NCBI RefSeq assembly: GCF_000328525.1
Contig: NC_019964.1
Location: 2,604,001-2,668,000, forward strand
Direction: 5' to 3'
Origin: Halovivax ruber XH-70
GTDB taxonomy: Archaea; Halobacteriota; Halobacteria; Halobacteriales; Natrialbaceae
Length of the DNA: 64,000 bases
Below, one piece after another: positions 1 through 64,000 of the stretch; position 1 is the first letter of the stretch; each line of letters begins with the position of its first letter. A program made the translations under genes and the position numbers. A model generated the notes under the pieces. The model was not told where the DNA came from. It searched no databases and saw nothing but the letters and a program-made list of their open reading frames with translations.

Positions 1-468
1 GAAGATCGTCCGGTTCAACAGTTCGATCACGTCTTCGATCTCGCCGGCGTCGACGAGTCGGTCGAGCAGGGCGTCGTCGAGCTCGCCGGCGCGGATGAGA
101 TCCGTGCGGATCTCCTCGGCCGGCGTGTCCGTGTAGATGCCCCGAATAACCGTCTTGACGTTCCAGACGTCGAACTTGCGCAGATACCGGGCGATCAGGT
201 CGTACAGCCGCCCCTCCGACCAGTCGAGCAGGTCGTCGAAGTGTTTCGCGAGGTTGCGATTGAGGGCGTACTCGATCAGGTCGACGCCCGAAAAGCGTGC
301 GCCGAGTTCGTTGATCTCGTCTTCGTACTCGCGCTCTTCCATGAACCGCGCGATACCGCTCGGCCCCATCCGGATCAGCTTCCGGTAGTCTTCGTCGGCG
401 AACAGCGTCGCTCTGCGTGACCGGACGCGTGCGTTGACGAACTCCGGATTCGAGGCACCTGTACTCAT
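1..468 (-). CDS. atpC: A-type ATP synthase subunit C, 3' part missing
   Basis: The minus-strand frame that starts at 468 runs off the left edge of the window. It encodes the N-terminal ~155 residues of the subunit that links the central stalk to the membrane c-ring in the archaeal H+/Na+ ATP synthase. The visible part has the helical V-type subunit C pattern (for example SEGRLYDLIARYLRKFDVWN and AEEIRTDLIRAGELDD). Its ATG overlaps the stop of atpE as ATGA, so the two are probably translationally coupled. Position after atpE fits the usual archaeal order H-I-K-E-C-F-A-B-D. The remaining subunits should lie to the left of the window. Confidence 0.9.
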   Translation of the reverse strand, partial: MSTGASNPEFVNARVRSRRATLFADEDYRKLIRMGPSGIARFMEEREYEDEINELGARFSGVDLIEYALNRNLAKHFDDLLDWSEGRLYDLIARYLRKFDVWNVKTVIRGIYTDTPAEEIRTDLIRAGELDDALLDRLVDAGEIEDVIELLNRTIF

Positions 469-1046
469 TGCTCGAACAGTTGCTCGCTGATTTCGCGGAG
501 ATTGTCCTCCCAGACGTCTGCGAGGACCGAGTCGAACGTGTTGTTGACCCGGACTCTCGATCCCTCGCTTTCGACGACGACGCCGCCGAGGCAGTCGTAC
601 TCGCCGGCCACCTCGTAGCCGTCGTAGTCGTCGACGATGGATGCTAAGAGTTCCTGATCTCCGGCACGACCGTAGACGCGCACGTCGTCACCGGCCTCGA
701 ACTCGTCGCTTGCAGCCGAAAGCAGCGTTCGGGTGAGTTCCTCGCGAGTGTCACCGTCGAGGGAGGTAAGCTCCTCCTCGACGGCCTCGCGAACGTCGCC
801 CAGCACGTCGCGGCGCGCCTCGAGACGCTCCTGCTTGGCCTCGAGTTGCGCACTGGAGAGGCGCTGTTCGCGCAGCTGCTCGATCTCGCGGTCGGCCTCC
901 CGTTCGGCCTGGTCGCGGATCTCCGCAGCGTCGTCCTCGGCGTCGGCGACGATCTCGTCGGCGCGAGTCTCGGCCTCTTCGCGGAGTTCCTCCGCACGCG
1001 CGTGGGCTTCCTCTCGAATATCCGCTACGACAGTATCCAAACTCAT
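465..1046 (-). CDS. atpE: A-type ATP synthase subunit E (peripheral stalk)
   Basis: 193 residues. The N-terminal ~95 residues form a charged, Ala/Glu/Arg-rich coiled coil (heptad-like EEAETRADEIVADAEDDAAE). The C-terminal ~95 residues form the compact domain that contacts A1, with the family-typical GGVVVESEGSRVRVNNTFDS segment. Subunit E pairs with subunit H (3819-4151 in this window) to form the peripheral stalk. It is preceded by atpK after 16 nt and overlaps atpC by 4 nt. Length and order are normal for archaea. Confidence 0.92.
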   Translation of the reverse strand: MSLDTVVADIREEAHARAEELREEAETRADEIVADAEDDAAEIRDQAEREADREIEQLREQRLSSAQLEAKQERLEARRDVLGDVREAVEEELTSLDGDTREELTRTLLSAASDEFEAGDDVRVYGRAGDQELLASIVDDYDGYEVAGEYDCLGGVVVESEGSRVRVNNTFDSVLADVWEDNLREISEQLFEQ

Positions 1047-1062
1047 TGTGAGAGGTGGTCGC

Positions 1063-1347
1063 TTACTGGACCAGGAAGATGACGACGATGGAGAAAATGA
1101 CGAGCGTCTCCGGCAGGACTGTCAGCAGAATGCCGGGCGCGAGCATGTCACGGTCCTCGGCGATCGCGCCGACGGCCGCAGCGCCGATTCCTCGCTCTGC
1201 GTAGCCGGAGGCGAGCGCCGCGAGCCCGACACCGATCGCCGCCGCCGCAGCGGCCATGTACGAGGCCACTTCGACGTCAGCATCGTTGGTCGCCGCTTCA
1301 GTCGTCTGCAGTGCCGTGTCGAGTAGGTCGGGTACGTTTTCGATCAT
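1063..1347 (-). CDS. atpK: A-type ATP synthase subunit K (membrane c-ring proteolipid)
   Basis: 94 residues with two membrane helices (about 29-52 and 68-93) joined by a short polar loop (YAERGIGAAA). The second helix carries the ion-carrying carboxylate, Glu80 in PETLVIF, as expected for a rotor ring subunit. The N-terminal ~25 residues are acidic and precede the first helix. The 178-nt gap between atpI and this gene holds TATA-like boxes, so it may have its own promoter, as suits a subunit needed in many copies. Confidence 0.92.
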   Translation of the reverse strand: MIENVPDLLDTALQTTEAATNDADVEVASYMAAAAAAIGVGLAALASGYAERGIGAAAVGAIAEDRDMLAPGILLTVLPETLVIFSIVVIFLVQ

Positions 1348-1405
1348 GATTGGATGAAGTCCGCACGTTCAGTTGGCTGTGAACAGTCGTACCTGGCTCT
1401 GCACA

Positions 1406-1418
1406 CCCCATAAATCCC
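1406..1418 (-). promoter_or_regulatory. Possible internal promoter before atpK
   Basis: Read on the minus strand this is GGGATTTATGGGG, a TATA-like box about 60-70 nt upstream of the atpK start. A second weaker candidate (CTTTTAGC) lies at 1436-1443. The atpI-atpK gap is 178 nt, while most other junctions in this operon are overlaps or under 20 nt. The promoter role is inferred from sequence only. Confidence 0.4.
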
Positions 1419-1525
1419 TCGAAAGAAATCGATACCGCTAAAAGCTGGGTGGCCCGATTTCGGGAGAATTTGACCGCTGTGAGCGTCGATGGCAGACGCG
1501 AAACGGGCAAGCAGTGAGACCGCGT

Positions 1526-3832
1526 TCAGTCGGCCGTCTGGCCGACGTCACGCCCGAACGGCTCGTACTCCTCGCCGCCGCCCTCGTAGAACTTCTGGTA
1601 GAACTCGACCCACTCGAGGCGGAGCATCTGAATGCCCGCCGAGGTGATCCCGAGGATCAACACGAGGACGTGTCCGAAGACCAGGACCAGGATGCCGGCC
1701 ACGATCGCGATAGCCGAGACCAGTGGGCCGTCACCGAGGTGGATCAGACCGACGAACTCCATCTCGTAGCCCGAGACGTCGTACGTCGGGAGGTTGAACA
1801 CCGTGTGACCGTGGCCGTCGGAGTAGCCACCCCAGACGAGCAGGTTGACCGCGAACGCCATTCCCGCCTTCGCGAGCAGCACCGCAGTCAATCGGAGGTA
1901 CGAGAGGACGTGCCCGAACATCCAGGCCGGCGATTCGACGAGGCCGGTCGCCCCCTCGCCGATGCCGACCATCACGAGGCCGACGAACATCGCGATCAAG
2001 CCGAGGATACCGACGAGTTCGGGGAACCCGGCGAAACCGAGGTAGTCGTAGAGGACGGCCTGGTCGGTCGCCCCCGCGAGGAATGCGGGCTTCATGCTGC
2101 CGAATGTCATGTCCCCCGGCAGGAATCCCACGCCGTGATCGAAGCTCCCGGCGTCCTGGTGGGAGAAGATCCAGATGAACAGGCCGTTCATCCCGAGGAT
2201 CCACGAGAACTTCTCGTAGAGGGCCGCCTTGAGGCCGTGTTTGAGCTCGTTGAAAAAGCCCATGAGCAGTCCCAGGTTCAGGTGGATCAGGCCGAATACG
2301 AGGCTGATCACGATCCAGAACAGGGCCCACTCAGAGGACTGCAGCCCCTTCGCGAGCGATTCCATGAGCGGGAGGCCCTCGATGCCGAGGTACGAGAGGT
2401 GTGTACCGAACAGCTCGCCGTACAGGTAGCCGAAGATGGCGGTGAAGGCGCCGGCCCAGATCCCGATCGTCCCGAGCGCCTTGCCGGCGCTCGAATCCAT
2501 GCCCTTCCAGAGCCCGTAGCCGAGAGCCATGTAGAGCAGCCCGTAGCCGATGTCACCGATCATGAACCCGAACGCGATCGGGTACGTGAGGAAGACGAGG
2601 AAGGTCGGATCCAGCTCGCTGTACTTGGGCTGGCCGACCATCTTGACCATCATCTCGAACGGCTTCGCCGGCGTGAGATTGTCCATCACGACCGGCGGAT
2701 CTTCGTCCATGGTCACCGCGCCGGACGCGCCGGAGACCGTCGTCCCGCCGTCGGTCGCTTTGGCCGGTTCCGGTTCCTCCTCGGCCGCCGACTCCGGTGA
2801 CTGCGTCTCTCGGTCGCCGGTTTCCGCGCGGTCTTGCTCGTCGGCGTCGCCCACCTCGTGTGCGTTGCCGTGGGCGTGTTCTTCGTAGTCGGCGATCTCG
2901 AGTTCCTCGATCTCGACGCTCTCACCGGCCGTGTCGCGAAGCGAGGCTTCGAAGGCGTCGAATCGTTCGGCCGGGATCCAGCCCTCGGCGACGAACGCGT
3001 GCTCGGTCGTGGCGAACCGAAGCGGCGCCTCGGCACGATCGACGTCGACCGTGAGCTCGCGCTCGACGCGCCGCAGGAACGGACCGCGATCGGTCGCGAG
3101 TTCCGCGAGTTCGGTCTCGATCTCGGTGAGCGTTCGATCGAGTTCGTCGCGGCGTGTCTCGAGGTCGTCGAGGTACGCCGCCGGCGTCTCGTCGACGTCG
3201 GGAACCTCGTAGTTCGTGAACTCGACGCTGACGAGCGCGTCGGCGACGAGCCCGCGAGTGTCGGCCTCGGTGGGCGCTTCGTCGGTCGCCGGCGCCGCGG
3301 CGATCGCGACGACGCCGTCGGTGGCGAACGTCTCGAACGCGCGGATCTCGTCGGCCGACCCGAGTTCGGCTTCGATCTCGGCTCGATCACCCTCGCCGAC
3401 GACGAGATCGATGCTCTCGTAGCCGGAGAGCAGATCGAGATCGATGCCGAGGGCGGCGAAGGGTGCGAGGCGGTCGATACGATCAACGACCTCGCGCCGT
3501 TCGTCGCGAAGGGCGCTTCCCTCGTCGTCGAGTTCGTTGACGCGGTCGCGCAGGTCCGCCAGTCTCGTCTCCCAGTCGTCCGGCAGCGTCGGCTGGGGCG
3601 CGACGTCCTCGGCTGTCACGTCGAGCGTGCTCTCGAGCGCCCGAACCGTGACGAGCTTCTCGGAGGCTTCCTCGGCGCCCTCGATCGGATCACCGTTGTC
3701 GAAACCGTCCCAGGAGCCGTCGTAGTCCGAGAGGTGGACGAGGCCGAGTTCGTGCAGCGTCTCGATGACGTCGGGCATAACTGCCCGTGCACCCGTCACC
3801 GAGACCTTCGCCATCCGTTCAGGCCTGAACAT
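1526..3832 (-). CDS. atpI: A-type ATP synthase subunit I (membrane a-subunit)
   Basis: 768 residues, the stator membrane subunit that forms the ion half-channels with the c-ring. The N-terminal ~420 residues are cytoplasmic with coiled-coil arms and end in an acidic linker with Glu/Pro repeats (~325-370). The C-terminal ~350 residues hold about 7-8 membrane helices, including FGFMIGDIGYGLLYMALGYG and the conserved arginine-bearing segment FGHVLSYLRLTAVLLAKAG. The start MFRPERMAKVSVTG fits the family N-terminus; an alternative ATG is six codons downstream. It overlaps atpH by 14 nt. Confidence 0.93.
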   Translation of the reverse strand: MFRPERMAKVSVTGARAVMPDVIETLHELGLVHLSDYDGSWDGFDNGDPIEGAEEASEKLVTVRALESTLDVTAEDVAPQPTLPDDWETRLADLRDRVNELDDEGSALRDERREVVDRIDRLAPFAALGIDLDLLSGYESIDLVVGEGDRAEIEAELGSADEIRAFETFATDGVVAIAAAPATDEAPTEADTRGLVADALVSVEFTNYEVPDVDETPAAYLDDLETRRDELDRTLTEIETELAELATDRGPFLRRVERELTVDVDRAEAPLRFATTEHAFVAEGWIPAERFDAFEASLRDTAGESVEIEELEIADYEEHAHGNAHEVGDADEQDRAETGDRETQSPESAAEEEPEPAKATDGGTTVSGASGAVTMDEDPPVVMDNLTPAKPFEMMVKMVGQPKYSELDPTFLVFLTYPIAFGFMIGDIGYGLLYMALGYGLWKGMDSSAGKALGTIGIWAGAFTAIFGYLYGELFGTHLSYLGIEGLPLMESLAKGLQSSEWALFWIVISLVFGLIHLNLGLLMGFFNELKHGLKAALYEKFSWILGMNGLFIWIFSHQDAGSFDHGVGFLPGDMTFGSMKPAFLAGATDQAVLYDYLGFAGFPELVGILGLIAMFVGLVMVGIGEGATGLVESPAWMFGHVLSYLRLTAVLLAKAGMAFAVNLLVWGGYSDGHGHTVFNLPTYDVSGYEMEFVGLIHLGDGPLVSAIAIVAGILVLVFGHVLVLILGITSAGIQMLRLEWVEFYQKFYEGGGEEYEPFGRDVGQTAD

Positions 3833-4151
3833 CGACTTCCTCCTGGAACAGGCTCACGACGTAGTCGGTCACCTCGTCTACCTGCTCGCGCGCGCTGTCG
3901 GCGAGAGCCTCACGTTCGGCCTCGCCCTCGCGGAGGATTCGCTCGCACTCGGCGTCGATCTCGTCTCTGGCCTCCTCGAGACGCGCCTCTTTCGTTTCTC
4001 GAGCCTCGGTCTCGGCTTCGGAGCGGATCTCCTCGGCGCGCTCCCGGGCCTCGGCGATGCGTTCGTCCCTGTCTCCGGCCGCCTCGGAGACGATCTCGTC
4101 GGCTTCTGTCTCCGCCGACTGTATCCGTTCGAGAACCTCTGGCCTCGGCAT
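3819..4151 (-). CDS. atpH: A-type ATP synthase subunit H (peripheral stalk)
   Basis: 110 residues from MPRPEVLERIQ, almost entirely a charged coiled coil (SAETEADEIVSEA, RAEEIRSEAETEA). It is the partner of subunit E in the peripheral stalk. The frame is open further upstream, but the ATG at 4151 removes a non-acidic, unlikely extension. It lies ~35-42 nt from a TATA-like CTTATAC (4187-4193), which fits a short leader. First gene of the ATPase operon; its stop overlaps the atpI start region. Confidence 0.88.
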   Translation of the reverse strand: MPRPEVLERIQSAETEADEIVSEAAGDRDERIAEARERAEEIRSEAETEARETKEARLEEARDEIDAECERILREGEAEREALADSAREQVDEVTDYVVSLFQEEVDVQA

Positions 4152-4185
4152 AGTCGAATCGTGCGGATTTTGGCGGGGCGCCGTA

Positions 4186-4193
4186 TAAGGTAG
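4186..4193 (-). promoter_or_regulatory. Core promoter of the atp operon
   Basis: Minus-strand CCTTATAC is a TATA-like element that would place the transcription start near 4160-4165, just before the atpH ATG at 4151. No other box is as good within 100 nt. Confidence 0.45.
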
Positions 4194-4388
4194 TTGCGAA
4201 ACCACATTGACCGCGGCCAATCACAGACGTGACCGACGATCGATCCGCGCCGGCCGATCAGGTGTCGTTTCCCGACAGTACCGGCCGCTCAGCCGTCGAC
4301 GACGGCGTTCGACCGGTTAGCGAGGATCCATGGGCTGGATTGACACCGATCAGCAGACATATTGCGGTCGCCACAGCAGTAGCGGGTA

Positions 4389-5009
4389 ATGGGAATTCTC
4401 GAGAACAAGGCTCGCGCGCGGTTCTTCTACAAGTACCTCTCGCGGGTCTACGACCAGGTGAACCCGTTCATCTGGAACGAGGAGATGCGCACGGAGGCGC
4501 TCGACTTGCTCGACTTCGACGGCGAACCGCTGGTCTTAGACGTCGGCTGCGGAACCGGCTTCGGGACCGAGGGCCTCCTCGAACACGTCGATCGCGTCGT
4601 CGCGCTCGATCAGAGCCCCCACCAGCTCCAGCAGGCCTACGGCAAGTTCGGCAAACGCGGGCCAGTCGACTTTCACCTCGGCGACGCCGAACGCCTGCCG
4701 TTCGCCTCGAACACCTTCGACATCGTCTGGTCGTCGGGGTCGATCGAGTACTGGCCCCAGCCGGTGCGAACCCTCCGCGAGATCAGGCGAGTCCTCGTCC
4801 CGGGCGGCCAGGTGCTCGTCGTCGGGCCGAACTACCCCGACCACACGATCACCCAGAAACTCGCCGACGCCATCATGCTCTTCTACGACGAGGCCGACGC
4901 CGATCGCATGTTCACCAAGGCCGGGTTCGAGGACGTCGAACACGTCCTGATGGGACCGAGCTACGAGCCCGAGGTCGCCATCACCACCGTCGGGCGCGCG
5001 CCGGAGTGA
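4389..5009 (+). CDS. Class I SAM methyltransferase, related to plant VTE3/MPBQ methyltransferase
   Basis: 206 residues. Motif I is LDVGCGTGFG (~55-64), followed by ALDQSPHQL, GDAERLPF and the signature GSIEYWPQPVRTLREIRRVL, then a C-terminal AGFEDVEHVLMGP block. From memory, these blocks match the chloroplast 2-methyl-6-phytylbenzoquinol methyltransferase VTE3 (DQSPHQL, GDAEDLPF, GSIEYWPDPQRG) closely and in the same order. A ring C-methylation in quinone synthesis is therefore likely; in a haloarchaeon the substrate would be menaquinone or a precursor. It stands alone between the divergent atp operon and a pilin gene. UbiE/MenG-type motifs are not as good a fit. Confidence 0.75.
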   Translation: MGILENKARARFFYKYLSRVYDQVNPFIWNEEMRTEALDLLDFDGEPLVLDVGCGTGFGTEGLLEHVDRVVALDQSPHQLQQAYGKFGKRGPVDFHLGDAERLPFASNTFDIVWSSGSIEYWPQPVRTLREIRRVLVPGGQVLVVGPNYPDHTITQKLADAIMLFYDEADADRMFTKAGFEDVEHVLMGPSYEPEVAITTVGRAPE

Positions 5010-5188
5010 CACTCGTCGAGGCCGAGTAGGTGCACAGCTGCCGACGACTGCCGGTGACAGAGCGGCCGACGGCCGGCCGGTTGGGCAGAATCGCCAACGG
5101 CCGGCCGGTTAGACAGAGTCGCCAACGGCTGAGTGGGTTTGACCGAATCGTCAACGGTCAGCGGATCGTGGCGAACTGCCGCCCACTA

Positions 5189-5680
5189 CTACTCGGCGAC
5201 CGTCGACGCCTGGCCGAGCAGATTTCCGTCTCGTTCGATCGAGACGACGATTTCGTCCCCCGGATCGATCGTCGGCGCGTTCGTCGACGCGAGTCGAAAT
5301 CCCGCTCTCTCGCCGACACGCCACCGAGAATCCGCCCGAGAGTTGAACGGACCGCTGGGACCGCCTCGAAATCCGTCTTCCTGGAAGAAGGGGACAGGTG
5401 GCTGGACCGCCAGCGCCTCGCCGTCGACCGTCACTACCACGTCGATCGTCGAGACGTCGATTTCGTCCCCATGCTGGTGTTCGAGGACGATTCGATCGGT
5501 TGCACTCTCGGCAGTGGCCTCGAAGCCGAACGCAGGCGACTCGGCACCGATTTCGACCGAGCTGACTCCGACGGCGACGACGGCGCCCAGACAGACTGTC
5601 AGGGCGACCAGCGCGATGACACCAACGACCGGCGATATCGACCGGAGGCGAGGGCGTCCGGTATGAGGGCGTCTGACCAC
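5189..5680 (-). CDS. Type IV pilin-like protein with archaeal pilin N-terminal domain
   Basis: 163 residues with a GTG start. The N-terminus RLRSISPVVGVIALVALTVC is the archaeal adhesion-pilin signal: a basic stretch, a prepilin peptidase (PibD) site before the SPVVG core, and an H-domain for fibre assembly. The remainder is an extracellular beta-rich domain with no recognised fold (VVVTVDGEALAVQ, IDPGDEIVVSIERDG), typical of haloarchaeal pilin-like surface proteins. No pilus assembly ATPase or membrane protein is nearby, so it must use one encoded elsewhere. Confidence 0.75.
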   Translation of the reverse strand: MVRRPHTGRPRLRSISPVVGVIALVALTVCLGAVVAVGVSSVEIGAESPAFGFEATAESATDRIVLEHQHGDEIDVSTIDVVVTVDGEALAVQPPVPFFQEDGFRGGPSGPFNSRADSRWRVGERAGFRLASTNAPTIDPGDEIVVSIERDGNLLGQASTVAE

Positions 5681-5799
5681 GGGACCCGCTGGCCGCGGCC
5701 TCGTATTTTAACCCGCGGACGGGGGTCGCCGTGGCCCACGCAACGCTCAAAGATCAAAAATACAGGAATCGACGTCAGCGACCGGTACCAATCTTGGCG

Positions 5800-7020
5800 T
5801 TAGCTGCCGGGTTCGACGGAGATCGTCTCTCCGTCGACCTCGACGGCGATCTCCGACTCGGCCAGCGGCCGAACGACCCAGGCCGCCCCGTCGTCACCCG
5901 TCCGTGTAACCGGTTCGCCATCCACGAGGACAGTCGCGTCGAGTGGTGTGCCCGTCTCCGTGTCGGTGACGTTGAACTGGATCGGACCGTCCCGTGGCGT
6001 CACGTTCAGTTCGACGGTCGCCGCGTCGCCAGTCCAGCTCCCCGCCGTCTCGATCGGGAGTCGCGCGAGTTCGAGTTCCTGCGTTTCTCGGAAGACGTCG
6101 GTCGTCCCGCTGTCCAGGTGCACGCGGAGCAGCCCCTGCGTGTGGTACATCTCGAACGTGAACTGGTGGCGCGAGAGGAACTGATCGTGTGAGTTGGCCG
6201 CGTCTGCCTCCGGGCTCTGGGCCCACGGATACAGTTCACGCAAGCGGTCGTTGCCGTCTGACATCCCCTCCAGCTGGCTCGGACGCGAGAGATCGCGGTT
6301 GTCGTACCGGTTCACTTCCCGGAGATACGACCCGTCGGTCACCGACGAGACGAGAACGCCCGAGTCGGTGGTCTCCACGAGGACCGGCGTGTCGAATTCG
6401 GACTGGCTCCCGGAGGAGAACGTGTGGAACGCCTCGTCTCGGACCGGTCCCTCGTGCGTTTCGATGGCGCCTTTCGTCGTCCGTGTCATCGACATGAAAT
6501 CGCGCGAATTGGGGGCGTAGGTCGAAAGCCGGTCGAGGTTCGACCGGAGGATCTCGGCTTCGTGGTCGTTTCTCGCGAGCGTATTGAGGACACGAGACAC
6601 TGGAGCGTCACCGGCGGTCATCGCTCGAACGGCCGCCTTCTCACGAGCCTCCAGTTCGTCAAGTCTGTCGAGAACCTGGTCGTTGTACGCTTCGATCCGC
6701 TCTTCTCGCTCACTGTCGGGGATCTCGTCCCAGTTGTACTCGAGTTCGTGGAAGGTCCACTCGCGACGCAACTCGTCGTCAGTCGCGGCGAGCGCCGTCC
6801 CGAAATCGGGCGACGGGTCGGCATAGGCCGAGGTGGCCGACCCCTCGAGGCCGAGGCGTTCGGTCGTTCCATCCGGGGCCGTCTGCTGTGCGACGGCTGT
6901 GCTCGCTTCCGACGGGCTCGCGACGGTCGAACCACTACCGGGCGCAGCTGCGACCGACGCCAGTGGGAGGAGGGAGGTTACGAGGAGGGCGGCAATCGCC
7001 ACGGAGAGCGCGTTCCTCAT
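5800..7020 (-). CDS. Secreted haloarchaeal protein of unknown function (DUF7096-like)
   Basis: 406 residues from the ATG at 7020, which begins a Sec signal peptide (MRNALSVAIAALLVTSLLPL, cleavage near AAAPG). The middle (~60-190) is helical and charged (EWTFHELEYNWDEIPDSERE); the C-terminal third is beta-rich, ending in an Ig-like segment (LNVTPRDGPIQFNVTD). The frame is open upstream, but a TATA-like stretch near 7045 (minus strand) fits a leaderless ATG at 7020. It is divergent from the membrane regulator at 7252, and I recall this pairing in other haloarchaea. Function unknown. Confidence 0.6.
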   Translation of the reverse strand: MRNALSVAIAALLVTSLLPLASVAAAPGSGSTVASPSEASTAVAQQTAPDGTTERLGLEGSATSAYADPSPDFGTALAATDDELRREWTFHELEYNWDEIPDSEREERIEAYNDQVLDRLDELEAREKAAVRAMTAGDAPVSRVLNTLARNDHEAEILRSNLDRLSTYAPNSRDFMSMTRTTKGAIETHEGPVRDEAFHTFSSGSQSEFDTPVLVETTDSGVLVSSVTDGSYLREVNRYDNRDLSRPSQLEGMSDGNDRLRELYPWAQSPEADAANSHDQFLSRHQFTFEMYHTQGLLRVHLDSGTTDVFRETQELELARLPIETAGSWTGDAATVELNVTPRDGPIQFNVTDTETGTPLDATVLVDGEPVTRTGDDGAAWVVRPLAESEIAVEVDGETISVEPGS

Positions 7021-7251
7021 CGATTCCGTCGTTTTGAGCCCAGGTACAAAAACCAGTCGTCTTTTTCTTCGTTTGCTGAACGCGTAAATGAGAAGGAACG
7101 AGTCGTGACACGGTCGCCCCAGACCGACCCCAGGCGACTGAAATCGGCAGAACAGTCCTGCCTGGTCTCCCGCCTGCCGGTTCGCAGCCGGATCCGAGAA
7201 ATGGACGTATAGAAAGGGTTTTTTGACACGGGGCCGCACCGAAACACATCA

Positions 7252-8430
7252 ATGCGGGTCCGATCGGCCCTCCTGGTCTCCCTCGTCGTCGCCCTCCTGC
7301 TCACCGCGGGCCCCACGCCAGTCGCGGCGCTCGACGACGGTACCGGGGACGACCGTCGACAGGATATTCGAGTCGAGTTGCTGGAAAACGGCGACGCGAG
7401 CTGGACCGTCGAACACCACATCGTCCTCCGGAACGAGTCCGATCGCGAGCGATTCGACGCGTTCGCCGAAGACATCAAAAGCGGCGACCGAGACGTCAAG
7501 CTCGACCGGTCGTGGTTCGAAGGCTTCGTCCCCCATGCCGAGGCAGGCACCGGTCGCCAGATGGCCATCGAAGACGCAGGCTGGGAAGAGCCAACGGTCC
7601 GATCGGCGTCCGAAGTCGGTGCGTACGAAGCCGGCGAAGTCGGGCCCGACACGCAGATCGGAACGCTGCGCTATAGCGTGACGTGGACGAACTTCGCCGA
7701 AACCGACGGCGACTACCTCCGTCTGCAGGAGACGTTCATGACCGCGTCCGGCGACACCTGGCTCTCCGGCCTCGAACCGCACCAGCGCCTGATCATCGAG
7801 GCCCCGGACGAACACGACATCGTCACGGCACCCCAGGGAATCGAGAACAACCGAATCGTCTGGAACGGCCAGACGACACTCGGTCCGGGCGACTTCGAGA
7901 TCGTCTTCGCCTCCCAGACAGGTGTCGTCGGATTCGTCCAGGACTCGTGGCCACTACTGCTCGGTCTCCTCTCGCTGGTCGCCGTCGGAGGCGGTGCACT
8001 CTGGTACGTCCGAACCACGCGCGACGGCGAGTGGGACGAGGACGACCGCCCCGACTGGTGGCCCTCGATTGCGCCGGTGGCGACGCGACTGCGCCACCTC
8101 ATCACCGACGCTGACCCGGGCGACGACACCGACGACCGCGACTCGATCGACGAGCCGTCACCGGAACCGACGGAGTCGGCTGTCGCCGACGAGGATCACG
8201 ACGCGGTCGATCCCGAACTCCTGAGCGACGAAGAGCGCGTCATGCACTTGCTCACGGCGAACGGTGGCCGCATGAAGCAGGCCGCCATCGTCGACGAAAC
8301 CGGCTGGTCCAACGCCAAGGTGTCCCAGCTCCTCTCCCAGATGGACGAAGACGACGACATCGAGAAACTTCGGATCGGCCGCGAGAACCTCATCACGCTC
8401 CCGGACGTCGATCCCACGCAGGTCGAGTGA
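7252..8430 (+). CDS. Membrane-anchored protein with C-terminal winged helix (DUF7345/DUF7343-like)
   Basis: 392 residues. A signal peptide (1-24) is followed by an exported beta-rich domain to ~220, one membrane helix (~228-250, WPLLLGLLSLVAVGGGALWYV), an acidic cytoplasmic linker, and a C-terminal winged-helix domain (~325-385) with EERVMHLLTANGGRMKQAAI and WSNAKVSQLLSQMD. The topology puts DNA-binding on the inside and a sensor domain outside, so it looks like a one-component membrane transcription regulator. The divergent secreted gene at 7020 is the obvious candidate target or partner. DUF names are from memory. Confidence 0.7.
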   Translation: MRVRSALLVSLVVALLLTAGPTPVAALDDGTGDDRRQDIRVELLENGDASWTVEHHIVLRNESDRERFDAFAEDIKSGDRDVKLDRSWFEGFVPHAEAGTGRQMAIEDAGWEEPTVRSASEVGAYEAGEVGPDTQIGTLRYSVTWTNFAETDGDYLRLQETFMTASGDTWLSGLEPHQRLIIEAPDEHDIVTAPQGIENNRIVWNGQTTLGPGDFEIVFASQTGVVGFVQDSWPLLLGLLSLVAVGGGALWYVRTTRDGEWDEDDRPDWWPSIAPVATRLRHLITDADPGDDTDDRDSIDEPSPEPTESAVADEDHDAVDPELLSDEERVMHLLTANGGRMKQAAIVDETGWSNAKVSQLLSQMDEDDDIEKLRIGRENLITLPDVDPTQVE

Positions 8431-8473
8431 CGACGGCTCCGCTCGCATTTTCGCGGGTAGTACGCCGCGCTCG

Positions 8474-8559
8474 CGCGATCCGCTCCGCCAAAAATCTGCA
8501 CCAAAAAGTCCGCTCGCTTCGCTCGCGGTCAGACCAGCGGTGTTCGCTCGACGACCTGG
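8474..8559. repeat. Copy 1 of an 86-bp direct repeat
   Basis: This stretch repeats at 8599-8684 with only two differences. Copy 2 spans the last codons of the minus-strand radical SAM gene (ending ...VVERTPLV) plus its 3' flank, so copy 1 is a displaced duplicate of that gene tail. Each copy includes the hairpin CCGC-(11 nt)-GCGG with the loop TCGCTTCGCTC (8510-8528 in this copy). Confidence 0.9.
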
Positions 8560-8598
8560 CGCGTGCACCTTTTTCTCGTCGGGATCGCTCCCGGTGGT

Positions 8599-8684
8599 CG
8601 CGATTCGCTCCGCCAAAAATCTGCACCAAAAAGTCCGCTCGCTTCGCTCGCGGTCAGACCAGCGGTGTTCGCTCGACGACTTGG
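8599..8684. repeat. Copy 2 of the 86-bp direct repeat, overlapping a gene end
   Basis: Near-identical to 8474-8559. Its hairpin (8635-8653) ends one base before the stop codon of the radical SAM gene (8654-8656), so the hairpin immediately follows the stop in the transcript. Confidence 0.9.
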
Positions 8685-9649
8685 CCGTCGTACGTCGGGT
8701 ATTGCTCGACGATTTCCCCGTCGTCGAGGTCTCCCTCCTCGATCATCTCCTCTAAGAGCCACCAGGCGACCTCGACGTGGTTCGATTTCACCGTGTAGAA
8801 TTCGGCGGGCACCCCGAGGGCCTCGAAGCGAGTGGGATCGGCACGCGTCTTGCCGTAGACGAGAGTCCCGTCGTCGGTGACGTCGTCGAACTCGCGACGG
8901 ATCTGGCGGGCCATGCGTTTGAGACGACGGCGGTGCTGGGCGGCGTCTTTGAAGACCGACGTACAGAAGTAGACCTGCTCGTGGTCACCCATCACGTCGA
9001 GGATCTCCTCGCGAGAGCCGTCGACGGCGCTCATGTGGTCGTCTTTGAGTTCGAAGCCTTCCTCCTGCATTCGGCGATAGTTGCCGTCGGACATCTCGAA
9101 CTCGTTGACGTTACAGAAGTCGGCAGCGCCCTCGTCTAAGAAGTCGAGAAACTCCGGTTCGGGGCGGATGCCGGGGATCTCGAACGCAGGCGTGAGTCCT
9201 TCCTCGCGAGCAATATAGAGGATGTCCTCCCACTCGGTGCCGTGGAGGTCGCCCCACTGTTCGAGCGGTGGGTGAAAGCGGATCTCGTCGAGGCCGGCCT
9301 CGGCGAGGCGGCGCATGTTCTCGCGACCGCCCGTGATCCCCGTGTAGAGGTGCGTGTGGTGATCCTCGCCGAACTCGTCTTTCAGCAGCGAGAGGTAGTG
9401 GCAGGTCCGGTCCAGGGCCTCCTGGGGTTCACCACCGGTGATCGAGGTCCCGAGAGCGTTCATCCGGTGGGCCTCTTCTAGGACGTCGTCGTCGGTCTCG
9501 ACGAGCCGTTCGTTGGCGTAGACGTCGGTGACGTTCTTTCGATTCTCACCGAGCGGGCAGTAGAAACAGTCACGCTGGTCACAGTAGCCGTAGACGAACA
9601 TAACCATCTTGCCGCCTTTCGCGCACTGCTCACAGCCCTTCGAGATCAT
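8654..9649 (-). CDS. Radical SAM protein, COG2108-like
   Basis: 331 residues. An N-terminal GCEQC (Cys6, Cys9) precedes the Fe-S cluster motif CDQRDCFYC (Cys23, Cys28, Cys31). This spacing is CX4CX2C; the classic radical SAM motif is CX3CX2C. SAM-binding GGEP occurs at ~72-75. The family is related to pyruvate formate-lyase activases but has no established reaction that I know of. The C-terminal ~60 residues are acidic and the last ten codons fall in the duplicated 86-bp repeat. A monocistronic gene; upstream is the divergent kinase gene. Confidence 0.75.
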   Translation of the reverse strand: MISKGCEQCAKGGKMVMFVYGYCDQRDCFYCPLGENRKNVTDVYANERLVETDDDVLEEAHRMNALGTSITGGEPQEALDRTCHYLSLLKDEFGEDHHTHLYTGITGGRENMRRLAEAGLDEIRFHPPLEQWGDLHGTEWEDILYIAREEGLTPAFEIPGIRPEPEFLDFLDEGAADFCNVNEFEMSDGNYRRMQEEGFELKDDHMSAVDGSREEILDVMGDHEQVYFCTSVFKDAAQHRRRLKRMARQIRREFDDVTDDGTLVYGKTRADPTRFEALGVPAEFYTVKSNHVEVAWWLLEEMIEEGDLDDGEIVEQYPTYDGQVVERTPLV

Positions 9650-9741
9650 TCGGTACGTCCGATACTGGGCCGGGCGTCAAAAGCACCACGCATCGGCTCC
9701 AGCCTGAAACCTTTTGAGACGGGCGCCCCTCTCCCGAGACT

Positions 9742-11694
9742 ATGCGAGAGCGGATCCGGGTGTGCTGGGTCGGCCCGACGCCGGAGGGGCAGACGCAGGC
9801 GATCGTCGAGCAGGCGATCCACCCGATCACCGTCACCAACCGGTCGGTCGAGTGGCTCCACGACGGTGAAACGACGGGAGCGACCGTCGAGCACGATGCA
9901 GACACACCGATCGCAGACTGTTTCGTTCTCGACCTCGACGCCGAGGGACGAGACGCCGGGATCCGCGCCGTCCCCGGGCAGACGCCCGTCGCCGTCGTCC
10001 TGGGACACGACGAGGACACCAGCCACCCACTGGAGGCGGGTGCCGCCGACGTCTTCCGGCGCGACACGGTTCAGCAGGAACCCGCCCTCGTGGCTCGACG
10101 GCTCCGTTCCGTCGTCGACGCGAGCGCGTCGCGCCCGCCGCTGACGCGAGTGTCGGCCGATTCAACCCGACTCGGGCGCTATCAGACGGTCGTCGAGCGA
10201 GCGGCCGACCCGATGTACGTACTCGACTCGTCGGGCCGGTGCGTCCTCGCAAACGACGCGCTCGCCCGGTTTTCGGGGTACGAGCGCACCGACCTCGTGG
10301 GAACTCACGCCAGTACGTTCATCGGTAGCGCCGAATTCGAGCGAGCAGGGGAACTCCTCGCCGACCTCGCGTCGAGCGATGAGTCGGCGGGTCGATTCGA
10401 ATTCACCCTCGAAACGGCTGACGGCGACGAGCGCGTCGGGGAGGCCACCATCGTGCCGGTGACGACGGACGATCGCGTCCTCGGCTCGGTCGGCGTCGTT
10501 CGCGATATCTCCGAGCGGACGCGCCGAACCCGCGAACTCGCCCGCTTTCGGACCATCGTCGAGACGGCACCGGTCGGCCTCTTCAGCCTCGACGAGACGG
10601 GGACGATCTCCTGGGCGAACGACGAGTTCGTCGCACCGTTCGCGGAGCCGGCCGACGAGATCGTCGGCGAGCCATTTCAGGCATTGGTCGAGCGCGGCTA
10701 CTTCTCCCCAGAGGAGATCGACGCGTACGCCGAGCGCGTCCGAACCCTGCTGAGCGACGACACCGACGTCACGGAGATTACCCACGAGCCGAGACTCCAC
10801 ACGCCCGACGGCGAGACGAGGACCTACCGGGCGACGCTAACCACGTTGCCGCTCGACGACGGGGAGTTCACGGGGACCGTCAACGCGTTCCGCGAAATCA
10901 CCGACGAGCGGCGGTACCAGCGGGAGCTGGAGCGACAGAACGACCGACTCGAGCAGTTCGCCAGCCTGGTGAGCCACGATCTCCGAAATCCTCTCAACGT
11001 CGCACAGGGCCACGTAGACCTGCTCGAAGAGGCCGTCGACCACGACTCCGTCTCGGAGGTATCGTGGGCCATAGAACGAATGGCGACGCTGATCGACGAC
11101 CTCCTGACGCTCACCAGACAGGGCGAAACCGTCGGGGACCCCGAGCGTGTCGACCTCGCCGCCGTCGTCGACGATGCGTGGGCCGTCGTCGAGGGACCGG
11201 TCACGCTGCGTCGCGACGTGGCCGGGACGGTGGCCGCCGATCGAAGTCGGCTGGTCGAGCTCTTCACGAACCTGTTCCGCAACGTCGTCGACCACGGGAT
11301 GGCCGACGAAAATCGAGCGCCCATCGACCACGACGCCCACGCGAACGAAGCGGCCGTCCACGACCCGGAAGCGACCGACAACGAGCAACACCCCACGAAC
11401 GAACCCGAGTCTGCCCGTGAGATTACCGTCGGCTGGCTCGACGATGAGGCGAGCGCCTCGGCGGCTCCGACGGGTTTCTTCGTCGATGACGACGGGCCTG
11501 GCCTCCCGGACGCGGACGTCTTCGAGGCGGGCGTCACGACCGACCCGGACGGGACTGGTATCGGCCTCGCCATCGTCGCCGAGATCGCCGAGGCCCACGG
11601 GTGGACCGCCACGGCCGGCGAGAGCCCATCCGGTGGCGCACGGTTCGCGTTCCGCGGGGTCGACTCGGCGCGGGCAGAGCGGTCCGCACGATGA
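9742..11694 (+). CDS. PAS-domain sensor histidine kinase
   Basis: 650 residues, no membrane segment, hence soluble. An N-terminal ~115-residue region resembles a degenerate receiver (VCWVGPTPEGQ, TPVAVVLGHDED). Two PAS domains follow (~145-265, starting YQTVVERAADPMYVLD, and ~270-390, starting FRTIVETAPVGLFSLD). The dimerisation H-box is LVSHDLRNPLN with the phospho-His at ~411, then the HATPase domain with NLFRNVVDHG (N box), DDDGPGLP (G1) and TGIGLAIVAEIAEAHG (G2). An acidic low-complexity insert sits at ~530-565 inside the ATPase domain. A typical orphan haloarchaeal kinase; no cognate regulator lies beside it. Confidence 0.85.
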   Translation: MRERIRVCWVGPTPEGQTQAIVEQAIHPITVTNRSVEWLHDGETTGATVEHDADTPIADCFVLDLDAEGRDAGIRAVPGQTPVAVVLGHDEDTSHPLEAGAADVFRRDTVQQEPALVARRLRSVVDASASRPPLTRVSADSTRLGRYQTVVERAADPMYVLDSSGRCVLANDALARFSGYERTDLVGTHASTFIGSAEFERAGELLADLASSDESAGRFEFTLETADGDERVGEATIVPVTTDDRVLGSVGVVRDISERTRRTRELARFRTIVETAPVGLFSLDETGTISWANDEFVAPFAEPADEIVGEPFQALVERGYFSPEEIDAYAERVRTLLSDDTDVTEITHEPRLHTPDGETRTYRATLTTLPLDDGEFTGTVNAFREITDERRYQRELERQNDRLEQFASLVSHDLRNPLNVAQGHVDLLEEAVDHDSVSEVSWAIERMATLIDDLLTLTRQGETVGDPERVDLAAVVDDAWAVVEGPVTLRRDVAGTVAADRSRLVELFTNLFRNVVDHGMADENRAPIDHDAHANEAAVHDPEATDNEQHPTNEPESAREITVGWLDDEASASAAPTGFFVDDDGPGLPDADVFEAGVTTDPDGTGIGLAIVAEIAEAHGWTATAGESPSGGARFAFRGVDSARAERSAR

Positions 11695-11793
11695 TTCGGC
11701 GGGGCGAACTGGGGGCGTGGTACAGTCGCTCCGGCACCAGCCAGCGGTTCGATCCCCGAAGACCGATATAGGCGGCTTCCGTACACTCGCTCG

Positions 11794-12900
11794 ATGCTGC
11801 TGGTCCTCTGTGTCGACCTCGACGACGACCTCGGTCGGAAGACCGGCTTCACCACGCCGGTCATCGGGCGCGAGCCGGTCGAGGAAGCCGCCATCGCCAT
11901 GGCGACGGCCGATCCCGAGGACTCCGACGCGAACGTGATCTTCCAGGGACTGCACGTCTACGACGAGATCGACGCGCGCGACGAGAGCGTCGAGGTCGCG
12001 GTCGTGACCGGCAACGAGGAGGGTGAAGTGAGCGCGAGTCGAGAGATCGGCGACGAAGTCGATACGGTACTCGCCAGCCTCTCGACCGGCGAGGACGTCA
12101 CGACCGTCGTCGTCACCGACGGGGCACAGGACGAGTCGGTCCTCCCCGTCATCCGTGCACGCGTCCCCGTCGACGGCGTCCGCCGGGTCGTCGTCCGGCA
12201 GGCCCAGAATCTGGAGTCGATGTACTACACGATCAAGCAGGTGATGGCAGATCCCGAGACCCGCGGGACGATCCTGATTCCGCTCGGTATCTTGCTCTTG
12301 ATCTATCCACTCGCGCTCGTCGGCGCGCTCCTCGATTTCCCGGGGCTCGTCATCGGGTCGGTGTCGACGCTGCTCGGTGTTTACCTCATCTCCAGCGGTC
12401 TGGGATTAGGCGCCTCGGTCGGCGGCGTCGCCACGAGTCTCCGGCGGTCGCTCTACGCGGGCCGGATGACGATCGTCGCGTACCTCGTCGCCATCGCCCT
12501 CGTCGCCCTGGGCGGAGTCAGCGGATTCGAAACGATCCAGTCGCTCGGGTCCAGCCAGGAGGCGATCGCGCTCCCGATCGGCGCCGCCGCATTCCTCCAC
12601 GGGGCCATCCAGTGGTTCGGCGCCGCTGCCCTCACGACGAGTCTCGGTCAGCTCACCGACGCCTACATCGGTGAGCGACTCGAGTGGCGCTACCTCAACG
12701 CCCCGTTCTACGTCGTCGCGATGACCGTCGTGCTCTACGCCGTCAGTGGGTTCTTCGTCGACCGAATCGACGTGGCGGCGCTGGCGACGGCGCTCACCGG
12801 TGGCACTGTCCTCGCCATCCTGAGTACGCTCACCTTCGCGATCGTCGAGTCGCGGATTTCACGTGACGGGAGCCCGCGGACAGTGAACGTCGGGGAGTGA
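11794..12900 (+). CDS. DUF373 family membrane protein
   Basis: 368 residues. The N-terminal ~140 residues are a soluble alpha/beta domain (LLVLCVDLDDDLGRKTGFTT, GTDTVL-type strands) and the rest has about six to seven membrane helices (ILIPLGILLLIYPLALVGAL; TIVAYLVAIALVALGGV; FYVVAMTVVLYAVSGFF). This arrangement matches the archaeal DUF373 family, whose function is unknown. A TATA-like GATATAGGC (11765-11773) lies ~25 nt upstream, so the mRNA is probably leaderless. Confidence 0.75.
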   Translation: MLLVLCVDLDDDLGRKTGFTTPVIGREPVEEAAIAMATADPEDSDANVIFQGLHVYDEIDARDESVEVAVVTGNEEGEVSASREIGDEVDTVLASLSTGEDVTTVVVTDGAQDESVLPVIRARVPVDGVRRVVVRQAQNLESMYYTIKQVMADPETRGTILIPLGILLLIYPLALVGALLDFPGLVIGSVSTLLGVYLISSGLGLGASVGGVATSLRRSLYAGRMTIVAYLVAIALVALGGVSGFETIQSLGSSQEAIALPIGAAAFLHGAIQWFGAAALTTSLGQLTDAYIGERLEWRYLNAPFYVVAMTVVLYAVSGFFVDRIDVAALATALTGGTVLAILSTLTFAIVESRISRDGSPRTVNVGE

Positions 12901-13007
12901 CCACCGGTTCGCCGCCCATTTGGAGCCACCTGTAGGGAAAGCATTACGACGATCGGCCACTCTGCTTGCGGTATGCACCACGTTCTGGCCCCGGCGAGGC
13001 GATCTGC

Positions 13008-14369
13008 ATGGTAGACATCGTCTTCTCACTCGGTCGGCTCTTCGTCGCACTCGCACTGGTCGCTGTGAACGGATTCTTCGTCGGCGCGGAGTTCGCGCTC
13101 GTCCGCATCCGTCCGAGCGTCGTCGACCGACTCGTCGATGAAGGGCGAACGGGCGCCGGAATCCTCCAGGAGGCAATGGAGAATCTCGACAACTATCTCG
13201 CAGTCACGCAACTCGGCATCACGCTCGCCTCGCTCGGATTGGGGTGGGCGGGAGAGCCTGCCGTCGCGGCACTGATCGAACCGCTCCTGGGAGAGGTCCT
13301 CCCGACCGGTGTCGTCCACCTCGTCTCCTTCGCACTCGCCTTTACCTTCATCACGTTCTTGCACGTCGTCTTCGGCGAACTCGCGCCCAAGACGTTCGCC
13401 ATCGCCCGGACCGAACAGATCGCGCTCTTCGTCGCCCTCCCGATGAAGCTGTGTTACTATATCCTCTACCCCGGGATCGTCGTCTTCAACGGCGCCGCCA
13501 ACGGATTCACCAGTCTGCTCGGTGTACCGCCCGCCTCCGAGAGTGAGGAGACGTTCACCGAAGCGGAGTTACTCACCGTCCTCTCACAATCGGGTCGCGA
13601 GGGGAACTTCGATCCGGACGAAGTCGAGATGATCCACCGCGTGTTCGAACTCGACGACATCGCCGTCAAAGAGATCATGATTCCCGCCCCAGACGTGGCG
13701 AGTTTCGACGCAGCCGACGATCTCGAGTCGATGCGAGCACAGATCGTCGAGATCGGCCACACCCGGTATCCCGTGCTCGGCACGGACGACGAAACCGATC
13801 GCATCGTCGGCTTCGTCGACGCCAAAGACGTCGTGCGAGTCATGGGACCCGAAACGGCGGCCGACGAGACGACGGCCGAATCGCTCGCACGCGACCTGCC
13901 CGTCGTCCCCGAAACGGCGCGCGTCACCGACCTGCTCACCCAGTTCCAGACCGAAGGACGCCAGCTGGCCGCGATCGTCGACGAGTGGGGCGTCTTCGAG
14001 GGGATCGTGACCGTCGAAGACGTCGTCGAAGTCGTCGTCGGCGACCTCCGCGACGGGTTCGACGAGCACACGCGGGCCATCGAGCGCCAGTCGGACGACA
14101 CGTACGTGGTCGACGGTGGCGTCACCGTCGCACACGTGAACGACCGACTCGGGACCGCGTTCGAAGCCGAGCAGGTCGAAACCATCGGCGGAATGATCCT
14201 CGAACAACTGGGCGAAGTGCCAGCACCCGGCGACAGTCTCGAACTCGACGACGCTACCCTCACCGTCGACGACGTCGACGAGAATCGCATCACGCGCGTC
14301 GTCGTCAGCCGAGCCAGTCAAGCGGATCGTCCAGACGACGGTGATGACGGGCAAGACGGGGAGAAGTAA
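13008..14369 (+). CDS. CNNM/CorC-type membrane protein (hemolysin C family)
   Basis: 453 residues from the ATG at 13008; a TTG 14 codons upstream is also in frame but gives a non-hydrophobic extension. The N-terminal ~185 residues are the CNNM transmembrane domain (RLFVALALVAVNGFFVGAEFALVR, later LHVVFGELAPKTFAI). A CBS pair follows (~200-330, DIAVKEIMIPAPDV and AAIVDEWGVFEGIVTVEDV), then the CorC/HlyC C-terminal domain. Such proteins are linked to Mg2+/Co2+ export or homeostasis. The neighbours give no further clue. Confidence 0.8.
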   Translation: MVDIVFSLGRLFVALALVAVNGFFVGAEFALVRIRPSVVDRLVDEGRTGAGILQEAMENLDNYLAVTQLGITLASLGLGWAGEPAVAALIEPLLGEVLPTGVVHLVSFALAFTFITFLHVVFGELAPKTFAIARTEQIALFVALPMKLCYYILYPGIVVFNGAANGFTSLLGVPPASESEETFTEAELLTVLSQSGREGNFDPDEVEMIHRVFELDDIAVKEIMIPAPDVASFDAADDLESMRAQIVEIGHTRYPVLGTDDETDRIVGFVDAKDVVRVMGPETAADETTAESLARDLPVVPETARVTDLLTQFQTEGRQLAAIVDEWGVFEGIVTVEDVVEVVVGDLRDGFDEHTRAIERQSDDTYVVDGGVTVAHVNDRLGTAFEAEQVETIGGMILEQLGEVPAPGDSLELDDATLTVDDVDENRITRVVVSRASQADRPDDGDDGQDGEK

Positions 14370-14419
14370 TCGAGACAGTGCCGGAGTAGAGCGGGCCGGT
14401 CAGTCGAACGGCCGATCCA

Positions 14420-15262
14420 TCACTGTTCACGTTCGACGACGAACTCGGCGAGTTCACGGAGGTACGCCTCCGCCTCGGTGTCGACCGGTTCGATCCGCTC
14501 CAGGGCGTCGATCGCCAGTTCGACCTGATCGCGGGCACGCTGGTTCGCCGCACTCGGAGAGAGGTCGGTGACCTGTAACAACGACGGTCGATCGAGCGAC
14601 GCGTCGCGACCGGTCGGTTTCCCGAGCAGTTCCGGGTCGGCGACTGCGTCCAGGACGTCGTCGCGGATCTGAAACGCGACGCCGACGCGCTCTGCGTACT
14701 CGCCGATGGCCGCGACGGTCTCGTCGTCGCCGTCCGCCGCGATCGCACCGAGTTCCGCCGCCGCTCGAAACAGCGCACCGGTCTTGCGGCGCGCGAGCGT
14801 CATGTACTCCGCCTCCGTCGACGGGATCGAGACGAGCTCCATCGCCTCACCCTCGCCGAGTTCGACCATCGCCGCGGTCACCGATTGCATGGCCGCCGGA
14901 TCGGTCGAAAAGTGATCGAACGCCTCCCCGAGCAGTCCGTCGCTCGCGACGATCGCGGGTCCGTGCCCGAACGCGCTCCACGCGCTGGGCGCATCGCGAC
15001 GGATCGGCGACCGATCGATGATGTCGTCGACGACCAGCGACGCGGTGTGGACGAGTTCGATACCGACGGCGAAGTCGAGCGCGTCGGCCGGGTCGCCGCC
15101 GACGAACTCACACGAGAGGATCGTCACCGTCGGCCGCACGCGCTTGCCACCCGCGAGGGTCGTCCGGGAGACCTGCTCGCGGAGATCGGGGGGCTCGATA
15201 GCCGTGACGACCGCTTCGAGCCGGTCGTCGATCAGTGCCTGTCGGCGTACCGGACGCTCCAT
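14420..15262 (-). CDS. Polyprenyl (geranylgeranyl/farnesyl) diphosphate synthase family
   Basis: 280 residues from MERPVRRQALI; the frame opens seven codons earlier (15283). It condenses isopentenyl diphosphate with allylic diphosphates, the source of archaeal lipid chains and quinone tails. The first aspartate-rich motif is VVDDIID (DDxxD), preceded by GGKRVRPT, and the second is QIRDDVLD. At 280 residues it is shorter than typical IdsA (~340), so this may be a paralogue rather than the main GGPP synthase. The residues before the first motif that set chain length are not diagnostic by eye. Confidence 0.75.
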   Translation of the reverse strand: MERPVRRQALIDDRLEAVVTAIEPPDLREQVSRTTLAGGKRVRPTVTILSCEFVGGDPADALDFAVGIELVHTASLVVDDIIDRSPIRRDAPSAWSAFGHGPAIVASDGLLGEAFDHFSTDPAAMQSVTAAMVELGEGEAMELVSIPSTEAEYMTLARRKTGALFRAAAELGAIAADGDDETVAAIGEYAERVGVAFQIRDDVLDAVADPELLGKPTGRDASLDRPSLLQVTDLSPSAANQRARDQVELAIDALERIEPVDTEAEAYLRELAEFVVEREQ

Positions 15263-15322
15263 TATCGGGTAACGGGGCGACACGAAAAAGTACGTGACGG
15301 ATCGAAACGGGTCAGTCGGCAG

Positions 15323-17707
15323 TCAGTTCGTGTTCGAGTCGTCGAACGTGAACTGATCGCCATCGCCGCCTGCATCGGTCGCAGGAGACCAGTCTTCGGC
15401 TGTGCCATCCTCGAAGAGCTGGCCATCGCCAGCCGTGTCGACCTCGGCTGGGACCGCGTCGCCGTCCTCGACGGTGATATCGACGGCCGTGTCGAATCCG
15501 TCGAGCGCTGTACTGAGTTCGTCGGCCTGTGACGTCAACGAGTCAGCACGGTGGCTGACGGCGGTAATCGCCGAGGTCTGTTCTTCGGCCGCAGCAGCAA
15601 CTTGCTGGGCTTCGTCCGAGGTCTCTTCTGCGATTTCGGTCGCCGAGGAGACCATGGCGACGACTTCTTCGGTGGAGGCCGCCTGCTCTTCGGTCGCAGC
15701 GGAGATCTCCTGGACGCCGTCGTTGGTCTCCTGGGCGTACTCGGCGATCTCCTCGAGGGCTGCAGCGGCGTTCTCGACGGAGTCGACCTGTTCGGTCACT
15801 CGATCGGCAGTCTGCTGGACTTCCGCGGAAGCCCTGTCGGTTTGGGACTTGATGCTGTCGAGGCGTTCTTCGATGTCCTCGGCCGCCTCCTTCGTCTCGG
15901 AGGCCAGTTCTTTGACCTCGTCGGCGACGACGGCGAAGCCGTCACCCGCGTCCCCACCACTGCCGCTTCGGGAGGCCTCGATGTTGGCGTTCAGCGCCAG
16001 CATGTTGGTCTCGTTGGCGACCGTCGAGATGAACTCGACCAGTTCGTCGATCTGGTCCATCTCGGCTTCGAGTTGCTCGATCGCGGCGACGGCATCGGCC
16101 GAGTCCGCCTCGATCTCGTGCATGCCCTCGATGGCGTCCTGGGCGGCGTCACGACCTTCGGCACCGGTCGTGGCCGTTCGCTCGGCTACGTCGGCCACCT
16201 CGTTCGAGGAGGCAGCGATCTCCTCGGTCGTCGTCGAGAGCCCCTCCATCTCGCCCGCGACCGATCGGAGGTTCTCGTGCTGGCGATCGGCACCGTCCGA
16301 TATCTCCTGGACGGATTCGCTCACCTGGGCGGAGGCGGACTTGACCTCCTCCGCGCTGCCCGTGACGTCCTGGCTCGCCTCGGCGACGATCTTCGAGAAC
16401 GCCTGGGCACGCGCCGTCGTCTCCTCCAGATCGGCGACCATGTCGTTGAACGCGGTGGCGATCTCGTTCATCGACTCGTTCTCGCTCGACGGTTCGAGAC
16501 GCCGGGTGAGGTCGCCCTCGGCGCAGTCGGCCATCACCTGCTGGTACCGTTCGGCCGTCGCCTCCAGGTGTTCGTTCATCGCCTGGGTTTCGGCGCGGGC
16601 CGCCTCGGCTTCGTCACGAGCCTGCGTCGCCTCGTCGATCCGGGCTTTCAACGACGTGCGCATGCTGTCGAACGCGTCGTACAGCCGCCCGATCTCGTCG
16701 ACCCGGTCGGTCTCGAGATCGACCTCGAGATTGCCGTCTTCCATCGCAGTCGCCCGGTTTCGAAGCTGCGTGAGCGGGACCACCGTCTGGCGGCCGAGTA
16801 CCATCCCCATCACGCCGAGCGACAGGAGACTCAAGCCGATCAGGACGAGAACGTTGCGCCCGACGGCGTTCGCGACGCCGTAGGCCTCGTCGGTCGGCAC
16901 GGTCGTCACCGCGACCCAGTCGCTGTTGGCGACCGGAACGTACGCGGCGACCGTCTCGTCCGATTCGACGACGTCGGTCTGTCCCGTCATCGCGGTCTCG
17001 AGCGCGTCGGCGTCGATGGCGGGACGGTCGGCCCCGTCGGTCGATTCGAACACCGGCGAGCCGCTCGCATCGACGATCGTCGTCGTCGCAGCGGCCGAGG
17101 GCTGCTGGAGTTGTTCGACGCGATACTCGAGCGTCCCGATCACGACCGCGACACGATCCGTCCGTTCGTTGACCGGGCTGACGAACGCCATGACCTGGTC
17201 TTCGAGGACGTCGTCCTCGTAGGATGCGTCGGTGTGCCAGACGTCGTCGTCGTAGGACAGTTCGGCGGTGACGTCCGAGCGCGCCCAGGGTTCGTCGATC
17301 TCGCCGAGGGCGACGCCGCGCTGGGACGGGCTCGTGCTCGTAACGATCTCCCCACCGTCCGTATCGACGTAGTGGATCGCTCGAACGTCGACCGACATTC
17401 GTGCCTGTTCCTCTACGAGGTGTGCCTGAACGTCCTGCACAGCCCCGTCTCGGAGCGGCGCTGCCGCCGAGATCGTTCGGGTCTGAACGCCCATCGTTTC
17501 GACCCAGTCACCGATCGAACTCGCCTGCAGTTGTGCCGTGGATTCGAGTTGCTCGTTCGAATCGTCTTCGACGGTCTGTTCGGCCTGTACGTAACTGGCT
17601 CCGCCCACGAGTCCGATGACGAGGACGACGGCCAGAATCGAGATGACGAACTTCGTTCGGTAGCGCCGACGCACGAACGACGGCACCAGTTGTGATCCGA
17701 GAGACAT
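15323..17707 (-). CDS. Methyl-accepting chemotaxis transducer, BasT-like
   Basis: 794 residues. A membrane helix (~19-40) is followed by an extracellular dCache-like sensor domain (~41-280), a second helix (~283-302), HAMP region(s), and a long cytoplasmic methyl-accepting coiled coil with the hairpin tip near [20 protein letters not shown]. Glu/Gln-rich methylation helices flank it. Its ATG overlaps the stop of the upstream lipoprotein binding-protein gene by one base (TGATG), so both are made together. In Halobacterium salinarum, BasT takes its amino-acid signal from the lipoprotein BasB; the same division of labour is likely here. Confidence 0.85.
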
Positions 17708-18981
17708 CAGTATTCCACCGTATCGAGTTGCGTAATCGAGTCGCCTTCGTAGGTCCAGTACGAGAAGTTCGCCGCGACGACGTCCCCGTTCTCGTCGAAT
17801 CTGACGCCACTCGAGGCGCCGACGTACTCGACGGGGTCGCCCTGCGCGGCGAGTTCGATCCCCCGTGCCAGGTCCGACGGGCCGATCCGCTCGCCGGTCG
17901 CGTCGGTCACCGCGGGGATCGATGCGCGAATCAGTTCACCGTCGTTTGCGCCGGCGTAGGCGTTGGCGAGCAGGAGTACCGCCGTCGCGTCGTAACTGTG
18001 TGCGTTGAAGGGTGTGCTATCCGGCGGTGCGTCGTAGGTCGACTCGTACGTTCGATCGAAGAAGTCCTTCCCGGGACCGGCCGAAAGTGGCGCCGTCCCC
18101 CTGACGTGATCGATCGGTTCGCCGACGCGCCCGGGGAGACTCTCGTCTCGCATCCCGTCGGTCACCAGCACCGCGGGATCGGCCCCATTATCGTGCAAGT
18201 CGCGAAGGAGTTGCGCTCCGCTGTTGGCGTACCCGATGAGAACGAGGACGTCCGGATCGTCGGCGAGGGCCGTCTCCAGTTCGTCGGCGTAGGAGATCGA
18301 CCCGTCTTCGGGCGCCTGCTCGAAGGGGACCTGTGCAGCAACCGTCCCGCCAGCCTCCCGGACGAACGCCCGTTCGAACGCGCGACTCAACTGATAGCCG
18401 TAGTCGTTGTTCACGTAACACGTCGCGGCGCTGGAGTAGCCCTCGTCGGCGGCCTGCCTCGCGAGGACGGCCCCCTGCAGGGTGTCGGATACCGCCGTCC
18501 GAAAGACTAACCCCCGGTCGTTCAGCGTCGTGATCGTCGGCGACGTGCTCGCCGGCGAACAGCTCACGGTCCGGTAGGGAATCAACACCTGCTGGGTCGC
18601 CTGAAGCGTGACGTCCGAACTCAGCGCCCCGTTGATTGCCGGATACTTCGCCTGCGCGAGGCGCAGTGCCTCTCGAACACCCACGGCCGAATCCGTCTCC
18701 GCGTCGGCCCGTCCGACGTCGAACGCCAGATCGACGTCGGCAGCCTCTAGCTGTGTGATCGGCAGTTCACCGGCGTTACGAATCGGCTCGCCGACGTGAC
18801 TCAGGTCACCAGTAAGCGAGTGTAACATCCCGATCTTTATCGTGCGACCAAGCCCGCCGGGGCCGTCGTCGGCCTCGCCGGACCCGACTCCCGGAAGCCG
18901 ATCCAGACACCCCGAGAGTGACCCGAGAGCACCAACGGCAACCCCCGACAGCACTGTTCGTCTCTTGTGGCGATCCACCAT
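17707..18981 (-). CDS. Lipoprotein periplasmic-type binding protein, BasB-like (branched-chain amino acid family)
   Basis: 424 residues with a Tat-type lipoprotein signal: [10 protein letters not shown] followed by lipobox LSGC with Cys25. The mature part has the Leu/Ile/Val-binding protein fold ([65 protein letters not shown]). No permease or ATPase genes are adjacent; the gene is instead coupled to a chemotaxis transducer. This is the arrangement described for BasB-BasT in Halobacterium, where the binding protein serves chemotaxis and not transport. The ligand cannot be read from sequence; amino acids are the best guess. Confidence 0.8.
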
Positions 18982-18997
18982 GGCCCTCGGTTGTCAG

Positions 18998-19030
18998 AGT
19001 ACCACTATAATATCTCCGGAGTGTGGTACT
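18998..19030 (-). promoter_or_regulatory. Promoter of the basB-like gene inside an inverted repeat
   Basis: AGTACCAC (18998-19005) and GTGGTACT (19023-19030) form a perfect 8-bp inverted repeat with a 17-nt spacer. The spacer holds a minus-strand TATA box (ATATTATAG, overlapping the left arm) and a central CTCCGGAG palindrome. The gene starts at 18981, so transcription should begin at or next to the ATG. A regulator bound to both arms would cover the core promoter. Confidence 0.5.
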
Positions 19031-19039
19031 AGTATGATA

Positions 19040-19516
19040 TATTGTTATTCGTAGGTTTTGGTCGACGGGTGCGTCAATGAACAGGCCCCCTGTGTGCACT
19101 CGACGCATTCATCTGATGATAAAAACGACACAGACACGCACCGGACTCACCCGCTCCGTCGCCTCCTCGAACCCACACGGCTCGCGGGCTACGCTGTTAC
19201 GTGACCGACAATCAGCGGGTTTCGCTCCGTTCGACCTCGGCGTTCCCACTGCCAATCTAAATCAAAAAGCCGCTCCCTTCGGTCGTGCTCGCGGGTCACT
19301 CCGTTCCCCGTTCGCGTAACCGAGGTTCCCGCTCGCGATTCCGAGGCGGAGAGTAGAGCGAGGCGCCTCGTCACGCTCGCTCACGGGTCGTTCCTCCCCG
19401 TTCGCGTAACCGAGGTCTTCGCTACGCTCAGACCTCGCTCGCTCCGAACCGCACGACTCGCGGGTCACTCCGTTCCCCGCTCGCTGTTTCGGGATCCTTA
19501 CTACGTTCGGATCCCG
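19040..19516. repeat. Gene-free stretch with haloarchaeal hairpin repeats
   Basis: No credible gene lies between 18981 and 19519. The right half is made of repeated phrases such as CGGGTCACTCCGTTCCCCG (twice, the second with one change) and CCCGTTCGCGTAACCGAGGT (twice). It contains two perfect hairpins: CGAGGTCT/AGACCTCG (19411-19437, loop TCGCTACGCTC) and CGGGATCC/GGATCCCG (19490-19516, loop TTACTACGTTC). The second ends two bases before the etfA stop codon. A related block lies at about 62206-62300. Confidence 0.7.
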
Positions 19517-19518
19517 CC

Positions 19519-20475
19519 CTACTGGAACTCTTCGATCAACGCCGGCACGACGTCGAAGAGGTCGTCGTGAATCGCGTAGTCGGCGATGTCCATGATCGGG
19601 GCGTTGGGGTCGGTGTTGATCGCGACGATCGTGTCCGAGCCCTTCATGCCGGCGACGTGCTGGACGGCGCCGGAGATGCCGATGGCGATGTAGACATCGG
19701 GTGTGACGACCTTCCCGGACTGGCCGACCTGGCGGTTCGCGGGGAGCCAGCCGTTGTCGACGATCGGTCGCGACGACGAGAGCGTGGCGTCGAGTGCGTC
19801 GGCGAGGTCGCGAATCAGATCCAGGTTCTCCTCCTCTTCGATCCCGCGGCCGATCGAGACGAGCAGGTCGGCCTCGCTGATGTCGACGTCGCCGCCGGCG
19901 ACCTCCTCGAAGCCGGTGACCGTCGAGCCGACGGCGTCCTCGTCGATCTCGGCGTCGAAGGCCTCGATCGGGGCGTCGCCAGTGCCTTCGGCTTCGGGCC
20001 ACTCGCCTTCCCGGATCGTGGCGAGGGCAGTGCCGGCATCGAGTTCCGTCGTCGTCTCGACCTTGCCGCCGTACATCTCGCGCGTCGCGATCAACGAGTC
20101 GCCGTCGACGGCGAGGTCGACGACGTCGGTCACGATCGACAGGTCGAGGCGCCCGGCGACCGCCGGTGCGTAATCGAGTCCGTTGACGCTGTTGGGAACG
20201 AGGACGTACTGCGGGTCGATCGCGTCGACGAGTTGCTCGATCGCCTGGACGTAGACGTCGTGGTTGAACTCCTCGCCGTCTGAGACGGTGTGAACGACGT
20301 CGACGCCCTCGCGAGCGAGTTTCTCGCCGAATTCGTCGACCGCGCCACTGATGACGGCCAGGTGCAGGTCACCGTCCGTCTCGTCGGCGAGTTCGCGCCC
20401 CGCCGTCGCGAGTTCGTAGCTCACCGGTCGGAGTTCGCCGCGGCGGTGATCGGCGATCGCGAGGACGTCCGTCAT
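19519..20475 (-). CDS. etfA: Electron transfer flavoprotein subunit alpha
   Basis: 318 residues. The C-terminal FAD-binding domain carries the family signature: [20 protein letters not shown], then [20 protein letters not shown] and [17 protein letters not shown]. With EtfB it accepts electrons from acyl-CoA and other flavin dehydrogenases and passes them to a membrane quinone reductase. Its ATG overlaps the etfB stop (ATGA). A candidate membrane acceptor of the EMO/EtfD type is encoded at 57041-59257. The stop codon is followed at once by a strong hairpin (19490-19516). Confidence 0.93.
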
Positions 20476-21263
20476 GCCGTCACCCCCTTCTCGCGAAGCA
20501 TCTCAGCTAACTCGCCCGCGGTTTCCTCGGCACTTCCCTCCCAGACCGTCGCATCGCTCTCGGACTCCGGTTCGTACATATCCGTCAGTTCGAGGCTGCC
20601 CTCGACGACGCCCGCGTCGACGGCGATGTCGTCGAGCGTCTTCGCGTCGAGCGGCTTGCGCTGGGCCTGGCGGATGCCGCGCAGGCTCGCGTAGCGCGGT
20701 TCGTTGATCCCGGTCTGGATCGTCAGCACGGCCGGGAGGTCGACCTCGCTCAGCTCCTCGACGCCGCCCTCGAGTTCGCGTCGCACGGACGCGGTACCGT
20801 CCTCGAGGTCGTGATCGAGGTCGTTGACGACGGCCGACCACTGGAAGTCGAGCGATTCGGCGAGGGAGACGCCGGTCGCCATCCAGCTGTCGTCGCCCGT
20901 CTGGACGCCCGAGAGGATCAGATCGGGTTCCTCTTCGGCGACGACGGCCTTCAGGATCTCCGTCTTCGCGCGGACGTCGAGCAGGTCGACGCCCTCCAGG
21001 GACTCGTCCCAGACACGGATGGCCCGGTCGGCACCCTTCGCGAGCGCCTGTCGGATCGTCTGTTCGGCGTCTTCGGGGCCGATCGTGACGGTGACGACTT
21101 CGTCTGCCACGCCGCCCTCCTGCAGCTGGACGGCCTCCTCGATGGCGTAGTCGTCCCACTCGTTCAGATCGGCATTCAGGTACTGGTCGGCGATCTCGGT
21201 ACCGTCGATCTCGAACTCGTCGTCGACGGTTGCCACCTCCGCGACCGTTACGAGGATTTTCAT
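20472..21263 (-). CDS. etfB: Electron transfer flavoprotein subunit beta
   Basis: 263 residues, the AMP/FAD-binding partner of EtfA. Signatures seen are MKILVTVAEVATVDDEFEID, RQALAKGADRAIRVWDESL, DLILSGVQTGDDSWMATGVSLAESL and the C-terminal GIRQAQRKPLDAKTLDDI. Length is normal. A minus-strand TATA-like GCATTTACGG (21286-21295) sits ~27 nt before the start, so the etfBA message is probably leaderless. Confidence 0.93.
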   Translation of the reverse strand: MKILVTVAEVATVDDEFEIDGTEIADQYLNADLNEWDDYAIEEAVQLQEGGVADEVVTVTIGPEDAEQTIRQALAKGADRAIRVWDESLEGVDLLDVRAKTEILKAVVAEEEPDLILSGVQTGDDSWMATGVSLAESLDFQWSAVVNDLDHDLEDGTASVRRELEGGVEELSEVDLPAVLTIQTGINEPRYASLRGIRQAQRKPLDAKTLDDIAVDAGVVEGSLELTDMYEPESESDATVWEGSAEETAGELAEMLREKGVTA

Positions 21264-21442
21264 CGCCTCGAACTCCGACCGCAGGACCGTAAATGCTTTC
21301 GAAACCGGCTTCGTCGCGTCGGTAGTTGATCCGTCGAACCGCAGCCAGCTAGCCCACAGTCCAGCCGTCGTGACGGATTCGCCCCAGTCACACCCAGTGG
21401 GCGATACGCAAGCGGTTTAACGCTGCCGGCGCTACGGCGGGT

Positions 21443-21937
21443 ATGGCAGATTGTCCACTCGCCGACGACTGTCCGCAATTCTCGGAGCGGATCGCTGGCA
21501 TGGGGTGTCAGCACTACGGCGACAAGGGTGGCAAGGAGTGGTGTAACCACTACAACCAGCCGATCAGCGAACTCAAAACCCAGCCCGTCAAGAGCGGCGA
21601 GGAGGTCGTCGTCGACATCGTCGACATGCACGAGAGCGGCGCCGGCGTCGGCCGGACCGAGGACGGCTTCATCGTGATGGTCGACGGTGTCCTCCCGAAG
21701 GCCCGTTCACGCGTCGAGATCTCCCGCGTTCACAGCAACCACGCCCGGGCAGAAGAGATCGAACGCCTGCCGCTCGACCCCGACGAAGACGAGAGCGACG
21801 ACGAATCCGACGCCGACGCAGACGATGACGAGGAGGGAGATGCAGACGCAGACGCAGACGCGGACGACCACGAACGCGAGGACTCCGGCCCCGATCGCCC
21901 GCAGCTTGGCAGCCGCGAGAACTTCTGGGGCTCCTGA
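21443..21937 (+). CDS. TRAM-domain protein with N-terminal cysteine cluster and acidic tail
   Basis: 164 residues. The N-terminal ~40 residues hold Cys/His pairs (CPLADDCPQF, GCQHYGDKGG, WCNHY) that look like a small metal site. A TRAM RNA-binding domain (~48-105, SGEEVVVDIVDMHESGAGVG) follows, then an acidic Asp/Glu/Ala tail with DADADAD repeats. TRAM proteins in archaea are proposed RNA chaperones or modifiers. The tail is encoded by a short GCAGAC repeat. A TTTAAC box at ~21416-21421 suits a leaderless start. Confidence 0.8.
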   Translation: MADCPLADDCPQFSERIAGMGCQHYGDKGGKEWCNHYNQPISELKTQPVKSGEEVVVDIVDMHESGAGVGRTEDGFIVMVDGVLPKARSRVEISRVHSNHARAEEIERLPLDPDEDESDDESDADADDDEEGDADADADADDHEREDSGPDRPQLGSRENFWGS

Positions 21938-22065
21938 GGACTCGCCGCGGCGACACCCCGTCCGCGAGTGGTGACACACCTGCCAATCCGTTCCCCGAAA
22001 CCGGTGCAGCCGGCGACCCCACCTGCCCCGCGACGTTTTTCCCCACGGACCGCAAACGCCGAGCC

Positions 22066-22686
22066 ATGCGAGCCCCGCTCCGGGCCGGCATCGCCGTCTA
22101 CAACGACGGTCACTACCACGCAGCCCACGACGCGTGGGAAGCGCACTGGCTCGATCTCGAGACCGGAACCGACGACGAGCGGTTGCTCCACGGGTTGATC
22201 CAGTTCACCGCGGCGGTTCACCACGCCCACCGCGGGAACTGGGAGGGTGCCGTCGGCCTGGCCGGGAGTGCCCGCGAGTACCTTGCCGAACTGAACGCGG
22301 CCTATCGAGCGTGCAACGTGGGTGCCGCGCGACGGTTCCTGGCCGACCTCGCTGCCGACCCCGAACTGGTCGAGCGACGGGCACCGCTCGCGCTCTCCCA
22401 CGAAGGCGAGATCCTCACGCTCGCCGACTGCGCGCCCGCGGAGACGGCCGTCGCCGCCCACGTCCTCGCCGAGGAGTGGGGCTACGACGAGGAACCCATC
22501 GAGCGAACCGGGGAGTTCCTGCGAACCGATATCGATCGCGGACGGGCTGAAACGCCGTTCCAGGCGTTACTCAAGGATTTCGTCGCCGGCGACGGCGCCA
22601 ATCGGGCGATCATCTACCAGCGACTCGAACAACACGTCGACCGTCGGCGATCGGAAGTCGAGGACGTGGCTGGACTCTTCGAGTGA
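22066..22686 (+). CDS. DUF309 family protein
   Basis: 206 residues. The N-terminal ~75 residues match the DUF309 pattern: AVYNDGHYHAAHDAWEAHWL followed by LLHGLIQFTAAVHHAHRGNW, with conserved His, Glu and Trp residues on two helices. The C-terminal ~110 residues are an acidic extension without recognised motifs. DUF309 proteins occur in bacteria, archaea and plastids; no function is established that I know of. Stand-alone gene. Confidence 0.75.
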   Translation: MRAPLRAGIAVYNDGHYHAAHDAWEAHWLDLETGTDDERLLHGLIQFTAAVHHAHRGNWEGAVGLAGSAREYLAELNAAYRACNVGAARRFLADLAADPELVERRAPLALSHEGEILTLADCAPAETAVAAHVLAEEWGYDEEPIERTGEFLRTDIDRGRAETPFQALLKDFVAGDGANRAIIYQRLEQHVDRRRSEVEDVAGLFE

Positions 22687-22865
22687 GTCGCCGGGCGAAA
22701 CGTGTCCGTCCACGTCAGTTCATGGCAGCCTCGACTGGGTTCGACGAACGGGCGCTGTTCGGTTCCGGTAGTCGATCTCGGCCCGATCGAGGAAGCAGCC
22801 CACCGATCTGTCTGACTAGCGTACATTCTTAACACATTTACCACTCGGTCGGAGAGCATAGTGAG

Positions 22866-23114
22866 ATGACAGACCAGTCCTCCATTCCTGACTCACTCCC
22901 GGTCCAGGCGTACATCGAAGACGGCGCACGCCTCGCCGCCATCCTGCTCGTCTGGGGTATCATCAGCGCGTTCTTCACGTATGGCTTGACCGAACTCGGC
23001 ATCTTCGAACAGCTTTGGTTCCAGCTCGGCGAACTGTTCGCGCTCGTCGGCGTGTTGAACGCGACGCTCTACCTCGGCTATCGCGTCGTCGACTACTGGC
23101 GTGCGACCGCCTGA
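22866..23114 (+). CDS. Small membrane protein, unknown
   Basis: 82 residues with two hydrophobic helices (~23-42 AILLVWGIISAFFTYGL and ~55-75 LFALVGVLNATLYLGYRVV). The N-terminus is polar and acidic, the C-terminus ends WRATA. A TTAACACATTTAC stretch at about 22829-22841 could be its promoter. Not recognised. Convergent with the dehydrogenase gene that ends 4 nt downstream. Confidence 0.55.
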   Translation: MTDQSSIPDSLPVQAYIEDGARLAAILLVWGIISAFFTYGLTELGIFEQLWFQLGELFALVGVLNATLYLGYRVVDYWRATA

Positions 23115-23117
23115 CGA

Positions 23118-23879
23118 TTACACGACTCGTTCGTCGCCGTTCCACTCCGCGGAGTTGTCCTGTGGCTCGTAGCCGAGCACCTCGCGAGCGCGCTCGATGG
23201 AGTAGTACTTCCGGTCGTTGTCGGAGATGCCGTAGACGATCTCGTAGCCGTAGTCGGCCTCGATACAGCGCTGAAAGAGGTGCGCACAGTCACGATAGGA
23301 GAGCCACATCGCCTGGCCGCGCTCGTAGTCGATCGGCGGGTGGCCCTTCGTGAGGTTGCCGATACGGACGCACGCGACCGATAGGTCGTGCTCGTCGTGG
23401 TAGTAACGCCCGAGGAGTTCGCCGGCAGCCTTCGAGACGCCGTAGAGGTTGCCGGGGCGCGGGAGTTCCGTCCCGTCGAGGCGGAATTCATCGTCCTCAC
23501 GATACATCCTCGGCGTGCGCTCGTCGGTCTCGTAGTGGCCGACGGCGTGATTCGAGGAGGCGAACGCGACCGTGTCGACGCCCGCCTCGACGGCGGCCTC
23601 GTAGACCACACGAGTACCGTCGATGTTGTTCGGGAGGACCGACGACCACGGGGCCTCCTTACGCGGGTCGCCCGCGAGGTGGATCACGGCGTCGATTCCC
23701 ACCATCGCCTCGCGGACGGCGTCCTCGTCGGTGATGTCGGCGACGACGAACTCGCCCGGCAGCTCCTCGGTCGGTGGATCCCGATCGAGAAGTCGCCATT
23801 CGTACTCGTCGGCGAGGTCGCTCAGGACCGCCGAACCCACGCGACCCGCCGCCCCGGTCAAGAGGACCGACTGTGCCAT
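23118..23879 (-). CDS. azf: NAD-dependent SDR dehydrogenase, Azf-like (glucose-6-phosphate dehydrogenase)
   Basis: 253 residues from MAQSVLLTGAAGRVG. The Rossmann glycine motif is GAAGRVG and Asp follows strand 2 (LLDRD), favouring NAD+. The catalytic YGVSK motif is preceded by ASSNHAVG, and HPPIDYERGQAMWLSYRDCA is a distinctive block. From memory this resembles the haloarchaeal archaeal zwischenferment (Azf), the NAD+ glucose-6-phosphate dehydrogenase of the oxidative pentose phosphate pathway in Haloferax. A UDP-sugar epimerase is the alternative, but the short C-terminal half argues against it. The open frame upstream of 23879 is ignored as it is unlike coding sequence. Confidence 0.65.
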   Translation of the reverse strand: MAQSVLLTGAAGRVGSAVLSDLADEYEWRLLDRDPPTEELPGEFVVADITDEDAVREAMVGIDAVIHLAGDPRKEAPWSSVLPNNIDGTRVVYEAAVEAGVDTVAFASSNHAVGHYETDERTPRMYREDDEFRLDGTELPRPGNLYGVSKAAGELLGRYYHDEHDLSVACVRIGNLTKGHPPIDYERGQAMWLSYRDCAHLFQRCIEADYGYEIVYGISDNDRKYYSIERAREVLGYEPQDNSAEWNGDERVV

Positions 23880-24031
23880 TCGTTCGACCGATAGGCCCAC
23901 CCAGATACGTAGCTTGCGGTCTGGGACGACGATGGGAGCGCCAGTGAACAGCCGTAACGCGAGCCCTGGACGCCCGTCGAGATGTCCAGCGACCGGAACG
24001 GCCAATGGGCTCGGGGACTGATCGACAAACC

Positions 24032-24448
24032 ATGAATCAGACGTCACCGTCGGGTGAGAAGCCTGACGCGACCGAGCCGACCACGGGCGAGGTCGCCTGC
24101 TTCGAGACCGGGATCAAGTTCGGATCGCTGTACCACCAGTTCGCCGGGTCGCCGGTCTCGCCCGCGAGCGTCGACAGCATCGCCCGCGCGATGGAAGACG
24201 CCATCGAGAACCAGCCTCACTGTGAGTCGGTGACCGTCGCGGTCGACACCGACGCACTACAGGCCGAACTCGACGAATCGAGCGCCGACTACACCGAGTT
24301 GACCGGCCGCTTCCTCGACGTCGAGATCGTCGTCGGCTACGAGGGCCACACCGTCACCGCCCAGATGGCGATGGAAGACGGCTACCCGCTGATGCGCGTG
24401 GTCGACGTCTCGAGCGAGGAGGGCCGAGACACGGACCACGGCAGGTGA
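24032..24448 (+). CDS. mptD: Archaeal dihydroneopterin aldolase (MptD family)
   Basis: 138 residues. After a polar N-terminal tail of ~24 residues comes the MptD core: EVACFETGIKFGSLYHQFAG, ARAMEDAIENQPHCESVTV, and GRFLDVEIVVGYEGHTVTAQM. In archaea this enzyme cleaves dihydroneopterin to 6-hydroxymethyl-dihydropterin, a step toward pterin/folate cofactors. The ATG at 24032 is preferred over a start nine codons upstream. It is divergent from the Azf-like gene. Confidence 0.75.
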   Translation: MNQTSPSGEKPDATEPTTGEVACFETGIKFGSLYHQFAGSPVSPASVDSIARAMEDAIENQPHCESVTVAVDTDALQAELDESSADYTELTGRFLDVEIVVGYEGHTVTAQMAMEDGYPLMRVVDVSSEEGRDTDHGR

Positions 24449-24596
24449 CTGCGTCTCGACAGCTTCGAACCAGGGGCGGCAACTTCGACCACCACGCATT
24501 GGACGGAGTTACCGACGAGAGAGCCCACCTCACGCCCCAGTTTTCACTTTCACTTTCGGGCGATCGTTTAACCCCAGCCAGGTCGTACATTCAGGT

Positions 24597-25001
24597 ATGA
24601 GTCAGGCCTCACTCACCGACGACGACCTGTTCGGCGAGGCGGCGAACGAGATGCGCGAGGACGTCGAATCCTCGCTCGCCGACGCCCGCGACGCCCTGCC
24701 GGACGCCGAATCGATCTGGGAGACCGACGCCGACAACGTCCTCGGCGCCCTGAACGGGTTGAAGTCCGCACTCGAGACGGGCGACGCCGAGGAGCACCTG
24801 CGTGACGCCAAGAAGTGGTACACGATGGGCGAGCGCGCCGACGCGTTCGACGACGCCGAGGACCTCGCCGACGAGATCGAGACGCTCGAATCGACGATCG
24901 GCGATATCGAACAGGCCGGCGACCAGGTCGGCGACCTCACACAGACGATCCCGGGACTGCGAAGTACCCTCCAATCCGCCGACGACGAAGACGAGGAGTG
25001 A
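24597..25001 (+). CDS. DUF5790-like conserved haloarchaeal protein
   Basis: 134 residues, strongly acidic and mostly helical, with probable coiled coils (EMREDVESSLADARDALPDAE; DLADEIETLESTIGDIEQAG). The middle has a conserved-looking KKWYTMGERADAF. A GTTTAACC box ~30 nt upstream fits a leaderless mRNA. The family name is recalled from haloarchaeal annotation; no function is known. Confidence 0.6.
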   Translation: MSQASLTDDDLFGEAANEMREDVESSLADARDALPDAESIWETDADNVLGALNGLKSALETGDAEEHLRDAKKWYTMGERADAFDDAEDLADEIETLESTIGDIEQAGDQVGDLTQTIPGLRSTLQSADDEDEE

Positions 25002-25023
25002 GTTCCGACGGGAGGCCCAGCCA

Positions 25024-25764
25024 CTAGTGTGTCGGTGAGGGGGTATCGAATTCGCGGGTGTCGACGGCAGTAAGGAGGCGGGCGAGCGACTCGGCTGCCA
25101 GTTCTCGCAGTTCCTCGCCACGGTCGGCGTCGCCGTCGGTCGGATCGCCGACGACGCCGTTCTCGGTAAACTCGGCCGAATCGTGGGCCAGGTTCGTGTG
25201 ACTTACCCACTCGCCCCAGCCGTCCGCAGCACCGTCACGGGCCGACGCCACCCTGTCCTCGCGGACGAGGTCGGGTTCGATCGCCCTGAGGAGCGACGTT
25301 TCGAGCGGGCCCGCGTGGCCCATCTCGGCCGAATGCTCGCCGACGGCCTCGAACCAGGTGAACGCGACGGCGTAGGCGTCGTCGTGACGGCTGATCTCGG
25401 CGGTGACTTCGTTTAGGGCGTCGACGTTTCCGCCGTGCCCGTTGACCACGACGACGCGATCGAACCCGTGGTGGGCGAGGCTCCGGACGCAGTCGCGGAC
25501 GGCGTCGCGGAACGTATCGGGTTCGAGCCAGAGTGTCCCGGCGAAGTGACGATGCTCTTCGGCGATCCCGACGGGGAGCGCCGGGGCGACCGCGACCTCG
25601 CCGTCGAACGCCTCGACGCCGGCCTCGGCGACAGCGGCCGCCGCCAGCGTGTCCGTCCCGAGCGGGGCGTGGGGCCCGTGCTGTTCCGTGCTGCCGACGG
25701 GGAGGACGGCCAGGTCGGTGTCCAGATCGGCCGCCTCCGGCCACGTGGCACGTTCGAGGTCCAT
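25024..25764 (-). CDS. Creatininase-family amidohydrolase, possibly FAPy deformylase ArfB
   Basis: 246 residues from MDLERATWPEA. Metal-binding and catalytic motifs of the creatininase fold are present: LPVGSTEQHGPHAPLGTDT (Glu, His, Asp ligands), VVNGHGGN and MGHAGPLETS. In archaea one member, ArfB, removes formate from the 2-amino-5-formylamino intermediate of riboflavin and F420 synthesis; this assignment is plausible but not proven by sequence. The nearby mptD also works downstream of a GTP cyclohydrolase. The frame extends 32 codons upstream, but that part is not acidic and is omitted. Confidence 0.7.
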   Translation of the reverse strand: MDLERATWPEAADLDTDLAVLPVGSTEQHGPHAPLGTDTLAAAAVAEAGVEAFDGEVAVAPALPVGIAEEHRHFAGTLWLEPDTFRDAVRDCVRSLAHHGFDRVVVVNGHGGNVDALNEVTAEISRHDDAYAVAFTWFEAVGEHSAEMGHAGPLETSLLRAIEPDLVREDRVASARDGAADGWGEWVSHTNLAHDSAEFTENGVVGDPTDGDADRGEELRELAAESLARLLTAVDTREFDTPSPTH

Positions 25765-25910
25765 GTCCGCTCTCACGGATGGTCGGGTCTTGTAAGCACC
25801 GTCTCTGCCCGCGTCCCAGGCAGCGGGGCAACCTCGTGTAGAGTGACCTCGGCGATGCACACGCGCTGGCAGGGCGAAGGGGTTTCCGGCGGTCTCCCAA
25901 CGGACCGGGT

Positions 25911-26255
25911 ATGAGTGACGAAAATCGCGAACAGGGTGTCGAACTCGGCGAGCTCGGGACGAAACTCGAGGAACACGATTATCCCGCGAGCCAGGACGAA
26001 CTGCTGGAGGCTTACGGTGAGGAAGAAGTGAAGATGGACGAGGAGACGACGACGTTCCAGGAACTGCTCGAACCGTTCAACGAGGATGGCTACGAATCGG
26101 CGGCCGAGGTCGAACAGGCGATCGTGACGATGGTCGGCGACGAGGCGATCGGACGCAAGAACTACAGCGACCGGACGCCGCCTGCGCCGGGCGAAGATCG
26201 TCAGGACGAGGGCGCGCCGGGGCAGGACGGCCAGCGAGAACAGGAGTCGTTCTAA
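25911..26255 (+). CDS. DUF5789-like conserved haloarchaeal protein
   Basis: 114 residues, very acidic. A conserved block of ~75 residues (LGTKLEEHDYPASQDELLEA and FQELLEPFNEDGYESAAEVE, ending EAIGRKNYSDR) is followed by a Gln/Pro/Gly-rich disordered tail. The family name is from memory and the function is unknown. Convergent with the YIP1 gene, whose stop begins one base after this stop. Confidence 0.6.
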   Translation: MSDENREQGVELGELGTKLEEHDYPASQDELLEAYGEEEVKMDEETTTFQELLEPFNEDGYESAAEVEQAIVTMVGDEAIGRKNYSDRTPPAPGEDRQDEGAPGQDGQREQESF

Positions 26256-26879
26256 TCACCCGACGAGTGTGAGGAAGATCGATCCGACACCGACGATGAC
26301 GGCAGGGACCATCGCCGTGTCCAGCGACACGTCGTGTGTTTCTGAGACGCCGTAAGAGAGGATGTAGACGCTCCAGGCGGTGGTAACGAGCAGACACGCA
26401 ATGGGGACCAGCTCTGTCGATGCCTGGGTAGCGAGTTCGTTTGCCCGGTTCGAAAGGCGGGCGGGATCGGACCCGTCCAGGTCGAGAGCGCTTATTCTGT
26501 TCCAGCTGTAGACTACCTGCGGAACGAGAAAAAGGAGTTCAGGAGCGTAGGCCCAGCCTGCCACGCCGAGTGCATCGCCAAAACTGCCGCCGTTCGACGA
26601 ACTGCCGCTCCCGAAGTGCATGATAGCTGCGACGACGAGCCAGGCGATGAGAAACCCGATAGCCACGAAGAAGAGGAGCGATGGAACGAGCGAATTGAGC
26701 ACGCGTTCTTGTTCGGGAGAAAGCCCACTGATCTGATCGAACACGTGTTGAATGACGACGAACGCGACGACGAGACTGGCGAACGCGTACACGAGGAACA
26801 CGGAGACACCAGTGCCAAACGGTTGGGAGTTGGCCGAGAAGTACGCTTTCGGATTACGAAGGGGAGTACGTGGAGCCAT
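26256..26879 (-). CDS. YIP1-family membrane protein
   Basis: 207 residues with five hydrophobic segments (GVSVFLVYAFASLVVAFVVI; LVPSLLFFVAIGFLIAWLVV; GVAGWAYAPELLFLVPQVVY; LVPIACLLVTTAWSVYILSY; VPAVIVGVGSIFLTLVG). The stretch SFGDALGVAGWAYAPEL is typical of archaeal Yip1-domain proteins. It is less GC-rich than its neighbours. A TATA-like AAATATTC lies ~25 nt upstream on the minus strand. Role unknown, perhaps membrane organisation. Confidence 0.65.
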   Translation of the reverse strand: MAPRTPLRNPKAYFSANSQPFGTGVSVFLVYAFASLVVAFVVIQHVFDQISGLSPEQERVLNSLVPSLLFFVAIGFLIAWLVVAAIMHFGSGSSSNGGSFGDALGVAGWAYAPELLFLVPQVVYSWNRISALDLDGSDPARLSNRANELATQASTELVPIACLLVTTAWSVYILSYGVSETHDVSLDTAMVPAVIVGVGSIFLTLVG

Positions 26880-27094
26880 AGGCCACCTGATTTTTCAATG
26901 AATATTTGCATTTTGTAATTCGTCCATATTTTAAGAAGATCAACGGATCTGGGTCGGTCGAAAAGCGAGAGAAGCCACTATCAGCCGAACCGGCAACTGG
27001 ACGTAACACTCCGGAGAGCCGTGTAGCAGGAAGCAAAATCGGTTCGAACGGCAGTACCGCGACAGATCAGCCGAACCGAGGGAGCGCGTAGCGA

Positions 27095-29035
<1,941 letters not shown>

Positions 29036-29060
29036 TACACCGCCGTGCGAGAGCACGCCC

Positions 29061-29070
29061 AATAAATATT
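29061..29070 (-). promoter_or_regulatory. TATA box of the ABC exporter gene
   Basis: Minus-strand AATATTTATT is AT-rich in a GC-rich context and lies about 30 nt before the ATG at 29035. Confidence 0.5.
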
Positions 29071-29259
29071 CCCTTCGAATCGAAATACTCCGGTATCGGC
29101 CGGCCCACTCTCGACAGATCGTCGGACCGACGCTCGCACACGACGGACGCAAACGCGCCGACAGCCGGCGACGGAACGCCGCTGCTGGCCTGCAACTGTC
29201 CCGTTCCACCTGGCACAGAAGGTAACAGTTATTCGAACGCGTCACCACCGGTTGATTAC

Positions 29260-29333
29260 GGGCTCGTGGTCTAGCTGGTTATGACGTGGCCTTTACAAGG
29301 CCGAGGTCGGTGGTTCGAATCCGCCCGAGCCCA
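29260..29333 (+). tRNA. tRNA-Val, anticodon UAC
   Basis: 74 nt, folds as a cloverleaf: acceptor GGGCTCG/CGAGCCC with discriminator A, anticodon stem TGGCC/GGCCG around loop TTTACAA (anticodon TAC), T-stem GGTGG/CCGCC with loop TTCGAAT. No intron, CCA not encoded. Its 3' end is followed after 5 nt by a perfect 8-bp hairpin, and two partial copies of its 3' end lie downstream. Confidence 0.95.
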
Positions 29334-29338
29334 CTCCT

Positions 29339-29367
29339 GCCGGCGCGAACAATTGGTGAGCGCCGGC
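29339..29367 (+). repeat. Hairpin 5 nt after tRNA-Val
   Basis: Perfect stem GCCGGCGC/GCGCCGGC with loop GAACAATTGGTGA. The same design follows tRNA-Phe and tRNA-Pro (loops GAGCAACACCGCGA and GAGCAAACTCGCGA). Confidence 0.75.
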
Positions 29368-29380
29368 TGCGTGACGTGAG

Positions 29381-29557
29381 GACGGATTCGAATAAGACGC
29401 CACCGAGCGTAGCGAGGTGACGGCGTGGTTCGAATCCGCCCGAGCCCATAATTCTGCCGCGAGCAATCCGCAAGCGGCAGAACTCTGATTCGAGGGCGAT
29501 TCGAATGAGACGGCACCGAGCGGAGCGAGGTGACGGCGTCGTTCGAATCCGCCCGAG
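29381..29557 (+). repeat. Two tandem units carrying copies of the tRNA-Val 3' end
   Basis: Unit one ends with an exact copy (29426-29448) of the last 23 nt of tRNA-Val. A second hairpin (29452-29482; stem TTCTGCCGC/GCGGCAGAA, loop GAGCAATCCGCAA) follows 3 nt later, and unit two ends with 17 matching nt (29541-29557). Both units share a body containing CACCGAGCG(T/G)AGCGAGGTG. No gene is present between the tRNA and leuA. Confidence 0.8.
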
Positions 29558-29609
29558 TTCGTGCTGCGTACGTCGCGTTCGACGGCAAAGGTTGGGCCGA
29601 CCCCCTAGG

Positions 29610-29617
29610 TTTATGAT
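29610..29617 (+). promoter_or_regulatory. TATA box upstream of leuA
   Basis: TTTATGAT lies ~30 nt before the ATG at 29643. This supports that ATG as the true start, although it is out of frame with the main leuA reading frame. Confidence 0.45.
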
Positions 29618-29642
29618 GGCAGATACGCTCGGTGAGAGCGCA

Positions 29643-30873
29643 ATGACGACACCAGAGGGCGCCTCTGTCACCCGGCAGGGGAGTCGAGTTCTTCGACGGT
29701 ACTGAAGCGGCTACTGTAGCCAACGCAGACGACGTACAGATTTTCGATACGACGCTTCGTGACGGTGAGCAGGCAGCACGCGTCTCGTTCACGTACGACG
29801 ATAAACGCGAGATAGCGGCGGTGCTCGACGAGATGGGTACGCACGTCATCGAGGCGGGGTTCCCGGTGAACTCCGGGGCCGAGTTCGAGGCGGTCCGCGA
29901 CATCGCCGAGGCGAGTGATGCGACCGTGGCCGGCCTCGCTCGGATCGTCGACGAAGACGTCGAGGCGGCACTCGACGCGGGCGTGGATATGGTCCACGTG
30001 TTCGCGTCGACCTCGGACGTCCAGCTCGCCGATTCGATGCACGCGACGCGAGAGGACGTCAAACGCCGATCGGTTGCCGCAGTCGAGCGCGTCGCGGCGG
30101 CCGGTGTCGAGTGCATGTTCTCACCGATGGACGCGACGCGGACGGAGCCGGCGTTCCTGGCCGAAATGGTCGCGGCCACCTCGGCGGCGGGCGCCGACTG
30201 GATCAACGTCCCCGACACCGTCGGCGTCTGCACACCCGCGCGAATGCGAGACCTCGTCGCGTTCGTCGACGACCACGCCGACGCGAGGATCGACGTGCAC
30301 TGTCACGACGACTTCGGCCTGGCGACGGCGAACGCGGTCGCCGGCATCGAAGCCGGCGCGAGTCAGGCGCAGGTCTCGATCAACGGCATCGGCGAGCGCG
30401 CGGGTAACGCTGCCGCCGAGGAGGTCGTGATGGCGATCGAGTCGGTCTACGGGATCGACACCGGTGTCGACACCACGCGATTCGTCGAGCTCTCTTCGCT
30501 CGTCGAGGAGCGAAGCGACGTCCACGTCCCCCGGAACAAGCCGGTCGTCGGCGAGAACGCGTTCAGTCACGAGAGCGGCATCCACGCCGCGGGCGTGATC
30601 GAGAACGCGGCGACCTTCGAGCCCGGCGTGATGACCCCGGAGATGGTCGGCGCCGAACGAGCGTTCGTCCTGGGCAAACACACGGGGACCCACAGCGTCC
30701 GCAAGCACCTGCGAGAGGCCGGATACGATCCGACTGACGAGCAGGTGCGCGAGGTGGTCGATCGGGTCAAATCGTACGGCGCAACCGAGGGCGACGTCCC
30801 CCAGGACGTCGTCGAGCGGTTCGCTCGCGAGGTGGACGCCGACCGACGACGCGTTCACGAGGGACCCATCTGA
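29643..30873 (+). CDS. leuA: 2-isopropylmalate/citramalate synthase family (short LeuA), reading frame broken near the start
   Basis: It condenses acetyl-CoA with a 2-oxo acid. The catalytic core is intact: FDTTLRDGEQ (metal Asp and catalytic Arg), HVIEAGFPVNS, MFSPMDATRTE, DVHCHDDFGLATANA (His ligands), NGIGERAGNAA, FSHESGIHAAGV. It ends after ~390 residues with no C-terminal leucine-binding domain. The main frame has no ATG or GTG before the DTTLRDGEQ motif; its first GTG is at 29821, inside the fold. The leaderless ATG at 29643 (MTTPEGASVTRQG) is one base out of frame; joining it near 29680 gives RQG-VEFFDGT, a sensible N-terminus. Options are a +1 frameshift, a sequencing error, or a CTG start at 29665. 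Confidence 0.8.
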
Positions 30874-30968
30874 TGGCCGTCCGGAGACGGGTGATCGCCA
30901 CCCACCACCAGCCGGCCGCTCCACAGTCGGCACGACGTCGCCGGTCGGTCGACGCGGCACACCATCGA

Positions 30969-31041
30969 CGATCGTTGCACCCGAGCGGTGACTGTCCGCG
31001 GTCGGTGGACACCGACAACGTGAGTTGTGGCGATCGTTGCA
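30969..31041. promoter_or_regulatory. Duplicated 11-nt site upstream of the ilv promoter
   Basis: CGATCGTTGCA occurs at 30969-30979 and again at 31031-31041, 62 nt apart centre to centre (about six helical turns). The second copy ends 11 nt before the TATA box. A regulator binding both sites could loop or recruit. The rest of 30873-31053 shows no credible gene. Confidence 0.4.
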
Positions 31042-31052
31042 GGCGCCGACAG

Positions 31053-31062
31053 ATATATAAAA
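31053..31062 (+). promoter_or_regulatory. Strong TATA box of the ilv-leu operon
   Basis: ATATATAAAA is the best TATA match in the window and predicts transcription start near 31084-31086. ilvB begins only at 31314, so the transcript would have a leader of ~230 nt, unusually long for a haloarchaeon. Confidence 0.6.
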
Positions 31063-31086
31063 TCAGCCGTCGACTCAGCGGGTACA

Positions 31087-31176
31087 GTGCGACCGAACGC
31101 TCCCGCTCACGGCTTCGCTGCGGTCACGGGAGCTGTCGCTGCAATTCTCGGTGGTTCGATTATTGTAGGGGCCTAG
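31087..31176 (+). CDS. Possible leader peptide of the ilv operon
   Basis: A 29-codon GTG-initiated frame begins within ~3 nt of the predicted transcription start, so it could be translated leaderless. Its second half reads AVTGAVAAILGGSIIVGA, with seven Val/Ile/Leu codons in the last 17. All three Ile codons are ATT, which is rare in these genes. The stop TAG (31174-31176) lies in the loop of a hairpin, GTAGGGG/CCCCTAC (31165-31184). Another stem, GCTCCCG/CGGGAGC (31099-31105 with 31127-31133), lies inside the frame. The layout resembles bacterial attenuator leaders, but translation is unproven. Confidence 0.35.
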   Translation: MRPNAPAHGFAAVTGAVAAILGGSIIVGA

Positions 31177-31313
31177 TCCCCTACACACCCCTCTTCCCCG
31201 ACCGGACGTATCGTCGACCGTCAGCCAGCCGTCTGGCACCTCGCTCGCACCGACCAGTGCCGACGAGGCTCGCGTTCGAATTGTCCTGCAGCAGCGACTG
31301 ACAGTATGCCCAC

Positions 31314-33203
31314 ATGACCGACACGAAGACGACGTATCGAGAACACACAGACGACACAGCAGATCGAGGCACAGCACCAGGCTCGTCGCCGGACGCAACG
31401 ACAACCGGAGACGAGACAACTACCGAACTGGGCGAACCCGCAACTGACGACACCGCGGACGAAACGGGGGATGCCACGACCGGCGCTGACGCCGTCGCCC
31501 GCGCACTCGAAGCGAGCGGCGTCGAGTTGGCCTTCGGCATACAGGGCGGGGCGATCATGCCGGTGTACGACGCACTCGCAGGGTCGTCGGTCCGGCACGT
31601 GACGATGGCCCACGAGCAAGCGGCCGCCCACGCAGCCGACGCGTACGGCCTCGTCGCGGGGAAACCGGGCGTCTGCCTGGCGACCTCGGGACCGGGCGCG
31701 ACCAACCTCGTCACCGGCATCGCCGACGCGGACATGGATTCCGACGCGATGGTCGCCCTGACGGGACAGGTCCCGACCGACCTCGTCGGCAACGACGCGT
31801 TCCAGGAGACCGACACGATCGGCGTCACCCGACCGATCACGAAGTACAACGCGTTCGCGACCGACGCGACGACGGTCGGTTCGACCGTCGAGGAGGCCTA
31901 CACGAGGGCGCAATCCGGTCGACACGGTCCGACGCTGGTCGACCTGCCGAAGGACGTTACGCTCGATGAAGCGGCTGAATCGGGCCGTGGAGCCGACGAG
32001 CGCGCATCGGCCACGGAGACCGGATCAGGGGCAGAGGAGGAAGCCGATTCACGACCCCAGGCAGCTCCGTCGGCCGTCGACGAAGCGGCGCGCGCGATCG
32101 AGTCGGCCGACCGCCCGGTGTGCCTGTTCGGCGGTGGTGTCGTCGCGGCGGATGCGAGCGACGTCGCGACGGCGTTCGCGCGCGCGAACGGGATTCCGGT
32201 GACGACGACGATGCCAGGCCTGGGTTCGTTCCCGGAGGACGACGACCTGTCGCTATCGTTCGCCGGCATGCACGGCACCGGCTACGCGAACATGGCGATC
32301 ACGCACACCGACTGCCTGATCGCCGTGGGGACCCGGTTCGACGACCGGCTGACCGGCGGGATCGACACGTTCGCGCCCGAGGCCGAGGTGATCCACGTCG
32401 ACATCGATCCGGCCGAGATCAGCAAGAACGTCCACGCCGATTATCCGCTGATCGGCGACGCGGGCGCCGTCATCGAACAGTTATCGGCGGCGGTCGAGTC
32501 GCCGCCGGCGGCTGCCGATTGGCGTACGCAGTGTGCGGAGTGGACGGAGACGTATCCGCTGACCTACGCCACGACCGACGACGGGCCGTTGAAACCGCAG
32601 TTCGTCGTGGAGGCGTTCGATGCGGCGACGGCCGACGACACGATCGTGACCACCGGCGTCGGCCAGCACCAGATGTGGGCCGCCCAGTTCTGGACGTTCG
32701 CCGAGCCGCGCACCTGGGTCTCGTCGCACGGACTCGGTGCGATGGGGTACGGACTTCCGGCGGCCATCGGGGCGCGACTCGCCGCGGACGAAGCGGGTGG
32801 GAACGACCGTACCGTCGTCTGTTTCGAGGGCGACGGCTCGTTCCTCATGACGATGCAGGAGCTGTCCGTCGCCGTGCGCGAGCAGCTGGACATCACGGTC
32901 GTGGTGCTCAACAACGAGCACATCGGCATGGTTCGCCAGTGGCAGGACGCCTTCTTCGAGGGACGGCGGATGGCCTCGGAGTACGACTGGGTGCCGGCGT
33001 TCGATACGCTCGCCGAGGCCTTCGGTGCACGCGGCTTCCGCGTCGACGATCCCGCCGAGGTGGCCGACACCGTCGAAGCGGCGCTCGACGACGACGGCCC
33101 CGCCGTGATCGACTGCCACGTCGACCCGGAAGCAAACGTGCTGCCGATGGTGCCGAGCGGCGGCGCGAACGGCCAATTCGCGCTCTCGGAGGAGCACCTA
33201 TGA
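31314..33203 (+). CDS. ilvB: Acetolactate synthase large subunit
   Basis: 629 residues. This TPP enzyme makes acetolactate or acetohydroxybutyrate, the first common step to Val/Ile/Leu. Signatures include GVELAFGIQGGAIMPVYDAL, the TPP-activating Glu in MAHEQAAAHAADAYG, GPGATNLVTGIADADMDSD, and the GDG...NN motif (EGDGSFLMTMQELSV, VVVLNNEHIGMVRQW). The first ~55 residues are a Thr/Asp/Glu-rich tail absent from standard enzymes, and an acidic insert lies at ~220-245. Its stop overlaps ilvN as ATGA. A three-codon frame (31306-31317) also overlaps its ATG. Confidence 0.93.
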   Translation: MTDTKTTYREHTDDTADRGTAPGSSPDATTTGDETTTELGEPATDDTADETGDATTGADAVARALEASGVELAFGIQGGAIMPVYDALAGSSVRHVTMAHEQAAAHAADAYGLVAGKPGVCLATSGPGATNLVTGIADADMDSDAMVALTGQVPTDLVGNDAFQETDTIGVTRPITKYNAFATDATTVGSTVEEAYTRAQSGRHGPTLVDLPKDVTLDEAAESGRGADERASATETGSGAEEEADSRPQAAPSAVDEAARAIESADRPVCLFGGGVVAADASDVATAFARANGIPVTTTMPGLGSFPEDDDLSLSFAGMHGTGYANMAITHTDCLIAVGTRFDDRLTGGIDTFAPEAEVIHVDIDPAEISKNVHADYPLIGDAGAVIEQLSAAVESPPAAADWRTQCAEWTETYPLTYATTDDGPLKPQFVVEAFDAATADDTIVTTGVGQHQMWAAQFWTFAEPRTWVSSHGLGAMGYGLPAAIGARLAADEAGGNDRTVVCFEGDGSFLMTMQELSVAVREQLDITVVVLNNEHIGMVRQWQDAFFEGRRMASEYDWVPAFDTLAEAFGARGFRVDDPAEVADTVEAALDDDGPAVIDCHVDPEANVLPMVPSGGANGQFALSEEHL

Positions 33204-34024
33204 GCGACGAGGGTGCCCAACCTCGAAGCGACGGGCACGAGCGGAACGACGGACCCCCCGGCCCGGCCCCGTCGGACCGACCGCATCCCGAATCGCGCCG
33301 AACCACGGACGGGATTCGAATCGACCCGGTCGTCGAAGCCGAACACGATCGGCGACGAGCGGTCGTCTCCGCCCTAGTCGAACACGAACCGGGCGTGCTC
33401 GCGCGGGTGTCCGGCCTGGTCTCGCGCCGACAGTTCAACATCGAGAGCCTGACCGTCGGGCCGACGACCGTCGCGGGCCACGCCCGGATCACGATGGTCG
33501 TCGAGGAGACCGATCCCGGGGTCGACCAGCTCAAAAAACAGCTCCGGAAGCTCCCCGTCGTCATCGCCGCGGGCGAAATAGCCGGGGAGACCGTCTCTCG
33601 CGAGCTGGTCCTCGTCAAGGTCCGCGGCGACGAGCCCGAACGGGTCCACGCGATCACCGAGATGTACGACGGCGAGACGATCGCCGCCGACCCGCAGACG
33701 ATCACCGTCGAACTCACCGGCGACGAGTCGCGAGTCGACGCCGCGATCGACGCCTACCGGCAGTTCGGCATCGTCGAGATCGCCCGCACGGGTCAGACCG
33801 CGCTCGCCCGCGGCGACGTGCCGACGACGCCCGGCGAAGCGCCCGCCCCGGGGTGCGAGGCCGCCCGGCGGGAGGCCTCGGATCAAGCGAGCAGAGACAC
33901 TGCGAGCGGTGAGAGACAAAGCGAGGGAAACGGACCGACCGACGCGGGCGGAGACAGCCCGAGAACCGCGACGACGGAACGGACAGGCCGAACGGAGAAA
34001 CACGGACAGCCACCGGCTGAGTGA
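33200..34024 (+). CDS. ilvN: Acetolactate synthase regulatory small subunit
   Basis: 274 residues. The ACT domain (~52-125) reads [20 protein letters not shown] and [11 protein letters not shown], followed by the second domain with [12 protein letters not shown] and [20 protein letters not shown]. It binds the large subunit and normally gives feedback inhibition by valine. Typical IlvN is ~160-210 residues; this one has an N-terminal tail of ~45 residues and a C-terminal low-complexity tail of ~60 residues (Gly/Glu/Arg/Thr-rich). It starts in the ilvB stop and is followed after 4 nt by the first ATG of ilvC. Confidence 0.9.
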
Positions 34025-34028
34025 GAGC

Positions 34029-35284
<1,256 letters not shown>

Positions 35285-35288
<4 letters not shown>

Positions 35289-35431
35289 GCGACGATCGTC
35301 GGCGAGCACACGTCGAGTCCACCGCCGGAGCTGGTGGGCCGATCGATCACCGAACAGACCGGACCCGACGAGCACCGACGACGCACCGACCGATTCCGAA
35401 CCGAACCCAGCACACCCAACCGACAGCATGA
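35285..35431 (+). CDS. Small ORF (48 aa) in the ilvC-orf129 overlap
   Basis: The frame begins in the ilvC stop (ATGA) and ends in the start of the next ORF (ATGA). The product would be Arg/Thr/His/Pro-rich and basic ([14 protein letters not shown]), unlike normal haloarchaeal proteins. It has no recognised domain. It may be a real small protein or only a stretch that carries ribosomes from ilvC to orf129. Evidence is its placement alone. Confidence 0.4.
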
Positions 35432-35817
35432 CCGAACACGACACCGAACCCAGCCGAACGCGATCGCACCGAGACGAACACGCAGACCCGACCGATGCCG
35501 AAACCCGACCGGATACCGCGTCGGGGGCGGATGGGACCACCGACGGAAGGCACCCCCGACGCGTGAAAGACAGGGACCACACCTCGCCGGTCGAGGGCCC
35601 GGAACGAACGTTCGATCGCTACCACGAGGGGCGCTCGGCGCAAACGGACGGCGGCCGACGGCCGAACGACGAAGCGGACGGCGACGCGTCGGAGGCACCC
35701 GCGACCGACGATGACGCCCCGCGACGACGAGTGAAGGACAGAGACCACACGTCACCGGTCGACGGTCACGTCCGGACATTCGGCCGTGGCAGCGAAACCA
35801 CCGATCGGTCGAAATGA
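35428..35817 (+). CDS. Unknown protein with two VKDRDHTSPV motifs, between ilvC and leuC
   Basis: 129 residues, acidic and probably disordered. The sequence RRVKDRDHTSPVEGPERTFD (~49-68) recurs at ~103-122 as RRVKDRDHTSPVDGHVRTFG, the two copies being 54 residues apart. From memory, a small protein with KDxDHTPP-like repeats sits at the same place in other haloarchaeal ilv-leu operons, so it is probably a real, conserved gene. The start is in an ATGA overlap with orf48 and the stop overlaps the leuC ATG. No function known; a small regulator or adaptor for the pathway is only a guess. Confidence 0.65.
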   Translation: MTEHDTEPSRTRSHRDEHADPTDAETRPDTASGADGTTDGRHPRRVKDRDHTSPVEGPERTFDRYHEGRSAQTDGGRRPNDEADGDASEAPATDDDAPRRRVKDRDHTSPVDGHVRTFGRGSETTDRSK

Positions 35818-37232
35818 GCGAGGGAACGCTCTACGACGCGGTCTGGGACGCCCACCGGGTGCGGACCCTCCCGACCGGGCAGGACCAGCTGTTCGTGGGC
35901 CTGCACCTGGTCCACGAGGTCACGAGCCCCCAGGCGTTCGGAATGATAGACGAGCGCGGCTACGAAGTGGCCTACCCCTCGCTCACGCACGCGACGGTCG
36001 ATCACATCGTCCCGACGGCCGACCAGTCGCGACCGTTCGCGGACGACGCGGCCGAAGCGATGATGCAAGCGCTCGAGTCGAACGTCGCCGACGCCGGGAT
36101 CGAGTTTTCGAGCCCGGAGACGGGCCGACAGGGCATCGTCCACGTCGTCGGCCCGGAACAGGGGCTGACCCAGCCCGGAACGACGATCGTCTGCGGCGAC
36201 TCCCACACGGCAACCCACGGCGCGTTCGGCGCGCTCGCCTTCGGTATCGGCACCTCGCAGATCCGCGACGTGCTCGCGACCGGCTGCGTGGCGATGGCAA
36301 AACAGCGGGTGCGCAAGATCGAGCTCACGGGCGACCTCGACCCGGGCGTCACCGCCAAGGACGCCATCCTGGCGATCATCCGCGAGCTGGGAACCGACGG
36401 TGGCGTCGGCTACGTCTACGAGTACGCGGGCGACGCCGTCGAGTCGATGGGCATGGAGGGACGAATGACCCTCTGCAACATGTCGATCGAAGGCGGCGCC
36501 CGCGCGGGCTACGTCAACCCGGACGAGACCACCTACGAGTGGCTGGCGGAGACCCCCGAATTCACGGACGATCCGGACCGACTCGAGTCGTTGAAGCCCT
36601 ACTGGGAGTCGATCCGTTCCGATCCCGACGCGACGTACGACGACGTCGTCCAGCTCGACGCCTCGGCGCTCGACCCGATGGTCACCTGGGGAACGACCCC
36701 GGGACAGGGCGTCGGCATCACCGAGCCGATCCCCGACCCGGCCGAGTTGCCCGACGACGAACAGGACGTCGCCCGGGAGGCCCAGGACCACATGGACGTT
36801 ACGCCCGGCGAGACGATGGTCGGTTACGAAATCGACGTCGCCTTCCTCGGCTCCTGTACGAACGCCCGCCTGGCCGACCTGCGGGCCGCAGCCGACGTCG
36901 TGTCGGGCCGCGAGGTCCACCCGGACGTCCGCGCGATGGTCGTCCCCGGCAGTCAGCGGGTCAAGGCCGCCGCGGAACGCGAAGACCTCGACGACGTCTT
37001 CCGCGAGGCCGGCTTCGACTGGCGCGGCGCCGGCTGTTCGATGTGTCTGGGGATGAACGACGACCAGCTCGTCGGCGACGAAGTCTGTGCCTCCTCGTCG
37101 AATCGCAACTTCGTCGGCCGCCAGGGCAGTCCGGACGGGCGAACGGTCCTGATGAGCCCGCAGATGGTCGCCGCGGCGGCTGTAACTGGAACAGTGACTG
37201 ACGTCCGTACGCTTCCGGAGGTGGTCGCATGA
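35814..37232 (+). CDS. leuC: 3-isopropylmalate dehydratase large subunit
   Basis: 472 residues, aconitase family. The 4Fe-4S cluster cysteines are visible in FLGSCTNARLADLRAA and GAGCSMCLGMNDDQL. Other blocks are VCGDSHTATHGAFGALAFGI and SSNRNFVGRQGSPDGRTVLM. With LeuD it isomerises 2- to 3-isopropylmalate; the archaeal enzyme may also handle citramalate. The start overlaps orf129 (ATGA) and the stop overlaps a 20-codon ORF that leads to leuD. Confidence 0.93.
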   Translation: MSEGTLYDAVWDAHRVRTLPTGQDQLFVGLHLVHEVTSPQAFGMIDERGYEVAYPSLTHATVDHIVPTADQSRPFADDAAEAMMQALESNVADAGIEFSSPETGRQGIVHVVGPEQGLTQPGTTIVCGDSHTATHGAFGALAFGIGTSQIRDVLATGCVAMAKQRVRKIELTGDLDPGVTAKDAILAIIRELGTDGGVGYVYEYAGDAVESMGMEGRMTLCNMSIEGGARAGYVNPDETTYEWLAETPEFTDDPDRLESLKPYWESIRSDPDATYDDVVQLDASALDPMVTWGTTPGQGVGITEPIPDPAELPDDEQDVAREAQDHMDVTPGETMVGYEIDVAFLGSCTNARLADLRAAADVVSGREVHPDVRAMVVPGSQRVKAAAEREDLDDVFREAGFDWRGAGCSMCLGMNDDQLVGDEVCASSSNRNFVGRQGSPDGRTVLMSPQMVAAAAVTGTVTDVRTLPEVVA

Positions 37233-37255
37233 ACGAAGCGAAGCGAGTTCATGCG
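37226..37255 (+). repeat. Hairpin at the leuC stop codon
   Basis: Perfect 9-bp stem CGCATGAAC/GTTCATGCG with loop GAAGCGAAGCGA. It contains the leuC stop and the orf20 start. A second small palindrome, CCAGAGCTCGCTCTGG, is at 37262-37277. The loop matches the hairpin family seen elsewhere in the window. Confidence 0.75.
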
Positions 37256-37291
37256 ATTACGCCAGAGCTCGCTCTGGAGGTGGTTGTATGA
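37229..37291 (+). CDS. 20-codon bridging ORF between leuC and leuD
   Basis: ATG lies in the leuC stop (ATGA) and TGA lies in the leuD start (ATGA). Both ends have the same ribosome-binding sequence GGAGGTG five nt before the ATG and the same ATGAACG. The 20-nt segments 37216-37235 and 37275-37294 match at 17 positions, so a 59-bp insertion or duplication created this frame while keeping the coupled layout. The peptide itself ([20 protein letters not shown]) has no known relative. Confidence 0.45.
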   Translation: MNEAKRVHAITPELALEVVV

Positions 37292-37968
37292 ACGATTCTG
37301 ACGGCGCCACGACCGGCCCGGAACCGGTCGAGCGCGTCCGCGGGACCGGGGTCCCGATCCGCGGCAACGAGATCGATACCGACCAGATCCTGCCGGCGCG
37401 CTTCCTGAAGGCGGTTACGTTCGAGGGTCTGGGCCAGTTCGCCTTCTTCGATCAGCGGTTTGATGAAGAGGACGAACCGCTCGAGCACCCGTTCAACGAC
37501 GATCGGTTCGAGGGTGCGTCGGTCCTGGTCGTGAATTCGAACTTCGGCTGTGGCTCCTCGCGTGAACACGCCCCGCAGGCGCTCATGCGCTGGGGGATCG
37601 ACGCCATCGTCGGCGAGAGCTTCGCCGAGATCTTCGCGGGCAACTGCCTCGGCCTGGGCATCCCGACGGTGACGGCCGGTCACGAGGAGATCGCGGCGCT
37701 GCAAGCGTGGGTCGAGACCAACCCCGACGACCCGGTCACGGTCTCCGTCGCGGACGAAGCCGTCACCTACGGTGAGACGACCCTCGACGTCACGGTGGAC
37801 GAGGCCCAGCGGCGTGCGCTCGTCGACGGCAACTGGGACACGACGGCGCTGATGCGGCAGCATCCCGAAACCGTTCACGAGACGGCCGCATCGCTCCCCT
37901 ACGCCGACCTCGAGGCCGGCGACGGTGTCGGTCGAACGGTCGACGCCGGGGTGACGAGCGATGAGTGA
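37288..37968 (+). CDS. leuD: 3-isopropylmalate dehydratase small subunit
   Basis: 226 residues. Aconitase swivel domain with [19 protein letters not shown], then [18 protein letters not shown] and [19 protein letters not shown]. It forms the heterodimer with LeuC. A strong GGAGGTG precedes the ATG by five nt. The stop overlaps the leuB start by eight nt. The last ~35 residues are an extension with no motif. Confidence 0.93.
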
Positions 37969-39013
37969 CGCAACGCGCGCCGGCGGGGACGTCTCCGGCG
38001 GGAACGGTGGAACCGACGACGAGACGATCGTCGTGATCCCGGGCGACGGCATCGGCCAGGAAGTCGTGCCGGCCGCGGTCGAAGTTCTCGAATCCCTCGA
38101 CGCCGGGTTCGACCTCGTGACGTACGAGGCAGGCGACCACGTCGCGGCCGAGCGGGGGACGCCGCTGCCCGCGGAGACCCGCGCGGCCGTCGAGACAGCG
38201 GACGCGACGCTGTTCGGCGCGGCGGGCGAAAGTGCCGCGGACGTGATCCTCCCGCTTCGACGTGCCGTCGACTCGTTCGTCAACGTCCGCCCAGCACGAG
38301 CGTATCCGGGGGTCGACGCCCTCCGGCCCGAGACGGACCTGGTCTTCCTCCGCGAGAACACCGAGGGCGTCTACGCCGGCCTGGGACGGCGGCTCACCGA
38401 CGACGTGGCGACGGGAACGCGACTCACAACCCGCTCCGCGTCGGAACGGCTCGCCGAGTTCGCCTGTCGCTATCTCGCAGACGCCGCGGCCGACTCGTTC
38501 ACCGTCGTCCACAAGGCGAACGTGATGGGCGAGACGGACGGGCTGTTTCGCGAGTCGGTCTTCGATGTCGCGGCCGACCACGGCGTCGAACCCGACGAGG
38601 CGCTCATGGACGCCTTCGCGACGCGCGTCTGTCTCGACCCCACCCAGTTCGACATCGTCGTCTGTCCGAACCTCGCTGGCGACGTACTCTCCGATCTGGC
38701 AGCCGGGCTCGTCGGTGGTCTCGGCCTCCTTCCCTCCGCAAATCTGGGGCCCGAACGCGGGCTGTTCGAACCCGTCCACGGAACGGCACCGGACATCGCC
38801 GGACAGGGCCTCTCGAACCCGAGCGCGACGATCCTGTCGGCCGCGATGCTTCTGGAATTCCTCGGGTACGACGAGGACGCGCGGGCGGTTCGCCGGGCCG
38901 TCGAGTCCGTGCTCGAATCGGGCCCGCGGACGCCCGACCTCGGCAGCGACGCGACGACGAGCGACGTCACCGCGACGATTATCGAGCGGATGTCGACCGA
39001 TGAAGCACCGTAG
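37961..39013 (+). CDS. leuB: 3-isopropylmalate dehydrogenase
   Basis: 350 residues, beta-decarboxylating dehydrogenase family. Visible are [20 protein letters not shown], the substrate loop [14 protein letters not shown], the catalytic lysine in [28 protein letters not shown] and the NAD-binding [20 protein letters not shown]. It makes 2-oxoisocaproate in leucine synthesis (or acts in the citramalate route to Ile). The N-terminal ~20 residues are a Gly-rich tail. ilvD follows after 36 nt. Confidence 0.92.
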
Positions 39014-39049
39014 ACGGAAGCCGATCGAACCAACCAAAGTGACCCACTA

Positions 39050-40804
39050 ATGACACAGAAACACGACGATATCAGCGACGACGGCCTGCGAACCGCCAAA
39101 TCAACATCGTTACCGAGTTCCGACGTCACCGAGGGGGCCGATCGTGCGCCCCACCGGGCGATGTTCTACGCGATGGAGTACGACGAGGAGGACCTCGCCT
39201 CGCCGATGATCGGGATCGCGAACCCGGCCGCCGACGTCACGCCCTGTAACGTCCACCTGGACGAACTCGCCGAGGCGGCGTGGACCGGCGTCGATGACGC
39301 AGGCGGCATGCCGATCGAGTTCGGGACGATCACCATCTCCGACGCGATCTCGATGGGGACGGAGGGGATGAAGGCCTCGCTCGTCTCCCGCGAGGTGATC
39401 GCGGATTCGGTCGAGCTGGTGGCCTTCGGCGAGCGACTCGACGGACTGGTGACGCTCGCCGGCTGCGACAAGAACCTCCCAGGCATGATGATGGCGGCGA
39501 TCCGAACCGACCTCCCGACCGTCTTCTGCTACGGCGGCACCATCCTCCCCGGCGAGTTCCACGGCGACGACGTCACCATTCAGGACGTCTTCGAGGGCGT
39601 CGGCGCCCACGCCGAGGGTGACCTCTCGCGCGAGGAACTCGACGAACTCGAACACGCCGCCTGCCCTGGCCCCGGGTCCTGCGCCGGCATGTACACCGCG
39701 AACACGATGGCCTCGATGAGCGAAGCGCTCGGGCTCGCTCCCCTGGGCTCCGCGACCGCACCCGCCGTTACGGACGAACGCGCCGAGATCGTCGCCGAGG
39801 CGGGCGCACTCGCACTCGAAGCGGTCGAGGCAGATCGGCGCCCCTCCGACATCCTCACCCGGGAGTCGTTCGAGAACGCCATCACGCTCGACGTCGCGAT
39901 CGGTGGGTCGACGAACTCCGTCCTCCACCTCCTCGCGCTCGCGGCGGAGGCCGGTATCGACCTCGCGATCGAGGACTTCGACGAAATCTCCCGGCGGACG
40001 CCCCACATCGTCGACGTCCGCCCGGGCGGCACGCACGTGATGGCCGACCTCCACCAGCAGGGCGGCATTCCGGTCGTCCTCCGACGACTCTTGGACGCCG
40101 ACTTGCTCCACGGCGACGCGATGACCGTGACCGGCCGAACGATCGAGGACGAACTCGACGCGCTGTCGCTGCCGGCCGACGACGACGTCGACCCGGCGGT
40201 CGTCCGGCCGATCGAGGACCCCATTCACGAGGAGGGCGCCCTCGTCATCCTCACCGGCAACCTCGCCCCCGACGGCTCGGTGTTGAAAGTGACTGGCGAC
40301 GACGAGCTCTACCACCAGGGCCCGGCCCGCGTCTTCGAGCGTGAAGAGGACGCCATGGAGTGGGTCCAGTCGGGCGGGATCGAATCGGGCGACGTCGTCG
40401 TCATCCGGAACGAAGGGCCCCGCGGCGGTCCCGGCATGCGCGAGATGCTCGGCGTCACGGCAGCCGTCGTCGGCCAGGGCCACGAGGACGACGTCGCGCT
40501 GCTGACCGACGGTCGCTTCTCCGGCGCGACGCGCGGGCCGATGATCGGCCACGTCGCCCCGGAGGCGGCCGACGGCGGCCCGATCGCCGCCGTCGAAGAC
40601 GGCGACATCGTGACGGTCGACATCCCGAATCGCGAACTCTCCGTCGCGCTCGACGACGCTGAACTCGAATCCAGACTGGACGCGAGAGACGAGCCCGAAC
40701 CCGCGTACACGTCGGGTGTCCTCGCGAAGTACGGCCAGGCGTTCGGATCGGCGGCGACCGGCGCTGTGACGAATCCGGCGGCGAAACGCGACGACGACCG
40801 ATAA
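39050..40804 (+). CDS. ilvD: Dihydroxy-acid dehydratase
   Basis: 584 residues. Fe-S cluster and active-site cysteines are in [11 protein letters not shown] and [16 protein letters not shown]; further family blocks are [28 protein letters not shown] and [19 protein letters not shown]. It dehydrates dihydroxyisovalerate and its methyl homologue to the 2-oxo acids of Val/Leu and Ile. It has the normal length, in contrast to ilvB, ilvN and ilvC. Last gene of the operon. Confidence 0.94.
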
Positions 40805-40836
40805 GGCAGCCACTGCGTGGGGCCACGACGGATCGA

Positions 40837-41061
40837 TCACTCCTCCTCGTCGTCCGACTCCGTGTTTCGAACGTGAATCCGGAGGCGATCGGCGATTTCG
40901 ATCGTCGCGAGCGTACCGCCGAAGTAGACGAGCAGCAGGATGCCGGTACCGACGAAGACGACGGTCGGCTGGGCGTTCTTCAACACGACGAACGCGCCGA
41001 ACGCGAGCGTCAGCACGGCAAACAATCGCGCGTCGGTTCTCGTGGGATCGTCGGAAGGCAT
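40837..41061 (-). CDS. Small two-helix membrane protein, unknown
   Basis: 74 residues. Two hydrophobic helices (~12-29 LFAVLTLAFGAFVVLKNA; ~31-52 TVVFVGTGILLLVYFGGTLA) lie between an acidic N-terminus and a C-terminus ending ESDDEEE. Not recognised. Convergent with ilvD. Confidence 0.55.
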   Translation of the reverse strand: MPSDDPTRTDARLFAVLTLAFGAFVVLKNAQPTVVFVGTGILLLVYFGGTLATIEIADRLRIHVRNTESDDEEE

Positions 41062-41542
41062 GGGTCTGTAGGTCGCAGGGAGGCAGGTTGGTGCAATGGA
41101 GTCGGTGCAGGTGGTATCAGGTCGTGTGAGGTTCGCTGTGTGGGTGACGGCGAGGGGCGGTTGTGGGTGAACGTGCTATCGCGACCATGACCGGACGGGT
41201 GATCCTGTAGCCGCGGCGAGGCGGTAGTTTGACGGGAGTAGTATCACGTGATTGTGCTTTTCTACGTGTTTTCACATCTACGTGATTTCGCGTTATCTCC
41301 GCGCATGCACGCGTGGACCGTTTCCACACTCCAACACAGTGGGTCGGCGGTAATGAGTGGCACCGACGCCCTTCCAGTACTGCCCGGATCGGCAGTAGTG
41401 GCGTAATCAGTCCGTAGCGAAGCAACGCAGGCCTACAAGAGTTTCCAATACCCATTTCCGAAGCTGCAGACAGAGTGGATCGTTCGAAGACGACGAGTCG
41501 AATACTGACAGTCCGCGGCGGGCAGCGCCACTCGAAGCGGCG
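41062..41542. other. 481-nt gene-free stretch with repeated YACGTG sites
   Basis: No frame here looks like coding sequence. It contains three direct repeats: TCACGTGATT (41244-41253), CTACGTGTTT (41262-41271) and CTACGTGATT (41278-41287), spaced 18 and 16 nt. A fourth site, ACACGTGATT, lies at 42048-42057, in the promoter region of the HTH gene at 41543-41989. The sites may bind one regulator. Confidence 0.45.
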
Positions 41543-41989
41543 TCAGTGCGTCAACCGAGAGACGTTCTCCCGGATCGAGCGGAAGAATCCGTCCCCGGAG
41601 TGCGAATCGAGTGCACGCTGAAGCGTCGAGTTCTCGGGCTCGTCACGGATGACGACTTCGAGATAGGGTTCGAGCTGTTCGTAGTTCTCCGCGAGGATGA
41701 CCGAGTGGTCGTTGGTATCGTGGTCGACGACGCCTGCCTCGGCGAGTTTCGGCACGTGACACTGGACCGACGAGACGTACACACTCTTGTAATCGTTCTT
41801 TGCCACTTCGTCGGGTGGGACGTCGTGTTCCCAGCCCGCGACGGTTTCGGCCAGACGGGACAGTTCGATGGGATCCGTTCGCCCCCTGAGTGCGTAGAGA
41901 AGATACCGGCGACGGCGGTTTGCCAGTAACTCGAGGATAGTATCCGCCGTCAGTGTGCCGGAATCCGCTTCTTCGGTAAGCGGTGCCAT
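41543..41989 (-). CDS. Winged-helix regulator of the DUF7344 type
   Basis: 148 residues. The core LELLANRRRRYLLYALRGRT, AETVAGWEHDV and KSVYVSSVQCHVPKLAEAGV is the haloarchaeal DUF7344 helix-turn-helix pattern. The C-terminal ~50 residues are acidic. Such proteins are presumed transcription regulators of unknown targets. The promoter region holds an ACACGTGATT that is also repeated downstream (41244-41287), which suggests autoregulation. Confidence 0.7.
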   Translation of the reverse strand: MAPLTEEADSGTLTADTILELLANRRRRYLLYALRGRTDPIELSRLAETVAGWEHDVPPDEVAKNDYKSVYVSSVQCHVPKLAEAGVVDHDTNDHSVILAENYEQLEPYLEVVIRDEPENSTLQRALDSHSGDGFFRSIRENVSRLTH

Positions 41990-42174
41990 AACAATGTCTT
42001 ACCCACTCGCGGGCAAAAGTGTGTCTTGAATATCAGCGAGGAAAATACACGTGATTCGGATACTCTCGACGGGTCACTGAACACGATCTCGATCGTACCC
42101 ACCGCGTACCACCGACCCCCTTCGCCGACGCCATTCGAAATCCTTTTTTGTGCTATCGACGGAGAACAGTACAG

Positions 42175-42248
42175 GCCGCCTTAGCTCAGACTGGGAGAGC
42201 ACTCGACTGAAGATCGAGCTGTCCCCGGTTCAAATCCGGGAGGCGGCA
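42175..42248 (+). tRNA. tRNA-Phe, anticodon GAA
   Basis: 74 nt. Acceptor GCCGCCT/AGGCGGC with discriminator A, D-stem GCTC/GAGC, anticodon stem CTCGA/TCGAG with loop CTGAAGA, T-stem CCCGG/CCGGG with loop TTCAAAT. No intron. A T-rich CCTTTTTTG ~30 nt upstream may be its promoter. Its 3' end is followed by a hairpin and several degraded copies. Confidence 0.96.
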
Positions 42249-42252
42249 TACT

Positions 42253-42282
42253 TTTGCGGCGAGCAACACCGCGAGCCGCAAA
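42253..42282 (+). repeat. Hairpin 4 nt after tRNA-Phe
   Basis: Perfect 8-bp stem TTTGCGGC/GCCGCAAA, loop GAGCAACACCGCGA. Same layout as after tRNA-Val and tRNA-Pro. Confidence 0.75.
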
Positions 42283-42294
42283 TATGTGATCCGA

Positions 42295-42313
42295 CCGGAT
42301 TTGATCTATACCG
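42295..42313 (+). repeat. Left copy of a 19-nt direct repeat flanking a small island
   Basis: CCGGATTTGATCTATACCG matches 44381-44399 at 18 of 19 positions. The first part is the reverse complement of the tRNA-Phe T-arm. The two copies bracket the Doc pair and a membrane protein gene. Confidence 0.55.
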
Positions 42314-42347
42314 GAAAGGCGCAGCGAACCGAGCATTTACGGACGTA

Positions 42348-42482
42348 GTTCACAATCCGGGAGGCGGCATTTCTATTGCGGATAGACGGGGAATCGGGTC
42401 TGAGAGCGGCAGATCACCTGAAACAGCCGATCGAATTTGTATGAGACGAGCTGGGTGCAGGGGTTCAAATTGGGATGCGGCC
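42348..42482 (+). repeat. Two degraded copies of the tRNA-Phe 3' end
   Basis: 42348-42369 repeats the last 21 nt of tRNA-Phe with one inserted C in the T-loop (TTCACAATCC). 42463-42482 is a weaker copy (GGTTCAAATTGGGATGCGGC). A further fragment, GTTCAAATCCGGGA, is at 43472-43485, beyond the toxin genes. No gene is seen between the tRNA and 42597. Confidence 0.65.
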
Positions 42483-42596
42483 GGTTCGTATGAGAGACTG
42501 CCGCTCAAAGCGGAGTTCAGTTGACGGGCTCTCACAAGAATACGTCAGGGGGCGAAGTCGAGAGAGAGAGAGGCGTGTTGCGCTGCAGGAAAACGG

Positions 42597-42803
42597 CTAT
42601 TCGTCTGCGAGTGCGTCGTAAACGTCCCGGTGTTCGTCACGTCCTTTTTTCGCTAGCGACCGAAGAATATCTCGGCGAGCGTCGTGCAGTATCGCTTCCG
42701 GCGGTTCTTCGCCGTGTTCCTCTACGTATCGCTCACGAAAGTCCGCTAGCAGCGTCTCGAGTAGATTCTCCTTGCCGTTAAAAGCGGCTTCGTCAGCTGC
42801 CAT
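42597..42803 (-). CDS. Small helical protein, possible antitoxin for the Doc-like toxin
   Basis: 68 residues, acidic and helical (ENLLETLLADFRERYVEEHGE, EAILHDARRDILRSLAKKGR). Its ATG lies 11 nt inside the end of the Doc-like gene, so the two are co-translated. It has no recognised antitoxin domain. The order toxin-then-antitoxin is the reverse of classic phd-doc. The function is inferred only from the pairing. Confidence 0.5.
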   Translation of the reverse strand: MAADEAAFNGKENLLETLLADFRERYVEEHGEEPPEAILHDARRDILRSLAKKGRDEHRDVYDALADE

Positions 42804-43410
42804 TCTCCTGTGTGCCTTTGTCCTCGTCGATGTTAACGGTTCCGTCGTATATCGTTGTGAGTCCCCACCCCTCCCGAACACGGGCCTCGTCGTAGTCGTC
42901 GGGTAGATACTCATCAGGGTCAACATCCAGATACTGAATGAGTGCGGCGACGAGAAGAACACCGAGAGCGGTCCAGGGGTCGATGTCCTCTTCAATATCG
43001 ATTGGCGTCGCCTGATCGGACAAATAGAGAGGGCCGATAGAACGATCGATCAGCGATTCTCTTACGGAAAGTAATTTGAGCATCGAACGGATGTCCTCTC
43101 CGTAACTTAGTTCGTATCCGTTGACGAGATAGAAGAGTTCGGTGGTATTGAGGGCAGTCCGCTTGTTACCGTCGACGAACCAGTGATTCGACGCAAGTAA
43201 CCGCATCAGGTGAAACGCCTTTTCGTGGATCGTATTCGGGACCTCGCCGAAGTGACCGTGTTTGACGTAATTGATCGCAAATTCGATTCGGTCCGGGTTG
43301 GTTACGCCAGGGCTAGCCTCACCGTCTTCGGAGACAATGTCTTCATGAAGCAGCAGGATATCGTCGACTGACGGATACCACAATTCATCTTCGTTATTGT
43401 CCGTCGACAT
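42793..43410 (-). CDS. Fic/Doc-family (death-on-curing) toxin
   Basis: 205 residues. The Fic/Doc active-site motif is HWFVDGNKR (His76-Arg84), with the preceding helix FHLMRLLASN and the N-terminal FAINYVKHGHF typical of Doc. Lysine at position 83 (NKR) is as in Doc kinases; Fic AMP-transferases usually have NGR. Doc phosphorylates EF-Tu in bacteria; the archaeal target is unknown. The C-terminal ~80 residues exceed the ~126-residue Doc core. Codon use is less GC-biased than in neighbours, and the gene lies among tRNA-Phe remnants, suggesting it is acquired. Confidence 0.75.
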   Translation of the reverse strand: MSTDNNEDELWYPSVDDILLLHEDIVSEDGEASPGVTNPDRIEFAINYVKHGHFGEVPNTIHEKAFHLMRLLASNHWFVDGNKRTALNTTELFYLVNGYELSYGEDIRSMLKLLSVRESLIDRSIGPLYLSDQATPIDIEEDIDPWTALGVLLVAALIQYLDVDPDEYLPDDYDEARVREGWGLTTIYDGTVNIDEDKGTQENGS

Positions 43411-43471
43411 CAGGTAGTGGGAAGTATGGGAGAAGGTTGCGTAAGTACTCCGGTATTGCCCGTACTCTACA

Positions 43472-43485
43472 GTTCAAATCCGGGA
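43472..43485 (+). repeat. tRNA-Phe T-arm fragment beyond the toxin genes
   Basis: GTTCAAATCCGGGA equals 14 nt of the tRNA-Phe T-arm, followed by TGCACCA. It lies ~60 nt upstream of the Doc gene start and could be a scar of integration. Confidence 0.5.
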
Positions 43486-43624
43486 TGCACCACTTCCGTT
43501 TCTACCCGGTGAGCGGAGCGGCCGCGTGAGAGTTCGGTGTGCTATCTGGCGCGGCGAGTACCGAAATCGAGGGCCTGAGCAGCGCGAATCAAGAGCGCTC
43601 CCAACTGGATCGGCACACGGGCGG

Positions 43625-44266
43625 TCACCATGGAACTCGGAGCCCGACCGAGTGAGAGTCGTCGACGATGTCGTATCCGTGCGCCGCGTATAACCGATCG
43701 ACCGTCGATCCCAAGAGCATCATCATGAGCAGGGACAGTGCATGAACGTCGGTTCGCTCGACCGTCAACGTGACCCGCGTTCCGGTTTCGACTGATTCGA
43801 CCGAAGCGCGTGCCGTGACGATCGAGCGCTTGTCCCGTGAGATCGTCAGTACGATCGTCTCGTCCGGTCGCTCCGTCGCGACCAGCCGATACTGTTTCGA
43901 CGTGAGGCCGAGCGGCCCGTTGCGCCGGAAGTGGACCGCTCCGGCGTCAGAGTCTGTCTCGATCTGGGCGGCATCCGTGAGCCACAGCGACGTCAGTGGG
44001 TTCGCGACCGACGAGAGCTCGTCACAAACCGTCGCGACTGACTCGTCGGTTCGTGCTCGCATGTTTCCTATCAGCGTGAACAGCGGGGCGTGAATCAGCA
44101 GATGTCCAGCCAGGGCGACAGCGGTCGCGGTCGGGAACCCAAACAATCGAAGGAGACCGAGAAAGGCGATGATCAGCAGCGCAAGATAGGCATACAGGAA
44201 TCGATTGAACGAGCGCATCGCATCGGCCGTCGCAGTTGCAGACTCCGTGTCGACGTCGCCCGTCAT
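43625..44266 (-). CDS. Membrane-anchored protein, unknown
   Basis: 213 residues. Two or three hydrophobic segments near the N-terminus (LYAYLALLIIAFLGLLRLF; TAVALAGHLLIHAPLFTLIG) are followed by a soluble beta-rich part (QYRLVATERPDETIVLTISR, GTRVTLTVERTDVHAL). A last hydrophobic helix is LSLLMMMLLGSTVDRL. The soluble part vaguely recalls a lipid-binding START-like fold but I do not recognise it. It lies within the 2.1-kb region bracketed by 19-nt direct repeats. Confidence 0.55.
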   Translation of the reverse strand: MTGDVDTESATATADAMRSFNRFLYAYLALLIIAFLGLLRLFGFPTATAVALAGHLLIHAPLFTLIGNMRARTDESVATVCDELSSVANPLTSLWLTDAAQIETDSDAGAVHFRRNGPLGLTSKQYRLVATERPDETIVLTISRDKRSIVTARASVESVETGTRVTLTVERTDVHALSLLMMMLLGSTVDRLYAAHGYDIVDDSHSVGLRVPW

Positions 44267-44380
44267 CGCACTGACGTTCTCGAAACGCTACTAAATAGGT
44301 TCGGTCTGTTGATGAGTGGGAAATCCTCGAGAGGGGCTCTGTTGCAAACCGCGACCAAAGTGAGTCTGAAACTGCCCTCA

Positions 44381-44399
44381 CCGGATTTGAACTATACCG
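44381..44399 (+). repeat. Right copy of the 19-nt direct repeat
   Basis: CCGGATTTGAACTATACCG, 18 of 19 identical to 42295-42313. Its first 12 nt are exactly the reverse complement of GTTCAAATCCGG in tRNA-Phe. Confidence 0.55.
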
Positions 44400-44507
44400 A
44401 GTTTCTGTGACCGAAGCGAACACCCCGGACTGTCTCGGCGGAGTACAGATTACGGACACTGCACAGGAAGGGAACAGAGGTATTTCCGTTCTCGACCTGC
44501 ATACCCT

Positions 44508-45044
44508 ATGAGACTGGGCCATGTGACCGTGCTGGAAGACTTCGGAACGCGCTCGCTGTTAATTCACGGCATCATGGTGGTAGTCTTCGCCAACGCGATT
44601 CTGGTGGGGCTTCTCGTCGAGGGGTTCGTCGGTGTCGGCACGTTCGTCGCCTTGCTCAGCTTCACTGCTGGGTTGTGGATCGCTCATTCGATCAATTCGC
44701 TCGGGAATGCCGTTAGCGAGGATGGATACGAGGGAATTCTGAACGAACTCGTTCCGTCTGACGGTTCCGGGGTCGATTTCGGCCTTGGTCGGTTCGGTCG
44801 CCTGCTTGCACTCATCGCATCGGTAACTGCGATCGCGCTTCTCACCTCCGCACAGGTGTTGTCCGGACCGCTCGTCGCCATCGTTGTCGTGGCTATCGGC
44901 GCCGTTGCGGTGGTGACCGCCATTGTCGGGTTCCTCATTGCGCTCGGACACTCGTACGACGCTTCCCAAGATCGAACGATGGCAGCGATCGAACGGAACC
45001 AATCTGCGTCAGACACCGACGAGGAGACGGTAAGCGATAGGTAG
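44508..45044 (+). CDS. Four-helix membrane protein, unknown
   Basis: 178 residues. Helices at ~17-36 (LIHGIMVVVFANAILVGLLV), ~42-62, ~98-115 (LLALIASVTAIALLTSAQVL) and ~119-145 (LVAIVVVAIGAVAVVTAIVGFLIAL). The C-terminus is a polar acidic tail (~148-178). No family recognised. It stands alone between the accessory patch and the exported-enzyme genes. Confidence 0.55.
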   Translation: MRLGHVTVLEDFGTRSLLIHGIMVVVFANAILVGLLVEGFVGVGTFVALLSFTAGLWIAHSINSLGNAVSEDGYEGILNELVPSDGSGVDFGLGRFGRLLALIASVTAIALLTSAQVLSGPLVAIVVVAIGAVAVVTAIVGFLIALGHSYDASQDRTMAAIERNQSASDTDEETVSDR

Positions 45045-45218
45045 GACGGGGCAGCCAACAGCTCCTTTCACCCGTAGGGACAAATCGAGGTGGCGTGTTC
45101 TCCAATCAGAACCCGGCAAACGGCACTTCTCGCGACGCGTCAAACGGCGAGCGGCGAAGTCCGCCTGCCGTCTATTCCCCCAGCAGCTGTCGCTGCAGAC
45201 TGTGTTCGGCCCTCAGCG

Positions 45219-46565
45219 TCACACTGCGGGGACGATGCGAAAGAGCCCACCGTCCTCGGAGCCGGTTCCGAGAACGTACACCTCGCCCCGGTCGTCCCGA
45301 CCGAACGAGAGGATACGGGTGAGTTTCCCCGCGTCGTCGAGTTCGATGGCGGCAGTCGACCACAGTTCGTCATCGTTGTCCGACGGCGTGGCGACGAACA
45401 GTCGTCCATCCGGGATGAAATCGCCGAAGACGTAGCGCTCGTGCAGGTCCGGGAGTGCCGACCCGCGGTAGACGTACCCGCCCATGACCGAGACGCCGCT
45501 CACCGAGCCACCCTCGTGTGGGTACTCGATGATCGGATCGACGAGCGGTTCGCCACCCCGCACGTGGTCGGGCGTCTCGTCCGGACAGTCCTCGGCCTTG
45601 AAACAATGCGTGCCTTCCTTCACGTTCCAGCCGTAGTTACCGCCGTTTTCGACGAGGTTCACTTCCTCGTAGCTGCTCTGGCCGACGTCTGCGACGTACA
45701 GGTCGTCGCCGTCGAACGAGAGGCGCCAGGGATTTCGGAACCCCCACGCGAAGTGTTCGTCCAGGCCGTCCCGACCGACGAGCGGATTGTCGTCCGGAAT
45801 GGCGTACCCCCGTCCGTCCTGGCCACCTCGTCCGTCGTCCGCAGCGTTCCGGTTCCCGGACGAGGGTTCGTCGACGTCCAGCCGCAGGATGCTGCCGAGG
45901 AGGTTCTCGGTCACGTCCTGGCCGTTGCCGCCGCCCCCGGGCCCGTGCCAGCCCTCCTCGGGGGCGGCACCGCTGTCACCGACAGAGACGTAGAGAAAGC
46001 CGTCGGGTCCGAACGCGAGGTCCCCACCGTTGTGGAGATCACGTGGTTCCGGAATTTCGAGGATCCGCCGTTCGGTGTCACGCGGCGCTCGCGTTCCGTC
46101 CGCGGTCACCTCGAACTCGGCCAGGACGAACGTGTGACTGTAGTCCGCCGGCATCCCCTCGCGGAGCGGACCGCTGTAGCGGACGAACAGCCGCCGATTG
46201 TCGGCAAAGTTCGGATGCACGGCCATGCCGAGCAGTCCCTTCTCCCCCTCCGGTTCGACCGTCTCGCGGAGATCGAGCACAGGGTCGTCCTGCAGGCCGT
46301 CCGATCCGTGGCGGAGGATGCGGCCGTCGCGTTCCGCGACGTACCGGGACGCTGCATCGGGAACGAACGAAACGGCGAGCGGCGCGTCCAGTCCGTCGAC
46401 GACCGTCTCGAGACCGACCGCCTCGGGAACGGATTCGACCTCGGTCGGGACGGCATCCGAGTCCGTGGTGTCGAGAGAAAACTCCCCTGCACAGCCGGCG
46501 AGTCCTGTCGCGGCACCGACGGCGGCACACGTCAGGAACCGCCGGCGACCAGTGTGTGGCACCAT
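45219..46565 (-). CDS. PQQ-type glucose/sorbosone dehydrogenase-like exported protein
   Basis: 448 residues with a Tat lipoprotein signal (GRRRFLTCAAVGAATGLAGC). The mature protein has the six-bladed propeller of soluble aldose dehydrogenases: GLDAPLAVSFVPDAASRYVA, GLLGMAVHPNFADNRRLFVR, HNGGDLAFGPDGFLYVSVGD, GFRNPWRLSFDGDDLYVADV, YGWNVKEGTHCF. It oxidises sugars outside the cell if PQQ is available. It follows a GH3 glycosidase gene on the same strand (94-nt gap), so sugar release and oxidation may be linked. Confidence 0.8.
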   Translation of the reverse strand: MVPHTGRRRFLTCAAVGAATGLAGCAGEFSLDTTDSDAVPTEVESVPEAVGLETVVDGLDAPLAVSFVPDAASRYVAERDGRILRHGSDGLQDDPVLDLRETVEPEGEKGLLGMAVHPNFADNRRLFVRYSGPLREGMPADYSHTFVLAEFEVTADGTRAPRDTERRILEIPEPRDLHNGGDLAFGPDGFLYVSVGDSGAAPEEGWHGPGGGGNGQDVTENLLGSILRLDVDEPSSGNRNAADDGRGGQDGRGYAIPDDNPLVGRDGLDEHFAWGFRNPWRLSFDGDDLYVADVGQSSYEEVNLVENGGNYGWNVKEGTHCFKAEDCPDETPDHVRGGEPLVDPIIEYPHEGGSVSGVSVMGGYVYRGSALPDLHERYVFGDFIPDGRLFVATPSDNDDELWSTAAIELDDAGKLTRILSFGRDDRGEVYVLGTGSEDGGLFRIVPAV

Positions 46566-46659
46566 AGCACAGTCGTATGCCAGCGAGCGGGAAATACGCC
46601 TATTCCGGCGACGATGGATGCCACGCCAATCAGACTGTCAATCGCTCCGGTAAGGGGTC

Positions 46660-48840
46660 CTATCGGATCGTGACTGGGTGACTCGCCCGGATGTCTCGTG
46701 AGGAACTGCCAGCGAGGATCGTGTACTCGCCCGGGTCGACCACCCAGTCGGCCAGCGAGTCGTCGTAGTAGGCGAAGTCGTCGGCCGAAAGCGTCAGTTC
46801 GACCACGGACCGTTCACCGGGTGCGAGCGTCACCGTCTCGAACGCGCGAAGTTCTTTCGGCGGGCGAGGGACGCTCGGTCCCATCGGCGCGACGTACACC
46901 TGGACGACCTCGCGCCCGGGCCGATCCCCGGTGTTCTCGACCGGGATAGCGACGGAGATCGGTCGGCTGAGCGCTGTTTCCGCGGGTGACACCGACAGCT
47001 CGCCGTAGTCGAACGTGGTGTAGGACTCGCCGTGACCGAAGGGAAACAGCGGATCGATATCGTGGGCGTCGAAGTGGCGGTAGCCGACGAAGACGCCCTC
47101 CGCGTAGGTGACCGTGTTGGCGACGCCTGGGTACTGTTCGGGAGTGGAGACCGGGTAGTCGTCGAACCGCTCGCCGAACGTGATCGGCAGTTTCCCGCCG
47201 GGGTCGACGTCGCCGAAGACGATGTCCGCCGTCGCCCGCCCGTCTTCCATCCCCGGATACCACAGTTCGCAAACCGCCGGAACCGACGCCACCCACGGCA
47301 TCGTGACGGGGCCGCCGGTGTCGAGGACCACCGCGACGCGGTCGTTCGCCTCGGCGACGGCCGACACGACCTCGTCCTGTGTCCCGTGAAGCGCCATGTC
47401 GTATCGATCAACGCCCTCGGTAGCGGCGTCGTGGACGAAGATCAGCGCACATTCGACGGATTCGGCGACGTCGACCGCCCGGTCGATGCCGTTCGTCGGG
47501 TCCGCGGTGACGATCCGCACGTCCGCACCCAGTCGGGTTTCGATCCCTGCAAGCGGACTCACGGTGTAGGGTGGAGAGACAGCGGAGGAGCCACCGCCAC
47601 CGACCGTCGCCGTGTCGATTGCATCGCCGATGACCGCGAGCGAGTCGATCCGGTCGGGGTCGATCGGCAGGAGGGGATCGCCGTCACCGATCGGCTCGTT
47701 TTTCAGCAACACCGCACCGTGGGCGGCCGTCTCGCGCGCCAGTCGCTGGTGTTCGGCCGTGTTCGCCACGCCGGGCGGACCCACCCGCTCGCCCTGCAAG
47801 ATACCGAATCGCTCCATCTGTCCGAGCGTCCGTTCGATCATCCCGTCGATGGTAGCTTCGTCGACGCTTCCCAGCGTGAGCCCCAGCCGGAGCGGAAGAC
47901 CGTAGAAGAGCCCGTAGGGCATCTCGAGATCCAGCCCGGCCTCGATCGAGCCGTCCCGACTCTTGACGCCGAGAAGCCAGTCAGAGACGGTGAACCCGTC
48001 GAATCCCCACTCATCCTCTAGCACGTCGAACAGGGGTGCGTTCTCCGAAGCGTAGTCGCCGTTGACGCTGTTGTAGGCCGTCATCACCGCCCCGACGTCG
48101 GCCGCTTCGACGGCAGCCCGGAACGCGGGCAGGTAGAGCTCTCGGAGTGCACGCTCGCTTACCTGCGAGTCGACCACGAAGCGCGATCCACGCTGGAGGA
48201 CCGATCTGAGGACGGGAACGTCCGAACCGGTCCGGAAGCGAGGCTTGCCTTCCTGATTGTTCGCGACGAAGTGTTTCGCGGTCGCGATCGTGCCCGCGTC
48301 CTGAATCCCCCGGATCGTGGCCACCGCACCACGGGCGGCGAGGGACGGATCCTCGCCGAAGTACTCGAACGTCCGGCCGCCCGTGGGGACCCGAACGATG
48401 TTGATCGCCGGGGCGAGGAGAACGTCCTGCTCCGCAGCCTTCGCCTCGCGACCCATCGCGTGACCGACGGCGTACAGTCGATCACAGTCCCAGGTCGAGA
48501 TCTGACTCACGCCCGCCGGAAAGGCGGTCGCCGGACCGTGGCGAACGCCGTGTGGCCCGTCGGTCAGTTTCAGCGGTGGAATATCGAGTTCGGGAACGGG
48601 TGCTACGTAGCCCGTCTGGCGGCGATCGAAGGGGTTTCGATCGAACGCGTGACCGTGGGTGAGCGCCGTCTTCTGTCCGAGATCCAGTTCGTCGATCAGT
48701 TCGGCGGGCGATCGGTCGGTCCCCAGCTCGGTCTCTGACTCGTCACCACCCCCGATCGTGCTGGCAACGAGCGCTCCGATTGCCAGCCCAGCGGCCAGCA
48801 CGGACGACAGCCGGCAGGTTGTCGCTGGCACTCTGGACAT
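46660..48840 (-). CDS. Glycoside hydrolase family 3 enzyme (beta-glucosidase-like), exported
   Basis: 726 residues. An N-terminal hydrophobic stretch (~11-28, LSSVLAAGLAIGALVAST) is a signal peptide or anchor. The GH3 barrel shows LTDGPHGVRHGPATAFPAGV, the KHFVANNQE motif and the nucleophile Asp in GFDGFTVSDWLLGV. The second domain follows (AAHGAVLLKNEP, LPITFGERFDDYPVS), ending in a fibronectin III-like domain (GREVVQVYVAP, KELRAFETVTLAPGE). It removes beta-linked sugars from oligosaccharides or glycosides. The sugar dehydrogenase gene lies downstream. Confidence 0.87.
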   Translation of the reverse strand: MSRVPATTCRLSSVLAAGLAIGALVASTIGGGDESETELGTDRSPAELIDELDLGQKTALTHGHAFDRNPFDRRQTGYVAPVPELDIPPLKLTDGPHGVRHGPATAFPAGVSQISTWDCDRLYAVGHAMGREAKAAEQDVLLAPAINIVRVPTGGRTFEYFGEDPSLAARGAVATIRGIQDAGTIATAKHFVANNQEGKPRFRTGSDVPVLRSVLQRGSRFVVDSQVSERALRELYLPAFRAAVEAADVGAVMTAYNSVNGDYASENAPLFDVLEDEWGFDGFTVSDWLLGVKSRDGSIEAGLDLEMPYGLFYGLPLRLGLTLGSVDEATIDGMIERTLGQMERFGILQGERVGPPGVANTAEHQRLARETAAHGAVLLKNEPIGDGDPLLPIDPDRIDSLAVIGDAIDTATVGGGGSSAVSPPYTVSPLAGIETRLGADVRIVTADPTNGIDRAVDVAESVECALIFVHDAATEGVDRYDMALHGTQDEVVSAVAEANDRVAVVLDTGGPVTMPWVASVPAVCELWYPGMEDGRATADIVFGDVDPGGKLPITFGERFDDYPVSTPEQYPGVANTVTYAEGVFVGYRHFDAHDIDPLFPFGHGESYTTFDYGELSVSPAETALSRPISVAIPVENTGDRPGREVVQVYVAPMGPSVPRPPKELRAFETVTLAPGERSVVELTLSADDFAYYDDSLADWVVDPGEYTILAGSSSRDIRASHPVTIR

Positions 48841-49019
48841 ACCACGCGTCGTCGCCGCCGTCGTCGATTACTAGGCACCACAATCCCGTCAGTAACGGCA
48901 GGTTACGACATCGCACGCCGAAGAGACGAAGTGGTGCTGGCAGTCGCTTCTCGCCCACTGGCGGAACGGTCGCTTGGGTTCACCCGCAGTCAGTCGGCTC
49001 TCGACTCGTCGGTGGCCGC

Positions 49020-50705
49020 TTACTCGTCGCTGTCCTCGCCAACGACTTCTAGCGGGCGCATCATGGCGTTGTCTTCGTGTTCTAAGTTGTGACAGTGGAA
49101 CGGATAGGTGCCCGCGTGGTCGTCGAACGCGACCGTGAGCTTGACGTTCTGGTTCGGCATGACCATGACAGTGTCCTTGCCGCTTCGCTCGTTCGGACGC
49201 GGATCCTCGAACTCGTCGGCGCCGAGGTCCTTGCGCCCCTCGACCCAGAACCGGACCAGGTGGAGGTGGATCGGATGGGACTGCATCGTGTCGTTTTTGA
49301 GTTCCCAGGTCTCGGTCGAGCCGAGCTGGGGCCTGATGGCGACGTCGTCGAACGGGCCCCGATCGTTGAGCGTGTGGAACATCGGCGCTTCGTTCATGTC
49401 CATCTGCATGGTGATCTCTCGGGTCTCGACGGCGTCCGCCGGATCCGGTCGCTCGGGCGTCGGGAACTCGATCTCGTGCGGATCGCGCGACGGATCGTCG
49501 ACGCGATCGCGCGAGACGCGAAACTGCATGACTTCGTCCAGATCGGGCGCCGGACTGCTCGTGTTCGGATTGTGGTGGTCGCCGTGCGGATAGGGGAAGA
49601 GGGCGTGATTGGTGACGGTGAACGTCTCGCCGGGGAAGTCAGCGAAGTCGATGACGACTTCCGCGCGTTCGAACGGCGAGAGCAAGAGTGTGCCGAGGTC
49701 GCCGTACGGACCGACCCCGACGACCTCGTCTAAGTAGCCGTGACCGGCGGAGAGCTGCGTCATCTCGGGGACCTCCTCGCTATCGTCCGCCTCGTTTCTG
49801 AGTCGGAGTCCCCAGGTGCGCCCGTTCGACGGATTGAGAATGCGAAAGCGGTATCGACGTGGCTCGACCTCCATGTACGGCCAGATCGCCCCGTTGACCG
49901 TGGCTTTCTCGCCGCCGAACATGGGGACGAACTCGTCGGGATAGTACAGTGCGCCGTCGTCGGTGACCGATCGGTCGGCCAGGACGAGCGTGACGTCGTA
50001 CTCACCGGTTGGGAGGCCGAGTTGCCGTTCGGACCCGTCTCGAACGAGGTACGGACCGATGACTCCAGCGTAGTTGTTCAGTCGGCTGATGGCACGCGTG
50101 TGGTCGTGGTAGGTCGTCGAGAGGCGGGGCTGTTGATTGGGGATCACTTGTACGTCCCTGCTCCGGCGAGGCCCAGTGACGCCGTCCGGTGACACCCACA
50201 TGTCCGCCTGTCCGTCTGACGCGGCCTGCACGGCGAGTCCGTGGAAGTGAATCGAGTTGCGTACCTCGGGAACGGGGCCGTCGTGACCGGGGTAGTTCGC
50301 CGTCGTGGTCCCCGCGATTCGCTCGTCGACCGAGAGCAGGTGTTCGTCGGGCAACCCGCTGTTGTCCACCTCGACCGCGAGCTGGAGGCCACGAAATCCG
50401 GGGATGATCGGCCCGGGGAACTGGCCGTCGAACCCCCAGAGTGTCGTCTCCGGCAGATCGGGATGGAGCTGCTGGGTGAACTCCGTGATCTCGAGATTGT
50501 GGTACTGACCGATCCCAACCCAGTCGTCGGGGTCGCGTTCGTCGAGGATCGGCAACGGCTGCACGTACTTCTCGAGTTCCGGCCCCTCGTGGTCCTGCAA
50601 TCGGTCGTCCGAATTCGACCGGCCGACGACTCCGGCCGACGCGAGGCCGGCCAACCCGGTGGCACCGCCAAGCTGGAGGAGTCGACGCCTGGATACCGGC
50701 CGCAT
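49020..50705 (-). CDS. Multicopper oxidase (laccase-like), Tat-exported
   Basis: 561 residues. The Tat signal is SRRRLLQLGGATGLAGLASA. All copper motifs are visible: SIHFHG, TYHDHTRA, SHPIHLHLVRFW and PFHCHNLEHEDNAMM (type 1 Cys and His, type 2/3 His). Overall layout is of the CotA/bilirubin-oxidase/LccA type. It would oxidise phenolics or metals at the cell surface with O2. The ATG at 50705 is chosen since it begins the Tat signal; the frame is open upstream through an AT-rich promoter region. Confidence 0.87.
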   Translation of the reverse strand: MRPVSRRRLLQLGGATGLAGLASAGVVGRSNSDDRLQDHEGPELEKYVQPLPILDERDPDDWVGIGQYHNLEITEFTQQLHPDLPETTLWGFDGQFPGPIIPGFRGLQLAVEVDNSGLPDEHLLSVDERIAGTTTANYPGHDGPVPEVRNSIHFHGLAVQAASDGQADMWVSPDGVTGPRRSRDVQVIPNQQPRLSTTYHDHTRAISRLNNYAGVIGPYLVRDGSERQLGLPTGEYDVTLVLADRSVTDDGALYYPDEFVPMFGGEKATVNGAIWPYMEVEPRRYRFRILNPSNGRTWGLRLRNEADDSEEVPEMTQLSAGHGYLDEVVGVGPYGDLGTLLLSPFERAEVVIDFADFPGETFTVTNHALFPYPHGDHHNPNTSSPAPDLDEVMQFRVSRDRVDDPSRDPHEIEFPTPERPDPADAVETREITMQMDMNEAPMFHTLNDRGPFDDVAIRPQLGSTETWELKNDTMQSHPIHLHLVRFWVEGRKDLGADEFEDPRPNERSGKDTVMVMPNQNVKLTVAFDDHAGTYPFHCHNLEHEDNAMMRPLEVVGEDSDE

Positions 50706-51002
50706 CAGTTCCACCCCCGGACCGGACCTGCAGTGCGTCCGGCGACAGTCGCTCGATACGTCCGTTCTGATACCGTGCTCTCGGATACCATATCCCCCAC
50801 AAACACAGACAGCAGAAATTAATCTTTTTATTATAGTAGCTTCAATTATATATTTCCGGTTTTGTGAGCGACGGGTGACGCAGGAGGCAGGGAGGAACCT
50901 GCAGAAGCAGATCGGGTCAACGAACGACCACACACAACCGTTACCCGACGCAGTCGATCAAAAGACTAAACGGTTTTAGTACCCCGTCCAAATACTCCGA
51001 CA

Positions 51003-52826
51003 ATGAGTGGGGCCGACGAGACGTCCGTAACACGTGAACCCGACGGACAAGACGAATCAGACGTCCCGACGAGTGGCGAAGTCGTCCCCGAGCGATTCTC
51101 CTCCGACGAACTGTTCCAGCGGATCATCGCCGACGCGGACCACGAGATCACCTCTGGAACGCGCGAACTCTTCTTCAGCGCCGTGGCCGGCGGACTCGCG
51201 ATTTCGATTACGTTTCTCGTCTACGCGTCGCTCTACCCCCAGGCCGACGGCGGGATCGCACGCGTGTTGCTGTACCCGCTCGGATTCATCTACATCATCA
51301 TCGGCGGCTACCAGCTCTACACGGAGAACACCCTTCCCCCGGTCGCGCTGACGCTCGAACGACTGGCGTCCGTGCCCTCGCTCCTTCGCCACTGGCTGAT
51401 CGTCCTCCTCGGTAACTTCGCGGGCGGGGCGATCGGTGCGATCGTCCTCGCCTACGGCGGCGTGTTCGAGCAGCCGGCCGTCGACGCGGCGATCATGTTC
51501 GCCGAAGACGGGGTCGCCACCGCCCGGTGGGACCTGTTCTTCAAGGGTGCGTTCGCCGGACTCGTCGTCGCCGGCCTCGTCTGGGTCGACTTCGCGGCCC
51601 GCGATACGATCTCTCGGGTCGTCCTCATCTACATCGCCTTCCTGACGATCCCCCTCGGGAATCTCTTCCACGTCGTCGTCTCCTTCACGGAGGTCGTCTT
51701 CGCGATGTTGGTCACCGACCAGATCGCGTTCATCCCTGGAATGACCGACTTCGTGATCCCGGTGTTGCTCGGGAACACGATCGGCGGCGTCGTGCTCCTC
51801 ACGGTCGTCAACTACTATCAGACGAGCGAGCACCGCCTCGAATCCGGTCGATTCGCCGACGCGAGAAAGCTCTCGGTGCGCGAGTGGCTCGCCGGTGGCC
51901 TCGCCGGACGGACGTACGTCCCGGTCGTAGACACGATCGAAGAGATCGTCAGGGACACGGATTCCTACCGCGTACTCGTCCCGATTTCGAACCCCCGAAC
52001 CGAACGGGACCTGGTCAAACTGGCGTGTACCCTCGCCGGGTCGCGAAAGACCGGCGCCGTCCACGTCGTCCACTTCGTGCAGGCACCCGAACACGGCGCC
52101 TTCCACGGCGACCCCGAGCAGCACGATCGGATTGTCGAAGCGTCCGAGCGCCAACTGGAAACCTTCGAACCGATGGGTGAACACCACGACATCGAGTTCC
52201 AGACGTCGACCGTCGTCACGCCCCGGTCCTTCGAAGACGTGTTCGACACGGCGAACCGGCTGAGTCCCGACCTCGTCCTCATGGGCTGGGGCCGTGATAC
52301 GGTCTGGTCGTCGGCACGAGCCGAACGACCGCTCGACGAACTCACCAACCAGTTGCCGACCGACTTCCTGATCGTCAGAGATCGCGGCCTCGAACCCGAC
52401 GAGATCCTCCTCCCGACGGCAGGCGGGCCGAACGCGGGTCTCGGCGCCGAGATCGCCGGAATACTGCAGACCACTGCAGACATCGAGGTCACCCTGCTAC
52501 ACGTCGTCGACGGGCCGGCAGAACGCGAGGCAGGCGAACGATTCCTCCACAAACTGGCCGACGACTACGACCTCGACGAGCCGAATCTCGTCGTCGACAC
52601 GTCCGGCGACATCGAGCGAGCGATCTGCGATGCGGCCCACAATCGAGCGATGGTCATCATCGGCGCCAGCGAGCGCGGTTTGCTCTCCCGGCTCGTCACC
52701 GATTCGTTGCACCTCTCGATCCTGGACGACGTCGAGGGGTCGATGCTCCTCGCCGAGCGACCTTCCGAACGGACGTTCATCGAACGGCTGATCGGTGCGG
52801 GGAGTCGTGAGAACAGACGTGAGTGA
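51003..52826 (+). CDS. Formate/nitrite-type channel fused to UspA-like domains
   Basis: 607 residues. After an acidic ~45-residue tail, residues ~50-280 hold the six helices of the FNT fold, including GNFAGGAIGAIVLAYGG, FFKGAFAGLVVAGLVWVDFA and LLGNTIGGVVLLTVVNYYQ. From ~315 on, two UspA-like domains follow (YRVLVPISNPRTERDLVKLA; LLPTAGGPNAGLGAEIAGIL ... AMVIIGASERGLLSRLVTDS, an ATP-loop-like end). Stress-protein domains on a small-anion channel would allow gating by nucleotide or stress state. The substrate (formate, nitrite, hydrosulfide) is not clear. A TTTTAGTACC box ~25 nt upstream suits a leaderless mRNA. Confidence 0.8.
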   Translation: MSGADETSVTREPDGQDESDVPTSGEVVPERFSSDELFQRIIADADHEITSGTRELFFSAVAGGLAISITFLVYASLYPQADGGIARVLLYPLGFIYIIIGGYQLYTENTLPPVALTLERLASVPSLLRHWLIVLLGNFAGGAIGAIVLAYGGVFEQPAVDAAIMFAEDGVATARWDLFFKGAFAGLVVAGLVWVDFAARDTISRVVLIYIAFLTIPLGNLFHVVVSFTEVVFAMLVTDQIAFIPGMTDFVIPVLLGNTIGGVVLLTVVNYYQTSEHRLESGRFADARKLSVREWLAGGLAGRTYVPVVDTIEEIVRDTDSYRVLVPISNPRTERDLVKLACTLAGSRKTGAVHVVHFVQAPEHGAFHGDPEQHDRIVEASERQLETFEPMGEHHDIEFQTSTVVTPRSFEDVFDTANRLSPDLVLMGWGRDTVWSSARAERPLDELTNQLPTDFLIVRDRGLEPDEILLPTAGGPNAGLGAEIAGILQTTADIEVTLLHVVDGPAEREAGERFLHKLADDYDLDEPNLVVDTSGDIERAICDAAHNRAMVIIGASERGLLSRLVTDSLHLSILDDVEGSMLLAERPSERTFIERLIGAGSRENRRE

Positions 52827-52943
52827 CGGTTCCCGGGGACACTCGTAGAACGAACGGTCCCCAACGGAACTGCCTGGTTCGATCGGTGGAACGGACGATC
52901 GAACTGGAAAGACATATAGGATTTCTGTGACTGTGACACGGCA

Positions 52944-54056
52944 ATGATCGAGCGGATCGCGAGCATCGACGTCGGCCGGGCCGTCGCGATCGGCTTCGTC
53001 GTCGTCCTCCACGCCGAAGTGTTTCGCGGCATGGGCGTGGCCGGCAACGCCGTCTACTTCGCGACGGACGCGGTCGGTCGGTTCGCCGTCCCGTTTTTCT
53101 TCCTGACGTCGGGCTACCTCTTCGCGAGGAATACCGACCGAAGCCCGGCCGAGAACTACGTCCGCTCGTACGTCACTCGCGTGGCGAGTATCTACGGATA
53201 CGCCGTGGCAATCTACCTGCCACTCGCGGTGGTGACCGCCGGCGCGCTCGCCAGTCAGTCCGGGGCGTCGGTCGGGCAGGCGGTGATCGAATCGCTGGCC
53301 TCGGGTCTCGACCCGCTCGGACTGGCCTACTACGGCGACTCGATCATCTACCACCTCTGGTTCCTCCCCGCCCTGCTCTTCTCGATCGCCTTCCTCTACG
53401 CGTTCGTCGCGACGGGACTGATCCGGTTCGCCCTGCCGATCGCCGCGTGTCTGCACGTGATCGGCCTGCTCGCCGAGAGCTACACGATGGGACCGACACT
53501 TTCGATCCAGGCCAGGGACGCCCTGTTCTTCGGGGCGTTCTACACGACGCTCGGCTACAGCATGCACACGTGGTCGTGGCAACCGGATCCGGACCGCCGC
53601 AACCGATATCTGGGACTGGCAGCGCTCGGGGCGGTCGGACACTTCGCCGAACACTACGTCCTCGGATACGTTCTCACCGACGAAACGCTGCGAACGACGG
53701 CCTACACGCCGGAATTCAGTCTTCTCACAATATTTTATTCGACGGCGCTGTTCTGCTACGTCCTCGCCACGCCGTCACTCGGTCGCGAGACGCCCGTGCC
53801 GACGATCGGCCGATACGCCGTCGGGGTCTACGTCTATCACCCGATCGTGCTCTTTGCCCTCGACGGGATCGCCGCGTTCTTCGGCGTGGCGAACGCCGGA
53901 ATACTCCCCGTAATCGGCTGGGAGTTACTGGTCCCGGTCGTCGCGTACGCCGTCTCGCTCGCGGGGTATCGACGCATGAAAGAACGAGATGCAAGTGATC
54001 GTCTCCGCCGAGCCATCGTCGCAGCGATATCAACAAGAACGACCAGCGAGCGGTAA
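52944..54056 (+). CDS. Acyltransferase 3-family membrane protein
   Basis: 370 residues with ~10 membrane helices. The N-terminal block SIDVGRAVAIGFVVVLHAEV carries the conserved Arg and His of acyltransferase 3 proteins, followed by RFAVPFFFLTSGYLFAR and later IIYHLWFLPALLFSIAFLYA. Such enzymes transfer acyl groups to surface polysaccharides or lipids. A GACATATAGG box (52911-52920) ~28 nt before the ATG gives a leaderless mRNA. Convergent with the dehydrogenase gene. Confidence 0.75.
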   Translation: MIERIASIDVGRAVAIGFVVVLHAEVFRGMGVAGNAVYFATDAVGRFAVPFFFLTSGYLFARNTDRSPAENYVRSYVTRVASIYGYAVAIYLPLAVVTAGALASQSGASVGQAVIESLASGLDPLGLAYYGDSIIYHLWFLPALLFSIAFLYAFVATGLIRFALPIAACLHVIGLLAESYTMGPTLSIQARDALFFGAFYTTLGYSMHTWSWQPDPDRRNRYLGLAALGAVGHFAEHYVLGYVLTDETLRTTAYTPEFSLLTIFYSTALFCYVLATPSLGRETPVPTIGRYAVGVYVYHPIVLFALDGIAAFFGVANAGILPVIGWELLVPVVAYAVSLAGYRRMKERDASDRLRRAIVAAISTRTTSER

Positions 54057-54105
54057 GGCAGCCAATTTTCGGTCCGGGAACGCAATCGGTGCCGCCGACC
54101 GTCGA

Positions 54106-55161
<1,056 letters not shown>

Positions 55162-55297
55162 ACCGAACGGTTCGGGTTCTACGTGAAAACACTACTGACA
55201 TGCGCCTCGCTCAAGCACGACTCACGCCCGTTATGTGCCGTTGGCAATTGTTGCGTGTCGGATCGAACGAGGTCCGACCAGTCTAGATCGACCTGAC

Positions 55298-56230
55298 TCA
55301 CCGATCACCGTCGTCGATGGAAACGAGTTCCTCGACGCTGGGAACGTCCGCAGCGGCATCGGCGATCTGGGTGAGGCGCTGTCCGTGCTTTTCCATCGCG
55401 TATGTGGCGAGTTCGCCCGGCTTGAGCCCGACGGGTTCCTCGTCGGGGGCAAAGCGGTCGTCTTCGGTGATTCCCTGGACCAGTGGAAGGAGTTCGGCGA
55501 CGGTGTCTTCGATCAGCGACGGCGCGATCTCGCCCGCTTCGACGAGGGCTTCGAGCTGATTCATCCCGAAGCCGACGTGGCGGCCCTCGTCGCTTCGGAT
55601 CCGGTCGAACCCTTCCACGAGGCCGGGGAGGTGGGGCAGGTCGTCGAACTCGCCGCCGAACGACCGACTCATGCCGTAGTAACCGGTCTGGGCGAGGATG
55701 CCCTCGACCGTGAGATGGTAGTGACAGTACGCGAGCGCCCGGTTCTCGGGCGTGTCGTCCTCGAGAAGCCGGTGCATGGCCCGTCGATTCCGCTCGAACA
55801 GTTCGAGGTAGGCGTCGTCGAACCACCGATCGGCCCGCGGACTCGTCCGCTCCCAGCCCAGATAGTCCTCGACGCCCCAGACCACCGTCCGCCAGTAACG
55901 GTCGAAGAAGTCGGCGTGCTTGGCCTCCTCGTAGAGCTGCGTGGTGAGGAACAACTGGTCGTCGATATCGTCGAGGACGACGGCGAGCGGCGCCAGATCC
56001 TCGGTCACGGCGTCCTCGCCGGCGCCGAACTTGGCGATGCCGGTGACGATCGCGTCCAGTTCCGCCCGATCGAAGTCGTCAGCGTCGTCGGCGTAGGCAC
56101 GGAGGTTCTCGAGATCCGTCTCCAGCTCGATCTCGGCGGGATCCCAGTGGCGCTCGACTGCGTTTCGGTAGTAGCGGTTCGGCCGCGAGCCTCGATCCAT
56201 CAACTCGGTGGGACTGTACTCGCTTTCCAT
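55298..56230 (-). CDS. R2-like dinuclear metal oxidase (ribonucleotide reductase beta-like/R2lox-like)
   Basis: 310 residues, all-helical ferritin-like fold. Metal ligands appear as Glu in ITGIAKFGAGEDAVTEDL, Glu/His in YEEAKHADFFDRY, Glu in LTVEGILAQTGYY, and Glu/His in DEGRHVGFGMNQL. The length and the EEAKH and VEG motifs fit the R2-like ligand-binding oxidases better than class I R2 (no radical-transfer C-terminus). No ribonucleotide reductase large subunit is nearby. The reaction is unknown. Confidence 0.7.
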   Translation of the reverse strand: MESEYSPTELMDRGSRPNRYYRNAVERHWDPAEIELETDLENLRAYADDADDFDRAELDAIVTGIAKFGAGEDAVTEDLAPLAVVLDDIDDQLFLTTQLYEEAKHADFFDRYWRTVVWGVEDYLGWERTSPRADRWFDDAYLELFERNRRAMHRLLEDDTPENRALAYCHYHLTVEGILAQTGYYGMSRSFGGEFDDLPHLPGLVEGFDRIRSDEGRHVGFGMNQLEALVEAGEIAPSLIEDTVAELLPLVQGITEDDRFAPDEEPVGLKPGELATYAMEKHGQRLTQIADAAADVPSVEELVSIDDGDR

Positions 56231-56291
56231 GAGCGAGCTTCGCCGGGCACACCATTAATCGTGGTGACGAATATGCCGACCCCAGCCTGAG

Positions 56292-56306
56292 GAGAAAAGT
56301 TTTCTC
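56292..56306. promoter_or_regulatory. Palindromic operator/promoter of vapBC
   Basis: GAGAAAAGTTTTCTC is a perfect inverted repeat about a central G. It is AT-rich and centred ~30 nt before the antitoxin ATG at 56329, so it overlaps where the TATA box must be. Autorepression by the antitoxin or complex is the usual arrangement. Confidence 0.55.
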
Positions 56307-56328
56307 AGTAGAAAGCCCAACTAGAGAT

Positions 56329-56607
56329 ATGAGCACCTCGGTCAAGGTAACGGACGAGACGAAGTCCCGACTCGAAGAACTTCAGGCTGAAATACGTCTG
56401 GAGACGGGTCGTACGGTCACACAACAGGAGTTGCTCGAACGGATAGTGACGAGCACGCACACCTCCAAGAGTGAACTTGTCGAGGCGTTTCGTGACGAAT
56501 TCGAGGGACTCTCCGAACAACAGATCGAACGGTGGCTGTCCGGTACGATCAATTCCGGCGTTGAAACGCGAGAAGACGACATTGACGACATCGTATACGG
56601 CGGATGA
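56329..56607 (+). CDS. vapB: VapB-type antitoxin
   Basis: 92 residues. The N-terminus (STSVKVTDETKSRLEELQAE) and the following helix (TVTQQELLERIVTS) look like a ribbon-helix-helix DNA-binding domain; the acidic C-terminal part (LSEQQIERWLSGTINSGVET) would wrap the toxin. The stop overlaps the vapC start (ATGA). The palindrome at 56292-56306 is its likely operator. Confidence 0.75.
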   Translation: MSTSVKVTDETKSRLEELQAEIRLETGRTVTQQELLERIVTSTHTSKSELVEAFRDEFEGLSEQQIERWLSGTINSGVETREDDIDDIVYGG

Positions 56608-57035
56608 GTGTCTTTATCGACACGGGTGTCTTTTTCGCCCAGCATGACGAAGCAGCCCCGCGACACCCAAAAGCGACCGAAGCGATGAGTAGCGTTCTCG
56701 GCGGTACATTCGGACAGCCCTACACGAGCGACTACGTAATCGACGAGACCATTACGCTGACGCGGAAACGGAGTGGAAGCTACGAGGCTGCGTTGACCGC
56801 CGGCCAACGAATTCTCGGACTCGAGGGCTACCCGGATCACATCCAGACGATTCAGATAACCACGGAACTCTTCGAACACTCACTGAAGACGTTCCGGCAG
56901 TACAGCGATCATGAACTGAGTTTCACCGACGCTTGTACCATCGCGGTGGTCGAGAAGTACGATATCGATTCCGTTCTTAGTTTCGACGACGACTTCGACG
57001 GAATCGTCGAGCGAATCGACCCGAGTACAGTATAG
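56604..57035 (+). CDS. vapC: VapC-type PIN-domain toxin
   Basis: 143 residues. PIN nuclease acidic residues are in place: Asp6 (SVFIDTGVFF), Glu48 (YVIDETITL), Asp109 (LSFTDACTIAV) and Asp128-130 (SFDDDFDG). VapC toxins cleave tRNA or rRNA. Length and pairing with VapB are standard. Convergent with the Fe-S oxidoreductase gene, whose stop lies 5 nt further on. Confidence 0.85.
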   Translation: MSVFIDTGVFFAQHDEAAPRHPKATEAMSSVLGGTFGQPYTSDYVIDETITLTRKRSGSYEAALTAGQRILGLEGYPDHIQTIQITTELFEHSLKTFRQYSDHELSFTDACTIAVVEKYDIDSVLSFDDDFDGIVERIDPSTV

Positions 57036-57040
57036 CTGTC

Positions 57041-59257
57041 TCAGTCCGCGGCCGCAATCTCGACGTTGGCCTCGTCGGCTTTTCCGATCGCCTCGACCAG
57101 CAGTTCCGCGACGTCGACGATCTCGATGTCGTCCTCGAAGCCACCGGTCTTGCGGCCGTCCTCGTACATCGTCATGCACATCGGGCAGGCGACGACGAAC
57201 TTCTCGACGGCGGCACCGGCGTCGGTATCCTCCAGGGCCTCCCGCAGGCGCTCTTCGCTCGGTTTCGGCTCTTCCTCGAAGTCCATCCAGAGACCGCCGC
57301 CACCGCCGCCACAGCAGAACGAGTCGGCGCGGTTGCGCGGCATCTCGTACAGGTCGGCGCCGGTCGCGCGAATGAGTTCGCGCGGGGCCTCGTACTCGTC
57401 GTTGTACCGGCCGAGGTGACACGGATCGTGGTAGGTGACGGTGTAGTCGAGTTCGGTTCCGGTGAGGTCGAGTTTGCCCTCGGTGACGAGTTCCTCGATG
57501 GCCTGCGTCCAGTGGTAGACGTCGATCTCGCCGTCGGCGTTCCACTCGTCGGTGTACTCGAACGGCATCATCGGGTCGTCGGCGAACTCCTCGAAGTCGA
57601 GTTCCGGATACTCGTTCTCGAACGTGTTGTAGGAGTGTGGGTCGGTGCAGACGATCTTGTCGAAGTCGCAGTCCTCCCAGGTCTCGACGTGGTGACCTGC
57701 GAGTTCGACGTAGAGGAACTCCTCGCCGACACGGCGGATGTCGTTGCCGTCGTACTTCTCGTCCTCGAAGAGGATGCCGAAGCTGACGTCGGCTTCCTGC
57801 AGGATCGTCGCGAGCGAGCGGGCGACCTGCTTGTTTCGCTCGTCGTAGCTCGGGTAGTCGCCGACGTACCAGAGGTAGTCGACCGACTCTTCGCGGGCGT
57901 CGGTCAGGTCGAACTCGAGTTCCTCGGCCCAGGCGGCCCGGTCGCGCGGGCTGTCGCCGAAGGTGTTGCCGTCTTGCATGACGTTCTGGAAGACGTCTTG
58001 CATCGACGAGCGGACGTCGCCCTGGTCGGTCAGCTGGCGGTTGAGCTTGGTGAAGCTCTTCAAGTGCTCGATCTCGACCGGGCAGGCATCCATACAGGCC
58101 ATGCAGGCCATGCACGACTCCATCGTCTCGCTATCGATGACTGACGTGCCGCCGTCGGCGATGATCGGTTGCTCCTCCGTCTCGCCGGCGTCGAGTGACT
58201 CCCGGTACTTCTTCAGGTCCAAAATGACGTTTCGGGGGTCGAGTGGGCGATCGGACGCCTTCGCCGGGCAGGCGGCCGAACACCGGCCGCACTTCGTACA
58301 GGCGTCTTGATCGAGCATCTCCTTCCAGGTGAAGTCCTCGATGGTCTCGGCGTTCGTCGCGTCGAGGTCGGCGGGGACGTTCGGCAGTCGCTTGCCAGCC
58401 TGCTCGTCGCGCGTGATGACGTTCGCGAACGACGAAAGCATGTGGAACGGCTTGGCGTAGGGAATCCACGCGATGAAGAAGAACGCGTTCAGCGAGTGGA
58501 GCCACCAGATTGCCCAGTGGAGGTTCTCGACGTTGAAGCCGCTCGTGTTGAAGCCAGCCGCCTCAGGTCCGAGTGACGCCAGGCCCATTCCGTCGAACGC
58601 GAGCGCGAGTGCATAGCCGACGAAACTGACGCGCTCGAACTCGGGAATACCCATCGAGTAGATACGCAGCCCTTCGAGCAGAAAGCCGCCGACCCCGAGA
58701 GCGAACAGCGACCAGATGAAGAGGTCGTCCTCGAACGACGTGTGGCGGTCGAGCAAGCGATGGTTGCCGACCCAGTAGCGGCGGTAGAGCGCCATGCCGA
58801 TGCCGACGACGAACAGCAGCCCCATCGCGTCCACGACGAACTGGTAGGAGAGATAGAAGTCGCCGATCCAGACCGACGGCTGGTGCAAGATCTTCTGGAC
58901 GGCGTACTCGTCCACCGCGATGATCGTCGTCGCGATGAGCAGCGTCAGAAAGCCCCACATGATAAAGGAGTGCATCAACCCGCCGTAGAGGTCGCGGTTG
59001 AACTGCTTCTCGTTCGAGAGCACGGTCTTCGTCCCACTGACGACCCGACTTGCGAGTTCGTCCACGCGCGGGAACGGGTCATCCGAGGCTCGCGCGTAGC
59101 GGGCGACCCGGCTGAAAGCGCCGTAGGCGAAGACGAGAATGGCGATCGTCGCGAAGAGGTAGAAGGTTGCGTACTCGGTACTCGTGAGACCCCAGTACGT
59201 CTCGCGTGTCGCCTCGCTCGTCGCGAGGGGAACGGCACCGTCGAGAGGCCTGAACAT
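57041..59257 (-). CDS. Membrane Fe-S oxidoreductase, EMO/EtfD-like (HdrD-NarI fusion)
   Basis: 738 residues. The N-terminal ~290 residues are a NarI-like b-cytochrome membrane domain with ~6 helices (LMHSFIMWGFLTLLIATTII, WLHSLNAFFFIAWIPYAKPF). Two 4Fe-4S motifs follow (CTKCGRCSAACP and CMACMDACP), then two CCG (HdrD-type) domains. The second is intact (HDPCHLGRY, FCCGGGGGGLW, CPMCMTMY). In the first, the CCG motif is replaced by KYDG (EDEKYDGNDIRRVGEEFL). This architecture is that of ETF:(methyl)menaquinone oxidoreductase, EMO in syntrophs and EtfD in mycobacteria. It is the likely quinone-side partner of EtfAB (19519-21263). Confidence 0.8.
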   Translation of the reverse strand: MFRPLDGAVPLATSEATRETYWGLTSTEYATFYLFATIAILVFAYGAFSRVARYARASDDPFPRVDELASRVVSGTKTVLSNEKQFNRDLYGGLMHSFIMWGFLTLLIATTIIAVDEYAVQKILHQPSVWIGDFYLSYQFVVDAMGLLFVVGIGMALYRRYWVGNHRLLDRHTSFEDDLFIWSLFALGVGGFLLEGLRIYSMGIPEFERVSFVGYALALAFDGMGLASLGPEAAGFNTSGFNVENLHWAIWWLHSLNAFFFIAWIPYAKPFHMLSSFANVITRDEQAGKRLPNVPADLDATNAETIEDFTWKEMLDQDACTKCGRCSAACPAKASDRPLDPRNVILDLKKYRESLDAGETEEQPIIADGGTSVIDSETMESCMACMACMDACPVEIEHLKSFTKLNRQLTDQGDVRSSMQDVFQNVMQDGNTFGDSPRDRAAWAEELEFDLTDAREESVDYLWYVGDYPSYDERNKQVARSLATILQEADVSFGILFEDEKYDGNDIRRVGEEFLYVELAGHHVETWEDCDFDKIVCTDPHSYNTFENEYPELDFEEFADDPMMPFEYTDEWNADGEIDVYHWTQAIEELVTEGKLDLTGTELDYTVTYHDPCHLGRYNDEYEAPRELIRATGADLYEMPRNRADSFCCGGGGGGLWMDFEEEPKPSEERLREALEDTDAGAAVEKFVVACPMCMTMYEDGRKTGGFEDDIEIVDVAELLVEAIGKADEANVEIAAAD

Positions 59258-59525
59258 GCCCTAGTGCCCGGAGTAAACCACCTTAACTCTTGTCACACTC
59301 GATCGACCCACCCGACTCACGTCCCGCACGAATTCACACCTGGTTTAGAATTGTCGAGCAGTATCGCGTGGCTACTCTGGGGGCGTTCGCAGGACGGCGC
59401 GGGTGTGTGGTGGCATCCAATGAGAGCGGCGATCGATCGCCACCGGCATCCAGCAACTCTCGTCCGTCATGTCGTCGGCGTCAGCGAACCGAACAATTAG
59501 GGTCGCTGGCTCGGAAGGGACGACA

Positions 59526-61487
59526 ATGGCCGTCTCGAAAACGCTCGTCGGCATCGGTCTCGCCGTCGCGCTCGGACTCGGGTATCTGCTACGCAGTGTC
59601 GATCTCGGGCGCTGGAGACGGCGACTGTCCAGCCGCCTGATCTTCGGCGTTCCGTGGGGGACGGCAGTCACGGTGAGCGTCCTCGTCGCCTTCTACCTCT
59701 TCGCCCAGCACGGATTCGCACACTGGGAGCGACCGGTTACCTACCCCTACATCTCGTGGTCGTACTTCTACCCGACCGGCTGGCTCACCGCCGGGATCGC
59801 ACACGGATCGCCGGCACACCTCGTCTCGAACACGACGGCGACGGTCGTCTTCGGCGTCATCGCGGAGTACACCTGGGGGCACTACCCGCCGTCGGAGCGC
59901 GAGCGGACCGACGAGCCCGATCGGGCACCCGACCACCAGGACGGTGGATCAGCCGGACCAGGGAGACGGGTCGGACCAGCCGACGCAGAGAGACGAGCTG
60001 GACCAGCCGAACGGGTCGGACCATCGCCCCGATCGGGCGGATGGCTGTCGAATCCGTGGGTTCGCGCACTGGTGGCCTTCCCCGGTACGCTCTTCGCCAT
60101 CGCCCTGCTCACGTCCGCCTTCTCGCTCGGCCCGGGACTCGGCTTCTCCGGTGCCGTCTACGCCATCGTCGCGTTCACGCTCCTCGTCGCACCCCGCCTC
60201 GCCGTCGGCGGCGTCGTCGCGAGTGCAGCACTCGGCGTCCTCTACGACGCCCTCGCGAATCCGATCGTCACCGCGGGGATCGAATCGGGTGCCCCCTCGC
60301 CGCCGGGCTGGGCCGGCGTCGGTTTCCAGGCGCACTTGCTCGGGTTCCTCGTTGGCGCCATCGTCGCGATCGCCGTCCTCCGCACACGCGAACGGACACC
60401 CGCCACTGGTGCGATATTCGGGGCGCTCGTCCTCGTCGGACTCGCCCAGTCTGTCTGGTTGCTCGTCTGGCCCGGCGGAAGCGATACCTACACCCTCTAT
60501 CGTGGAGTCGGCGTCACGTTCCTGCTCGTCCTCGCCGTCGTCGTCTCCGTCGCCGCGACCGGACCGACCCGGCGACTGCCACGTCCGTTCGCCACGGTCC
60601 CGCGAATGCCGAGTCGGAAACGCCTCGCCATCGTCTGGGTCGGCCTCCTCACCGTCGTGCTCGGCCTCTTCGTGGCCGCGCCCCTCGCGATGGGGGAGGC
60701 CTCCGGATTCGTCGTCGGGATCTTCCTCGTCGCGTACGCCTTGCTCGTCATCCCGGCCATCCCGCCGCTGCTTCCCGACCGACTCACCGACGGCCCCATC
60801 GACTATCGGCAGGCCGCGCTCGTCACGCTCTGTGTCCTGGCCGCCGTCGTCGCCGTCGTCGGCGTTCCGTACGGCTTCACCCTGATCGACGGAGAGCCGA
60901 CCGGAAGCGGCGCCGTCGATGTCGGTGAGTACACCGTCACGTACGAGGAGAACGCGAGTATCGATCGGACGATGCTCGGATTCCCCGAGGAGGCCCAGTC
61001 GAACGCCACCTACGACGGGTTGCTCGTCGCCAGTGACGACCACGAGGTGTTTACGATCGGCGAACGAGCGGACGTCATCGCCTACGACGGCGAAGCGACC
61101 GTCGCCGTCGGCGGCCCGGGCGAGTACGAAACGGTTCACGCGGAGCGCACCGGCTGGGAGGTGCTCGGAAACGAGACCGTCTACGCGGTCGATCTCGTCG
61201 TCGACAGCGAGCGGACCCGCTCGTACGTCACCGAGCCGGTCGAGACCGGTGTGCAGTTCGACGAGACGCAGGTTCTCCTCGCGCCGACGGCCGACGGATT
61301 CGAGGTCCGCTTCGAACAGGACGGTGAGACGACGGCGGTACCCGTCCCCGAGGTGAATCAGACGCAGTCTGTCGGCCCCTTCGTCGTGCGGAAAGAATCC
61401 GGCGAGGACACCGATCGGATTACCGTCTCCCGCGACGGTGTGACGACACCAATCGCCGAACGGGAGACGTATCCGGGATCGAAGTAG
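59526..61487 (+). CDS. Rhomboid-family intramembrane serine protease with extracellular C-terminal domain
   Basis: 653 residues from MAVSKTLVG; the frame opens 19 codons earlier. Rhomboid features are HGSPAHLVSNTTATVVFG (His/Asn of the L1-H2 region), the catalytic Ser in LGFSGAVYAIVAF and His in FQAHLLGFLVGAIVA. A hydrophilic Arg/Pro/Gly-rich loop (~120-180) splits the core. Further helices follow to ~460, then a C-terminal beta-rich domain of ~180 residues (VDVGEYTVTYEENASIDRTM). Haloarchaeal rhomboids take part in cell-surface protein processing; the tail domain is unassigned. Confidence 0.8.
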   Translation: MAVSKTLVGIGLAVALGLGYLLRSVDLGRWRRRLSSRLIFGVPWGTAVTVSVLVAFYLFAQHGFAHWERPVTYPYISWSYFYPTGWLTAGIAHGSPAHLVSNTTATVVFGVIAEYTWGHYPPSERERTDEPDRAPDHQDGGSAGPGRRVGPADAERRAGPAERVGPSPRSGGWLSNPWVRALVAFPGTLFAIALLTSAFSLGPGLGFSGAVYAIVAFTLLVAPRLAVGGVVASAALGVLYDALANPIVTAGIESGAPSPPGWAGVGFQAHLLGFLVGAIVAIAVLRTRERTPATGAIFGALVLVGLAQSVWLLVWPGGSDTYTLYRGVGVTFLLVLAVVVSVAATGPTRRLPRPFATVPRMPSRKRLAIVWVGLLTVVLGLFVAAPLAMGEASGFVVGIFLVAYALLVIPAIPPLLPDRLTDGPIDYRQAALVTLCVLAAVVAVVGVPYGFTLIDGEPTGSGAVDVGEYTVTYEENASIDRTMLGFPEEAQSNATYDGLLVASDDHEVFTIGERADVIAYDGEATVAVGGPGEYETVHAERTGWEVLGNETVYAVDLVVDSERTRSYVTEPVETGVQFDETQVLLAPTADGFEVRFEQDGETTAVPVPEVNQTQSVGPFVVRKESGEDTDRITVSRDGVTTPIAERETYPGSK

Positions 61488-61622
61488 TCCGATATTACCC
61501 GTCATCTGCCACCGATTGAGCGAGTCAACGAGGGATTTCGGAAATGACTATCGGTACCAGTTATGCTGTTACTCACCGACGAACCGGAGCCGTTTTAGGA
61601 CCGCTTCCAGTGCGTGAGTGCA

Positions 61623-61904
61623 ATGACGGGGGACCTTGGGGTCGAGATTGTCAGCGAAATCGCCGACCGCGAAGACGTCGACGCGACAGCGCTCACACCG
61701 CCACTACACGACGTCATCGACACTGATGCACTGGAATCGTTGTTCGAGCCGACCGCGACGACCGACAGAGTGGGGCCCGGAACGGTCTCCTTTCTGTACC
61801 ACGGCTACGACGTGACTGTCACCGCCACCGGCGACGTCCGTGTTCGGGCAACCGACACGACGCCGTCGAACACCAATGCGACTCGCGAAATGACCCTCGA
61901 CTAG
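61623..61904 (+). CDS. HalOD1-domain protein
   Basis: 93 residues: VEIVSEIADREDVDATALTP, PPLHDVIDTDALESLFEP and VSFLYHGYDVTVTATGDVRV are the haloarchaeal output domain 1 pattern. Such stand-alone proteins probably take part in signalling networks. A GTTTTAGG box at ~61592-61599 gives a leaderless start at the ATG 61623. Confidence 0.75.
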   Translation: MTGDLGVEIVSEIADREDVDATALTPPLHDVIDTDALESLFEPTATTDRVGPGTVSFLYHGYDVTVTATGDVRVRATDTTPSNTNATREMTLD

Positions 61905-62373
61905 GCGATGTCCGCCGACTGGACGCTGGCCGAGGCACACTACTGACGCCCTGCGCGTCCACGAACGTCGGTAGCGGCCGCTCTGGTACGAGTACCGGAG
62001 ACCATGATCGAACGCGACTGCAGATAACCTACGCCCGAGAACCTGCTTGCGTCGCTCCCAGACCCTCGGTCTGATTCAAACCGCTTGTTTCCACGCTCCG
62101 CTCCTCACATCCGTTCGTCGCGGAGAAATGCGAGCGCGCGGATTGTGAACCACGCCGAGACGGTCGCTCGCCACGCGCACGGGTACACCGTTCGCATCGC
62201 GGTTCTCACTTCGTTCACGGGTCGTTTCACTCCCCGTTCACACAAACGAGGCCTCGCGTACGCTCGGCCTCGCACTCGTTCCGAACCGCGCTACGCTCGC
62301 GCTGCGACTCGTCTCCTTCAAATCGCGCTCGTCACGTGCTCGCCGCTCGCGAGTTTGCTCGCGGCGAGAGAAG
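61905..62373. repeat. 469-nt gene-free stretch with hairpins and a tRNA-Pro remnant
   Basis: No credible gene. 62135-62151 repeats tRNA-Pro T-arm sequence with one inserted base (giving TTCACAATCC on the minus strand). 62206-62300 resembles the repeats at 19370-19460. A hairpin CGAGGCC/GGCCTCG (62247-62272, loop TCGCGTACGCTC) is included. 62339-62368 is a perfect hairpin, 5 nt past the tRNA-Pro 3' end (stem CTCGCCGC/GCGGCGAG, minus-strand loop GAGCAAACTCGCGA). Confidence 0.65.
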
Positions 62374-62446
62374 TGGGACCGCGCGGATTTGAACCGCGGT
62401 CACGGGCACCCAAGGCCCGAAGTATACCAGACTAACCCACGGTCCC
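62374..62446 (-). tRNA. tRNA-Pro, anticodon UGG
   Basis: 73 nt. Acceptor GGGACCG/CGGTCCC with discriminator A, anticodon stem CGGGC/GCCCG with loop CTTGGGT (anticodon TGG), T-stem CGCGG/CCGCG with loop TTCAAAT. No intron, CCA not encoded. The 3' end is followed by a hairpin as with the other two tRNAs. Confidence 0.93.
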
Positions 62447-62499
62447 GTACACCTCCTTTTTCGGGCAGGGCGTAAAGGGTTTCGTTCTGTCGCGGGCGG

Positions 62500-63198
62500 T
62501 TACCCACCCAGCACCTGTTCGACGTCCTCGTCCGTCGCCTCGGAGATTTGACCGGTTTCCCAGGGGTACGTGGGCGAGTCAGGTTCGGCCTCGATGTCTG
62601 CCAGCAACGATGCGACGTCGTCGTCGGTGGCCTCTGGAATCGATCCGGTCGCACTGTCGTCGATCACGATCTCGTCGAAGATTTCGCCAAACGCGGCGAC
62701 GATGCGGTCTTCGTGTCGAGACGTGTCCAGATGGAAGTGCGCCATCGCGTCGACGGTCTCGAGTCGGCGGTTGAGATAGTAGATGAACTCGAAGATCGGT
62801 TCCGGGTCGCGCTGGCGAAGTAACGCATCGAGCGAACTGAAACAGACGCCCACCTGTTCGTCAGCCCAGTGTTCACAAAAGCGGCTGATCGACACCCCGA
62901 TCGCCGACAGGTCCGTCGGATCCGCCACGGTGTCGACGGCGACGGGGCCGGAAAAGTCCGGCTCGTCGCTCGACTCGCCAGCCCTGATGACGTCGCCGAC
63001 GGAGAGTACCCCGACGCGGGCGTCCGTCGCACCGAGCGGCGGTTCCTCACACGACTCGCCACCGAACGAGACTCGCAGGATTGCCGTTCGGTCCGCTCCA
63101 CAGCAGAGCGACTCACAATCGGGTAGCTGTGCCTGCGAATCGTGCAGGAGGAGGACGTTTGCCGGCGGGGAGATAGCATCGAGCGGCGTAGATTCCAT
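62500..63198 (-). CDS. Haloarchaeal signalling-type protein (DUF7504-like)
   Basis: 232 residues. The layout (SPPANVLLLHDSQAQLPDCE, ILRVSFGGESCEEP, LSAIGVSISRFCEHWADEQV, ALLRQRDPEPIFEFIYYLNR, DAMAHFHLDTSRHEDRIVAA) recalls degenerate KaiC/RecA-like proteins named DUF7504 in haloarchaea. No ATP-binding P-loop is visible. The C-terminus has two similar motifs, PEATDDDVASLLA and SEATDEDVEQVLGG, which may be binding sites for a partner. A HalOD1 gene, another signalling family, is nearby. Confidence 0.6.
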   Translation of the reverse strand: MESTPLDAISPPANVLLLHDSQAQLPDCESLCCGADRTAILRVSFGGESCEEPPLGATDARVGVLSVGDVIRAGESSDEPDFSGPVAVDTVADPTDLSAIGVSISRFCEHWADEQVGVCFSSLDALLRQRDPEPIFEFIYYLNRRLETVDAMAHFHLDTSRHEDRIVAAFGEIFDEIVIDDSATGSIPEATDDDVASLLADIEAEPDSPTYPWETGQISEATDEDVEQVLGG

Positions 63199-63360
63199 CG
63201 TTGGTCACTCGGACTGGGGGTCCGCGTTGAATTGCTATTCGGACAACACGACCTTTACCTTTCCGGCCGGTCAAATCGTGCACTCCCGTCTTGGGCCTTG
63301 CACATCCGGCACACGGACGGGTCACGACACACGGACAGGTTCGAGACACCAAAAAGTGCG

Positions 63361-64000
63361 TTAGAGGTCCTGATCCCGTAACTCGATATCCGCGATCAGG
63401 TCGAACGGCGTCGCATCCTTGCGGATGCCGTCGAGCAGGGCGAACGCTTCGTCCGGGTCGAGGAAGTGTTCGGTGACCACCCGACCCAGTGGCGTCGGCT
63501 CGAAGCCGTCGATGAAGTCGTATTCGAGGAGCTTCCCGATCGCGTGTTTCGTCGGGACGTCGCCCAGCATACGGTCGTTGAGTCGCTTCGCGTCACGACC
63601 ACCCACCGTGACGTTCGCCAGCGTCTCCTCGATCGCCGCCCCCTCGTCGTAGGGGGTCGTCACAGGTTCCATCTCGCCCTTGAGGAGTTTGAACGCGATC
63701 TCGTCCTCGGTGCCCTCCATCGAGTTGTGGTACGTGGTGTCGGGTTCGACGAGGACGTACACCTTCCCCTCGTCGTGGTAGTCCGGTCGACCCGCCCGAC
63801 CGAGCATCTGGTGGAACTCCTGGACAGAGAGCCACTCGATCCCCATCGCCAGCGTATCGAAGACGACCTGTGAGGCGGGGAAGTCGACCCCCGCCGCGAG
63901 CGCCGCCGTCGTGACGACGGCAGCCAGCTCCTGGTCGCCGAACTTCTGCTCGACGGTCTTGCGTCGCCTGTAGTCGAGCCCGGCGTGATATGGCGCGGCG
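63361..64000 (-). CDS. SF2 (Ski2-like) DEAD/DEAH helicase, C-terminal part only
   Basis: The frame is open from the right edge to the stop at 63361, giving the last ~212 residues. Helicase motifs V and VI are present: TTAALAAGVDFPASQVVFDT and EFHQMLGRAGRPDYHDEGKV, followed by a winged-helix-like domain (LLEYDFIDGFEPTPLGRVVT). The upstream part has HAGLDYRRRK as in Ski2/Hel308 enzymes. N-terminal motifs are outside the window. Confidence 0.85.
   Translation of the reverse strand, partial: AAPYHAGLDYRRRKTVEQKFGDQELAAVVTTAALAAGVDFPASQVVFDTLAMGIEWLSVQEFHQMLGRAGRPDYHDEGKVYVLVEPDTTYHNSMEGTEDEIAFKLLKGEMEPVTTPYDEGAAIEETLANVTVGGRDAKRLNDRMLGDVPTKHAIGKLLEYDFIDGFEPTPLGRVVTEHFLDPDEAFALLDGIRKDATPFDLIADIELRDQDL

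Follow-up and report, generated by a model that had tools for sequence, protein, structure and literature searches.

Short non-coding units, each carrying a copy of the 3' end of the gene that it follows, lie directly behind most tRNA genes of the haloarchaeon Halovivax ruber XH-70 and recur throughout the class Halobacteria. These units are probably mobile or recombination-driven, array-forming non-coding DNA cassettes, which would insert at T-loop-like motifs and duplicate their target. The window, a stretch of 64,000 nucleotides, is part of this 3.22-Mb haloarchaeal genome, and all three of its tRNA genes (Val, Phe and Pro) carry cassette units.

The tRNA-Val(TAC) gene (29260..29333, forward strand; ARAGORN; Rfam RF00005, 63.5 bits) has a tail, GTTCGAATCCGCCCGAGCCCA, that runs from the T-loop to the discriminator. 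It is followed on the same strand by two tandem units of about 115 bp. Unit 1 starts with hairpin 1 at 29339..29367, which consists of an 8-bp stem, a tandem GA/GA mismatch, 2 bp and a 5-nt loop. B' (GGATTCGAAT, 29384..29393) is an inverted copy of the T-arm, which pairs with B and is fitted to the local T-stem. The module M (29394..29427) contains the hairpin ACCGAGCGTAGCGAGGT, and M modules are common to several tRNA loci. B, the copy of the tRNA tail, is exact at 21 of 21 positions (29428..29448), and the exact match covers 23 nt when counted from 29426. Unit 2 has its hairpin 1 (TTCTGCCGC..GCGGCAGAA) at 29452..29482, B' (GGCGATTCGAAT) at 29495..29506, M at 29507..29540 and a decayed B at 29541..29561, in which 17 nt are exact and 3 of 21 positions are mismatched. 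Compared with dinucleotide-shuffled sequence, both units have the better fold (z of -4.4 and -4.5). The first-pass annotation had described an 8-bp hairpin behind the tRNA, an exact copy of the last 23 tRNA nucleotides, a second hairpin with a 17-nt partial copy, and a tandem repeat of tRNA end, hairpin and body. All of these stand, and the stem of the first hairpin additionally holds an internal tandem G.A/A.G mismatch with two inner pairs. It had missed that each body opens with the inverted T-arm copy that pairs with the direct copy, so that the tRNA-end copy forms one strand of a second, larger hairpin spanning both body and copy. The unit behind tRNA-Phe (42175-42248) occupies 42249..42369 on the forward strand, with a TTCACAATC variant as its B at 42349-42369. 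The unit behind tRNA-Pro (62374-62446, reverse strand) occupies 62129..62373 on the reverse strand, with a long nested M and its B at 62129-62149.

The units share one order, that is hairpin 1, spacer, B' (inverted T-arm copy), the variable hairpin module M, and B (direct copy of the tRNA 3' end), with B spanning the ~21 bases from the T-loop to the discriminator of the host tRNA. They are non-coding, regular in length (about 75-225 bp), always on the tRNA-sense strand and directly 3' of the tRNA. Hairpin 1 has the layout stem-GA-2 bp-loop-2 bp-GA-stem, in which the internal tandem G.A mismatch is conserved; hairpins with tandem GA/GA occur 12 times in the window, against a mean of 0.7 for other mismatch types. 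B' is partially fitted to its local site, matching the local T-stem at 2.14 of 4 positions versus 1.37 for swapped T-stems, mainly at the first three positions. An extension of B' into the acceptor stem was considered and rejected, its signal being weak. Away from any tRNA, GA/GA tandem-mismatch hairpins (e.g. CGAGGTCTGAGCGTAGCGAAGACCTCG, GCGGGGAACGGAGTGACCCGC) also cluster at 19250-19520 on the reverse strand. Since these hairpins match the style of M modules, the GA/GA motif is a wider haloarchaeal repeat.

In the whole Halovivax genome, units were found at 23 of 41 tRNA genes when up to 6 of 21 mismatches were allowed in B and at 21 when up to 4 were allowed, the detection depending on the chosen limit. 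Unbiased whole-genome occupancy was 23/41 in Halovivax, 20/29 in the same-genus genome G003, 17/30 in G096 and 10/31 in G256. Each B matches its own tRNA: at no more than 3 of 21 mismatches a local copy was present at 116 of 171 tRNA loci from several genomes, and swapped tails gave 0 in every trial. Some of these loci were picked for a matching element, so that 116/171 is not an unbiased occupancy. At no more than 6 of 21 mismatches about 25 of the 171 loci would match by chance, and lone weak matches are therefore not to be over-read. A strict B'-M-B pattern returned eight unit sites in the Halovivax genome, every one at tRNAs, and a reversed-pattern control returned zero; the remaining matches were one inside a tRNA gene and two isolated, chance-like ones. 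The tRNA-Ser(GCT) gene has no unit in G000, G003, G096 and G256, and a protein gene starts within ~70 nt downstream of it.

When the strict pattern was applied to 242 Halobacteria genomes, it was found in 236 of them, typically 2-20 times, and the reversed control stayed near 0. In other classes of the phylum it was at background level. One of the six genomes without a match was checked tRNA by tRNA and has clear units at several tRNAs, so that it was rejected as a true negative. Of 60 sites taken from other families, tRNA genes account for 56. A single M type of 26 nt (CAGGGAGSAGCNNNGCTSCGACCGTG) occurs 3' of about 20 tRNA species, flanked by the local tail, which is often free of mismatches. 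It was found in Natrinema, Natrialba, Haloterrigena, Halorubrum, Haloferax larsenii, Natronomonas, Halosimplex, Halonotius and others, and M is kept almost letter for letter between families. The possibility raised in the first-pass annotation that the pattern is unique to tRNA-Val thus does not hold, most tRNA genes of the genome having units, and the small repeating element using tRNA ends that it had proposed is indeed a dispersed family, present at most tRNA genes and class-wide. No paper describing such arrays was found in open-licence PMC full text, a scope that makes this weak evidence of absence, and the general phenomenon is apparently undescribed in the literature.

A viral origin was rejected after pattern scans of IMG/VR, which returned chance coding matches or none, and of phages, which returned none relevant. 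The plasmid scan gave one real match, a type-B M that lies within a degenerate tRNA-Cys in a cluster of tRNA genes. It is on the Haloarcula halophila plasmid NZ_CP119561.1 (L171 2990-3060), where M lies inside the tRNA-Cys gene just 5' of the T-loop. The cluster has more than 20 tRNA genes and adjoins a TROVE (Ro60-like) gene. A tRNA-Gly gene of the plasmid (L171 2057-2184) is interrupted near the anticodon loop by an apparent reverse-complement GA-hairpin module, and such an insertion is a possible source of a tRNA intron.

Arrays are not confined to tRNA genes. In Natronorubrum texcoconense a protein gene (..GYRFEPV*) has a three-unit cassette array at its 3' end, and the repeat of this array is 21 nt of the gene end, stop codon included; the gene end at the array site is GGTTCGAACCGGTCTGA. 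A three-unit array is also present at the same protein gene in G020, and each of the two genomes has its own synonymous codon (GAA or GAG) in every repeat. A third genome has an apparent fossil hairpin at this gene end, while in about 25 relatives this gene end is present and the site is empty. These occupied arrays belong to one family only and may go back to one single gain. The site is palindromic, so that B' is ambiguous there. One further unit (L319) lies 3' of a tRNA 3' fragment. The motif GTTCGARCC / GTTCRAATC is common to tRNA and protein-gene sites, and the sequence after it, whichever it is, supplies the copied end. The arrays therefore do not depend on tRNA function.

The arrays differ between close relatives, as seen in one species pair, the Halovivax genome and G003. 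The order of units is swapped at Val-CAC, Ser-CGA, Lys-TTT and Ser-TGA. At Gly-CCC, hairpin 1 of one unit is fused to the M of the next unit via B'. Whole-unit counts differ at Phe (1 versus 3), Asp, Glu, Lys-CTT, Arg-CCT and Gln, while behind these arrays the two species have the same flank or a recognisably homologous one. Between sister species, units can be wholly different at the same tRNA, and some tRNAs have none. At Phe, Glu and Met the new units adjoin the tRNA and the old unit common to both species lies distally; Gly-GCC shows the opposite, with a shared proximal unit and a different distal one. In arrays of at least two units, the last B is the poorer copy in 36 cases and the first in 6 (p = 4e-5). 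The polarity is a trend that comes from few loci.

Modules were also exchanged between loci. The nearest relative was at another tRNA for 46 of 74 M modules and for 12 of 38 copies of hairpin 1; M travels between tRNA loci, and hairpin 1 mostly stays with its tRNA. A T-loop variant, TTCACRATC (GTTCACAATC in place of GTTCAAATC, a one-base change), is frequent in B copies of different families and occurs at seven tRNA species (Phe, Lys-TTT, Lys-CTT, Thr, Pro, Val-GAC and Tyr). In nearly all of these copies the T-stem and the acceptor part are local. Because the variant is shared and the rest is local, the change from travelling to locally copied sequence may fall within the T-loop.

Hairpin 1 covaries strongly, with 894 Watson-Crick pairs versus 543 expected in 147-155 distinct copies, and its inner pair is A-T in 65 and G-C in 46. 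G.T is down to 0.47 of expectation and A.C to 0.40. Isolated non-Watson-Crick pairs (GT:AC) were 22:15 in hairpin 1 and 47:34 in B'.B, whereas the tRNA acceptor stems in these data gave 11:0. Selection on RNA should leave G.U better tolerated than A.C; this is not seen, which suggests that the hairpins are DNA-level structures. Computed as DNA, the sense strand of hairpin 1 came out slightly more stable than the antisense strand in 96 of 143 cases. The units might instead be functional RNAs, in which case the tRNA transcript would read into them and be processed to small RNAs, with selection keeping the hairpins and the tail copy. The same covariation would be expected from this, as would the constant tRNA-sense strand and the position directly behind the tRNA, and an RNA role is possible because the E. 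coli RtT element is annotated as a processed small RNA. However, the stems lack the G.U preference that tRNA acceptor stems show, sister species have wholly different units or none at the same tRNA, the protein-gene arrays copy that gene with no tRNA, and an Rfam search of the units gave no family match. We consider an RNA role unlikely.

It is somewhat less improbable, if still doubtful, that the units are a neutral or mildly useful DNA structure (a terminator, an insulator or a decoy attachment site) shuffled by homologous recombination and gene conversion only, haloarchaea being polyploid and mating promiscuously. The 21-bp direct repeats allow unequal exchange, the fusion at B' was seen at Gly-CCC, hairpin 1 mostly stays with its tRNA, and Cas1 and Y1 are missing from array-bearing genomes. 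Tail homology together with mating and homologous recombination could yield the replacement of proximal units too. What recombination alone does not give is a local tail copy when M reaches a new tRNA species or a protein gene, and the near letter-for-letter conservation of M across families also speaks against it. Homologous recombination through the tails is therefore a real alternative for the turnover of units and a weaker one for new sites. Remnants of integrase-driven elements (proviruses or integrative plasmids) that repeatedly integrated at tRNA genes would suit the preference of archaeal integrases for tRNA 3' ends (PMC8371274). The repeated integration suggested in the first-pass annotation is not what the units look like in the prophage or island sense: they are short and regular with a conserved internal anatomy, have no coding content and no integrase within 75-225 bp, and are absent from the phage and IMG/VR searches, so that this origin is very improbable. 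Decayed second tRNA genes, raised there as well, would explain that the copied piece is tRNA 3' sequence, but no tRNA homology extends beyond the tail from T-loop to discriminator, this tail is repeated and comes with an inverted copy and hairpins, and the same copies lie behind many tRNA species and a protein gene. This explanation is thereby refuted.

In the preferred reading, that of mobile or recombination-driven cassettes, a cassette sits directly 3' of a T-loop-like motif (GTTCRAAYC), nearly always that of a tRNA T-arm. It carries a copy of ~21 bp of host sequence from the motif onward, which leaves the host gene intact. The tail copy would then serve as a new target, so that cassettes stack into arrays, with new units arising beside the host gene and old ones decaying at the far end. 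B, as direct copy, and B', with its inverted T-loop core, would be the sites through which units are gained, lost, reordered and recombined, and M hairpins would move among tRNA loci while hairpin 1 remained mostly fixed to its tRNA. The hairpins would act as DNA, perhaps single-stranded, and the copying would be done by a recombinase or a replication process. Of ten array-bearing genomes, five (G000, G003, G008, G020 and G071) have no resident Cas1, and the array-bearing G003 and G004 have no Y1/HUH transposase; neither enzyme is required as a driver. A tyrosine recombinase (PF00589) is present in 10 of 10, which is compatible with, and not evidence for, such a role; tyrosine recombinases or homologous recombination on short repeats are possible drivers. 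No excised or donor intermediate and no responsible enzyme was seen. A MITE was also considered and rejected, as the units have no terminal inverted repeats of a known transposon and the sole large inverted pair, B'/B, tracks the local host site.

The closest known system is RtT of E. coli. At tyrT/tyrV it forms tandem units of 178 bp. Each contains a GAGCGNNNGCGAG-type hairpin (GAGCGCCAGCGAG), an inverted copy of 10 nt of the tail and, at its end, 19 nt that exactly match the 3' end of tRNA-Tyr. An RtT-annotated unit behind tRNA-Pro has 19 of 19 positions of the local Pro tail, GAGCGAAGCGAG and a shorter inverted piece, and RtT-like units behind tRNA-Lys have the Lys tail at 18 of 19, with one mismatch. 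Unannotated, strain-variable RtT-like units lie between the tRNA genes of the lysT operon (L331 667-801, L332 667-812), and one set of them belongs to a plasmid-borne version of this chromosomal tRNA cluster. The number of RtT places varies among strains from 1 to 14 per genome, and an ST131 strain has exactly one unit fewer than another strain at tRNA-Pro, with intact flanks. RtT (the RttR small RNA) resembles the haloarchaeal units in its tandem arrangement, its copy of the own tRNA tail, its inverted tail copy and its GA-mismatch hairpin. In contrast, RtT is found at few tRNAs, copies from AATCC including the encoded CCA, has one M family and is an annotated RNA, whereas the haloarchaeal units are at over half of tRNA genes, copy from GTTC, have many M types, also occur at a protein gene and have no Rfam match. 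The two may be homologous or convergent. RtT, the known kind, seems not to have been understood as a tail-copying cassette before.

Integrons have cassette arrays in which cassettes are stacked, the recombination site is a folded inverted repeat and modules are reordered, as in the haloarchaeal arrays; unlike integrons, the latter have no cassette genes and their repeated site copies a local host gene. Casposons and CRISPR arrays grow in a polar manner beside a leader-like host sequence and duplicate the adjacent repeat; the haloarchaeal cassettes may do likewise, given the proximal new units at Phe, Glu and Met and the decay gradient, with Gly-GCC to the contrary. The cassettes differ from them in having no Cas1 in five array genomes, no coding content and a duplicated piece that includes the T-loop. 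The casposase of A. boonei recognises TCAAATC, a T-loop sequence, near the 3' end of tRNA-Pro and produces a 14-15-bp duplication (PMC6614799), which is a striking precedent for T-loop-guided insertion with target duplication. Among haloarchaeal mobile repeats, PATEs (IS200/IS605-derived) and the other small repeats of Haloquadratum are likewise short, palindrome-bearing and free of a transposase (PMC3119063). Unlike the cassettes described here, they are not tied to gene 3' ends, do not duplicate a target and do not form local-repeat arrays. As a more tentative proposal, the haloarchaeal and E. coli units could belong to a cross-domain class of mobile DNA, in which a T-loop-like motif is recognised, hairpin DNA is inserted, the host gene end is duplicated and polar arrays form without Cas1; RtT would then be a sparse or domesticated member and not primarily a small RNA gene.

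If these readings are true, most tRNA genes of an archaeal class would be flanked on the 3' side by apparently undescribed, fast-turning cassettes, which would generate variation between strains and provide a natural marker of recent recombination. RtT of E. coli, an annotated tRNA-linked small RNA, would be one case of a wider process of tRNA-tail copying. How an array adopts the end of a host gene as its repeat, a question common to casposons and the origin of CRISPR arrays, would become testable.
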